Program-made: the position numbers and the translations under genes
In this document: positions 1 to 32,800 of the stretch, piece after piece
Position numbering within the stretch: the stretch's first letter is position 1
Layout of the letters: each line of letters begins with the position of its first letter
NCBI GenBank assembly: GCA_017479925.1
Contig: JAFVBP010000321.1
Span: 1 to 32,800, forward strand
DNA from: Selenomonadaceae bacterium
GTDB lineage: Bacteria; Bacillota; Negativicutes; Selenomonadales; Selenomonadaceae
Reading direction: 5' to 3'
DNA length: 32,800 bases
The notes under the pieces: generated by a model
Database searches by the model: none
The model's input: the letters and a program-made list of their open reading frames with translations, nothing else
What the model was told of the DNA's origin: nothing

Positions 1-770
1 CACTCCGAATGCACGCGAACCAAAACGTTCGACTTGCCCGCCACGTCGCCTTTGACAAGCGCAAGGTGACATTTGCCGTCAAGCGTGCTTTCGTAAGCCT
101 TGAGCCGAAAACGCCCGTACTTGCTGGGAAAGTCCACGTCGGCAATTTGCTTGACGAATTTTTCCGTGCGCTTGCGATATTCAATCAGCCCGCGAACGGT
201 GATGATATTTAAGCCGTGCTTTGACGCGAACTTTTTGAGATTTTCCGTGCGCATCATGTGACCGTCGTCGTCCATGATTTCGCAGCACAGTCCTGCGGGA
301 TAAAAGCCCGCCAGTCGCGCAAGGTCGGTCGTTGTCTCCGTGTGACCGGCGCGACGCAAAACTCCGCCTTCAACCGAACGCAACGGAAAGACGTGCCCCG
401 GTCGACGAAAACTTGACGATTTCGCGTCGGGGTCGAGCAACAATTTAATCGTGCGGCAACGTTCGTAAGCGGAAATGCCCGTGTCCGTGTCGAAGGCGTC
501 AATTGACACCGTGAAGGCCGTCTCGTGATTGTCGGTGTTGTTGGCAACCATTTGACCGATTTCGAGTTCATCGAGCCGCTTGCCGTCAATCGGCGTGCAA
601 ATCAAACCTTTGGCGTGCGTCGCCATAAAATTTATGTCGGCAGGCGTGACGGTTTCGGCGGCAACAATCAAGTCGCCTTCGTTTTCGCGGTCTTCGTCGT
701 CGACAACAACAACCATCTTGCCGCGCTTAATGTCGTCAATCGCCTGCTCAATCGTCGCAAAATCGCTCAT
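1..770 (-). CDS. ribBA: Bifunctional 3,4-dihydroxy-2-butanone-4-phosphate synthase / GTP cyclohydrolase II, cut by left edge
   Basis: This enzyme supplies both precursors of riboflavin: RibB makes dihydroxybutanone phosphate from ribulose 5-phosphate and RibA opens GTP. The ATG at 770-768 opens a frame that stays open to the window edge (256 codons). The RibB domain is complete: DDEDRENEGDL at residues 24-34, GLICTP near 55-60, RPGHVFPLR at 123-131 and a CEIMDDDG stretch near 163-170. The RibA domain starts near residue 200 and stops at VRVHSE, just before the zinc-binding cysteine region of the family, which lies outside the window. One family position reads TETTTDL where TEAAVDL is usual. 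It lies 18 bp downstream of the PIN gene and probably belongs to the ribE transcript. No FMN riboswitch was recognised. Confidence 0.95.
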   Translation of the reverse strand, partial: MSDFATIEQAIDDIKRGKMVVVVDDEDRENEGDLIVAAETVTPADINFMATHAKGLICTPIDGKRLDELEIGQMVANNTDNHETAFTVSIDAFDTDTGISAYERCRTIKLLLDPDAKSSSFRRPGHVFPLRSVEGGVLRRAGHTETTTDLARLAGFYPAGLCCEIMDDDGHMMRTENLKKFASKHGLNIITVRGLIEYRKRTEKFVKQIADVDFPSKYGRFRLKAYESTLDGKCHLALVKGDVAGKSNVLVRVHSE

Positions 771-788
771 AAAAATTGTTCACCTCAA

Positions 789-1211
789 TCAGTTTTCGCG
801 CCAGTTCGCAAGTTTCAAACCGTCGACGCGTTCAAAATGCCGAATGTTCGCCGTGACGAGTGTGCAGTCGTTTACAATCGCAGTCGCCGCGATAAAAATG
901 TCGTCGTCCTCAATTTGGCAACCTCTGTGCAGTTGGTCGTAAATGTCGGTCGCCTTTTCAATGACTTCGTAGCTGTCCCTGTCAAAGAAAAGATGCCGAA
1001 ATTTACTGTACAGCGCATGAAAATCTCTCAGACGACGAGTTTTGCCCGCCGCTTTGAGTCCGCGAACAATTTCGTAATAAGCAATCGTCGGTATGAAAAT
1101 CAAATTGTCATCGTTCAAAGCCGTGTTCCAATTTTTGATAACAGTGGCGTTTCCGTGCATGAAGTCGCTTATGACGTTCGTGTCGAGGCAGTATTTAATC
1201 GGTGTCAACAT
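789..1211 (-). CDS. PIN-domain ribonuclease toxin, VapC/FitB-like
   Basis: A 140-residue single PIN domain, the usual length for VapC toxins, which are Mg-dependent RNases. Likely acidic active-site residues are D10 (in LDTNVISDF), E47, and D102-D104 (in EDDDIFIAA), with the conserved TANIRHF segment at 120-126. The ATG overlaps the end of the preceding 85-residue gene by 7 nt, as in many toxin-antitoxin pairs. The pair lies between ribE and ribBA on the same strand. The family is clear; toxicity and pairing are inferred. Confidence 0.85.
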   Translation of the reverse strand: MLTPIKYCLDTNVISDFMHGNATVIKNWNTALNDDNLIFIPTIAYYEIVRGLKAAGKTRRLRDFHALYSKFRHLFFDRDSYEVIEKATDIYDQLHRGCQIEDDDIFIAATAIVNDCTLVTANIRHFERVDGLKLANWREN

Positions 1212-1462
1212 GCCGCTGCCCTCCGTGCTTCTTTGGCGTCCATGATCGCGAAGAATTCAGCCAAGTCGTCGATGTTTTCGGCACACGCTTTTTGGAAAGT
1301 TGCCAGTGCCGCAAGTTGCTGCGCTTTGCGTTCTTCGGGCGACAATTTGTCAAGCTTGTTTTCGTCGTGTTTCTCTCTGAGTACTGCCACGTCGGACTTG
1401 AGTTTTTTGATGTCCGATTGAATTTCGGCAAGCATCTGCAAAATTTTTTCGTCGTTCGACAT
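1205..1462 (-). CDS. Small coiled-coil protein, candidate antitoxin for the PIN toxin
   Basis: An 85-residue protein with a good ribosome site (GGAGG) upstream of its ATG. Residues about 5-30 form a heptad-like helix rich in I, L and K, likely a coiled coil. The rest is charged and helical. No ribbon-helix-helix, AbrB or Phd fold is recognisable, so it is not a textbook VapB. Its position directly before and overlapping the PIN gene suggests the antitoxin partner. That role is inferred from context only. Confidence 0.6.
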   Translation of the reverse strand: MSNDEKILQMLAEIQSDIKKLKSDVAVLREKHDENKLDKLSPEERKAQQLAALATFQKACAENIDDLAEFFAIMDAKEARRAAAC

Positions 1463-1478
1463 GATAAAAACCTCCGTT

Positions 1479-2105
1479 TCATAAAAAACCGTTCGCAGTC
1501 AAAAAATCCGTCGTCACGTCGGGCGAAGTTTTAAACGTCATCAATCGTTCGACGTACTTCGCCAAAACGTCCGTTTCAATGTTGACGGCGGAACCTGCGC
1601 GTTTGGCTTGAAAGTTCGTGACCGTTCGCGTATGCGGAATCATCGACACGCTGAAATTTTCGTTAGCCGCGTCGACGACCGTCAAGCTGATACCGTCGAG
1701 AGCAACGGAACCTTTGGGCGCAATCTGTTTGAGCAGATGACTTTCCGCCGAAACGTCGACGACAAGCGCGTTGCCTTCGGGGCGGATGCTTAAAATTTTT
1801 CCGACGCCGTCAATGTGTCCGCTGACGATGTGCCCGCCGAATCTGCCGCCGACTTGCAAAGCGCGTTCAAGGTTGACAGCTCCGCCGCGTTTGAGTTCGT
1901 TAAGCGAAGTCTTGCGAAAAGTTTCGGGCATAACGTCCGCCGCAAAAAAATCCGCGCCGAAATCGACGACCGTCAAGCAAATGCCGTTCGTGTTGATACT
2001 GTCGCCGATTTTCACGTCCGAAAGCACTTTCGCACAGGAAATTTCGATTCGCCCGCCGTCGAAACTTTTGAGCCGCCCGACTTCTTCGACAATGCCCGTG
2101 AACAT
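1479..2105 (-). CDS. ribE: Riboflavin synthase, alpha subunit
   Basis: This enzyme dismutates two 6,7-dimethyl-8-ribityllumazine molecules to riboflavin. The 208 residues are close to the usual length and show the family's duplicated lumazine-binding barrel: repeat 1 from MFTGIVEEVG at the N terminus, repeat 2 from about residue 95 after GGHIVSGHIDGVG, each with an SINTNGICLTV or ALDGISLTV type segment. A GAGGTGA ribosome site precedes the ATG. It is followed by the small-protein/PIN pair and then ribBA. A ribD or ribH gene is not visible here, so the pathway must be completed elsewhere or beyond the left edge. Confidence 0.95.
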   Translation of the reverse strand: MFTGIVEEVGRLKSFDGGRIEISCAKVLSDVKIGDSINTNGICLTVVDFGADFFAADVMPETFRKTSLNELKRGGAVNLERALQVGGRFGGHIVSGHIDGVGKILSIRPEGNALVVDVSAESHLLKQIAPKGSVALDGISLTVVDAANENFSVSMIPHTRTVTNFQAKRAGSAVNIETDVLAKYVERLMTFKTSPDVTTDFLTANGFL

Positions 2106-2114
2106 TAGATCACC

Positions 2115-2774
2115 TCAGTAAAAAATCTGCGCGACGTTAAAGTTTTGAGCCGCGTCGTCCCACGTGAAACGAAATTCGCCTTCGGGCTGCGAATCGCCGT
2201 CCCAATGCCAACGCCGATAAGTCACGACAATAGCGTTGCCCGCGCAGGTTGGCACGTCATAAATAATACTGCCGTCGAGTTTGTAGCCGTCATTGCCGCC
2301 GAAATATTCATCGCTCAACTTTTTGCTGTCGACGAAAACAAACCACTTGCCGCCGCGTTGACCGAGAATTTTTAAATCGGTCGTGCAGTAATTGTGATAC
2401 AGTGCGTACAAAGTCAAGCCGTCGCCGTCGATTCGGAAAATTTCCTTGAACGAAGCGTTGTGCGACAAAACCAAGTCGTTCGCGCCGCCGAAATCCATTA
2501 CGTCAAGATAATCCGCGTCGAAGTCGTAGCGGCAAACCAGTTCGCCGAAACGCGCCGTGCCGATTTTGTAAGTCGTGACGTTGCCGACCTCTTCGCGGTA
2601 AGGCGTGCCGTCGTTTGAAGTCGCGCCGTTGATTATAAAGCCGTTGTACGGTGCCTGCGCGGGGAAGCCGATTTCGCCGATTTTGACGGGCTGCCGAAAC
2701 GTCATTGCCAAAGCCGTCTGCGCGACGAAAAGCACGCTCAACATGACGGCGACAAAAAATTTTTTCACGTGCAT
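2115..2774 (-). CDS. Secreted protein of unknown function
   Basis: A 219-residue protein. The start at 2774 is preferred over in-frame starts upstream because GGAGTG lies just before it and because the protein then begins with a clean signal peptide: MHVKK, a hydrophobic stretch (VAVMLSVLFVAQ) and an ALA-type cleavage site near residue 23. The mature part is rich in aromatic residues and aspartate, with two cysteines, and resembles a small beta-rich periplasmic protein. I do not recognise the family. It ends 9 bp before ribE, so it may be cotranscribed with the riboflavin genes, but no functional link can be read from the sequence. Confidence 0.75.
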   Translation of the reverse strand: MHVKKFFVAVMLSVLFVAQTALAMTFRQPVKIGEIGFPAQAPYNGFIINGATSNDGTPYREEVGNVTTYKIGTARFGELVCRYDFDADYLDVMDFGGANDLVLSHNASFKEIFRIDGDGLTLYALYHNYCTTDLKILGQRGGKWFVFVDSKKLSDEYFGGNDGYKLDGSIIYDVPTCAGNAIVVTYRRWHWDGDSQPEGEFRFTWDDAAQNFNVAQIFY

Positions 2775-2784
2775 CACTCCAATC

Positions 2785-2818
2785 AAAAACCGCCTCGAAG
2801 TTGTGACACTTCGGGCGG
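2785..2818 (-). terminator. Hairpin plus T-run in the leader of the secreted-protein gene
   Basis: On the minus strand an 11 bp stem with one bulge (CCGCC/GGCGG and CGAAGT/ACTTCG, 6 nt loop) is followed by five Ts. It lies only a few bases before the GGAGTG ribosome site of the gene starting at 2774. It could terminate transcripts arriving from the hydrolase operon or act as an attenuator. Confidence 0.6.
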
Positions 2819-2883
2819 GAAATTTTTCAACATAATTTGAACGCGGTCGACGAATAAAATTTTTCGCGACGATGGAGCGCGCA

Positions 2884-2910
2884 AATTGTTCTCCCGCTTT
2901 CAAAGCGGGC
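2884..2910 (+). repeat. Palindromic junction element, copy R1
   Basis: Core AATTGTTCTCCCGCTTTC followed by the inverted half (CCCGCTTT/AAAGCGGG, 2893-2909). It is one of six copies in the window and lacks an obvious flanking duplication. Confidence 0.75.
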
Positions 2911-2971
2911 GCCCCAAGTTTCGCGATAAAAGATAGCACCATTGCCGTATGCTGTCAAATGTTGCGTGTCT

Positions 2972-3077
2972 GTTACTTTCTTTTGGCAGCAAAAGAAAGT
3001 AACCAAAGAAAACTGCGCCCGCAGTGAAACCGTCCCGGTTTCAACGCGTGCGGTTGCGGCCGTCATCCGTGACGGCC
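2972..3077 (+). repeat. Composite three-hairpin element, copy A
   Basis: Three successive inverted repeats: a perfect 13 bp stem starting GTTACTTTC (2972-2984 with 2991-3003), a GAAACC/GGTTTC hairpin (3026-3042), and GGCCGTCA/TGACGGCC (3058-3077). The same three hairpins in reverse order and orientation occur at 4963-5059. It lies just downstream of the hydrolase stop codon and may also end transcription there. Confidence 0.85.
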
Positions 3078-3093
3078 GGATTTTCGTCGCGGG

Positions 3094-3729
3094 TCAGTCG
3101 AAGAAGTTCACGCGGCTGAAAAAATATTTCTCGTCGGCAACGGTCGTCGGTTCGCTGTGCCCGCTCAACAAAACCGTGTCGTCGGGCAGGGCGAAAACTT
3201 TTTCGGTTATCGTGTCGTGAAGCTCGGCGGGGTTGCCTCCGTAAAAATCCGTGCGTCCGATTGACGCTCGAAAAATCGTGTCGCCGACGAACGCCGCAGA
3301 ATTTTTCGCGCTGTAATAAATCGCTCCGTCGGTCGTGTGACCCGGCGCGGCAATCAGCGTCAACGAAAAATCGTCGCTCAAGGCAAGTTTCGCGCCGTCG
3401 TCCAAAAAGTTCACGTCGTCAAGCACGATGTCCAAGCCGAATTGGTCGGACAAATTCCAACGCGGGCTTTTGACGTATTGAACGCCGTTTTTGTGCATGA
3501 AGACGGGAACTTTCAACTCGCGACGAATTTTTTCAACCGCACCGATGTGATCGAAGTGTCCGTGCGTCAACAAAATTTTTTCAATCGTCCAGCCGCGTTC
3601 GTCGACGATTTTCAGCAACTTGTCGGCTTGCGCACCGGGGTCAATCAAAAATCCGCGACCGCTTGAGTCGTCGACGAAAAAATACGCGTTGACGGGGAAA
3701 ATCGCGCTGACTTCGGCAAGCAGAATCAT
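3094..3729 (-). CDS. Metallo-beta-lactamase-fold hydrolase, glyoxalase II-like
   Basis: A 211-residue cytoplasmic enzyme of the short YcbL/GloB-like subgroup, probably a thioester hydrolase binding two metals. The signature THGHFDH gives ligands H56, H58, D60 and H61, followed by H131 in APGHT, D150 in VGDTIF and H191 in LSGHSEPTT. All expected ligands are present and the length is typical. A GAGGTG ribosome site precedes the ATG. It is the last gene of a three-gene minus-strand cluster, 9 bp after the FrnE-like gene. The substrate cannot be told from sequence. Confidence 0.9.
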   Translation of the reverse strand: MILLAEVSAIFPVNAYFFVDDSSGRGFLIDPGAQADKLLKIVDERGWTIEKILLTHGHFDHIGAVEKIRRELKVPVFMHKNGVQYVKSPRWNLSDQFGLDIVLDDVNFLDDGAKLALSDDFSLTLIAAPGHTTDGAIYYSAKNSAAFVGDTIFRASIGRTDFYGGNPAELHDTITEKVFALPDDTVLLSGHSEPTTVADEKYFFSRVNFFD

Positions 3730-3738
3730 GTCGGCACC

Positions 3739-4308
3739 TCAGTGACAGCCGTCCGCGTCGCAGACCAAACCGTCAAAAAACTTTTCGTCGAGTTCTTCGG
3801 TAAGAATTTTTCGCAGGGACGCCGTCATAAATTCGGTCGGTTGCGCGCCGCTGATTGCATACTTGCCGTTTATGACGAAGTAAGGCACGCCGTGAATGCC
3901 GTAAGCCGTCGCCTGTTGCTCGTCGTCGCGAACTTCGGCGGCAAATTCGTCGCCCGCCAAAAAAGTTTCGACTTCGACAGCGTCAAGCCCGCACTCGACG
4001 GCGATTTTTTTCAGAACGTCGAAGTCGGCAAGCGCAAGGTTTTTCGTGAAGTAAGCGTCGAAAAGTTTCTCGACAATCTCGTCGTGTCCGCGAACGTGCG
4101 CGAATTTCGTCAAACGCAACGCGTCGAAAGTGTTGGTATTGCGCGTTGTCGCATAATTGAAGTCCAAACCTTCGGCGCGACCCATCTCGGAAATTTCGTC
4201 GATTCGTGCGCGTGCGTCTTCAACTGTCAAGCCGTATTTTTCGGCGAAACGGTCTTGCGTCGACGAAACGACTTCACGCGGAGCCGTCGGGTCAAGCTCA
4301 ATTTTCAT
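3739..4308 (-). CDS. FrnE-like DsbA-family protein lacking the catalytic N-terminal segment
   Basis: From residue 5 on (LDPTAPRE) this 189-residue protein matches the thioredoxin-fold FrnE/2-hydroxychromene-2-carboxylate isomerase-like family: helical insert, then the cis-proline segment GIHGVPYFVING (P142), and a family-like CDADGC near the C terminus. Family members normally start with MKIE-type residues followed by about 40 residues containing CPFC or CPWC before this point. Here MKIE is joined directly to LDPTAP, so the first beta strand and the CxxC are gone. The ATG has a good GGAGGT site, so this is not a wrong start choice. The start overlaps the preceding gene by 11 nt. It is expressed in principle but is unlikely to be a disulfide oxidoreductase. 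Confidence 0.85.
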   Translation of the reverse strand: MKIELDPTAPREVVSSTQDRFAEKYGLTVEDARARIDEISEMGRAEGLDFNYATTRNTNTFDALRLTKFAHVRGHDEIVEKLFDAYFTKNLALADFDVLKKIAVECGLDAVEVETFLAGDEFAAEVRDDEQQATAYGIHGVPYFVINGKYAISGAQPTEFMTASLRKILTEELDEKFFDGLVCDADGCH

Positions 4309-4918
4309 GCGACAAACCTCCGAACAAAATCAATCCGCCGCGACGTTGATAGCCCGTGTCCCACAGCGTCGCCAAGTCAAACCAGCGTCCGACGCCGTAA
4401 GTGACAGCCTTGACGAAAAATTTCCCGTCGCGCTCGTCGTAAGCGTTCAAGATAAACCAGTGCCAATTATAATCTTCCAGCGACGGCTCGCGGTGATTCA
4501 AAATCAAACACGGTATCGGGAAGCCCGCGTCAATTTGTCGGCGGACAATTTCGCGTGTGTCGTCGTAAGATTTTTCGCCCTGCCAAGGTGCCAACGTCAG
4601 CGAAGTTTCTTTATGGTCACGCAAAAATCTGCCGTAGCCGTCAAGATAAATTTCCAGCTTATCGACGCCCGACCAGCGCGGGTACAGGTACGGCTCCATG
4701 ATTCGCCCGAATTCAAGGTACGCCGTTCGCGAAATGTTTTGCACGTCGAACGGGTACAAATGTCGCCCGAAATATTTCGTGAAGTAAATCGAACAGTCGC
4801 AGGCGGTTATTGCCGCGCAGCCGCCGATATACATGCCGAATTCGGTCAAGCGCGGGTACCACTCCTGTTGCCCGCCGTAGCTGTCGCCAACGTAAAAATG
4901 TTCAAGTTCGCGTTTCAA
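4298..4918 (-). CDS. C39-like papain-fold cysteine peptidase-related protein
   Basis: About 206 residues from a TTG start at 4918. An ATG seven codons upstream is less likely because GGAGGC lies inside that extension, six bases before the TTG. Near the N terminus QQEWYP and GGCAAITAC place a likely nucleophilic cysteine. Near residue 160 NWHWFILNAYD places a likely histidine and aspartate, the order of a C39/BtrH-like papain fold. There is no signal peptide or transmembrane segment. The substrate is unknown. It is the first gene of the cluster with the FrnE-like and hydrolase genes. Confidence 0.6.
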   Translation of the reverse strand: MKRELEHFYVGDSYGGQQEWYPRLTEFGMYIGGCAAITACDCSIYFTKYFGRHLYPFDVQNISRTAYLEFGRIMEPYLYPRWSGVDKLEIYLDGYGRFLRDHKETSLTLAPWQGEKSYDDTREIVRRQIDAGFPIPCLILNHREPSLEDYNWHWFILNAYDERDGKFFVKAVTYGVGRWFDLATLWDTGYQRRGGLILFGGLSHEN

Positions 4919-4962
4919 GTCGTCGCCTCCGAAATGCAATGCGAAATGTTAACCGTAACTCC

Positions 4963-5059
4963 GGCCGTCATGGATGACGGCCGCCCGCAGTTGAAACAGG
5001 ATGTTTCACCTGCGGGATGTTTTCTTTGGTTACTTTCTTTTGCGCCAAAAGAAAGTAAC
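4963..5059 (-). repeat. Composite three-hairpin element, copy B
   Basis: GGCCGTCA/TGACGGCC (4963-4982), then CCCGCAG/CTGCGGG enclosing TGAAACA/TGTTTCA (4984-5016), then the perfect 13 bp stem beginning GTTACTTTC (5029-5059). It is copy A in inverted orientation. It fills the gap between ctsR and the C39-like gene. Confidence 0.85.
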
Positions 5060-5070
5060 ACAACCCTCCG

Positions 5071-5547
5071 TCAAGTGATTTTCGCAAGCGTCGCGAATGT
5101 CGAGCGGATTAACTTTGCGCGTTCTTCGGCAGAAATTTTCTTCAGCGACTCGGACTTGTACAAATTCGCCGACATCTGCGCGACAAGTTCGGCTTCGCGC
5201 CGCGTGATGATTCGGTTGCTGAGCAGATAATCGAGCATCGTCTTGATTCGGCTGAACGGCGTGTATTCGTCAATCTCCTCAATCATTTCGCGGTACAAAA
5301 GTTGCTTGCGGTCAACCTCGTCGGCAATGACGGCAATGCGAATGTAGCCGCCCAAGCCGCGTCGCGATTCAACTGCAAAGCCGCGTTCGGTGGTGAAACG
5401 CGTGCTCAAAACGTAGCTCACCTGCGACGGCGCGCAACTGATTTCGTCGGCAACCGCCGTGCGTTTGAGTTCGATCTGCTTGTCGGCTTTGCCTTCGAGT
5501 CGGCTGAGGATATATTCTTCAATCGTGTCAGCTTTGTTGTTCAACAT
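5071..5547 (-). CDS. ctsR: CtsR, heat-shock gene repressor
   Basis: CtsR represses clp and chaperone genes in Firmicutes and is inactivated by heat or by McsB. The N-terminal winged helix includes APSQVSYVLSTRFTTERGF and the family's tetraglycine-like wing, here RRGLGGYIRI. The C-terminal part is helical. Length is about 158 residues, as usual. An ATG at 5547 is preferred over a TTG two codons upstream because GAGGTGA is optimally spaced to it. In most Firmicutes ctsR is followed by mcsA, mcsB and clpC. Here it is followed by a repeat element and unrelated genes. Confidence 0.93.
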   Translation of the reverse strand: MLNNKADTIEEYILSRLEGKADKQIELKRTAVADEISCAPSQVSYVLSTRFTTERGFAVESRRGLGGYIRIAVIADEVDRKQLLYREMIEEIDEYTPFSRIKTMLDYLLSNRIITRREAELVAQMSANLYKSESLKKISAEERAKLIRSTFATLAKIT

Positions 5548-5576
5548 AATCAATCACCTCGTCTTGATATTTTGAC

Positions 5577-5605
5577 ATTATAGCCGTCAAAAATCAAATC
5601 GGCAA
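5577..5605 (-). promoter_or_regulatory. ctsR promoter
   Basis: On the minus strand TTGCCG (-35) and TATAAT (-10) are separated by 17 bp and lie 30 bp before the ctsR ATG. The spacer contains two TTTGA-like repeats 7 bp apart, reminiscent of but not matching a CtsR operator. Confidence 0.7.
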
Positions 5606-5614
5606 GCACTTTTT

Positions 5615-5640
5615 TAATGCGTAATGCGTAATGCGTAATG
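5615..5640. repeat. Heptamer repeat ATGCGTA (ATTACGC family)
   Basis: More than three tandem units of a 7 bp repeat in the ctsR-gmhB gap. The same heptamer recurs at 20608-20870 and 29524-29555. Confidence 0.85.
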
Positions 5641-5685
5641 ATTTCGTGCAGGAATTTGTTTGAACGTCGACGAATCAAGCCGCAA

Positions 5686-5800
5686 AAAATTTCGACGGAG
5701 GCAACGTGACGTTGCATCCAATTTGAAAAGCCGTTCGACAACCGTGGCTTGTCGCTTCGGTCAAACGGTATCAAAATTTTCGACGGAGGTTTAGTGTGAC
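5686..5800 (+). repeat. Possible decayed junction-element insertion upstream of gmhB
   Basis: The stretch TTTCGACGGAGG, including the ribosome site, occurs at 5690-5701 and again at 5778-5789, both followed within a few bases by GTGAC. Between them is CGTTGCATCCAATTT, similar to the inner part of the junction elements at 6325 and 17252. The palindromic end is not conserved. Confidence 0.35.
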
Positions 5801-6310
5801 ATGAACGCTGCGGTTTTCTTCGACAGGGACGGCGTCCTCAATCATGAAGTCGGCTACCTTTGGACGATTGACAAATTCGCGTGGATTGACGGCGCACGCG
5901 ACGCCATTAAACTTTGCAACGAACGCGGATTTTTGACCGTCGTCGTCACCAATCAAGGCGGCATTGCTCGCGGACTGTACACCGCCCGCGAAGTCGACGC
6001 GCTCCATGCCTTCATGCAGGAAAGTTTGTCTCAAGTCGGCGCACACATCGACGCGTTTTATTTTTGTCCGCATCACCCCGAAGGCGTCGTTGCCGAATTC
6101 GCCGTTGCCTGCGACTGTCGAAAGCCGAAACCCGGTCTGATTCTGTGGGCGTGCCGTGAGCTTGATATTGACCCGAAACGTTCGATTTTGTTCGGCGACA
6201 GTGAACGCGACATTGAGGCGGCACAAGCGGCGGGTCTTCGTGACGGAATTTTTTTCAACGGCGGAAATCTTCGCGACGCCGTCAAAATCAACTTGGAGAA
6301 ATTATCGTGA
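5801..6310 (+). CDS. gmhB: HAD-family D-glycero-D-manno-heptose-1,7-bisphosphate 7-phosphatase
   Basis: GmhB removes the 7-phosphate during synthesis of nucleotide-activated heptose for lipopolysaccharide or other surface glycans. HAD motifs are complete: FDRDGVLN (D8, D10), TNQGG at 50-54, RKPKPG near 107-112 and GDSERD at 132-137. The CPHHP...CDC loop (C89, H91, C104, C106) is the zinc site that marks GmhB and the related histidinol phosphatases. The 169 residues are a normal length. GGAGGT precedes the ATG. A GT9 heptosyltransferase lies 5.5 kb downstream, supporting the heptose role over histidinol phosphate. The stop codon lies inside a 31 bp duplicated junction. Confidence 0.85.
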   Translation: MNAAVFFDRDGVLNHEVGYLWTIDKFAWIDGARDAIKLCNERGFLTVVVTNQGGIARGLYTAREVDALHAFMQESLSQVGAHIDAFYFCPHHPEGVVAEFAVACDCRKPKPGLILWACRELDIDPKRSILFGDSERDIEAAQAAGLRDGIFFNGGNLRDAVKINLEKLS

Positions 6311-6413
6311 GCAATTTTATCGAAGCCGCTTTAAAAGCGGCGGAACAATTGGAGTGTAACGCCACGTTATCGTCACATCTGCTGGAGAAATTATCGTGAG
6401 CAATTTTATCGAA
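6294..6413 (-). mobile_element. Junction element R2 with 31 bp direct duplications
   Basis: Positions 6294-6324 and 6383-6413 are identical (31 bp). They enclose a 58 bp element, 6325-6382, that begins with GCCGCTTTAAAAGCGGC and contains GGAACAATTGGAGTGT. The duplicated bases carry the gmhB stop and the GTG start of the next gene, which in the undisturbed junction would overlap as GTGA. Both copies keep these signals, so both genes remain intact. The first copy leaves a 30-codon vestigial frame (6307-6399). Confidence 0.85.
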
Positions 6414-7316
6414 CTTGGCAAAAAAATTTACGACCTGAACAATCCGCGGGAGGCGCACCGTTTCGCCGTGTTCGTCGCACGCTGTTGTCTGCACCCGCAA
6501 CGCATGAGCCGCTTGGAAAAATTTTTCGCGCAGTCGGAGCTGTTTAAGCAAATCGCCGACGGCTACCCGTTTGTTTACGAACAGGCGACGCGGGCATTTT
6601 TTTACCACAAGTCGACGTTCGAGGAGCGGGCGCGGCTCGTCGAAGAAAACATGCAATTCCTTGCCGCACGCATGAACGATGACTTCATGCTCAAACTTTA
6701 CGGCGACAAAAAAATCGAACTGTGGCGCATGACGCTTGACGAAACGCTCGGCGACATGAATTTGGTTTTGTGCGCGGAATCCGGTCAACGCAAGGAAGGT
6801 CTCGCGGCGGTAATGTTCAACCTGCCCGGCGAAGTGCCCATGTATCAAATTTTGTTTTGGATTGCCCGCGACGAACTGATTAACCGCGACGGCTCGTGGG
6901 CAATGTGGATTGGCGCGATGCAAGGTCCCAACGTCGACGACGCCCGCGAACTCGTCAAGCGCATTACGAAGAAATGTCACGCTTACCGCACGAAGAATTT
7001 AATTTTGTACGCGGCTCAAGCAGTTGCGCGAAGTCTCGGCGTCGCGAAAATTTTTGCCGTCACGAATGCGGGCTATTACGCGAACAATCATCTTCGACGC
7101 GACAGAAAACTCAAGACTTCGTTCGGCGACTTTTGGGCGGAAGCGGGCGGACTTCCGACAGCTGACAAAAGATTTTTCGAGTTGCCGCTGACCGAAACGC
7201 GCAAGACCGTCGAAGAAATTCCGTCGCACAAACGGGCGCAATATCGGCGGCGATTCGCCCTGCTTGACGAACTTGACGCGTCGATTGCCGAAACTTTGCG
7301 GAGGTTTGAACGGTGA
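6396..7316 (+). CDS. VirK/YbjX family protein (DUF535)
   Basis: A 306-residue protein. The C-terminal two thirds carry the family hallmarks: GAMQGPN near residue 171, a KKCHAYRTKNLIL segment, FWAEAGG near 245, LPLTETRK, and EIPSHKRAQYRRRFALLDEL near the end. Family members are linked to envelope stress and surface modification in enterobacteria; the biochemical role is not established. The start is a GTG with GGAG ten bases upstream, inside the second copy of the 31 bp duplication. It ends in a GTGA overlap with the next glycosyltransferase, so the two are translationally coupled. Confidence 0.85.
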   Translation: MSNFIELGKKIYDLNNPREAHRFAVFVARCCLHPQRMSRLEKFFAQSELFKQIADGYPFVYEQATRAFFYHKSTFEERARLVEENMQFLAARMNDDFMLKLYGDKKIELWRMTLDETLGDMNLVLCAESGQRKEGLAAVMFNLPGEVPMYQILFWIARDELINRDGSWAMWIGAMQGPNVDDARELVKRITKKCHAYRTKNLILYAAQAVARSLGVAKIFAVTNAGYYANNHLRRDRKLKTSFGDFWAEAGGLPTADKRFFELPLTETRKTVEEIPSHKRAQYRRRFALLDELDASIAETLRRFER

Positions 7317-8446
7317 AACTTGCGATTTTTGAAAATATCATGACGCCCGGCGGTCACGAAGTCGAATTCGACAGAATTATCGTCGAGGAATTTCGTGCGC
7401 TCGGTCACAGCGTCGAGTTTTACGTCCCCGAAAATTTTTCGTTCCAATTCGATTATCACACGCCCGTGACGCGATTGAACGGTGACGCGGTCACTTACAC
7501 GAATTCACGCGGACTGAAGAAAATTTTCGCGGCGGCGAAGCGTGAAATTAATCGTCAACGCTGGTACGCGCAGCTGTTCGACGCACAAAAAAATTTCGAC
7601 GCGCTGATTGTCCCGACATCGACGTATCGTTACTTGCGGGCGTTGAATCACAGTCGGCTGAAAAAAATTTCCGTGCCGATAATTTTCATCTTGCACGGAA
7701 TCAATCCGACGGAGGCACCGAAATTTCTTGACGCGGCGGACAAACTTTCGTCGAACAGGAACATCAAGCCCGTCGTGCTGACGTTCACCGATAATATTTT
7801 CGGGCAACGACGCGAAAACATTTACACGATTTATCCGCCGACGTACACGGCACGCGACTTGAAAGTTGAGCCGAAAATTTCTGCGGCGGGCGAAGTCTTG
7901 AAAGTCGGCTTCTTCGGGCAGTATCGTCGCGAAAAAAATCTGCGCGGGCTGTTGGAAGTTTTTCTGCGCGGCAAGTACACCCGTCGCGTCGAACTCAAAA
8001 TTCAAGGCTCGACAATGCACGCGGAAGACTCGGACGACTTTGAATCGATTATTCGGCAATATCAATCCGACGAACGCTTAAGTTTCCTGCACAAAGGCTT
8101 GATCGGCGCGGAGTGGCAACGTGCGATTTTCGGCGTCGACGCGCTTTTGATGCCGTATTCGTCGCCGCGTTACCGTTATCATTGGGGCGGAATGTTGTTT
8201 ACCGCGATTGGCTTCGGCAAGCCCGTCGTCGCGTCAAACGACATGAATCCCGAAGTTTTCGACCTGTATCGTGTCGGCGAAACGTTTCAAAGCGGCGATT
8301 TGGACGAACTTGCCCGCGTGCTTGAAACTTTTATCAACGACTTCGACAAAAATTTTCCGACATACGCGGCGAATCTCAAAGCGGCGGGCGAAAACTTTTC
8401 ACCCGTGAACTTCGCAAAACGAATTGAACGAATCATCGGCTCGTAA
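7313..8446 (+). CDS. Glycosyltransferase, GT4-like
   Basis: A 377-residue cytoplasmic enzyme with a two-domain GT-B layout. The N-terminal half starts with MKLAIFENIMTPGGHE, a GGHE acceptor-side loop. The donor domain begins near residue 197 (LKVGFFGQYRREKNL) and includes the FGKPVVASNDMNPEVFDL segment near 305-322, with the donor-binding glutamate. Sugar and acceptor cannot be told. The GTG start overlaps the previous stop by 4 nt, with GGAGGT upstream. It closes the gmhB transcript, as a terminator follows. Confidence 0.85.
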   Translation: MKLAIFENIMTPGGHEVEFDRIIVEEFRALGHSVEFYVPENFSFQFDYHTPVTRLNGDAVTYTNSRGLKKIFAAAKREINRQRWYAQLFDAQKNFDALIVPTSTYRYLRALNHSRLKKISVPIIFILHGINPTEAPKFLDAADKLSSNRNIKPVVLTFTDNIFGQRRENIYTIYPPTYTARDLKVEPKISAAGEVLKVGFFGQYRREKNLRGLLEVFLRGKYTRRVELKIQGSTMHAEDSDDFESIIRQYQSDERLSFLHKGLIGAEWQRAIFGVDALLMPYSSPRYRYHWGGMLFTAIGFGKPVVASNDMNPEVFDLYRVGETFQSGDLDELARVLETFINDFDKNFPTYAANLKAAGENFSPVNFAKRIERIIGS

Positions 8447-8458
8447 AAAATTTATTCT

Positions 8459-8488
8459 GCGTCGAAAATTGCGGCGCGGGATTTTTTT
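8459..8488 (+). terminator. Intrinsic terminator after the GT4 gene
   Basis: Stem GCGTCG/CGGCGC (one G-T pair) with an AAAATTG loop, followed by GGG, A and seven Ts. A near-identical hairpin lies after the flagellin gene at 10516. Confidence 0.75.
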
Positions 8489-8496
8489 GATATTAT
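8469..8496 (+). promoter_or_regulatory. Possible flagellin promoter
   Basis: TTGCGG, a 16 bp spacer and TATTAT overlap the terminator, 85 bp before the flagellin start. No sigma-28 type TAAA/GCCGATAA pair was seen. The assignment is weak. Confidence 0.35.
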
Positions 8497-8581
8497 GAAT
8501 TCGCACAAGGAGTAACATCACCAATGCGGCAACGGTCACGGCAAAAGGTTTCTTCGGCTTTCCAACACGGAGGTGATTGTC

Positions 8582-10411
8582 GTGGCTATGAAGGCCATGT
8601 ACAACGCGGGCGCACAACTGTCGCTCGGCGAACTCAACAAAAACATCACCAAGGCGGGCAAAGCTTTGGCGCGTGTCTCGTCGGGCATGAGGATTATCGG
8701 TGCACAGGACGACGACTCGGCAAGTTTCGCCATATCCGAAAAGATGCGCGAACAGATTCGCAGTCTCTTGCAGGACAACCAAAACGTTCAAAACGGCTCG
8801 TCGATGATCAAAGTTGCCGAACGTGGTATCGACCAAATTATTCAGTTGCTCGACCACATGAAACAGCTTGCCATTGACGCCGCCAACGACTCGAACACCG
8901 ACGAAGATCGCCGAACGTTGCAAAAGGAATTCGATTCGCGCATGTCGACGATTAACGACATTGTGATTGGCACGGAGTATAACGGCAAACGTTTGCTCGA
9001 CGGCACCCGGGCGAAACGGAAAATCACTTCGGCCGAAGGTGAAATAATTCCGCCCGAACGAATTCTTCACGGCGGCGAAACAATCCCTGAAGATGACGAA
9101 GGTGTTTACATGTTGGCAAGAGATTGCACGGGCACGATAACGGTCAACGCGCATAACATTAAATTCGTGCAGGAAGATCCGTCGACGCCGCTCAACAATG
9201 TCAAAATCATCAGCCCCGAAGACGGCAACGCGAACATGTGGATTAAAGACTTGAACATCACAAACACGAACGGGGAATCTGTCATAAGGTTTCGCGGCAC
9301 GGGCAACGTCTTGACTTTTGAAGGTTCTTCGGAACTGAAGCACAACTCTTCTCGTCCAACTGAGGCGATTGTTTATGTCGGCGAAGGTTTGACGCTCGAA
9401 GGTACAGGCAATTTGGCCGTCAAAGCTTACGGCTCTTCGATGACAAGCACAGCGATTGGAATTGACGCTTCCGAAAAGACGTACAGCGGGAGTTACGAAA
9501 GCATGAGGATTGACTCTTACATTACCGTCAACAGCGGCAACTATGACCTTTACGTCGAACGAGGCGGCGGCTGTATCGGCGGGGCGGACAACTCCTACTT
9601 TGTCGGCGACATAAAAATCGCGGGCGGTAACATCAAAGCTGTTGCCAATCACGGCTCGGCAATCGGTTGCGGCAGTTACGGCAGTCGTTACGATTTGGGT
9701 GATTGGCTTGACGGCACAATAACAATCGGCGACGGCGCAAACATCACTGCGAAAAGCACAAACGGCGCGGGTATCGGTGCAGGTTCGGAAGCAAGTTTGA
9801 CTGATCCCGGCTACGTCTACATAAGCGAACAAGCTCAAATCTCCGCCACGGGAGCCAAAACGTCGCAGTACACAGATCGTCAAAAAGAATTTTACTACGG
9901 ACAACGCGGCACAATAGTTGATGTCGAATTTCAAGACAGCATACCCGTTGAACGAAATCCTTCGGGTGTTGAAGACCCCGACGACTCCGAAACTTCGACG
10001 ACTGAACTTTACGAAGGCAATCCGCTTTGGATTCAGCACGGCACGCAATCGGGTCAACGAATTCACGTCTACATCAACAGCATGAGAACCGAAGCACTTG
10101 GGATTGACGACGCCGAAGTCATCACGCGGGACAAAGCTCTTGACGCTATCGCCAAAGTTGACGCCGCACTCGAATACGCGTTAAACGAGGCGACAACGCA
10201 AGGCGCGTACCTTCAACGGCTCGAATTCACCGACTCGAACGTCACAATCATGGGCGAAAACGTTCAGCAAGCCGAATCGACAATCCGCGACGCCGACATG
10301 GCTCGCGAAATGACCGAATACACGAAATACAACATCTTGACGCAGTCTTCGCAGGCAATGTTGGCTCAGGCGAATCAAAATCAGTCGTCTATACTCAGTC
10401 TGTTGCAGTAG
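8582..10411 (+). CDS. fliC: Flagellin with a large beta-rich variable domain
   Basis: The filament subunit, about 609 residues. A GTG at 8582 is preferred over one at 8573, since GGAGGTG covers the earlier codon and is well spaced to the later one. Residues 1-140 are the D0/D1 helical domain (LARVSSGMRI, SFAISEKMR, GTEYNGKRLLDGT). The last 95 residues are the matching C-terminal helix, ending NQNQSSILSLLQ. The central ~370 residues are unlike plain flagellins: glycine- and asparagine-rich segments such as CIGGADNS, SAIGCGSYGS and GAGIGAGSEA, separated by beta-like ITIGDGANITAK units, suggesting a surface-exposed beta-helix. It stands alone with no other flagellar gene, between glycosyltransferases, with its own terminator. 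Confidence 0.93.
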   Translation: MAMKAMYNAGAQLSLGELNKNITKAGKALARVSSGMRIIGAQDDDSASFAISEKMREQIRSLLQDNQNVQNGSSMIKVAERGIDQIIQLLDHMKQLAIDAANDSNTDEDRRTLQKEFDSRMSTINDIVIGTEYNGKRLLDGTRAKRKITSAEGEIIPPERILHGGETIPEDDEGVYMLARDCTGTITVNAHNIKFVQEDPSTPLNNVKIISPEDGNANMWIKDLNITNTNGESVIRFRGTGNVLTFEGSSELKHNSSRPTEAIVYVGEGLTLEGTGNLAVKAYGSSMTSTAIGIDASEKTYSGSYESMRIDSYITVNSGNYDLYVERGGGCIGGADNSYFVGDIKIAGGNIKAVANHGSAIGCGSYGSRYDLGDWLDGTITIGDGANITAKSTNGAGIGAGSEASLTDPGYVYISEQAQISATGAKTSQYTDRQKEFYYGQRGTIVDVEFQDSIPVERNPSGVEDPDDSETSTTELYEGNPLWIQHGTQSGQRIHVYINSMRTEALGIDDAEVITRDKALDAIAKVDAALEYALNEATTQGAYLQRLEFTDSNVTIMGENVQQAESTIRDADMAREMTEYTKYNILTQSSQAMLAQANQNQSSILSLLQ

Positions 10412-10512
10412 AAAATTCGTCGAAATGAACGACCGAAAAATTCGGTCGGCACCAACTGTTCCGCCGCTTTTAAAGCGGATCGTCAATCTTGAGTTTGTTG
10501 CAATAAGAAATT
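10397..10512 (+). mobile_element. Junction element R3 with diverged flanking duplication
   Basis: The element core AACTGTTCCGCCGC with its palindrome lies at 10454-10478. The end of the flagellin gene including its stop (10397-10417) is repeated at 10492-10512 with four mismatches in 21 bases, keeping a stop codon (TAG versus TAA). This looks like an older version of the duplications at 6294 and 17200. Confidence 0.65.
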
Positions 10513-10515
10513 TAT

Positions 10516-10549
10516 CCCGTGTCGAAAATTGCGGCGCGGGTTTTTTTTT
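10516..10549 (+). terminator. Flagellin terminator
   Basis: A 9 bp stem CCCGTGTCG/CGGCGCGGG with two G-T pairs and a 7 nt loop, followed by nine Ts. It is nearly identical to the hairpin upstream of flagellin at 8459-8488. Confidence 0.85.
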
Positions 10550-10555
10550 GCTATC

Positions 10556-10867
10556 ATGACCGAAAAATTGTCGGGTGGCTCAACCGTGGAAGAAGGGAAT
10601 TCTCTGCGCGAACCCTACAGCAAGCCGCTTGAAGACGGAATATTTGAATTGCGTTGCAAAGTCGGCAAAGACATTACGCGAACGCTTTATTTTTTCTACA
10701 TCGGCAAGAAAATAATCATGACCAACGGATTCGTGAAAAAAACTCAACGCACGCCCCGATCTGAAATTGATTTGGCAAAAGCACGACGCGAAGATTACAT
10801 CAAACGTGAGGAGGCAATAAAAAATGAAAACCTTCGAGGAGTACAAGAACGACCTGCTGAAAAATGA
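10556..10867 (+). pseudogene. N-terminally truncated HigB/Gp49-like RelE-family toxin
   Basis: The frame encodes the C-terminal two thirds of a phage Gp49/HigB-type toxin: LREPYSKPLEDGIFELR, TRTLYFFYIGKKI, GFVKKTQRTP and the terminal basic helix. Family proteins have about 45 more residues before the EEGNSL region, which here is replaced by the end of the flagellin terminator. The nominal ATG at 10556 has no ribosome site, and a GTG at 10585 has only a weak one. It overlaps the next small gene by 44 nt, the reading order of HigBA pairs. It is probably inactive. Confidence 0.7.
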
Positions 10868-11024
10868 CCCGGAATTTGCGACATGGTACAACAGTGACGA
10901 GCGCAAAAGTGATTACGAAGCGACATTGGCAACCATAAATCGCGTTTCCGCAGTGCCGAAGCCCAAACACAAAATGCACCGACGCAACAAAGCCTTGGAA
11001 AAAGTTTGGAAGTCGTGGTGGTAA
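10824..11024 (+). CDS. Remnant HigA-like antitoxin, helix-turn-helix missing
   Basis: The 66-residue product begins MKTFEEYKNDLLKNDPEF, typical of the N terminus of XRE-type HigA antitoxins, but the expected helix-turn-helix does not follow. The remainder is a basic tail ending KVWKSWW, and no alternative frame restores an HTH. It has a good GGAGG ribosome site and ends 4 bp before the GT2 gene, so it may now serve mainly as a translated spacer. The antitoxin origin is inferred from the N terminus and from its overlap with the toxin remnant. Confidence 0.55.
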   Translation: MKTFEEYKNDLLKNDPEFATWYNSDERKSDYEATLATINRVSAVPKPKHKMHRRNKALEKVWKSWW

Positions 11025-11028
11025 TTCA

Positions 11029-11814
11029 ATGGCTAAAGTTTCCGTGCTGATTTTGGCGAAGAACGAGGAAAAATTTATCGCCGCGTGTATCAAAAGCGTG
11101 CTCGATTTCGCCGACGAAGTTGTCGTTATCGACGATTTCAGCACCGACGCGACAGCAAAAATTTCCGCCGAACTTGGTGCGCGTGTCGTTCAACGTGCTT
11201 TGAACGGCGACTGGGGCGGTCAACAAACTTTCGCGATTAAGCAGGCACGTTTCGATTGGGTTTTCTTCATCGACGCCGACGAACGCGCAACGCCCGAACT
11301 TTCCGCCGCGATAAAAAACGTCCTCGAACGCGACGACAAAAGCATTGCTTGGCGAACGGCGCGCTTGAGTTATTTTTGGGGTCAACCGCTCAAACACGGC
11401 GGCTGGTTCCCCGACTACGTCACGCGGCTTTTCCCGACGGCAGGCAGTTACGTCACCGGCTTCGTGCACCCGCAAATTCATCACACCTGCGCCGAAAAAG
11501 ACTTCGCCGAATCGGAATATCTCGTGCATTACCCGTATCGCGACTGGAATCATTACTTCAACAAGCTGAACTTTTACACGACGCTTGCCGCCAAAAAAGC
11601 GCACGAACAGGGCAAATCCGCGGGCATTTTGGATATGATTTTGCACCCGATCTGGGCAAGTTTTCGCATGTACGTCCTGCGCGGCGGCTTTTTGGACGGG
11701 CGAATCGGCTTCGTGTTGGCGGGCTTCCATTACTTTTACACGATGGCGAAATACGTCAAGCTGTACTACTACGGCAAAGAAAATGTTCACGTGACGGAGG
11801 CGAACGATGTTTAA
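11029..11814 (+). CDS. GT2 glycosyltransferase, WaaE/KdtX-like
   Basis: A 261-residue GT-A enzyme of the lipopolysaccharide-core WaaE/KdtX type, which typically adds glucose to heptose. It shows VSVLILAKNEEKFI at the N terminus, IDDFSTDAT near residue 37, the DADE metal-binding motif near 82, and the family's GGWFPDYVTRLFP and FVHPQI segments in the middle. The C-terminal part is hydrophobic and amphipathic, suggesting membrane association. It overlaps the next gene (GT9) by 8 nt. Acting together with that heptosyltransferase on an inner core is the likely job. Confidence 0.85.
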   Translation: MAKVSVLILAKNEEKFIAACIKSVLDFADEVVVIDDFSTDATAKISAELGARVVQRALNGDWGGQQTFAIKQARFDWVFFIDADERATPELSAAIKNVLERDDKSIAWRTARLSYFWGQPLKHGGWFPDYVTRLFPTAGSYVTGFVHPQIHHTCAEKDFAESEYLVHYPYRDWNHYFNKLNFYTTLAAKKAHEQGKSAGILDMILHPIWASFRMYVLRGGFLDGRIGFVLAGFHYFYTMAKYVKLYYYGKENVHVTEANDV

Positions 11815-12865
11815 AAATATCCTGGTCAACGCGCTGGTGAATTTGGGCGACGTGGTTTTGACGACTTCGGCACTTGCGCTCATCAAGAAAAATTTCCCCG
11901 ACACGCGAATCACAATGCTCGTCAAGCCCGTTGTCGCCGACGCGGTGATTGACAATCCCGTTGTCGACGACGTGATAATTTTGGACTACCGCGCCAAAGA
12001 AAATTCTTTCGGCAAGATGCGTGCGCTTGTCCGTGAAATTCGACGCAGAAATTTCGACTTGGCAATTTCGTTTGACCGCAAACTTCGACCCGCGCTGTTG
12101 ACATTTTTCGCACGAATTCCGCGACGTGTTTGCCCGACGAAAGTTTTTGACAACAATACAAGCCGCGTCACAATGCTTTACACCGACGTTATCGAAATTT
12201 CGCACGACCTGAACAAAACTTTGCAGGCGGAGACGTATCAAGAAATTGTCCGCAAATTTTTCGGAATCGACGGGCACGAGACGCCCAAATTCCCGAAAAA
12301 AAATTCGCCCGTCGCCGACGAACTTTTGAGTCGTCTGCCGACCGCGAAATTCAAAATTGCGCTGTGTGTCAAGGGCACTTTCCCGCTCAAAACGTGGAGC
12401 AAAGAATATTTCGCCGAGGTTGTCCGCGAACTCAACAAGACTTTCGACGCGGCGTTTTTTATCGTCGGAGCACCCAACGACCGCGATTATGCCGACGAAG
12501 TCATACGCGAAATCGGCTTCGACGTGGCAAATTTCTGCGGCGAAACTTCGTTGACCGATCTGGCGGAGATTTTTCGGCGCGTCGATTTATTTATCACCGT
12601 CGACACGGGCGCAACTCACGTTGCCGCGACAACGGGCGTCAAGATGGTAACGATTTACGGTTGCACAAGCCCCGACCGTTGGCACCCGATTAATCCGAAC
12701 GCCGTCGTGTTCACCAGTCGCGAAAATTGTTGCCCGTGCACCTTCAAAACCGAAGAATGCCCGACGTATCCGAAGCCCGCCTGTCTGCAAAACGTCACAC
12801 CCGCGCAGGTTATCGACGCGGCAAAAAATTTTCTGCGTCACGCTGACGAAAGCTTGTTTCGTTGA
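11807..12865 (+). CDS. GT9 heptosyltransferase family protein
   Basis: A 352-residue GT-B enzyme of the ADP-heptose:LPS heptosyltransferase family. The N terminus ILVNALVNLGDVVLTTSAL is the acceptor loop with the conserved GD. The donor domain begins near residue 185 with KGTFPLKTWSKEYFAEV and continues with FCGETSLTDLAEIF and the ITVDTGATHVAAT-VTIYGCTSPDRW segment near 260-290. A C-terminal cysteine cluster (CCPC, then EEC and PAC) is common in the family. With gmhB in the same locus it indicates a heptose-containing core glycan. Heptosyltransferase I, II or III cannot be distinguished. Confidence 0.9.
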   Translation: MFKNILVNALVNLGDVVLTTSALALIKKNFPDTRITMLVKPVVADAVIDNPVVDDVIILDYRAKENSFGKMRALVREIRRRNFDLAISFDRKLRPALLTFFARIPRRVCPTKVFDNNTSRVTMLYTDVIEISHDLNKTLQAETYQEIVRKFFGIDGHETPKFPKKNSPVADELLSRLPTAKFKIALCVKGTFPLKTWSKEYFAEVVRELNKTFDAAFFIVGAPNDRDYADEVIREIGFDVANFCGETSLTDLAEIFRRVDLFITVDTGATHVAATTGVKMVTIYGCTSPDRWHPINPNAVVFTSRENCCPCTFKTEECPTYPKPACLQNVTPAQVIDAAKNFLRHADESLFR

Positions 12866-12890
12866 CGGAGCGAAATCCCTTTGCTAAAAT
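12862..12890 (+). promoter_or_regulatory. Promoter of the broken yoeB module
   Basis: TTGACG, a 17 bp spacer and TAAAAT, 20 bp before the antitoxin ATG. The -35 box starts at the end of the GT9 gene. It is a good sigma-70 type match. Confidence 0.75.
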
Positions 12891-12910
12891 CCGATTCGGA
12901 GGCGATAAAA

Positions 12911-13171
12911 ATGACTGAAACGATAAGTTTCGCGATTGACAGCGAAGATTTGAAAGAATTCAAAACTCAAACGGGCATGAGCCTGGCCGATTGCGTGAAA
13001 ATCTTGATTAACAGCGTGAAATACGGCGGGAAATTGGAACTCGACCCGTTTTGGAGCGACGAAAACCAAAAACAGTTGCGAAAATCAATTGCCGAGTTCG
13101 ACGAAGGCAAAACTGTCGAATTCACAGCGGAAGAATGGGAGAAATTCGTCAATGCACAAGAAATTCAGTGA
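12911..13171 (+). CDS. RelB/DinJ-type antitoxin
   Basis: An 86-residue antitoxin. The N-terminal part (ISFAIDSEDLKEFKTQTGMSL) looks like a ribbon-helix-helix DNA-binding domain. The C-terminal part (EGKTVEFTAEEWEKF) resembles the toxin-binding tail of the second antitoxin at 30234. The ATG at 12911 has a CGGAGGCG site; a longer frame starts at 12881 but lies inside the promoter. It overlaps the toxin start by 20 nt. Its toxin is truncated, so it now has no obvious partner here. Confidence 0.8.
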   Translation: MTETISFAIDSEDLKEFKTQTGMSLADCVKILINSVKYGGKLELDPFWSDENQKQLRKSIAEFDEGKTVEFTAEEWEKFVNAQEIQ

Positions 13172-13310
13172 CCAAGCCTTTGAAGATTACATGTATTGGC
13201 AAAAGCAAGATCAAAAGACGTTGCGGAAGATAAACAATCTGCTGAAAGACATCGACCGTAACGGATATAACTGCACGGGCAAGCCGGAGCCGCTGAAAGG
13301 CGACAAATGA
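13152..13310 (+). pseudogene. C-terminally truncated YoeB-like toxin
   Basis: The 52-residue product follows YoeB to residue 51: KFSDQAFEDYMYWQKQD, KINNLLKDIDRNG and GKPEPLKGD, then stops. YoeB proteins have about 83 residues. The missing part carries the catalytic arginines and the C-terminal His-Tyr pair that are intact in the homologue at 30475. A terminator follows the premature stop. The product should not be an active mRNA interferase. Confidence 0.85.
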
Positions 13311-13318
13311 TAAAAAGT

Positions 13319-13346
13319 TCTCGACAACGCGTCGGGGCTTTTTTTT
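13319..13346 (+). terminator. Terminator after truncated yoeB
   Basis: Six-pair stem around CGAC/GTCG with loop AACGC, then GGGC and eight Ts. It is followed at once by a new promoter. Confidence 0.6.
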
Positions 13347-13348
13347 CG

Positions 13349-13376
13349 TTGACGGAGCCGAAAATTTTGCTAGAAT
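13349..13376 (+). promoter_or_regulatory. Promoter of the second GT4 operon
   Basis: TTGACG, a 16 bp spacer and TAGAAT, 31 bp before the ATG at 13408. Its sequence resembles the promoter at 12862 (TTGACGGAGC in both). Confidence 0.75.
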
Positions 13377-13407
13377 CAACGGCGAAATAATTTTTTGCGG
13401 AGTAACC

Positions 13408-14529
13408 ATGAACATTTGTTTGCTGATTAAAGATTTTGCCGTCGGTACGAAATTTTTGGCGGACGGACGCCCGACCAAAAGCGGAGCCGAAATTCACGGC
13501 GAAAATCACGCCTTGCAGTTAATCAAACTCGGTCACCGCGTCACAATCATGACGAAGAAACGTTTTTTCCGCACGGCGGCACGCGAAAATTTAAACGGCA
13601 TTGACTTGGTTCGACTGCACCCGCCGTTTCGCTGGCTGGAAATTTTTTTGCGACTTTTGACGACGCACAACGACATCGACGCGTTTTACATCATCGGGAC
13701 GCCGAAATTTTCCGTGTGGGCAATTCTGTTCGCACGCCTGTTCAAAAAGCCCGTGACGTTGGCTCTGACGGGCAAAGCGGAAATTTTTTCACGCGACGGT
13801 TGGCGAAACAAAATTCTGTCGACGTGCACCAATTACGTCGCAACGACTAAAGAAATTCGCGACGGTTTCATCAAAAACGGCGGCATTTCGCCCGAAAAAA
13901 TTTCGATCTTGCCGCACGGCATCGACACGAAAAAATTTCCGCAGTCTGACGAAGCGCAACGTCGCGAACTGAAAATTTCGCACGGCGTCAACCCGAATTG
14001 CAAGGTTTTGCTGTTCTGTGCGCGAATCGTGCCCGACAAAGGCGTCGACACACTGCAGGCGACTTGGCGAATTTTGCACGCGAAATTTCCCGACGCAATT
14101 TTGTTCGTTGTCGGCGGCGGACTGAATCATCTGCTTGACGAACTGCGAAAACTTTCAACCGAACTCGACGGCTCAATCAAAGTCATCGGCGAAGTTGACG
14201 CGCCCGCGGAATTTTATCGGCTTGCGGACGTGTATATTTTCCCGTCGCGGCATGAAGGCTTGCCGACTTCGCTTTTGGAAGCAATGTCGAGCGGACTGCC
14301 CGCCGTCACGAGCGACATCGGCGGTTGCGAAGACGTGATTCAAAACGACGTGAACGGCTACCGCGTTTATTCGGAGGACGCCTCTGCCTTCGCGGAAAAA
14401 ATTTCGATTCTGTTCACCGACGACGAGCGACGGAAAATTTTCGGTCAACGTGCGGCGAAATTGATTCGCGATACCTGCGACTTCACGACCGTTATCCCGA
14501 AACTTGCCGAAATTATTGCGAGAAAGTGA
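13408..14529 (+). CDS. Glycosyltransferase, GT4 family
   Basis: A 373-residue GT-B enzyme. The N-terminal domain reads HGENHALQLIKLGHRVTIMT. Linker and donor domain include ILPHGIDTKKF near residue 170, FCARIVPDKGVDTL near 207, and the hallmark FPSRHEGLPTSLLEAMSSGLP near 278-297 with the EX7E glutamates, followed by DVIQNDVNGY. It has its own promoter and a GGAG ribosome site. It starts an operon continuing through Sel1, the deacetylase and the YrbL-like gene. Donor and acceptor are not predictable. Confidence 0.9.
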   Translation: MNICLLIKDFAVGTKFLADGRPTKSGAEIHGENHALQLIKLGHRVTIMTKKRFFRTAARENLNGIDLVRLHPPFRWLEIFLRLLTTHNDIDAFYIIGTPKFSVWAILFARLFKKPVTLALTGKAEIFSRDGWRNKILSTCTNYVATTKEIRDGFIKNGGISPEKISILPHGIDTKKFPQSDEAQRRELKISHGVNPNCKVLLFCARIVPDKGVDTLQATWRILHAKFPDAILFVVGGGLNHLLDELRKLSTELDGSIKVIGEVDAPAEFYRLADVYIFPSRHEGLPTSLLEAMSSGLPAVTSDIGGCEDVIQNDVNGYRVYSEDASAFAEKISILFTDDERRKIFGQRAAKLIRDTCDFTTVIPKLAEIIARK

Positions 14530-14544
14530 GGAAAAAATAATTCT

Positions 14545-15447
14545 ATGACACCGGAAATTCTCATGCAAAGATATTGCTATGTCCCCAGCAAATCTGAAAT
14601 TGCCAAAATTGATTCACTTGAGGCAAATGCCGAAAAAGGCGATTCAAGTGCCGTACAAGAACTTTACGATCTGTATGAACAAGGTCATTATATCCCGCGT
14701 GACGGGAAAAAATTCGTCAAGTTATTGCTGACTAACGTTTATAGAGACGACAATTTTTATTGTAACATCGGTAGCATATATTTTTACGGTGACGGCATTT
14801 CGAGAGATTTCGGAAAAGCTGTTTGGTGGCTCAAACGGGCAGCAAACTGCGGAAATAGCGAGGCAATGTATTTGTTAGGCGACATTTACTTGACTGCCGA
14901 AAAAAATCAAAAACATTCTGATGTCGCTTGGTTTATTCGTGAAGACGAGATTTTCAAAAATTTTCATCTGGCATTCTATTGGTTTAATCGGTGCTTTGAA
15001 AGTTATTGTTACGGCGGAAACCCTCGACGCTATGATTTGTGTTTTTACGGTTTCGGTTTGCATTTGGAATATGACCGTGCCTTTGAAGTTTTTCTTGAAA
15101 CACTTAAAATGCCGCGTTACTCGGAACTTTTGTATTGCATGGGAGAAAAATATTTCAAAGGTCTCGATGTTCAAAGATCAATCGATGAGGCAATTCAATG
15201 GTTTACTCGAGCCGCCGCACACGGAAGCAACAAGGCTATTCGTACACTCGGAAGAATTTATCGTGAAGGTGACGGCGTTCCGCAAAATATTGATCGCGCT
15301 GTTTTCTGGTACGAAAAAACTAATCAACGCGATTATCTGAAAGGTATATATGAAATTGCAAAGATGTATAAGGACGGTGTCGGCATTGAAAAAAATCCTG
15401 AAAAAGCTTGCGATTACTTTGATACAATTATCCGAGAGTTGATTTAG
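14545..15447 (+). CDS. Sel1-like repeat protein
   Basis: A 300-residue protein of Sel1/TPR-like helical pairs. Repeats are visible as GDGISRDFGKAVWWLKRAANCGNSEAMYLLGDIY, then DEAIQWFTRAAAHGSNKAIRTLG, GDGVPQNIDRAVFWYEK and DGVGIEKNPEKACDYF. Such proteins mediate protein-protein contacts; no catalytic domain is present. There is no signal peptide. The DNA is clearly richer in A+T and uses more ATT, TAT and AAT codons than its neighbours, suggesting later acquisition. It ends 11 bp before the deacetylase start. Confidence 0.85.
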   Translation: MTPEILMQRYCYVPSKSEIAKIDSLEANAEKGDSSAVQELYDLYEQGHYIPRDGKKFVKLLLTNVYRDDNFYCNIGSIYFYGDGISRDFGKAVWWLKRAANCGNSEAMYLLGDIYLTAEKNQKHSDVAWFIREDEIFKNFHLAFYWFNRCFESYCYGGNPRRYDLCFYGFGLHLEYDRAFEVFLETLKMPRYSELLYCMGEKYFKGLDVQRSIDEAIQWFTRAAAHGSNKAIRTLGRIYREGDGVPQNIDRAVFWYEKTNQRDYLKGIYEIAKMYKDGVGIEKNPEKACDYFDTIIRELI

Positions 15448-15458
15448 GCGTGTTAGAC

Positions 15459-17252
15459 ATGAACGACAAAAAAATTTTCGACGCGTGGGCGGAAAAAAAT
15501 CTTTGCGACGACGACCAACGCCACCTTGCCGAAGCGTGCGGAGTTTTCGAGCTTGTCGGCGCGGAAGTTCAAGCCGAAGAAGTTTTGACTACGGGCAATT
15601 CGTTCTTCGACAAAAATTTTTTCGGCACGCGGGTTTTGGTACTTGCGCCGCACCCCGACGACGAAATTAACATTGCCGGCAACATGATTTTGACTTTGGC
15701 GACCGCCAAGGCTGAAATTTTCGTTGCGTATTCGACCAACGGCGATTTTGAGCAGTCGGCGAACGTTCGCGCCCGTGAAGCCGTCGACGCGCTGAAAATT
15801 TTGGGCGTGCCCCGCGACAAGATAATTTTTTTCGGCTACGGCGACGGTCACAAACTTTCCGACGTGCCGACGACTTCGCCCGCAGGCTTTTCGGAGACTT
15901 ACGCGGCGGACGATTTTGTCGATTACGCGAAAAAAACTTTCGGACGCCACAGCACGTATACCCGCGACAACTTCAAGCGCGACCTGAAGACGTTGTTGCT
16001 TGAACTTCGGGCGAACATAATTTTTTGCGTCGACTTCGACAGTCACCCCGATCACCGCACGCTGTCGATTTTGTTCGAGGAAGTCATGGGCGAAATTTTG
16101 TCCGAACGCCGCGATTATCGTCCCGAAATATATAAAAAATTCGCGTACTCGACGGCTTTCACTGCCGCGCCCGATTTTTACGCACAAAATCTGCTTGCGA
16201 CGCGAAAACCCAAAGTCGGCGAAACCGACACGTACGATTTCGACTTGATTGACCGCGCAAATTACGTTTGGGCGGACAGAATTCGCTTCCCCGTGCCCGA
16301 AAATTGCCGTCGAACGACCTTGAAGGACAATCCGCTTGCCGAGGCGATTTTTGCGCACAAATCTCAACGCAACCAGTGGAATGCGCTTCGGATTTTGAAT
16401 TCCGACGAGATTTTTTTCGAGCGACGCACCGACAACGAAACTTTTGCCGCGAAAGTAACGGCGACTTCGGGCGACGCGTCAAAAGTTCGCGACTTCAAAA
16501 TCATCGACACCGCCGACGTTGAAATTTCGCCCGCGCAGTTTGCGAATAATTTATGGCAACCGTCGCCCGACGACATGCACAAGAAAATTTTTTTCGAGTG
16601 GAACGAGCCGGCGCAAGTTCAACGCGTCGCGATTTACGGCAACCCGCTTGACGAGGATACGGCGGAACTGCTTTTGCGGCTTGAACTTGCAAATAAGTTC
16701 GCCGTGATTGACAAGGCGCGAATTTCTTCGGATAATGTCAAAAATTTCCGCGTCACGTTGCCGAATCACGGTCGCCCGCTGATTTTGGACACGGAAAAAT
16801 TTTTCGTCACGCGTGCGGAAATTTCCGTTATCAACGCGGGCAAAAATTTCGGGCTGTCGGAAGTCGAATTTTTCGCGAACGCCGAGCCGCTCAAGAAAAT
16901 TCCGCCGTTCGTCAAGCTGACCGTCGACGAAAATTTTTTCTACCGATACGCGTTGCCGTGGGAAGTCGAAAAAATTTCGCTGGGGCTTTACCGCTTTCAC
17001 GTTGATGCGCCCGTGAAAATTTCCGCGACGGCGGGCGACGAAGTCATTTTGTCGGAAGTTGTTACGAACGAAGAATTAATTTTGAATTTCGGCGACGCAA
17101 GCGAAGTTGTCGTTACGGCTGAAGTCGTCGGCACGGACATTTATGACCGCGCAATAATTCGCCGCGTCGGAGATTTCGCGCAGATTCAGCTGAAAGTTTG
17201 GCAGTGGCTCGACAAGCTCCGCGTTCACAAAGTCCGAAAGCTCAACAGGTAG
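15459..17252 (+). CDS. PIG-L family deacetylase with C-terminal beta-rich extension
   Basis: About 597 residues. The N-terminal LmbE/PIG-L domain has LAPHPDDE near residue 65 and a DSHPDH motif near 195, the zinc-binding set of N-acetylglucosamine deacetylases. The C-terminal half (from about 330) is beta-rich and non-catalytic, with a segment around VQRVAIYGNPLDED like discoidin (F5/8 C)-type carbohydrate-binding modules; that reading is tentative. The start is uncertain: a GTG at 15450 is also in frame and neither site has a strong ribosome site. It may trim an N-acetyl sugar of the glycan built here. Its last 52 bases, up to the first two bases of the stop codon, are duplicated downstream. 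Confidence 0.8.
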   Translation: MNDKKIFDAWAEKNLCDDDQRHLAEACGVFELVGAEVQAEEVLTTGNSFFDKNFFGTRVLVLAPHPDDEINIAGNMILTLATAKAEIFVAYSTNGDFEQSANVRAREAVDALKILGVPRDKIIFFGYGDGHKLSDVPTTSPAGFSETYAADDFVDYAKKTFGRHSTYTRDNFKRDLKTLLLELRANIIFCVDFDSHPDHRTLSILFEEVMGEILSERRDYRPEIYKKFAYSTAFTAAPDFYAQNLLATRKPKVGETDTYDFDLIDRANYVWADRIRFPVPENCRRTTLKDNPLAEAIFAHKSQRNQWNALRILNSDEIFFERRTDNETFAAKVTATSGDASKVRDFKIIDTADVEISPAQFANNLWQPSPDDMHKKIFFEWNEPAQVQRVAIYGNPLDEDTAELLLRLELANKFAVIDKARISSDNVKNFRVTLPNHGRPLILDTEKFFVTRAEISVINAGKNFGLSEVEFFANAEPLKKIPPFVKLTVDENFFYRYALPWEVEKISLGLYRFHVDAPVKISATAGDEVILSEVVTNEELILNFGDASEVVVTAEVVGTDIYDRAIIRRVGDFAQIQLKVWQWLDKLRVHKVRKLNR

Positions 17253-17384
17253 CAATTTCGCCGCGGCGACAACGCTTGAACGTCGACAACGTTGCAGATA
17301 ACTCCAATTGTTCCGCCACTTTCAAAGTGGCCGGCAGTGGCTCGACAAGCTCCGCGTTCACAAAGTCCGAAAGCTCAACAGGTA
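17200..17384 (+). mobile_element. Junction element R4 with 52 bp direct duplications
   Basis: Positions 17200-17251 and 17333-17384 are identical (52 bp) and enclose an 81 bp element (17252-17332) ending in AATTGTTCCGCCACTTTC plus its inverted half. The duplicated bases encode the C terminus of the deacetylase and reach into its stop codon. The first copy ends in TAG, formed with the element's first base, and the second in TAA. The second copy carries the original junction with the next gene. Confidence 0.85.
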
Positions 17385-17391
17385 ACGAAAA

Positions 17392-18006
17392 ATGCGCGTT
17401 TTAACCATCAACGAAGACCTTTTTATCGGTTCGGGCGGGCACCAGGCGACGTACATTCACCCGATTGACCCGACGAAGTGCATAAAAATCCCGCACATGC
17501 AAGACGACGGCGACGTTCGCAAGGAAATGCGTTATCGTCAAGCTTGCGCGAAAAAACTTGCCAAATCGCGGCTCGTGACGGAATTTTTTGGCACGGTCGA
17601 CACGAATTTGGGACTCGGCTACGTCTTTGAACGCGTGTTCGATTACAACGGCAAAACTTCCCGCGACATGAAAAAATTTCTGCCGAAAACGCGTCCCGAC
17701 ACAGAGACGTTGCACAGAATTTGGACGATTTTGCTGACGTTCAAATCGGATTTTCTGCGCGAAAGCATTGCGATTGTCGACACGGACATCGAAAATTTCA
17801 TGGTTCAGGAGCCGTCGCGTGGCGTTTTTCGCGTGCGAATCGTCGACAACATCGGCACCCCGGTTTTAATACCGCTGGTGTACTGGTTTGACTTCGCGGC
17901 GGCGTGGAAGGCGAAACGTTACTGGAACCGAATCGCGGCGTGGCTTGCGGAAAATTATTCCGAAATAATCCCGCCCGAATTGGCCGAACAACTCAAGGCG
18001 ACCTGA
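17392..18006 (+). CDS. YrbL/PhoP-regulated family kinase-like protein
   Basis: A 204-residue protein matching YrbL along its length: the glycine-rich GSGGHQATYIHPIDPTKCIKI with the lysine of a protein-kinase-like ATP pocket, EMRYRQ, a GTVDTNLGLGYVFERV segment, and VRIVDNIG near residue 155 in the position of a DFG-like metal site. The C terminus has the family's W-rich helix (RYWNRIAAWL). In enterobacteria YrbL belongs to the PhoP regulon; its activity is unproven. Location among LPS-type genes fits an envelope sugar kinase-like role. Confidence 0.8.
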   Translation: MRVLTINEDLFIGSGGHQATYIHPIDPTKCIKIPHMQDDGDVRKEMRYRQACAKKLAKSRLVTEFFGTVDTNLGLGYVFERVFDYNGKTSRDMKKFLPKTRPDTETLHRIWTILLTFKSDFLRESIAIVDTDIENFMVQEPSRGVFRVRIVDNIGTPVLIPLVYWFDFAAAWKAKRYWNRIAAWLAENYSEIIPPELAEQLKAT

Positions 18007-18009
18007 TTT

Positions 18010-18038
18010 TTGCGAGATTTTTTGAAGCATGATATAAT
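18010..18038 (+). promoter_or_regulatory. Promoter of the small secreted protein gene
   Basis: TTGCGA, a 17 bp spacer and a perfect TATAAT, 25 bp before the ATG at 18063. Confidence 0.7.
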
Positions 18039-18062
18039 TTCAACGCAAAGGAGGTGACACAC

Positions 18063-18494
18063 ATGAAAAAATTTTCGATTTTGGCGGCGTTCGTCTTCGC
18101 CGTGATGATTTCTTCGACGGCTTTGGCGGCAAATTGGGTTCTTATCGAGACTTTAAACAGCGACGACGTTGTTTCAAAAACTTACGTCGACAAAGATTCG
18201 ATTAAACGCGGCATCCACTCCGAAAAGTTGAATTTTTCGCGTGAGGACGGCTTCAGCGTCGTCGTGAAAACGGTTTTTGAGTTCAAAGACAAAAAAAATC
18301 CGCTCACGATGATTATGTCGGTCGGTTTATTCGAGGAAAACGGCGCGAAAAAGTACTGCGTGTTTGAAATAAGCGACGAAAAAGGCAGCGTTACGCCGGG
18401 TTCTTCCGACAAACTTGAAATTTCAAACGCCGACGGCAGCGACGGAACGATTTGGCCGGCAGTTTGGGACTACGTCCAAAAAAATCTGCCGTGA
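18063..18494 (+). CDS. Small secreted protein of unknown function
   Basis: A 143-residue protein with a clear signal peptide (MKKFSILAAFVFAVMISS, then a TALA-A site near residue 22). The mature part starts NWVLIETLNSDDVVSKTYVDKDSI and looks like a small beta-sheet protein of the kind often annotated in Selenomonadales as a surface-adhesin-E-like or hypothetical protein. AAGGAGGTG fits the ATG at 18063 better than the GTG at 18054. It is flanked by its own promoter and terminator, so it is a single-gene unit within the glycan locus. Confidence 0.75.
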   Translation: MKKFSILAAFVFAVMISSTALAANWVLIETLNSDDVVSKTYVDKDSIKRGIHSEKLNFSREDGFSVVVKTVFEFKDKKNPLTMIMSVGLFEENGAKKYCVFEISDEKGSVTPGSSDKLEISNADGSDGTIWPAVWDYVQKNLP

Positions 18495-18518
18495 AATTGT
18501 TCCGCGACGAAAAAAATG

Positions 18519-18545
18519 CCTCTCCTTTTGCGGAGAGGTATTTTT
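18519..18545 (+). terminator. Terminator after the small secreted protein gene
   Basis: A perfect 7 bp stem CCTCTCC/GGAGAGG with loop TTTTGC, followed by TATTTTT. Confidence 0.9.
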
Positions 18546-18555
18546 GTGGTAAAAT
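18528..18555 (+). promoter_or_regulatory. Promoter of the O-antigen ligase gene
   Basis: TTGCGG in the terminator hairpin, a 16 bp spacer and TAAAAT, 29 bp before the ATG at 18585. It overlaps the preceding terminator. Confidence 0.5.
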
Positions 18556-18584
18556 CGCCCAAACGACGCAAGGAGATTTGAGCC

Positions 18585-19808
18585 ATGAAAAATTTTTCGC
18601 TTGACGCGGCAATGTACCCGATCGTGCTGATTTTGGCGTTCGCAATTCCGTTGTCGACGGCGGCGGCCTCAATCGCGGTCGGACTTGGCACGGCGTTTGT
18701 GCTGTTTCAGTGGTGGCGAACGAAAACTTTCCCGCAATTCGACGTAAAACTCCTCGAAGTTTTGGCGGTTTACCTCGTGTGTCAAATTTTCGTTGCGATA
18801 ATGAGTTGGGAGCCGAAAATCAGTTTCCGCGAAGTGTTCGGACAGTTGCACCGATTTTTTCCGCTGATTTTCGCAATGACGTTCATCAAAAACCGTCGAC
18901 AGCTGAGCGGCGTGTTAATCGCGTCGATTTTGGCGTTTTTGCTCAACGATTTGGCGGGACTCTTGCAATATTTCGCGTTGGGCGAGCCGCGGGCATTCGG
19001 CTTCAACCACACGCCGACGTTTTACGGCTCGTTCATGTTGATGCAAATGCCGTTTTTGATTTTCGCGTCGCAGCTGAAGATTTTGCCGCAACTTTGGCGA
19101 AAAATCGTGCTTGCAACGGCGGGCTTGAGCTTAATTTGCCTCGTTTTGTCGATGACGCGTGGCGCGTGGCTTGCGTTCGTGTGCGTCGCGGTGATTTTCT
19201 TCGTGCTGGAAAAAAATTATCGCATCGTCGCCGCAAAAATCTTCGCGGGACTGGCGATTTTGTTCGTAATCGTGGCAATGACTTCGCCGACAATTCACGC
19301 ACGGCTTGAAACGATGGTTTCGACGAAGTTCCAAAGCAACACAGAACGCGTCTTGATGTGGCAATCGGCGTTGAAAATCTTCGCGGACTACCCGTTGACG
19401 GGCGTCGGGCAAAAAATGTTCGTCAAGGCGTACAACGAGCAATACATTTCGCCCGAAGCGATTGAGCGACCCGAAGTCACCGAAGGCGGGCACACTCAAC
19501 CGCATAACAACTTGCTCAACGAGGCGTCCGAAGGCGGAATCGTCGGTTTAGCGGCGTTTATCGGACTTTACGCGTATTTTTTCTGGCGATTTTTCCGTCA
19601 ACACCGTCGCGAAAAAAATATCCCGTTCGGTGCGGGTTTGACGGCGATTTTAATTTTGGCGGGACTGCAACTCGAAGGTCTGACCGATACGAACATGACG
19701 CAAGTGCCGATTATGCGCGAATTTTGGCTGCTCGCGGGCACGTTAATTGCGTCCGAAAATATTTTGAGGAGTGACATGTTTGGCGACAATCGACGAAAAA
19801 ATTTTTGA
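18585..19808 (+). CDS. O-antigen ligase / Wzy-like membrane protein
   Basis: A 407-residue polytopic inner-membrane protein with about ten to twelve hydrophobic segments. The Wzy_C domain is recognisable: STRGAWLA-type SMTRGAWLAF near residue 188, the large periplasmic loop with SNTERVLMWQSALKIFADYPLTGVG, and the HTQPHNNLLNEASEGGIVGL signature near 303-322. WaaL enzymes join undecaprenyl-linked polysaccharide to lipid A core; Wzy polymerases share the domain. With core-type transferases nearby, ligase is the better reading. Its end overlaps rnc by 29 nt. Confidence 0.85.
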   Translation: MKNFSLDAAMYPIVLILAFAIPLSTAAASIAVGLGTAFVLFQWWRTKTFPQFDVKLLEVLAVYLVCQIFVAIMSWEPKISFREVFGQLHRFFPLIFAMTFIKNRRQLSGVLIASILAFLLNDLAGLLQYFALGEPRAFGFNHTPTFYGSFMLMQMPFLIFASQLKILPQLWRKIVLATAGLSLICLVLSMTRGAWLAFVCVAVIFFVLEKNYRIVAAKIFAGLAILFVIVAMTSPTIHARLETMVSTKFQSNTERVLMWQSALKIFADYPLTGVGQKMFVKAYNEQYISPEAIERPEVTEGGHTQPHNNLLNEASEGGIVGLAAFIGLYAYFFWRFFRQHRREKNIPFGAGLTAILILAGLQLEGLTDTNMTQVPIMREFWLLAGTLIASENILRSDMFGDNRRKNF

Positions 19809-20526
19809 GAAACCCAAGTACGACGAAGGCAAAATCGACGAACCGTTGACCGAAGAGCGAATCGCGGCTTTGAAAAATTTCGCGCAGTCAATCGGCGTCG
19901 AATTCACGGATTTTGTGATGCTCAACCGCGCTTTGACGCACAAATCTTATGCCCGCGAATTCGATCCGAAACTCAAAGACAATCAGCGGCTGGAATTTTT
20001 GGGCGACGCGGTTTTGGGTCTTGCAACGGCGGATTACCTGTTCGAGCACTTCACGAAGTTGACCGAAGGCGAATTGACAAAAACCCGTTCGAGTTTGACG
20101 CGACAATCGACTTTGACTCGTCTGGCGGAAAAAATTCACCTTGACGACGTTTTATTGCTTGGCGTGACGGAGGCGGGCACCACTCGCGGGCGAGATTCCA
20201 ACCTTGAAGACGCCTTCGAGTCGGTTATCGGCGCGATTTACCTTGATTGCGGCTGGGAAGTTGCCCGCGATTACATTTGGCGACAGATGACCGACGAATT
20301 TGAGCGCGTCAAGCTCACCGGCATTCCGAAAGATTACAAAAGCAAGTTGCAGGAAGTCATTCAGCGCGATCCGACGCGAAAAGTCACGTACAGCGAACTC
20401 AACGAGAGCGGTCCTCCGCACATGCGAACTTTCGAGGCTGCGGCGTTGATTGACGGCAAAATTTTCGGTCGCGGTGTCGGCAAAAGTAAAAAGCTCGCCG
20501 AACAGAGGCCGCCAAACACGCTTTGA
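19780..20526 (+). CDS. rnc: Ribonuclease III with a frameshifted C terminus
   Basis: Double-strand-specific RNase for rRNA and mRNA processing. The catalytic domain is complete: LTHKSYAREF, the NQRLEFLGDAVLGL signature and LEDAFESVIGAIYLD. The dsRNA-binding domain follows (YKSKLQEVIQ ... GKSKKLAEQ). A TTG at 19780 is the likely start, with GAGGAG 9 bases upstream. After AEQ the frame reads RPPNTL and stops at 20526. Two bases earlier or later it would read AAKHALTNLGELD and stop at 20549, the expected last helix. An extra AG at 20506-20507 explains this. It may be a sequencing error or a real recent mutation. Confidence 0.93.
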   Translation: MATIDEKIFEKPKYDEGKIDEPLTEERIAALKNFAQSIGVEFTDFVMLNRALTHKSYAREFDPKLKDNQRLEFLGDAVLGLATADYLFEHFTKLTEGELTKTRSSLTRQSTLTRLAEKIHLDDVLLLGVTEAGTTRGRDSNLEDAFESVIGAIYLDCGWEVARDYIWRQMTDEFERVKLTGIPKDYKSKLQEVIQRDPTRKVTYSELNESGPPHMRTFEAAALIDGKIFGRGVGKSKKLAEQRPPNTL

Positions 20527-20556
20527 CCAACCTCGGCGAACTTGATTGAAATTTAC

Positions 20557-20880
20557 AATCGTCCCAATCGGGGCGATTTTTTTTGTGATAACGACGCGTT
20601 CAATTACGCATTTCGCATTATGCATTACGCATTAATAATCGTCCCAATCGGGGCGATTTTTTTTGTGATAACGACGCGTTCAATTACGCATTACGCATTA
20701 TGCATTACGCATTAATAATCGTCCCAAGCGGGGCGATTTTTTTTGCGGCGTCGCGTTCAATTATGCATTACGCATTATGCATTACGCATTAATAATCGTC
20801 CCAAGCGGGGCGATTTTTTTTTGTGATAACGTCGCTTTCAATTACGCATTTCGCATTACGCATTACGCATTAATAATTGT
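20557..20880. repeat. Tandem array of ~80 bp terminator units
   Basis: The 320 bp between convergent genes hold four units beginning at GTCCCA 20561, 20641, 20721 and 20798, with a fifth partial start at 20879 inside the next gene. Each has a hairpin ATCGTCCC/GGGGCGAT followed by eight or nine Ts, then (except a shortened third unit) GTGATAACG, and a run of ATTACGC/ATTATGC heptamers ending ATTAATAAT. The hairpin T-runs face the plus strand, so it terminates rnc four times over. Confidence 0.9.
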
Positions 20881-21853
20881 CCCAACCGTTGCCGGCGTGC
20901 TTGCCCGCGACGGTTTTAATTTTGTCGGGCGGAAACGGCGTGTCGTCCGCGTCGAAATAGCCGATGTCGACGATTCGCGCCTGCACAATGTCGTTGTTGC
21001 GACCGACGGGCACGTCAACCACGTCGCCGACGGCAAGCGTCTCGTCCTCGGTGCGGTAGGTGTACGATTTATAGCTGCCCTTGAACTGAACTTTGCACAG
21101 GATAATTTTTTCGGCGTCAATGAGGCGAATATTTTCGGGCACAAAAATTTTCGCCGTCAAATCGGGCATAAATTCATGAATTGCCTCGGCGAACTTGACG
21201 ATGCCCGGCATTGCAAATTCGCTGTAAGCCGCGGTGATTGATGTCGAATTTCCGTCGTGACGCGTCATCTTGACGGCAAGATTCATTACGCAAACGTTGT
21301 CGTCGGTGACTTCGAGCGCGTCGAAAAATTTTTGGCAGATGTTCAGAAAATTTTTCGTGCCGCGGGTGTCGAGTCGGTAAATGTGCGTCGAAGAATTTTT
21401 GTCGAGCGTCAACGTTTCGTCGGCGCGTGCCAAAGTCAAACGTTCGCAAATGTCGCCGTGCGTCAACGTCAATTCAAGCGCGTCGATTCGGTTGCCATCG
21501 ATAAATTGCATTTCGGGGACAAGCGCGTCGAGCAAGTCCAAAAAATCATCCCACGCGTCGGGGAAAGCGTTCGTGCCGCGGCTTCGACAAATTTTTTCGC
21601 CGTCGCGCAACGTCAAACTCCATTGCACGCCGCTTGAGCCGTCGCCGTAAAATTTTTCCCACGCGGGAATATCGAGCGCGTCAAGTTTGTCGAGCCAATC
21701 GTCGCCAACGTTCGCGACGGATTGATTTTTGTCGACGGGCTTGAATTCGTTGCGCAAAATTTTGTACGCGACCTGCGCGCCGTCAACGTGAATTTCGACG
21801 GTTTTGTATCCGCGCAAATTGTTGCCGACGGTGAATTTAAGGTATTTCGCCAT
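20870..21853 (-). CDS. Protein of unknown function
   Basis: A 327-residue, acidic, cytoplasmic protein. The N terminus (MAKYLKFTVGNNLRGYKTVEI) introduces an alpha/beta part with many W and D residues. A final ~65-residue module (YKSYTYRTEDETLAVGDVVDVPVG ... VDIGYFDADDTPFPPDKIKTV) looks like a small beta-barrel seen at the end of other Firmicutes proteins. I cannot name the family. The ATG at 21853 shares one base with the stop of the SIMPL gene; a GTG one codon upstream is also possible. The terminal codons WDNY lie in sequence resembling the repeat unit next door. Confidence 0.7.
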   Translation of the reverse strand: MAKYLKFTVGNNLRGYKTVEIHVDGAQVAYKILRNEFKPVDKNQSVANVGDDWLDKLDALDIPAWEKFYGDGSSGVQWSLTLRDGEKICRSRGTNAFPDAWDDFLDLLDALVPEMQFIDGNRIDALELTLTHGDICERLTLARADETLTLDKNSSTHIYRLDTRGTKNFLNICQKFFDALEVTDDNVCVMNLAVKMTRHDGNSTSITAAYSEFAMPGIVKFAEAIHEFMPDLTAKIFVPENIRLIDAEKIILCKVQFKGSYKSYTYRTEDETLAVGDVVDVPVGRNNDIVQARIVDIGYFDADDTPFPPDKIKTVAGKHAGNGWDNY

Positions 21854-22512
21854 CACTCGATCTCCCAGAAAAATTCTGCCGTGTCGGTCGCGGTGAGTTC
21901 TTTGGGGCTGAAGTTAAACGCCGCGTCGTTCGCCGTGCCCGGCACCGAAAGTGCGTCCAAAATCGTGCGAGATGACGAAAATTCGTCGGGCGCGTAATTT
22001 ATTTCGACGAGCTTGCCGAGTTTCACGCCCGAAGCCGCGCACAGAACTTCGGCTTTGCGTCGAGCGTCTTTTGCGGCGGCTTTCAAAATTTCGTCGGACA
22101 GTGCAGACTTGTCTTTGAGCTTGAACGAGACGAAAATTTTAGGTTGCGACAGACAGGTTGCCAACGCGCTGAGAGCCGCGTCGAGTTTGTCGCCGTCGAA
22201 ATCGAAACTCAGCGTCAAGTCGTGCCGACATTCAAAGCCGATGAAAATTTCGCGGTAACGTTTCGTGTTGCCGTCGCGAAATTCTTCGGAGTCGTATTTC
22301 GCCTCGACGTTGAAATTGTTCGTCTTGAGGTCGTCGGCGTCAAAGCCCGCCTCGGCAATCGATTCGCGGAGCATTTCAATTTGCTGTGCGGCGAGTTTGA
22401 CGGCGTCGGAATACTCTTTGTTCTGCGCGCTCAGCGTCAAACTCAACACGACGAAATCGGGCGACTTGACGGCGTGTCCCGTGCCCGTGACGTGAATTTT
22501 GCGTTCTTGCAT
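21853..22512 (-). CDS. SIMPL domain protein (DUF541)
   Basis: A 219-residue protein with the SIMPL/YggE fold: IHVTGTGHAVKSPDFVVLSLTLSA at the N terminus, the conserved AGFDADDLKTNNFNVE segment near residue 55, and AAAKDARRKAEVLCAASGVKLGKLVEI near 145-172. Many relatives are secreted or membrane-bound; this one has no signal peptide, so it is probably cytoplasmic. The role of the family is unclear, with links to oxidative stress in E. coli YggE. GGAGGTAAC precedes the ATG. Confidence 0.9.
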   Translation of the reverse strand: MQERKIHVTGTGHAVKSPDFVVLSLTLSAQNKEYSDAVKLAAQQIEMLRESIAEAGFDADDLKTNNFNVEAKYDSEEFRDGNTKRYREIFIGFECRHDLTLSFDFDGDKLDAALSALATCLSQPKIFVSFKLKDKSALSDEILKAAAKDARRKAEVLCAASGVKLGKLVEINYAPDEFSSSRTILDALSVPGTANDAAFNFSPKELTATDTAEFFWEIE

Positions 22513-22532
22513 GAAGGTTACCTCCGTAAAAA

Positions 22533-22591
22533 TAGTGGTTAGTGGTTAGAAAATTGTCACTGTACACTAGCCACTAGCCACTAGCCACTGA
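22533..22591. repeat. Inverted heptamer repeats (TAGTGGT and CTAGCCA)
   Basis: Units of TAGTGGT at 22533-22549 face three units of CTAGCCA at 22567-22591, forming a potential stem around a ~17 bp loop. The right part encodes the last residues of the GNAT gene. Confidence 0.8.
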
Positions 22592-23044
22592 CAACGTCAT
22601 GGCAATTTCGTCGCAATTGGCGAATTTCGGGCAGTCGATACATTCTTTCCAGATTTTGTGCGGCAACGATTCTTTGGTCGTCAACACGAAGCCGAGCGAT
22701 TGAAAAAATTCGGGTCGGTAAGTCAGCGTGAAAAATTTTTTGACGCCGACGGTGCGACCTTCGTCCAAAAGTTTTTTGACGATAGCCGAGCCGATACCGT
22801 GCCGCGAAAAATTTTCGTCAACTGCCATTGAACGAACTTCCGCCAATTCGTGCCACGTCAAATGAAGTGCGCCGACTCCGACAATTTTTTTCGTGTCGAC
22901 ATCTTCGGCAACGACGAATTCGCGCAAAGTTTCGTAAAGCGTGCTGTGCGGTTTGGGCAACATAAGCCCCTGCGACGCGTAAACCGCAATTAAATCGTGA
23001 ATTTCGTCGACGTCCGCGAACGTCGGCTTGCGATAAACAAACAT
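22574..23044 (-). CDS. GNAT N-acetyltransferase, ArgA-like
   Basis: A 156-residue GNAT. The acetyl-CoA site is visible as VRSMAVDENFSRHGIGSAIVKKLLDEG near residue 70-96. The C-terminal KIWKECIDCPKFANCDEIAM is typical of the short ArgA-like amino-acid N-acetyltransferases, so N-acetylglutamate synthesis is plausible. The last residues (SVASG) are encoded by heptamer repeats and replace the usual short hydrophobic end. It starts one base after the asparagine-synthase-like stop. Confidence 0.85.
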   Translation of the reverse strand: MFVYRKPTFADVDEIHDLIAVYASQGLMLPKPHSTLYETLREFVVAEDVDTKKIVGVGALHLTWHELAEVRSMAVDENFSRHGIGSAIVKKLLDEGRTVGVKKFFTLTYRPEFFQSLGFVLTTKESLPHKIWKECIDCPKFANCDEIAMTLSVASG

Positions 23045-24079
23045 TCAAACTCCTTTGTCGAAAAGATTCAAGAAACGTTGCAAACACCACAGTTGCCAAC
23101 GCTGATTGCCCGTGAACGTCGACATGTCAAGATTCGGCTTGAATTCGGGACGCGACGGCTGCCAATCCGCGAAGTAAAAATCGACGGGACGCGGCATCGG
23201 AACTTTGTCGGGCACGGGCACATTCGGATATTTTTTCGCGAACAGCTCCCGAATCAAATATTTCGGCTCACCGTGACGCACGCGGTACAAGTCAAGCGGC
23301 TCCGACATTTGCAAATTCGCATACGGGTCAAAGTACGCAATCTGCGCGGTCTCGAAAGCGTTCATGTACGAACCGGAACTTTCGACGGAAAAAACGTCGT
23401 CCATGAAACGCAGGAAGTCAATTTTGTCGCCTTGACGGTACCGTTCGAAAAGATAGCTCACGTCGACAGGCTCAACCAAAACCGCGGCGGGGTCGGTGAA
23501 CGTGTACCGCTTGACAAAATCGTCGAACGTCCAATCCCGCGACAAAAGTTGATCCATGCCGCCGAAAATCAAATCGCTGCTTTCGCCGACAATCAGCATT
23601 TCGACGCCGTCGGCTTTGGCTTGATTCGCGGCGACGACAAGTTGAGGCTCGATTGAGTGAACGGGCGCGCATTTGTTGCGTAAAACCGCGTCGACGTGCG
23701 GCTCAATCGCCTGCCAATTTATGTCGACGTGATGAAGTTTCAAGCCGTAAGTTTCCGCGTAAATTTCGGCGCGTTTGAGTTCGTCGGTGTAAATCGTGCC
23801 GTCCAAAAATCTGAACGTGTACGCGTCGCAACCTTTCATGTACGCCGCAAGACAAGCCGAATCCATGCCGCCTGAGAGCATCAAGCCGAGTTTTCGACCG
23901 CGCAAGTCGGCAAAATTTTTCGCAATGGCTGCGTCAATGTCGTCCGCCGTCGCGACTTTGATTCGGTTGACGGGCGGCTGAAAATTTCTGTGACGAAGCC
24001 CGTCAAAAAATTCGACGCCGTCACGTTCGACGTAGCGGAAAGCCAGGTACGAACTCATGCAAAAATTTTTGTCGACCAT
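23045..24079 (-). CDS. Stand-alone asparagine-synthase-like (PP-loop ATP pyrophosphatase) protein
   Basis: A 344-residue protein matching only the synthetase half of asparagine synthases. The ATP pyrophosphatase P-loop LMLSGGMDSACLAAYM is near residue 66-81, and a second nucleotide-site segment VGESSDLIFGGMDQLL is near 165. There is no N-terminal glutaminase domain and no Cys2. Relatives in glycan loci amidate sugar carboxylates or transfer amino groups. Its position after a cytidylyltransferase and epimerase suggests modification of the same polymer. It starts 1 bp after the TagD-like stop. Confidence 0.8.
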   Translation of the reverse strand: MVDKNFCMSSYLAFRYVERDGVEFFDGLRHRNFQPPVNRIKVATADDIDAAIAKNFADLRGRKLGLMLSGGMDSACLAAYMKGCDAYTFRFLDGTIYTDELKRAEIYAETYGLKLHHVDINWQAIEPHVDAVLRNKCAPVHSIEPQLVVAANQAKADGVEMLIVGESSDLIFGGMDQLLSRDWTFDDFVKRYTFTDPAAVLVEPVDVSYLFERYRQGDKIDFLRFMDDVFSVESSGSYMNAFETAQIAYFDPYANLQMSEPLDLYRVRHGEPKYLIRELFAKKYPNVPVPDKVPMPRPVDFYFADWQPSRPEFKPNLDMSTFTGNQRWQLWCLQRFLNLFDKGV

Positions 24080-24080
24080 G

Positions 24081-24503
24081 TCACTTGACCTCCTCGCGCA
24101 GGCGAATCAGAGTTTGATTAATCAGCGTTGAGCTTGTGCCTTTCGTGTACGGAAAATAAACCACCTTGACGCCGACGCTTTGAAACTTCGACTCCATTTC
24201 GCGCCAACGTTCGGACTGATACCAATCGTCGCCGACAAACAGGATGTCGAATTTGAGCTTTTCCCAAGCCGCGAACTTGTCGATGTCTTCCTGCGGAATT
24301 GCCGCGTCGACGTATTTGATTGAACGCACGATTTCAAGCCGCTCCTCGAACGGGATAACGGCGCGCTTGTTTTTGTACTGAACCAGCTCGTCAACCGTGA
24401 CGCCGACGATTAACTTGTCGCAGAGACCTTTGGCGTTTTTGAGCAAATTCAAATGCCCGATGTGAAACAAGTCGTAAACGCCCGTCGTGTATCCGATAAC
24501 CAT
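24081..24503 (-). CDS. TagD-like glycerol-3-phosphate cytidylyltransferase family protein
   Basis: A 140-residue nucleotidyltransferase. It has GYTTGVYDLFHIGHLNLLKNAK with the HxGH motif, and the C-terminal TKGTSSTLI that corresponds to the family's RTEGISTT. Length matches TagD. The expected product is CDP-glycerol or a related CDP-polyol. ECT/RfaE-like adenylyl transfer cannot be excluded, but the TagF-like gene upstream makes CDP-glycerol more likely. Confidence 0.85.
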   Translation of the reverse strand: MVIGYTTGVYDLFHIGHLNLLKNAKGLCDKLIVGVTVDELVQYKNKRAVIPFEERLEIVRSIKYVDAAIPQEDIDKFAAWEKLKFDILFVGDDWYQSERWREMESKFQSVGVKVVYFPYTKGTSSTLINQTLIRLREEVK

Positions 24504-24515
24504 TGAAAAATCGCC

Positions 24516-25568
24516 TCACTTCACAATCGAACGCAAAATTTCGACGGTTTTCTTGACGCCCGAACGCGTGTCGTCTTTGGGCGACCAACCAAGTCCGCGA
24601 AGTTTGTCGTTGGTCATAATCGCGTTGACGACGACGGAAAAACCTTTGCGTTGCGTTTCGGTCGGCAACTCGAAGATGACCTTGCGCCCGTTCAAGCCGC
24701 TGATATATTCGGCAATTTCGCGCAGAGACAAAATTTCGCTCGAATCGGCGACGTTGTACGCTTCGCCGCAGTTGCCGTTAAGCAGGCAGTACAAAATTCC
24801 GCAAGCCGCATCCGTCGCACAGCAGTAAGAAAATCTCGGCAGACCTTGACTTTTGAGCACGATGTCTTCGCCGCGAACGCCGTTCATGATAAATTCGCTC
24901 ATTGCCTTGGAATCGTCAAGGCGAATCGTCGCGCCGTAAACTCTCGACAGGCGGGCAATCGTAACGTCAAGCCCGTGTTGGCTGATGTACGCCTGACAGA
25001 GAGCCTCGCCCGCACGTTTGCTTTCGGGGTAACCTGCGCGAAGTGTGTTGCAATCGATGTAGCCGCAATATTTTTCGTCGAAGATGTCTTCGGGACGCAG
25101 AGCCTTGCCGTAAATTTCGACGCTCGACACGAAGACGAATCGCGAAACATTTTTCACGCGACAAAACTCAAGCAGATTGTGCGTGCCCAAAATGTTGGCG
25201 GTCATCGTTTCGACGGGTTTTGTCGAATACAGCAACGGGTGCGTGTTGCTTGCCGCGTGAATCACGAAATCGACGGAATCGGCAATTTCAATCGGCGAAT
25301 TTACGTCCAGCTTGACGAAGCGAAAATTTTTGTCGCCCGCGTAATCGGCGAAACGTTCGGCGGAAATTTTTTCGTTGCGACCGGCGGCAAGAATCGTCAA
25401 GTTCAAGCCGTAGCGATTTTTTTTCATGAGCGCATCAACCAAAACCGTGCCGATTAAACCCGTCGCGCCCGTCAACAGCAGAGTTTTGTTCGCAAGTTTC
25501 TGCCACGGAAGATTTTCGGCGGCAATGCCGGCAATGTCCGCCGCGTAAAGTTCATGTTTGATGTACAC
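24516..25568 (-). CDS. NAD-dependent epimerase/dehydratase (extended SDR)
   Basis: A 350-residue sugar-nucleotide-type SDR. The Rossmann motif LLTGATGLIGTVL is near residue 30, FVFVSSVEIYGKA near 143, and the catalytic YPESK near 178 matches YxxxK. Substrate-domain segments such as NVADSSEILSLREIAEYI near 270 are typical. It lies between the IspD/TarI-like and TagD-like genes with short gaps. The substrate is not predictable. Confidence 0.88.
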   Translation of the reverse strand: MYIKHELYAADIAGIAAENLPWQKLANKTLLLTGATGLIGTVLVDALMKKNRYGLNLTILAAGRNEKISAERFADYAGDKNFRFVKLDVNSPIEIADSVDFVIHAASNTHPLLYSTKPVETMTANILGTHNLLEFCRVKNVSRFVFVSSVEIYGKALRPEDIFDEKYCGYIDCNTLRAGYPESKRAGEALCQAYISQHGLDVTIARLSRVYGATIRLDDSKAMSEFIMNGVRGEDIVLKSQGLPRFSYCCATDAACGILYCLLNGNCGEAYNVADSSEILSLREIAEYISGLNGRKVIFELPTETQRKGFSVVVNAIMTNDKLRGLGWSPKDDTRSGVKKTVEILRSIVK

Positions 25569-25577
25569 GTCGCCACC

Positions 25578-26297
25578 TCACTTGAGCCAGGAAGTTTTCT
25601 TCGCGGCAAGGAGCGCCTTGAACAGCTCGATGTCGTCAACCGTCGTGATTTTGATGTTGCGGTCGGAGCCGCTTGCGAAATAAAGCGTTTCGCCCAAGTC
25701 AACCATCATGGTGTTGGTGTAAGACGAACCGTAAATGCCGATCTCCTCGGCGAAGGCTTTTTCGTACGCCCAAAGCAGCTTGCCGAACTTGTACGCCTGC
25801 GGAGTTTGCACGCGGCGAAGTGTGTCGCGAACAATGTATTCGCGTGTGCTGAATTCGTCGGCTTTCTTGAAAATCTGTTCGTTGTAGGGAAGACTGGTGA
25901 CGCCGTTGCCGAACTTCCGACACGTCGCGATAACGTCCGACAAAACTTCCTCGTCGACAAGCGGGCGAATTCCGTCGTGCACGATGACAATGTCGTCGTC
26001 CGCGCAGATGTCTTTGAGCGCGAAGACGCCGTTTCGACAAGATTCTTGCACGGTCGCGCCGCCGTTGACGATTTTCGTGAGCTTGGTGATGTTGTATTGA
26101 CGCGAATAAGCGCGCAAAATGTCCTGCCAACCGTCAAGGCACACGACGACAATCCCGTCAACTTCGGGGTGCTTCTGGAAATTTTCAAGCGTGTAAATGA
26201 TTATCGGCTTGTCGTGCACGTTGATAAATTGCTTCGGGATGTCTTGACGCGTGCGCTGTCCTTTGCCCGACGCGAGAATCAAAGCGTAAGTGCTCAT
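25578..26297 (-). CDS. IspD/TarI-like cytidylyltransferase
   Basis: A 239-residue CTP-dependent nucleotidyltransferase. It has ALILASGKGQRTRQDIPKQF with the G-x-G-x-R and PKQF motifs, VHDGIRPLVDEE near residue 107, and VRDTLRRVQTPQAYKF near 160. IspD makes CDP-methylerythritol for isoprenoids; TarI makes CDP-ribitol. The surface-polymer context favours the TarI-like role, but sequence alone does not decide. Confidence 0.85.
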   Translation of the reverse strand: MSTYALILASGKGQRTRQDIPKQFINVHDKPIIIYTLENFQKHPEVDGIVVVCLDGWQDILRAYSRQYNITKLTKIVNGGATVQESCRNGVFALKDICADDDIVIVHDGIRPLVDEEVLSDVIATCRKFGNGVTSLPYNEQIFKKADEFSTREYIVRDTLRRVQTPQAYKFGKLLWAYEKAFAEEIGIYGSSYTNTMMVDLGETLYFASGSDRNIKITTVDDIELFKALLAAKKTSWLK

Positions 26298-26345
26298 AAA
26301 AAATTTGCGGCAACAATTCGCCGCAGGTCACCTCCGTTGAAAATT

Positions 26346-28760
26346 TCAGAGCCGAAACTCTTTCGCAATGGTCTTGAAAATGAATTCGCCCGCAGTCATG
26401 CCGTTGGTTTTGATATAGTTCATGTGTTCGTCGAAAAATTTCATGCGAGCGTTAAACATGTCGTCGTTGCCGTCGACGAAAACTTTTTGCATTAGCGCGG
26501 CGATACCGTTCAAATTTCGCCCGTCGACGCGATAAAGAATTTTCATGAGCGCGTTGCCCAAGTCGTTGAAACGTTGCGTGTCACGGGTCAAAAAAATCAT
26601 CGGCTTGTGCGTGTACTGGTATTCGCCGATCCACGAGCCGCAGTCCATAATCATGCCGTCCGAAGTGGCGAAAAGTCCCTGATAGTACGGCCCCGTGAAA
26701 ACCTGCGCGTTGGGCAAGTCGTTCCACGCCTGCAGATATTTTTTGAACGCCTCGTCCGACTCAAAAACGCCGTGCCCGACCGCCGACGACAAAAGCATCG
26801 GGTGCGGCTTGACTACCCACGAAATTTCGGGGTGCGCTTTGGCGAACTCGTACATGAATTTGTAATTATATTGGAACGTCGCGTAAAGAATTCCGCTTGC
26901 AATCGACCAGTGCGGTGCCCAAATGATTTTTTTCGCGTTCGGGCGCGTGACTTTCCAATCGAACTTGAGCGCGTCTTTGTCTTGATAAAACGCGTCGAGC
27001 TTCGTATAACCGCTGTACAATCCGCGAACCATGCCCGTGCGACAACGATTTTCGAGCAGGTTGATGTGAAATTTCGTGTCGAAGAACAATTTCCAGCCGA
27101 CGTGATAAATCGGCGTGTTGTAAATGTTCCAGTCCGTCATGTTGAAACCGTAGGGTATGTACGCCATCAAAGTTTCCGTGCCGATTGACGCGAGCTGTAA
27201 CGCTTTCGGCAGGTAGTGGAAATACGGCCGCAAAAAAATCAGCAAGTCCTGCGCGGGCACGGTTTGATTGTCGTCCTTCACGCCGACGACGTTTATTCCG
27301 CGTGACTTGAAGCCGTCGAGTCCGCGATTAAAATCTTCGAGCGCGAGCGGCATGTTGCGAAAACTTTTTTGCAGGCACAGGAAAAACGTCGTTTCGCAAC
27401 GCGGATTTTTCGCGAAAAAATTATACAGCGCGTCACCGCAATACATTGACGGGTCGTCCGAAACGAAGGCGACGCGGATTTTCTTTTTGGCGCGAATTTT
27501 TTTGACCGCCGAAGCAAAATAATCGTCGACGGCGGAGTTGTAAACTTCCTTCGGCAAAAAATTCGACACGGCGAAAAGCTGTTCGTAATTCAAGCGGGCA
27601 ATCTTTTCGACGGGGAAAAATTTTCTGCCGCGCAACGCAAAATCAGCCGCCGTCGAAGAAATCGCCGCGCCCTTCGGATTCAAATGCGTCAAGTCGCTGA
27701 AACAATCGTATTCGGTTTGTGCGCCGAACATGTCGACAACCGCGAAGTCGTAAATTTTTTCCAAACGGTCAAGTTCGCGGCGGAGACGGAACAAAATTTC
27801 GCGGTCGTAATTTTTGCGCAAAACGGTCGTGAACGGAAACAAAATCCCGACAGCTTTGGCACCGTTGTCGCGGCAAAGCTTGATGTACTCTTCCAACACG
27901 CGCAGATTTTCGGCAACGGTTTGTTCGTCGAAAGGCAAGGTGTTTTGCGCAAGAGCCGCCTTTTGATTCGTCACGTCGCCGACGGAAAGTTTTTTGTTCA
28001 ACGCGGCGCGGAGTTTGTCGAAATTTGAATCAGCCTGTGCGCTTGTCACGGAGTTGAAAGATTTTTGGATGTTGTCGTTGAGCAGGTTGACCAAATTTCT
28101 GTCGTGTGCGGTCGTGACGGTAATTTTTTCGCGCAAGGCAAGTGCGTACACGAAATCATTTGCGCATGTGGAAAAATTCTTTCGCCCGTCGACACGCAAA
28201 GAACTCGGCGCAAGTCCGATGAAAACGAATTTAATCGTGCCGCGCTTGACGCTTTGGAAAACGTGTTGAGCCGTCCGAAAACTTTGCCGCAAGTCTTGAT
28301 TCGGAGCCGCCAAGTTGACTGCCTTGACGTCGGGAAAATTTCTGAAGTCAAGTCCGCGCACGGTGAATTCGTCGCCCGTCGCAAAACAATTCGCGTTGCC
28401 TTCCTCGGCGAAACGAATGTTCGCAAGCCACGACGGATTTATCTGCGCGAGCAATTCAAAATTGACGATGTTGGCTTCGGGCACGCCGTTTTCCGTCAAG
28501 AAAATTTTCATGTCGGCGACGGAGTTGTCCGTTTTCCCGAAGATGAGCCACAGACAATTTTGCCCGATTTCGACAACTTGATTGATGTACGCGAACGACA
28601 GGGCTTGAACTTTGATGTCTTTCGTGATTTCAAGGAAATTTCCGTCGCCGTCGTCGGTCAGCAAGGCAAGAGGCGTCACGCGGTTGAAATTCAAAATCGT
28701 CAAGGCATTGCCCAAAGATTTTTTGTTCAACGCGACGAGAACCACTCGGATTTTGTTCAT
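26346..28760 (-). CDS. Two-domain TagF-like CDP-glycerol glycerophosphotransferase with SGNH-like N-terminal part
   Basis: An 804-residue protein leading the minus operon. The C-terminal ~380 residues are of the glycerophosphotransferase type: IIWAPHWSIASG near 610, WVVKPHPMLL near 665 and the DGMIMDCGSWIGEYQYTHKPMIFLTRD region near 715-740. The first ~390 residues include NKIRVVLVALNKKSLGNA, FIGLAPSSLRVD and a late DLTHLNPKGA, the order expected for an SGNH/DltD-like esterase-type domain; this part is tentative. TagF enzymes extend poly(glycerol phosphate) chains using CDP-glycerol at the inner membrane. There is no signal peptide. AAGGAGGT precedes the ATG. Confidence 0.8.
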   Translation of the reverse strand: MNKIRVVLVALNKKSLGNALTILNFNRVTPLALLTDDGDGNFLEITKDIKVQALSFAYINQVVEIGQNCLWLIFGKTDNSVADMKIFLTENGVPEANIVNFELLAQINPSWLANIRFAEEGNANCFATGDEFTVRGLDFRNFPDVKAVNLAAPNQDLRQSFRTAQHVFQSVKRGTIKFVFIGLAPSSLRVDGRKNFSTCANDFVYALALREKITVTTAHDRNLVNLLNDNIQKSFNSVTSAQADSNFDKLRAALNKKLSVGDVTNQKAALAQNTLPFDEQTVAENLRVLEEYIKLCRDNGAKAVGILFPFTTVLRKNYDREILFRLRRELDRLEKIYDFAVVDMFGAQTEYDCFSDLTHLNPKGAAISSTAADFALRGRKFFPVEKIARLNYEQLFAVSNFLPKEVYNSAVDDYFASAVKKIRAKKKIRVAFVSDDPSMYCGDALYNFFAKNPRCETTFFLCLQKSFRNMPLALEDFNRGLDGFKSRGINVVGVKDDNQTVPAQDLLIFLRPYFHYLPKALQLASIGTETLMAYIPYGFNMTDWNIYNTPIYHVGWKLFFDTKFHINLLENRCRTGMVRGLYSGYTKLDAFYQDKDALKFDWKVTRPNAKKIIWAPHWSIASGILYATFQYNYKFMYEFAKAHPEISWVVKPHPMLLSSAVGHGVFESDEAFKKYLQAWNDLPNAQVFTGPYYQGLFATSDGMIMDCGSWIGEYQYTHKPMIFLTRDTQRFNDLGNALMKILYRVDGRNLNGIAALMQKVFVDGNDDMFNARMKFFDEHMNYIKTNGMTAGEFIFKTIAKEFRL

Positions 28761-28789
28761 GAAGTGACCTCCTTAAAAATCTGCGGCGA

Positions 28790-28818
28790 ATTCTATCACA
28801 GCGTGCGGGCTTTTTCAA
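28790..28818 (-). promoter_or_regulatory. Promoter of the minus-strand TagF-like operon
   Basis: On the minus strand TTGAAA, a 17 bp spacer and TAGAAT, 29 bp before the ATG at 28760. Confidence 0.75.
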
Positions 28819-28864
28819 TCGAACGCTTCAAAAGCGGCTACTGAGCAAAACATTGCAAAGTTTG

Positions 28865-28893
28865 TTGGGTAATGTTCGCCTTTATGCTATAAT
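28865..28893 (+). promoter_or_regulatory. Promoter of the Nudix gene
   Basis: TTGGGT, a 17 bp spacer and TATAAT with an extended TGC, 50 bp before the ATG at 28944. It is divergent from the promoter at 28790. Confidence 0.7.
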
Positions 28894-28943
28894 GCGCACG
28901 ATACGCCAAGTCCTTGACGAAAAATTTTTGGAGGCGATTAAGC

Positions 28944-29510
28944 ATGTTGATTGATAACGACGACAAAACTTTGATTGAGCGAAAAATTTCGTCGGAGCCT
29001 GTGTTTGACGGTTGTTTGTTGCACGTCAAGCGCGACGAAGTTGAATTGCCCAACGGTCACAAGGCCGTTCGCGAATGGATTAAACATCCCGGCGCGTCGG
29101 CGATTGTCCCGCTGTTGCCTGACGACCAAATTATTCTCGTGCGGCAATTTCGTTACCCCGTCGGTCAAGTCACGCTCGAAGTTCCCGCAGGCAAACTCGA
29201 CAAAGTCGGCGAAGACCCGATCGAATGCGCCAAACGTGAACTGTCCGAAGAGACGGGCTACATTGCGGGCAAAATCTGGAAACTCACGACGATTGCGACG
29301 ACCGTCGGCTTCACGGACGAATATATTCACCTGTACGCCGCGACTGATTTGACGGCGGGCGACAAGCACCCCGATTCGGACGAATTCATCAACGCGGTGA
29401 AAGTTCCGCTGATTGCCGCAGTTCAAATGGTTGAGTCGGGCAAAATTTTCGACGCGAAGTCCGCCGTGTCGATTTTGTTGCTCGCCAAGCAAGTTTTCCT
29501 GAAAAAATAA
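28944..29510 (+). CDS. Nudix hydrolase, ADP-ribose pyrophosphatase-like
   Basis: A 188-residue housekeeping enzyme that cleaves ADP-ribose or similar nucleoside diphosphate sugars. The Nudix box runs from EVPAGKLDKVGEDP through AKRELSEETGY near residue 85-110. The N-terminal VKRDEVELPNGHKAVREWIKHPGA and the later ATTVGFTDE segments fit the NudF/ADPRase group. GGAGGCG precedes the ATG; an in-frame TTG ten codons upstream is unlikely because the ribosome site lies inside that extension. Confidence 0.9.
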   Translation: MLIDNDDKTLIERKISSEPVFDGCLLHVKRDEVELPNGHKAVREWIKHPGASAIVPLLPDDQIILVRQFRYPVGQVTLEVPAGKLDKVGEDPIECAKRELSEETGYIAGKIWKLTTIATTVGFTDEYIHLYAATDLTAGDKHPDSDEFINAVKVPLIAAVQMVESGKIFDAKSAVSILLLAKQVFLKK

Positions 29511-29523
29511 GCGTTACCCGAAT

Positions 29524-29555
29524 CATTACGCATTTCGCATTTCGCATTACGCATT
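29524..29555. repeat. Heptamer repeats CATTACG/CATTTCG
   Basis: Four to five tandem units, just before the M50 protease ribosome site. Same family as at 5615 and in the array at 20557. Confidence 0.85.
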
Positions 29556-29574
29556 GATTTTCGGAGGTGTTTTA

Positions 29575-30210
29575 ATGTTTGATAATCCCGGCGGCTTTTT
29601 CATGAACTTGATTGCCGGTCTGCCCGCGATTGTTATCGCAATGGTCGTTCACGAATATTCGCACGCACGAGTTGCTTACGCGTTGGGCGATTACACGCCG
29701 CGACTGCAGGGACGCTTGACGCTCAATCCCGCCGCGCACGTCGACCCGATCGGGCTGTTGATGCTGTTCCTCGTGCATTTCGGTTGGGCGAAACCCGTGC
29801 AGATAAATCCGAACAACTTCAGCAACCCGCGCCGCGACGACATTTTGGTATCGCTTGCCGGTCCCGCGTCGAATTTGGTTACCGCCTTCGTGACGTTGAT
29901 AATTTTCGTACTGCTGATTAAATTCAACGTAGGCTTGTCGAAAGGCGCGCTCGTCGTCCTCAACCTGATAATCATCTACAACATCAACTTCGCGATATTC
30001 AACATGTTGCCGATACCGCCGCTCGACGGTTCGCACATCCTGCGAAATATTTTGCCGTACGAAATGGCGCGGGCCTACGAACGGCTCGAACAGTACAGCT
30101 TCGTGTTTTTGATTCTGATACTTGCGACGCCGATACTCGATTGGGTCTTCGTGCCGTTGCAACGGATAATTTTCGGGCTGTTCAAAGGTATTGCGGGAAT
30201 TCTGCTGTGA
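29575..30210 (+). CDS. Site-2 protease-family membrane metalloprotease (M50B)
   Basis: A 211-residue integral membrane protease of the small rhomboid-unrelated M50B type common in Firmicutes. The zinc motif HEYSH is at residues 26-30 in the first membrane helix, NPAAHVDPIG is at 51-60, SLAGPASN at 93-100 and the third ligand lies in NMLPIPPLDGSH (D151). About five hydrophobic segments. The ATG at 29575 has a GGAGGTG site; an upstream in-frame ATT start is less likely. The substrate is unknown. Confidence 0.92.
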   Translation: MFDNPGGFFMNLIAGLPAIVIAMVVHEYSHARVAYALGDYTPRLQGRLTLNPAAHVDPIGLLMLFLVHFGWAKPVQINPNNFSNPRRDDILVSLAGPASNLVTAFVTLIIFVLLIKFNVGLSKGALVVLNLIIIYNINFAIFNMLPIPPLDGSHILRNILPYEMARAYERLEQYSFVFLILILATPILDWVFVPLQRIIFGLFKGIAGILL

Positions 30211-30233
30211 AATTTCATCAAGGAGTGATTGAA

Positions 30234-30494
30234 ATGTCTGACACACAAACATTAAGCCCCGAAATTCTAAACGTCACGGAAAACGTCACCTTCACGCCGC
30301 TCGAATTGAAATATTTCGTCTTGGAACTCAAAGACATGATGGCTGAAGGCAAATTCGATCTCCCGAAAGTCATTCGCGCCGCTCGTTTTTACGCCGACAT
30401 CGAAAGAAGCGACAAACAGCTCAAAGAAGGAAAGGTTATTACCTTTACCGACGACGAATGGGAGAAATTCATCAATGAACAAAACCTTCACTGA
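30234..30494 (+). CDS. Antitoxin of the intact YoeB module
   Basis: An 86-residue protein. Its C-terminal ~35 residues (ERSDKQLKEGKVITFTDDEWEKFINEQ) align with the tail of the antitoxin at 12911. The N-terminal half (LSPEILNVTENVTFTPLELKYFVLEL) is different and does not look like the same ribbon-helix-helix. AAGGAG precedes the ATG. It overlaps the toxin by 20 nt, the same geometry as the 12911/13152 pair. Confidence 0.75.
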   Translation: MSDTQTLSPEILNVTENVTFTPLELKYFVLELKDMMAEGKFDLPKVIRAARFYADIERSDKQLKEGKVITFTDDEWEKFINEQNLH

Positions 30495-30726
30495 AATCGG
30501 CTTTGAACATTACGTCTACTGGAGTCATCAAGACCTCAAGACGTTCGACAAAATCAATCGGCTGTTAAAAAGCATTGAACGCGACGGAATTTTGAGCGGT
30601 CTCGGCAAGCCCGAACGCCTGAAATACGGTGCGGGTTACAGTCGACGCATTGACGATACCAATCGCTTGGTTTACGACATCGAAAACGACACGATAATCG
30701 TTAAAACTTGCAGAGGTCACTACTAA
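30475..30726 (+). CDS. yoeB: YoeB mRNA interferase toxin
   Basis: An 83-residue ribosome-dependent RNase of the RelE fold. The N-terminal FTEIGFEHYVYWSHQDLKTF and GKPERL (E47), SRRID (R57, R58), NRLVY (R64) and the C-terminal RGHY (H82, Y83) match the catalytic set of E. coli YoeB (E46, R59, R65, H83, Y84). Full length. It is translationally coupled to the antitoxin and followed by a terminator-like repeat. Confidence 0.92.
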   Translation: MNKTFTEIGFEHYVYWSHQDLKTFDKINRLLKSIERDGILSGLGKPERLKYGAGYSRRIDDTNRLVYDIENDTIIVKTCRGHY

Positions 30727-30729
30727 CCA

Positions 30730-30785
30730 AATTGTTCCGCCACTTTTAAAGTGGCTCCTCGTCAACGTGGCGGGGATTTTTTTTT
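30730..30785 (+). terminator. Junction element R5 serving as terminator
   Basis: AATTGTTCCGCCAC with its palindrome (30730-30755), then GTGGCGG (30767-30773) that can pair with CCGCCAC (30737-30743), followed by about nine Ts. Two alternative hairpins are therefore possible. No flanking duplication was seen. Confidence 0.7.
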
Positions 30786-31674
30786 ACAGCAGGCGGTTGC
30801 CCGTGTCGAAGTCGTAAAGCGATTCGCACTCGTCGATAAGTGCGTCGATCTCTGCGCGGGACGAAAAGCGTTTCAGGTTGTCGAAGAAATTTTCGCGGTG
30901 AACGACGACCGACCTAATAAACGCCGCCGCATAATCGACGAAAATATTTTCCGCGTCGACAAGTGTCCAAAACTTTTTAACGCTGTCGGCAGTCGCAACG
31001 TCGTATTCGATTCGGTGCAAGATTCTTGACAACTCGGCGCGGATTTCAGGCGTGAACATTGACTTCAAAAGCGCAAGTTCGGGCATCGACCGCGACGCAC
31101 GCACAAGCCAAAATTCCGTCTGTAAATCGTCGTCGAAGTTGTCGAAACCGCAATTAATCAGTCGCTCCAAAAGTTCGGGCGGCGATTTTTTTTTCAGCGG
31201 CAACAGTTGAACTTCCTTGTAAAATGACGCGTACAAAAGCCGCTCAAACTCCGTGCGCGTGTACAGTCTCGACACGATTCCGCCGAACGCGCCGCGCATG
31301 AGCCGTTCGATAACTTTCCAATGGCGGATATTTCGGAAACTCGTCAGCCAACAGCCCGTCTGCTTGATAAACGTCGAAAAGCCCGCCGCAATGTCCTGCG
31401 GATTCGTGACGACCTCAAGCGTCAAGTCGCCGATTATCGCGTCGAAAAATTCTTCGTCGAAGGGCAGGCGTTCTTCGCGGAAGTCAATCGGTGTCGTGCG
31501 CACGTCGGGAAATTTTTCGGCAACGTCTTCGTTCGCGGTGACAAAAAAAATTTCGGCCGTCGGGAAACGTTCGCGCAATGGTTCAATGTACGCTGAACTT
31601 TCGACAACCAAAATCGTGTTGAAAAAATCTTCGCCCGTCACGAAGTCCATTAAACTCGGTTTGATGTCGTCCAA
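30784..31674 (-). CDS. Class I methyltransferase-like protein, divergent
   Basis: A 296-residue protein. The N-terminal ~130 residues keep the order of a type-11 methyltransferase: ILVVESSAYIEPL in place of motif I, a central acidic FREERLPFDEEFFDAIIGDLTLEVV, and QTGCWLTSFRN. The glycine-rich SAM motif is lost (VESSA), so activity is uncertain. The rest is helical and not recognised. Start is a TTG with GGAGGA, lying in a diverged duplicated junction. It is next to a StrF-like glycosyltransferase, so a glycan-modifying role is plausible. Confidence 0.6.
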   Translation of the reverse strand: MDDIKPSLMDFVTGEDFFNTILVVESSAYIEPLRERFPTAEIFFVTANEDVAEKFPDVRTTPIDFREERLPFDEEFFDAIIGDLTLEVVTNPQDIAAGFSTFIKQTGCWLTSFRNIRHWKVIERLMRGAFGGIVSRLYTRTEFERLLYASFYKEVQLLPLKKKSPPELLERLINCGFDNFDDDLQTEFWLVRASRSMPELALLKSMFTPEIRAELSRILHRIEYDVATADSVKKFWTLVDAENIFVDYAAAFIRSVVVHRENFFDNLKRFSSRAEIDALIDECESLYDFDTGNRLL

Positions 31675-31805
31675 AGTAATTCCTCCGAATCAAAGTTGAA
31701 TATACGTTCGTTCGCGGCGACAACGTTACGGCTGTCGGCAACGTTAATCGCGACAGCTGTTCCGCCGCTTTTAAAGCGGCTGTCGTCCACGTCACACCTC
31801 CGGAT
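31666..31805 (-). mobile_element. Junction element R6 with diverged flanking duplication
   Basis: Core AGCTGTTCCGCCGC plus palindrome at 31755-31780, preceded by CGGCGACAACGTT as in R4. The flanks at 31666-31690 and 31782-31805 match at about 19 of 24 positions, including the CCTCCG ribosome-site complement and GTCGTCCA, the start-codon region. The outer copy still carries a GTG start preceded by GGAGGTG that now leads nowhere. Confidence 0.6.
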
Positions 31806-32478
31806 TGAGTTCGTCGCCGTATTCGCGCACGAAAATTTTTTGGTAGCGGCGATACTTCGGGTCAAGCGGCTTTTCTTTCGGGCAGTGAATGCACCAAAAA
31901 TCCGCCGACTGATTCGGCACGACCACGCGGTAACCTGCGCGGCTCATCTCCTTGCACAGCGAGGCGTCATACATGTGCCAGCCGTCGAATAAATCTTCGC
32001 GCCAAGGTAAATCGTACTGCGTCGCGAGAAACAAGCCGTCGACCGACTCAACTTGCTGATAATCGCCGTCAGGTTCGTCACAATGCGAATCAACGACGCT
32101 TTCGGGTTCGCAGGCGTGCAAAACTCTGCCGTAAGTTCGCATGCCGTCCCACCACACGCCCGTTGACGGCAAATTGACGCAACCGATCACACCGACGACG
32201 CCAATCGTTTCGTCGCGGAAAATTTTCAGCAAGTCGGCAACCAGATTTTTGTTGACGACGAAGGTGTCATGGTGCAGATAAACTTTATACTTCGCGTCGG
32301 AATTTCGCATTGCGCGGTTGTAACCTGCGGTCATTGACGCCGCGTCGCGAATCGCAATGAATTCAGCCGTCATGCCTTCGGGAATCGTCAAATGTTCGAG
32401 ATACAAGCGACATTCGCTGTACCACCAATCGCTGTTCGTGCAGGTTATGAACGCGATTTTTTTTTCGTCCAAAATCAA
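31792..32478 (-). CDS. StrF-like glycosyltransferase (GT2-related)
   Basis: A 228-residue GT-A-like protein: KIAFITCTNSDWWYSECRLYLEHLTIPEGM at the N terminus, AASMTAGYNRAMRNSDAKYKVYLHHDTF near residue 47-74, and VDGLFLATQYDLPW near 145. These fit the StrF-domain group of nucleotide-sugar transferases found in glycan loci. The start is TTG (32478 or 32472) with a weak site, overlapping the PIN gene stop by 4 nt. Donor and acceptor unknown. Confidence 0.8.
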   Translation of the reverse strand: MILDEKKIAFITCTNSDWWYSECRLYLEHLTIPEGMTAEFIAIRDAASMTAGYNRAMRNSDAKYKVYLHHDTFVVNKNLVADLLKIFRDETIGVVGVIGCVNLPSTGVWWDGMRTYGRVLHACEPESVVDSHCDEPDGDYQQVESVDGLFLATQYDLPWREDLFDGWHMYDASLCKEMSRAGYRVVVPNQSADFWCIHCPKEKPLDPKYRRYQKIFVREYGDELNPEV

Positions 32479-32800
32479 TCACCGTCGCTTTCCACAATGT
32501 CGAGAAGTTCACGCGGCGTCACGATGTAAAGTTTTTTCGGGAAGTGTTTCAAGTTCCCCGTCACGAGATAAGCGTCAACGTCTTCGCGAGCCGTCATGAG
32601 CACGCAGTAAAAAATTTTGTCTTTCGGGTCGGGCAACACGTCATCAAAATCTTTCGCGTCAACGAATATGCCGTGATTTTTCATGCCGTTCATAAAAAAA
32701 TCAATGCTTTCTTGAGTGTTTTTGAATTTCGGGCGTGAAATAACTTCTTCGTACTCTGCCAAGATTTTGTCGTTGAGTAGCGGGATAATTTTTCCGACAA
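32475..32800 (-). CDS. PIN-domain toxin-like protein, cut by right edge
   Basis: The frame is open from the edge: before LAEYEEVISRPKF it reads VGKIIPLLNDKI, which is family sequence, so the apparent short start is not real. The C-terminal part has LPDPKDKIFYCVLM and YLVTGNLKHFP, the last catalytic region of COG1569-type PIN proteins. About 107 residues are inside the window; the first ~35 with the initial Asp lie outside. Confidence 0.85.
   Translation of the reverse strand, partial: VGKIIPLLNDKILAEYEEVISRPKFKNTQESIDFFMNGMKNHGIFVDAKDFDDVLPDPKDKIFYCVLMTAREDVDAYLVTGNLKHFPKKLYIVTPRELLDIVESDGD

Follow-up and report, generated by a model that had tools for sequence, protein, structure and literature searches.

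Interspersed hairpin repeats are already known as a kind of bacterial sequence. With the REP/BIME repeats the elements described here share a size of ~100-170 bp, an intergenic placement, a multi-copy and hairpin-forming nature, and the lack of an encoded mover. The same likeness extends to the enterobacterial RU repeats, as described in the available part of the source (PMC2759123). Unlike these families, the present elements have a third strand that covaries with a stem as its mirror image, a complement to the hairpin loop and a core found across phyla, and their genome holds no RAYT.

For the core of the elements, within their first hairpin (H1), SAM-II and the telomerase pseudoknot are comparable systems. 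The SAM-V riboswitch is an H-type pseudoknot, according to the available part of its description (PMC6061858). In contrast to these pseudoknots, the core is a dispersed repeat with no ligand site or reading-frame control, and its triple helix is predicted from covariation only. The outer hairpins resemble those of the CsrB/CsrC/RsmY/RsmZ sRNAs in holding several GGA motifs in (A/U)CANGGANG(U/A) context, but they occur in tens to hundreds of mobile-looking copies whose core, known from sequence alone, is also found without CsrA. We know of no bacterial mobile repeat defined by a conserved RNA triple helix, and a third-strand signature with cross-phylum spread had no match in Rfam 15 or in searches of the openly licensed PMC literature. 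Across 15 loci Rfam gave only two hits, and the window had none; one Caballeronia element pair is matched at its edge (L131 6713-6820) by Bp1_684 (RF02421), over the end of an element and the adjoining flank rather than over the core as a whole.

The window is one entire contig of 32.8 kb from a 2.82 Mb assembly in 357 contigs (G000). Near-identical elements occur in Selenomonadales/Selenomonadaceae MAGs, a likeness from which the kinship of the window was inferred.

Results

Two three-hairpin elements and the genes between them

The first-pass annotation had described two three-hairpin elements in opposite orientation, and both are present where it placed them (E1 and E2, Table 1). In each, the order of parts is H1, a purine linker, H2 and H3, and the H1 stem, given there as 13 bp, has 14 bp. 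Compared with dinucleotide shuffles, E1 folded with z-scores of -5.9 and -6.1 on the two strands and E2 with -8.8 and -7.4, and 0 of 200 shuffles equalled either. The claim that the arms differ between copies and still pair was borne out over 21 copies, in which 99.6% of cells in named pairs were standard and two-sided changes numbered 24, against 6.1 in shuffles. Structure is thus conserved despite sequence change, and a mobile repeat is likely.

Table 1. Elements and neighbouring genes in the window; E1 and E2 were both among the 21 sequences from which covariance model R1, the source of the bit scores, was built.
Feature	Position	Strand	Description
E1, whole (H1, linker, H2, H3)	2972..3077	+	Covariance model R1, 106.8 bits
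E1 H1	2972..3003	+	Stem 2972-2985 with 2990-3003, loop GCAG 2986-2989; from fold and pair counts
E1 linker AAAGAAAA	3005..3012	+	Mirror image of H1 purine strand; from mirror covariation
E1 proposed triplex third strand UUUUCUUU	3005..3012	opposite strand	From mirror covariation
E1 CTGC	3013..3016	+	Complements H1 loop GCAG; candidate pseudoknot partner
E1 H2, inner hairpin TGAAACCG-TCC-CGGTTTCA	3025..3043	+	GGA in loop on opposite strand
E1 H3	3058..3077	+	Opposite strand is GGCCGUCACGGAUGACGGCC, containing U-CACGGAUG-A, a CsrA-type consensus (available part of PMC6692469)
Metallo-beta-lactamase-fold hydrolase	3094..3729	-	PF00753; stop 16 nt from E1 end
DsbA/FrnE-like gene	3739..4308	-	PF01323
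C39-like gene (name from the first-pass annotation)	4298..4939	-	No Pfam match
E2, whole	4963..5059	-	Covariance model R1, 86.9 bits; missing at the orthologous place in G016
E2 H3, CsrA-type reading GGCCGUCAUGGAUGACGGCC	4963..4982	+	
E2 H2, loop motif ACAGGAUGU	4984..5016	+	From fold
E2 proposed triplex third strand TTTTCTTT	5020..5027	+	Mirror of stem
E2 H1	5029..5059	+	Stem 5029-5042 with 5046-5059, loop 5043-5045
ctsR	5071..5553	-	PF05848; separated from the C39-like gene by E2
H1 core, about 55 nt			Proposed triplex-forming strand 5'-P1-UUUCUUUG-GUUAC...-3'

It had also been suggested that the three genes between the elements invert or have moved as a unit, which the gene order in relatives contradicts. 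The nearest relative (G016) has ctsR and the C39-like gene arranged and oriented alike with neither element present, and the hydrolase and DsbA-like genes do not occur at that place; in two other genomes (G010 and G015) the C39-like gene adjoins riboflavin-synthase-side genes, again without the hydrolase or DsbA-like gene. The three genes are therefore not a unit, and inversion or mobility of the segment as a whole was rejected on this basis. Among the matching loci no block inverted in a relative was seen. The hydrolase and DsbA-like genes (window 3094-4308) are also adjacent in G004 and G005, at another place there, and they seem to have come to lie next to the C39-like gene in this species only. 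Beside ctsR (window 5616-5645) are short repeats of GCGTAATGCGTAATGCGTAATG type, with similar strings at other loci of this genome and G016, which look like another intergenic repeat family.

A dispersed family of intergenic copies

The search for further copies that the first-pass annotation had proposed, made with a covariance model from 21 copies, gave a family of at least 150 in the genome, a lower bound. The H1 palindrome alone, with <=3 mismatches, had 65 forward and 65 reverse matches, against 0 for the reversed control. The model matched 157 times in 601 kb of contigs, and the 109 matches reaching >=45 bits were kept; the 48 excluded were mostly antisense readings of the same palindromes, with a few that are probably true degenerate copies. 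As the 41 sources had been picked mostly for holding copies, the copy density in them is not that of the genome. Neighbouring copies were at most 2.2 kb apart in 21 of 68 pairs from these sources, 15 in the same and 6 in opposite orientation, and copies mostly stand singly between ordinary genes, the arrangement that the first-pass annotation had itself named as counting against its reading, so that E1 and E2 do not form a special pair.

Nearly all copies (106/109) are intergenic, as judged with a simple gene caller that assigned 87% as coding, and they lie in 61 tandem, 21 convergent and 12 divergent gaps, with 12 at contig edges. Genes whose 3' ends face an element are on its bottom strand in 56 cases and on its top strand in 53 (39 and 43, respectively, for 5' ends); element orientation relative to genes is random. 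The median distance is 24 nt to gene 3' ends vs 75 nt to 5' ends, and convergent gaps are somewhat over-represented (21/94 copies vs 53/356 gaps). On the H1 side, the stop codon lies exactly 2 nt away in 11 of 53 facing gene ends. In 54 copies conservation extends ~7 nt upstream, where the consensus is GTTGAAY, and ~10 nt downstream, and the sequence outside is random. Across 119 loci no shared neighbouring gene was found, the largest cluster (12 loci) looking like transporters merged by linkage.

Two structural variants were observed. Six copies (L262 5807, L253 8027, L294 6994, L302 11875, L260 9000, L266 4017) form a class of ~160 nt with an extra inner segment of ~55 nt between linker and H2. 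In seven others (L304 83, L264 8072, L263 95, L255 613, L249 12243, L289 2645, L299 8065) a different hairpin (AATTGGATGCAACGTC.ACGTTGCC), joined to the linker, stands in place of H1, which indicates that modules recombine between repeat families.

Screens of this genome (98.8% complete) for RAYT or reverse transcriptase as a mover found no Y1 transposase among three scored candidates (PF01797, detected in 5 of 14 known genomes as a control) and no reverse transcriptase (PF00078, RVT_1; present in 6 of 17 genomes). Terminal inverted repeats of MITE type were not found, H1 and H3 differing in sequence, and no linked gene family was seen near the 119 loci. Mismatches summed over S1, H2 and H3 were of GT type in 21 cases and AC type in 16, with no strand preference. 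With random orientation and even mismatch types, only the GGA motif described below points to an active strand or to RNA.

Gain, loss and spread

In a comparison with 816 kb of G016, 11 copies had both flanks collinear, and at 10 of these sites, that of E2 included, G016 has no element (7 by alignment, 3 by gap lengths of 48, 22 and 79 nt). At one of the seven aligned sites (L292 9406) a short GTTACTTTT/AAAAGTAAC palindrome is seen, which could be a relic. The eleventh site (L291 312) is common to both genomes, with H2 replaced by another H2 type. The seven empty-site alignments are too diverged for a target-site duplication to be read. Within the genus, 26 of 31 genomes had a match, copies ranged from 0 to at least 128 per genome, and one of the five genomes without a match is 100% complete.

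The exact pattern was found in 1 of 299 genomes sampled from the window's phylum, this genome alone. A wide scan recovered at least 119 stretches with the core pattern, from Caballeronia, other Burkholderiales, Thiobacillus, Xanthomonadales and Methylococcales, from Bacteroidota (Mucilaginibacter, Segetibacter, Chitinophaga), Selenomonadales and Desulfuromonadales, and from a few MAGs with other labels, for which misbinning is possible. A generic stem pattern was present in 37 of 40 genomes. Species with many copies include Lysobacter yr284 and a G366-like species, and harmless carriers in culture include Stenotrophobium and Methylobacter. Plasmid and phage records searched with E1 gave no match; in IMG/VR a 20-mer of the core had 43 matches, against 1 for a control 20-mer with another centre.

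A frequent arrangement in Caballeronia, Thiobacillus and others is a non-coding palindromic element of ~400-600 bp with shuffled inner modules, capped by a pair of inverted cores (L131 6168-6720, L133 1255-1773, L149 2133-2650, L166 7031-7507, L218, L228, L242). On IMG/VR contigs the 20-mer core also lies inside long perfect purine mirror repeats, with 10-16 extra mirrored bases per side and no pyrimidine strand nearby (L064 899, L058 4119 (-), L059 1896 (-), L061 9357, L052 7401).

Covariation of a proposed third strand with the H1 stem

In the core, the H1 purine strand (here R1) leads into the bottom pairs, then usually a single C, and then the linker (R2). Among 96 parsed copies, which are related and so not independent trials, 89 have an R2 that mirrors R1 exactly; the parse left out 13 of 109 copies (7 with H1 replaced, 1 with degenerate H1, 5 with point changes in the core). 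Thirty copies have an asymmetric R1 (4A-G-3A, 3A-G-4A or 3A-G-5A), and 28 of these carry an exact mirror and two a mirror plus one A. Strand exchange of a direct repeat was rejected as an alternative to a mirrored third strand, a direct copy being found in 0 of the 30.

In other genomes the mirror was checked with stem-only patterns that did not impose the linker R2, over 59 strings among the matches listed, mostly one per distinct sequence and mostly in the purine-linker orientation, with a few opposite-orientation strings added. Phage-like contigs with the CTTTTCTTT stem had the predicted AAAAGAA linker in 5 of 7 cases and another linker in 2. Among the strings listed, R1 AAGAAAA pairs with linker AAAAGAA in two genomes, and R1 AGAGAAA occurs with linker AAAGAGA in five distinct strings from one genome, a class in which the stem has gone from T-A to C-G and the linker correspondingly from A to G; AGAGAAA with AAAGAAA occurs in one string of this genome. 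Furthermore, the base past the linker tracks the top pair of the stem, being A with T-A in 33 of 39 cases and G with C-G in 8 of 8. By sequence comparison, then, the third strand covaries with the stem in the parallel-Hoogsteen sense.

Where one strand shows a mirror, the other carries a pyrimidine tract parallel to the hairpin purine strand, which is how U.A-U and C+.G-C triples are arranged. The H1 loop finds its complement in the bases that directly follow R2, with a mean longest complement of 4.0 over 63 distinct loops, compared with 2.86 (sd 0.11) for re-dealt partners, of which 0/2000 were as high. Within G000, standard pairs make up 97.5% of the four loop pairs, and two of the four show two-sided changes; in E2 the pseudoknot partner is weak, at about 2 bp. 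We propose that the core, on the strand opposite to the purine linker, would form an H-type pseudoknot with a U.A-U/C+.G-C triple helix, comprising a variable P1 of about 4-6 bp, a third strand of 7-8 nt, one bridging G and a P2 of 12-14 bp. The deep and narrow groove of A-form RNA would accommodate a one-nucleotide bridge over 4-5 bp more readily than B-DNA would. Because the third strand covaries with the stem across phyla, the fold is predictable and testable in the tube.

CsrA-type outer hairpins

The published CsrA consensus is GGA in (A/U)CANGGANG(U/A) context, in the available part of the source (PMC6692469). On the proposed triplex-forming strand, H3 reads (A/U)CANGGANG(U/A), the full CANGGANG being present in 105 of 109 copies, with GGA and the last G invariant (109/109) and the two N positions variable. 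H2 loops were ACAGGATGT in 61 copies and GCAGGATGC in 16, and in the classes counted 27 of 109 (17+7+3) were without GGA. Over 132 elements of the scanned genomes, CANGGANG hairpins lay 26 times on the predicted strand and 0 times on the other, and any GGA hairpin 57 vs 17 times.

A CsrA gene is present in this genome (PF02599, E 2.7e-24). Tests of 38 genomes detected CsrA in 18, and 20 of the 37 carrier genomes tested lacked it. Among 36 genomes with usable loci, 10 of 16 CsrA+ but 1 of 20 CsrA- genomes had a CANGGANG hairpin with the core (Fisher p 0.00027), a comparison that draws on 1 to 11 loci per genome from lineages that are not independent and is confounded by phylogeny, as CsrA+ genomes are mostly Gammaproteobacteria and Negativicutes. 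The one exception (G358) is a 1.8 Mb MAG, from which CsrA may simply be missing. Given that in hosts with CsrA the outer hairpins tend to be of the CsrA type, binding of the element RNA by CsrA is probable.

Discussion

We consider it somewhat probable that E1 and E2 belong to a mobile repeat family that is dispersed, non-coding and non-autonomous and has a triple-helix core. This reading draws on the large copy family, the absence of the element at most alignable orthologous sites in the nearest relative, edges with random DNA outside, and the covariation of third strand and loop in the core; the family, its gain and loss and the covariation are established at the level of sequence comparison. 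The triple-helix core would be recognised or protected, most likely as RNA, and may be the module that the life cycle of the element needs for recognition or protection, because the core alone is common to several phyla. The outer hairpins would be lineage additions that recruit a host RNA-binding protein, and the inserting enzyme would be supplied in trans, by something other than a visible Y1 transposase or PF00078 reverse transcriptase in this genome.

An alternative is a single-stranded DNA element that is REP-like or derived from IS200/IS605, in which a Y1 (HUH) transposase acting in trans would recognise the hairpins at both ends and the triplex would form in single-stranded DNA. The intergenic placement of nearly all copies would agree with it, and the frequent stop codon at exactly 2 nt together with the GTTGAAY upstream resembles a fixed one-sided target. 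We regard this alternative as possible though unlikely, since PF01797 was not found in a nearly complete genome while the control was positive, the short bridge would suit an RNA groove more than B-DNA, and the specificity for GGA hairpins suggests an RNA-binding protein. The bordering of an invertible or mobile three-gene segment by E1 and E2 is hardly credible: the inverted arrangement and the absence of the hydrolase/DsbA pair in G016 speak for it, but the C39-like gene is in place there without either element, and close neighbouring copies mostly share their orientation.

Two further readings place the benefit with the host. Elsewhere, RNA 3' ends are protected by triple helices; this, together with the short distance to gene 3' ends and the excess of convergent gaps, would suit an RNA signal acting in cis, as a terminator, processing site or 3'-end stabiliser, that host selection keeps at operon ends. 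It is nevertheless improbable, as gain and loss are fast and the elements have neither a U-run after their stems nor the gene orientation of intrinsic terminators; as regards the earlier suggestion of an RNA processing or termination signal, random orientation speaks against a terminator or a fixed 3' processing site. Very improbable is a host-useful sponge network, in which copies are kept because their RNA titrates CsrA like the CsrB/RsmZ RNAs: the H3 consensus, its co-occurrence with CsrA and the CsrA gene of this genome agree with it, but many core-bearing genomes, more than half of the carriers tested, have no CsrA, and copy numbers fluctuate among sister species.

Returning to the mobile repeat with a triple-helix core, we advance a broader and rather doubtful idea, namely that such elements are cross-phylum selfish RNAs whose transcript would end in a triple-helix pseudoknot for persistence or for copying back into DNA, with outer hairpins that fit the host's abundant RNA-binding protein, CsrA where it is present. 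Short bacterial repeats are usually classed by hairpins alone, whereas here a third strand covaries with the stem across phyla, which gives a handle on the spread of ownerless repeats without a recognisable transposase. The link to CsrA, if true, would tie repeat load to global RNA regulation.

Follow-up and report, generated by a model that had tools for sequence, protein, structure and literature searches.

A dispersed hairpin element of Quinella associated with long target duplications of variable length

Insertion between gmhB and the DUF535 gene

The window, i.e. the whole 32,800-nucleotide stretch of DNA analyzed here, derives from a Selenomonadaceae bacterium (GCA_017479925.1, contig JAFVBP010000321.1, positions 1 to 32,800), and its genome relatives place it in Quinella, a rumen genus of the Selenomonadaceae. 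An intact gene for a gmhB-like HAD hydrolase (5801–6310, + strand) is followed by an intact DUF535 (PF04393) gene (6396–7316, +), and at their junction lie two identical 31-nt copies, at 6294–6324 and 6383–6413 (both +), which are spaced by 89 nt and enclose 58 nt. The earlier note had described identical 31-bp repeats around a 58-bp palindrome-bearing element here, and its coordinates were confirmed exactly.

The 58-nt insert consists of a 17-nt hairpin, the conserved GGAACAATTGG and a 30-nt tail. The hairpin, GCCGCTTTAAAAGCGGC (6325–6341, +), which has a 7-bp stem, opens the insert in direct contact with the left 31-bp copy and represents the fixed end of the element. It is followed by GGAACAATTGG at 6342–6352 (+) and by the variable tail at 6353–6382 (+), whose likeness to other copies stops near TATCGTCA and whose final nucleotides are unique. 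The RNA fold of the insert was calculated at -18.8 kcal/mol (z -2.3).

The duplicated target sequence (hereafter, X), here 31 bp long, includes the gmhB stop together with the following gene's start. The left copy contains the stop codon at 6308–6310 and an overlapping GTG at 6307–6309; in the right copy, the DUF535 gene starts with GTG at 6396. The claim that the duplicated bases hold both signals was thus borne out by the gene coordinates. In the following gene pair, a GTGA overlap is still present at 7313. In addition, the 89-bp unit gives rise to a 30-codon ORF (6307–6399, +), which opens at the duplicated GTG, closes at the duplicated TGA and has GTGA overlaps at both ends. This ORF may maintain translational coupling, and its fitting length could be luck.

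In four congeners, the same two genes overlap, with a single 31-bp copy and no element, which indicates that the element is a real insertion. Because the family core occurs at 172 places in this genome, compared with none for the reversed-pattern control, and because these four empty sites exist, the combination of 31-bp repeat and hairpin is not attributable to chance.

Distribution and anatomy of the family

The element is a dispersed family in Quinella. About 170 dispersed copies were counted, compared with 0–1 in controls, and the copy counts in 65 Quinella congeners ranged from 0 to 106, with about half of these genomes at zero; the high-copy genomes are this one (G000), G010, G021, G078 and G051. 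Nine genomes from other genera of the same class lacked the family core. The element had no match in viral, phage and plasmid collections, and a phage, plasmid or viral origin was rejected on this basis; identity with an Rfam RNA was likewise rejected, since no Rfam family matched. In the literature, no description of the hairpin family was found, the Quinella genome paper being silent on repeats, and a duplication of highly variable length (about 12 to 145 bases) was found reported for no known bacterial mobile element.

Further members lie on the − strand of the window. The second member, at 17252–17332 with the hairpin foot near 17332, is bounded by a 52-bp duplication (52/52 identical), of which the copy distal to the hairpin is at 17200–17251 and the hairpin-side copy at 17333–17384; congeners have single-copy sites. 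An older member at 10418–10479 has a decayed duplication (25/33) at 10385–10417 and 10480–10512. No duplication was detectable for the family cores at 2882–2909 and 30728–30755, or for a diverged core at 31753–31780.

Related hairpin units were also observed. Just upstream of gmhB, at 5701–5772 (+), lies an element whose hairpin differs (GCAACGTGACGTTGC, followed by ATCCAATTTG); its 16-nt duplication (15/16), at 5685–5700 and 5773–5788, repeats the gmhB ribosome-binding region (TTTCGACGGAG). This second hairpin (GCAACGTGACGTTGC, then ATCCAATT) has tails similar to those of the first, and several of its copies (L083, L117, L105 and window 5685–5788) exhibited the same anchored duplication. A longer repeat of ~200 nt, with CTTTTCTTTTGG and CCAAAAGAAAAC as its frame, links hairpin 1 (CCCGCTTTAAAAGCGGG) with hairpin 2 in inverted orientation; this REPIN-like composite was seen at L072, L074, L084, L103, L106 and other loci, often at contig ends. 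A third hairpin type (CCACTTTTAAAAAGTGG, then ACAAACAGTTG) was seen at L294/L306 of genome G078, inserted at the start of an ABC-transporter gene, which is apparently duplicated. Other short repeats, GCGTAATGCGTAATGC, were noted at window 5617–5640 and about 20614–20860, both as tandem and as scattered copies across the genome.

The junction at the hairpin end is exact, the left gap being 0 for most copies. At this junction the target has C at -2 in 29 of 41 copies and a purine at -1 in 36 of 41, T at -1 never occurring, and A/T-rich sequence lies beyond these C-R bases; the start of X showed no clear motif. Across 107 copies, the hairpin stem exhibited covariation at pair 1 (G-C/C-G), pair 2 (C-G/T-A) and pair 4 (G-C/A-T). 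Since the stem pairs change together on both sides, the folded strand matters.

The far end, on the other hand, is variable, with 50 nt to over 100 nt ahead of X. Judged from sequence resemblance, certain tails seem to be longer ones cut short: the final 17 nt of L084 are an exact match (17/17) to part of the longer L072 tails. A TCGCCGCG block is common to the longer copies and clusters near nt 66–70 (27/73), compared with 14/73 anywhere in a same-sized downstream window as the control. The right X may be separated from the conserved 3' block by 0–60 nt of filler. Outside the L132 array, the filler did not match the left flank convincingly, and it was for this reason rejected as part of the target duplication. 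A source place for it was not found in 909 kb (about a third) of the genome, so that its origin as transduced donor flank remains undecided.

Target duplications, empty sites and neighboring genes

The two flanks of 73 short copies were aligned with each other, the left one being anchored at the foot of the hairpin, and left-right swaps between copies served as the control. Anchored duplications exceeded the 95th percentile of the swapped-flank controls in 33 of the 73 copies (3.65 expected) and the 99th percentile in 26 (0.73 expected). Among congener copies, the corresponding fractions were 21/44 and 19/44. X was 12 to 145 bp long, and these loci also emerged, among many ordinary coding repeats, when direct repeats lying close together were sought without a pattern. 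About half of the copies had no detectable duplication, and for one copy (L105-2660) the comparison suggests a duplication of only about 3–5 bp. Coincidence could account for a few short X matches that consist of terminator-like sequence (AAAAATCCCGCCGA).

The joined flanks of twelve copies were compared with eight congeners. Empty sites with exactly one X were found for L078 (145 bp), L080 (41 bp; in G021, G022 and G016), L081 (30 bp), L113 (34 bp) and the window copy at 17252 (52 bp). L104 yielded a near-empty site, with a gap of 43 or 46 in three genomes versus 46 here, and longer versions in others. In G010, the insertion point of the 17252 copy is occupied by an insertion whose tail is different, and this may therefore be a preferred site. 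A different repeat (TTTAAGCTTTGAGC...) was observed near this site at L279 and L286 (G016, G078), again in a gene-end region, suggesting that the site is tolerant of insertions. Tandem arrays of the form X-E-X-E-X were seen at L105, L123, L132 and L125, as expected from unequal exchange between long duplications.

These results make mobility with a long, variable duplication nearly certain. The two checks proposed in the earlier note, on related genomes and on other copies in the genome, both supported its inference of an unrecognized small mobile repeat: the element-free relatives L200, L202, L212 and L222 keep the 31 bp once, many other copies have anchored flanking duplications, and single-copy empty sites exist at further loci.

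The earlier note had also held that insertion spares both neighboring genes. This applies to the 6294 site and several others. At 17200–17384, each X copy carries the last 17 codons and a stop of the upstream gene by our reading, and at L104 a start codon lies inside X. At L294 (G078), an ABC-transporter gene appears to have had its start invaded and duplicated by a relative of the element. Sparing of both genes apparently does not extend to L081, where, again by our reading, the insertion seems to replace a short C-terminus. At L193 of a congener, the filler beside the right X contains a GAGG resembling a Shine-Dalgarno sequence and an ATG whose frame continues into the sequence downstream, as though a gene start had been replaced. 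Survival of both genes was common among the cases read, without a genome-wide count, and probably reflects selection rather than targeting.

Insertion mechanism and alternative explanations

New copies insert flush against the hairpin at C-purine targets, with a target duplication of variable length beyond the variable end. The fixed hairpin end, the C-R target, and the variable far end with its duplication fit the geometry of target-primed copying. The most economical reading is a non-autonomous Quinella element of ~50–70 nt with one defined end, the terminal hairpin followed by GGAACA[A/G]TT, that inserts by a one-ended, target-primed route through an unidentified enzyme. We regard this joint reading of structure and route as probable, the mechanism being inferred. 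A break after C-R would expose a 3' end for joining to the hairpin end of an element copy, or for extension along it. The far end, still free, would then be healed to the complementary strand some 12–145 nt upstream, and fill-in would produce the second target copy. At gene ends, a long duplication could bring a start or stop codon along, which would allow tight-operon insertions to survive. This order of strand events comes from geometry alone. Only tentatively, we advance the possibility of a SINE counterpart in bacteria, or of some other wholly new class: a hairpin-ended element spread by target-primed copying, with one defined end, random second-strand resolution and an enzyme outside the known bacterial RT, HUH, DDE and Cas1 families.

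Known candidate enzymes were not found. RVT_1 was absent from this genome (G000, 98.8% complete) and from G010, G021, G078 and G016; Y1_Tnp (PF01797) had 0 matches in this genome and G010 and none in most congeners tested; Ku was detected in none of the 66 genomes, with B. subtilis detected as the positive control; and Cas1, the integrase that CRISPR/casposon-type integration needs, was absent from six Quinella genomes (G000, G010, G021, G078, G051 and G016). RT, Y1, Ku and Cas1 were rejected as the driver, as none was found in this genome. An amplified autonomous partner gene was not found either, no ORF family being present in three or more genome pieces (3,169 ORFs, 909 kb), although the assembly may have collapsed repeats. 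Since this genome is a fragmented MAG, a collapsed multi-copy enzyme gene could be missing.

The absence of candidate enzymes is compatible with a repair accident, in which replication gaps or breaks capture hairpin pieces that were excised as single strands, and upstream template switching duplicates the target without a dedicated enzyme. The variable duplication, far end and filler do resemble template-switch or end-joining products. However, the junction is exact at the hairpin foot with C-R preferred, and the copy number varies from 0 to about 170 between congeners, so that we consider this explanation doubtful, if still open to consideration. The lack of Ku in all 66 genomes makes end joining that depends on it unlikely. 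The duplication-coupled repair offered as an alternative in the earlier note is accordingly weakened in that form, and is not excluded for the healing of the free end.

Hairpin covariation, a dinucleotide target directly 5' of the hairpin, and composite units with two inverted hairpins would suit a one-ended HUH-type single-strand transposase that recognizes the hairpin and CAATT, with two-ended units inserted without duplication and single-ended ones healed with it. REP/REPIN sequences mobilized with RAYT (Y1) are similar in their short hairpins, high copy number, single and inverted composite forms and stem variation. The Quinella element differs from them in its long duplications, in a genome without Y1_Tnp, the only HUH family searched, and in lacking the GTAG/CGTC tag at the hairpin foot, where the abutting target mostly ends in CG, CA or GA. 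IS200/IS605 elements make no larger target duplications (PMC2817692). This and the absence of Y1_Tnp from this genome, G010 and most congeners tested speak against an HUH-type route, which we consider unlikely.

A SINE-like retroposon would arise if reverse transcription primed at the C-R nick copied an RNA with the hairpin at its 3' end (in the reverse-complement orientation), the extent of 5' truncation being variable and the second nick falling at random. The Quinella element has in common with SINEs and other target-primed retroposons a constant structured end, a truncated other end, variable duplications and a specific first nick. In contrast, SINEs are eukaryotic and need a reverse transcriptase, none of which was found in this Quinella genome, and many RT-bearing congeners have no or few copies. 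An RNA intermediate is hypothetical, without transcript data, and we judge this route distinctly unlikely.

An ordinary DDE-type MITE with a misjudged far end would account for a small, dispersed, hairpin-bearing unit with duplicated targets, and the bacterial MITEs (Correia/NEMIS, RUP, ERIC) are likewise non-autonomous, dispersed and in many cases intergenic. DDE-type transposases, however, cut with a short fixed stagger, and the MITEs' duplications are short and fixed, whereas those found here are long and variable (12–145 bp), several being confirmed by empty sites. The Quinella element also has only one hairpin end, without terminal inverted repeats or TA ends, and its far end has no matching inverted repeat. 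This explanation is very improbable. Plain tandem duplication or chance around an immobile hairpin, which the tandem arrays at some loci might recall, is hardly credible in view of the dispersed copies and the swapped-flank controls, and tandem duplication is refuted by empty sites that lack both the hairpin and the second copy.

The nearest precedent for the Quinella element is YPAL/RU-2 of Yersinia, also a small non-coding palindromic repeat with target duplications of variable length, at 3–26 bp (PMC2229807). According to the literature, no sequence having been compared, YPAL is 168 bp long, has internal inverted repeats and inserts next to or across dyads, whereas the Quinella element is 50–70 nt long, with a terminal hairpin, a C-R target, duplications of up to 145 bp and a variable far end.

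To our knowledge, the signature of one exact hairpin end, one variable end and a duplication of 12 to 145 bp fits no known bacterial transposition mechanism. These genomes must therefore have an unidentified enzyme or a non-enzymatic route at work. Owing to its long duplication, the element can enter overlapping operon genes while breaking neither, and the direct repeats left behind are able to seed tandem arrays. The patchy distribution over 66 related genomes makes the hunt for the responsible gene directly feasible.
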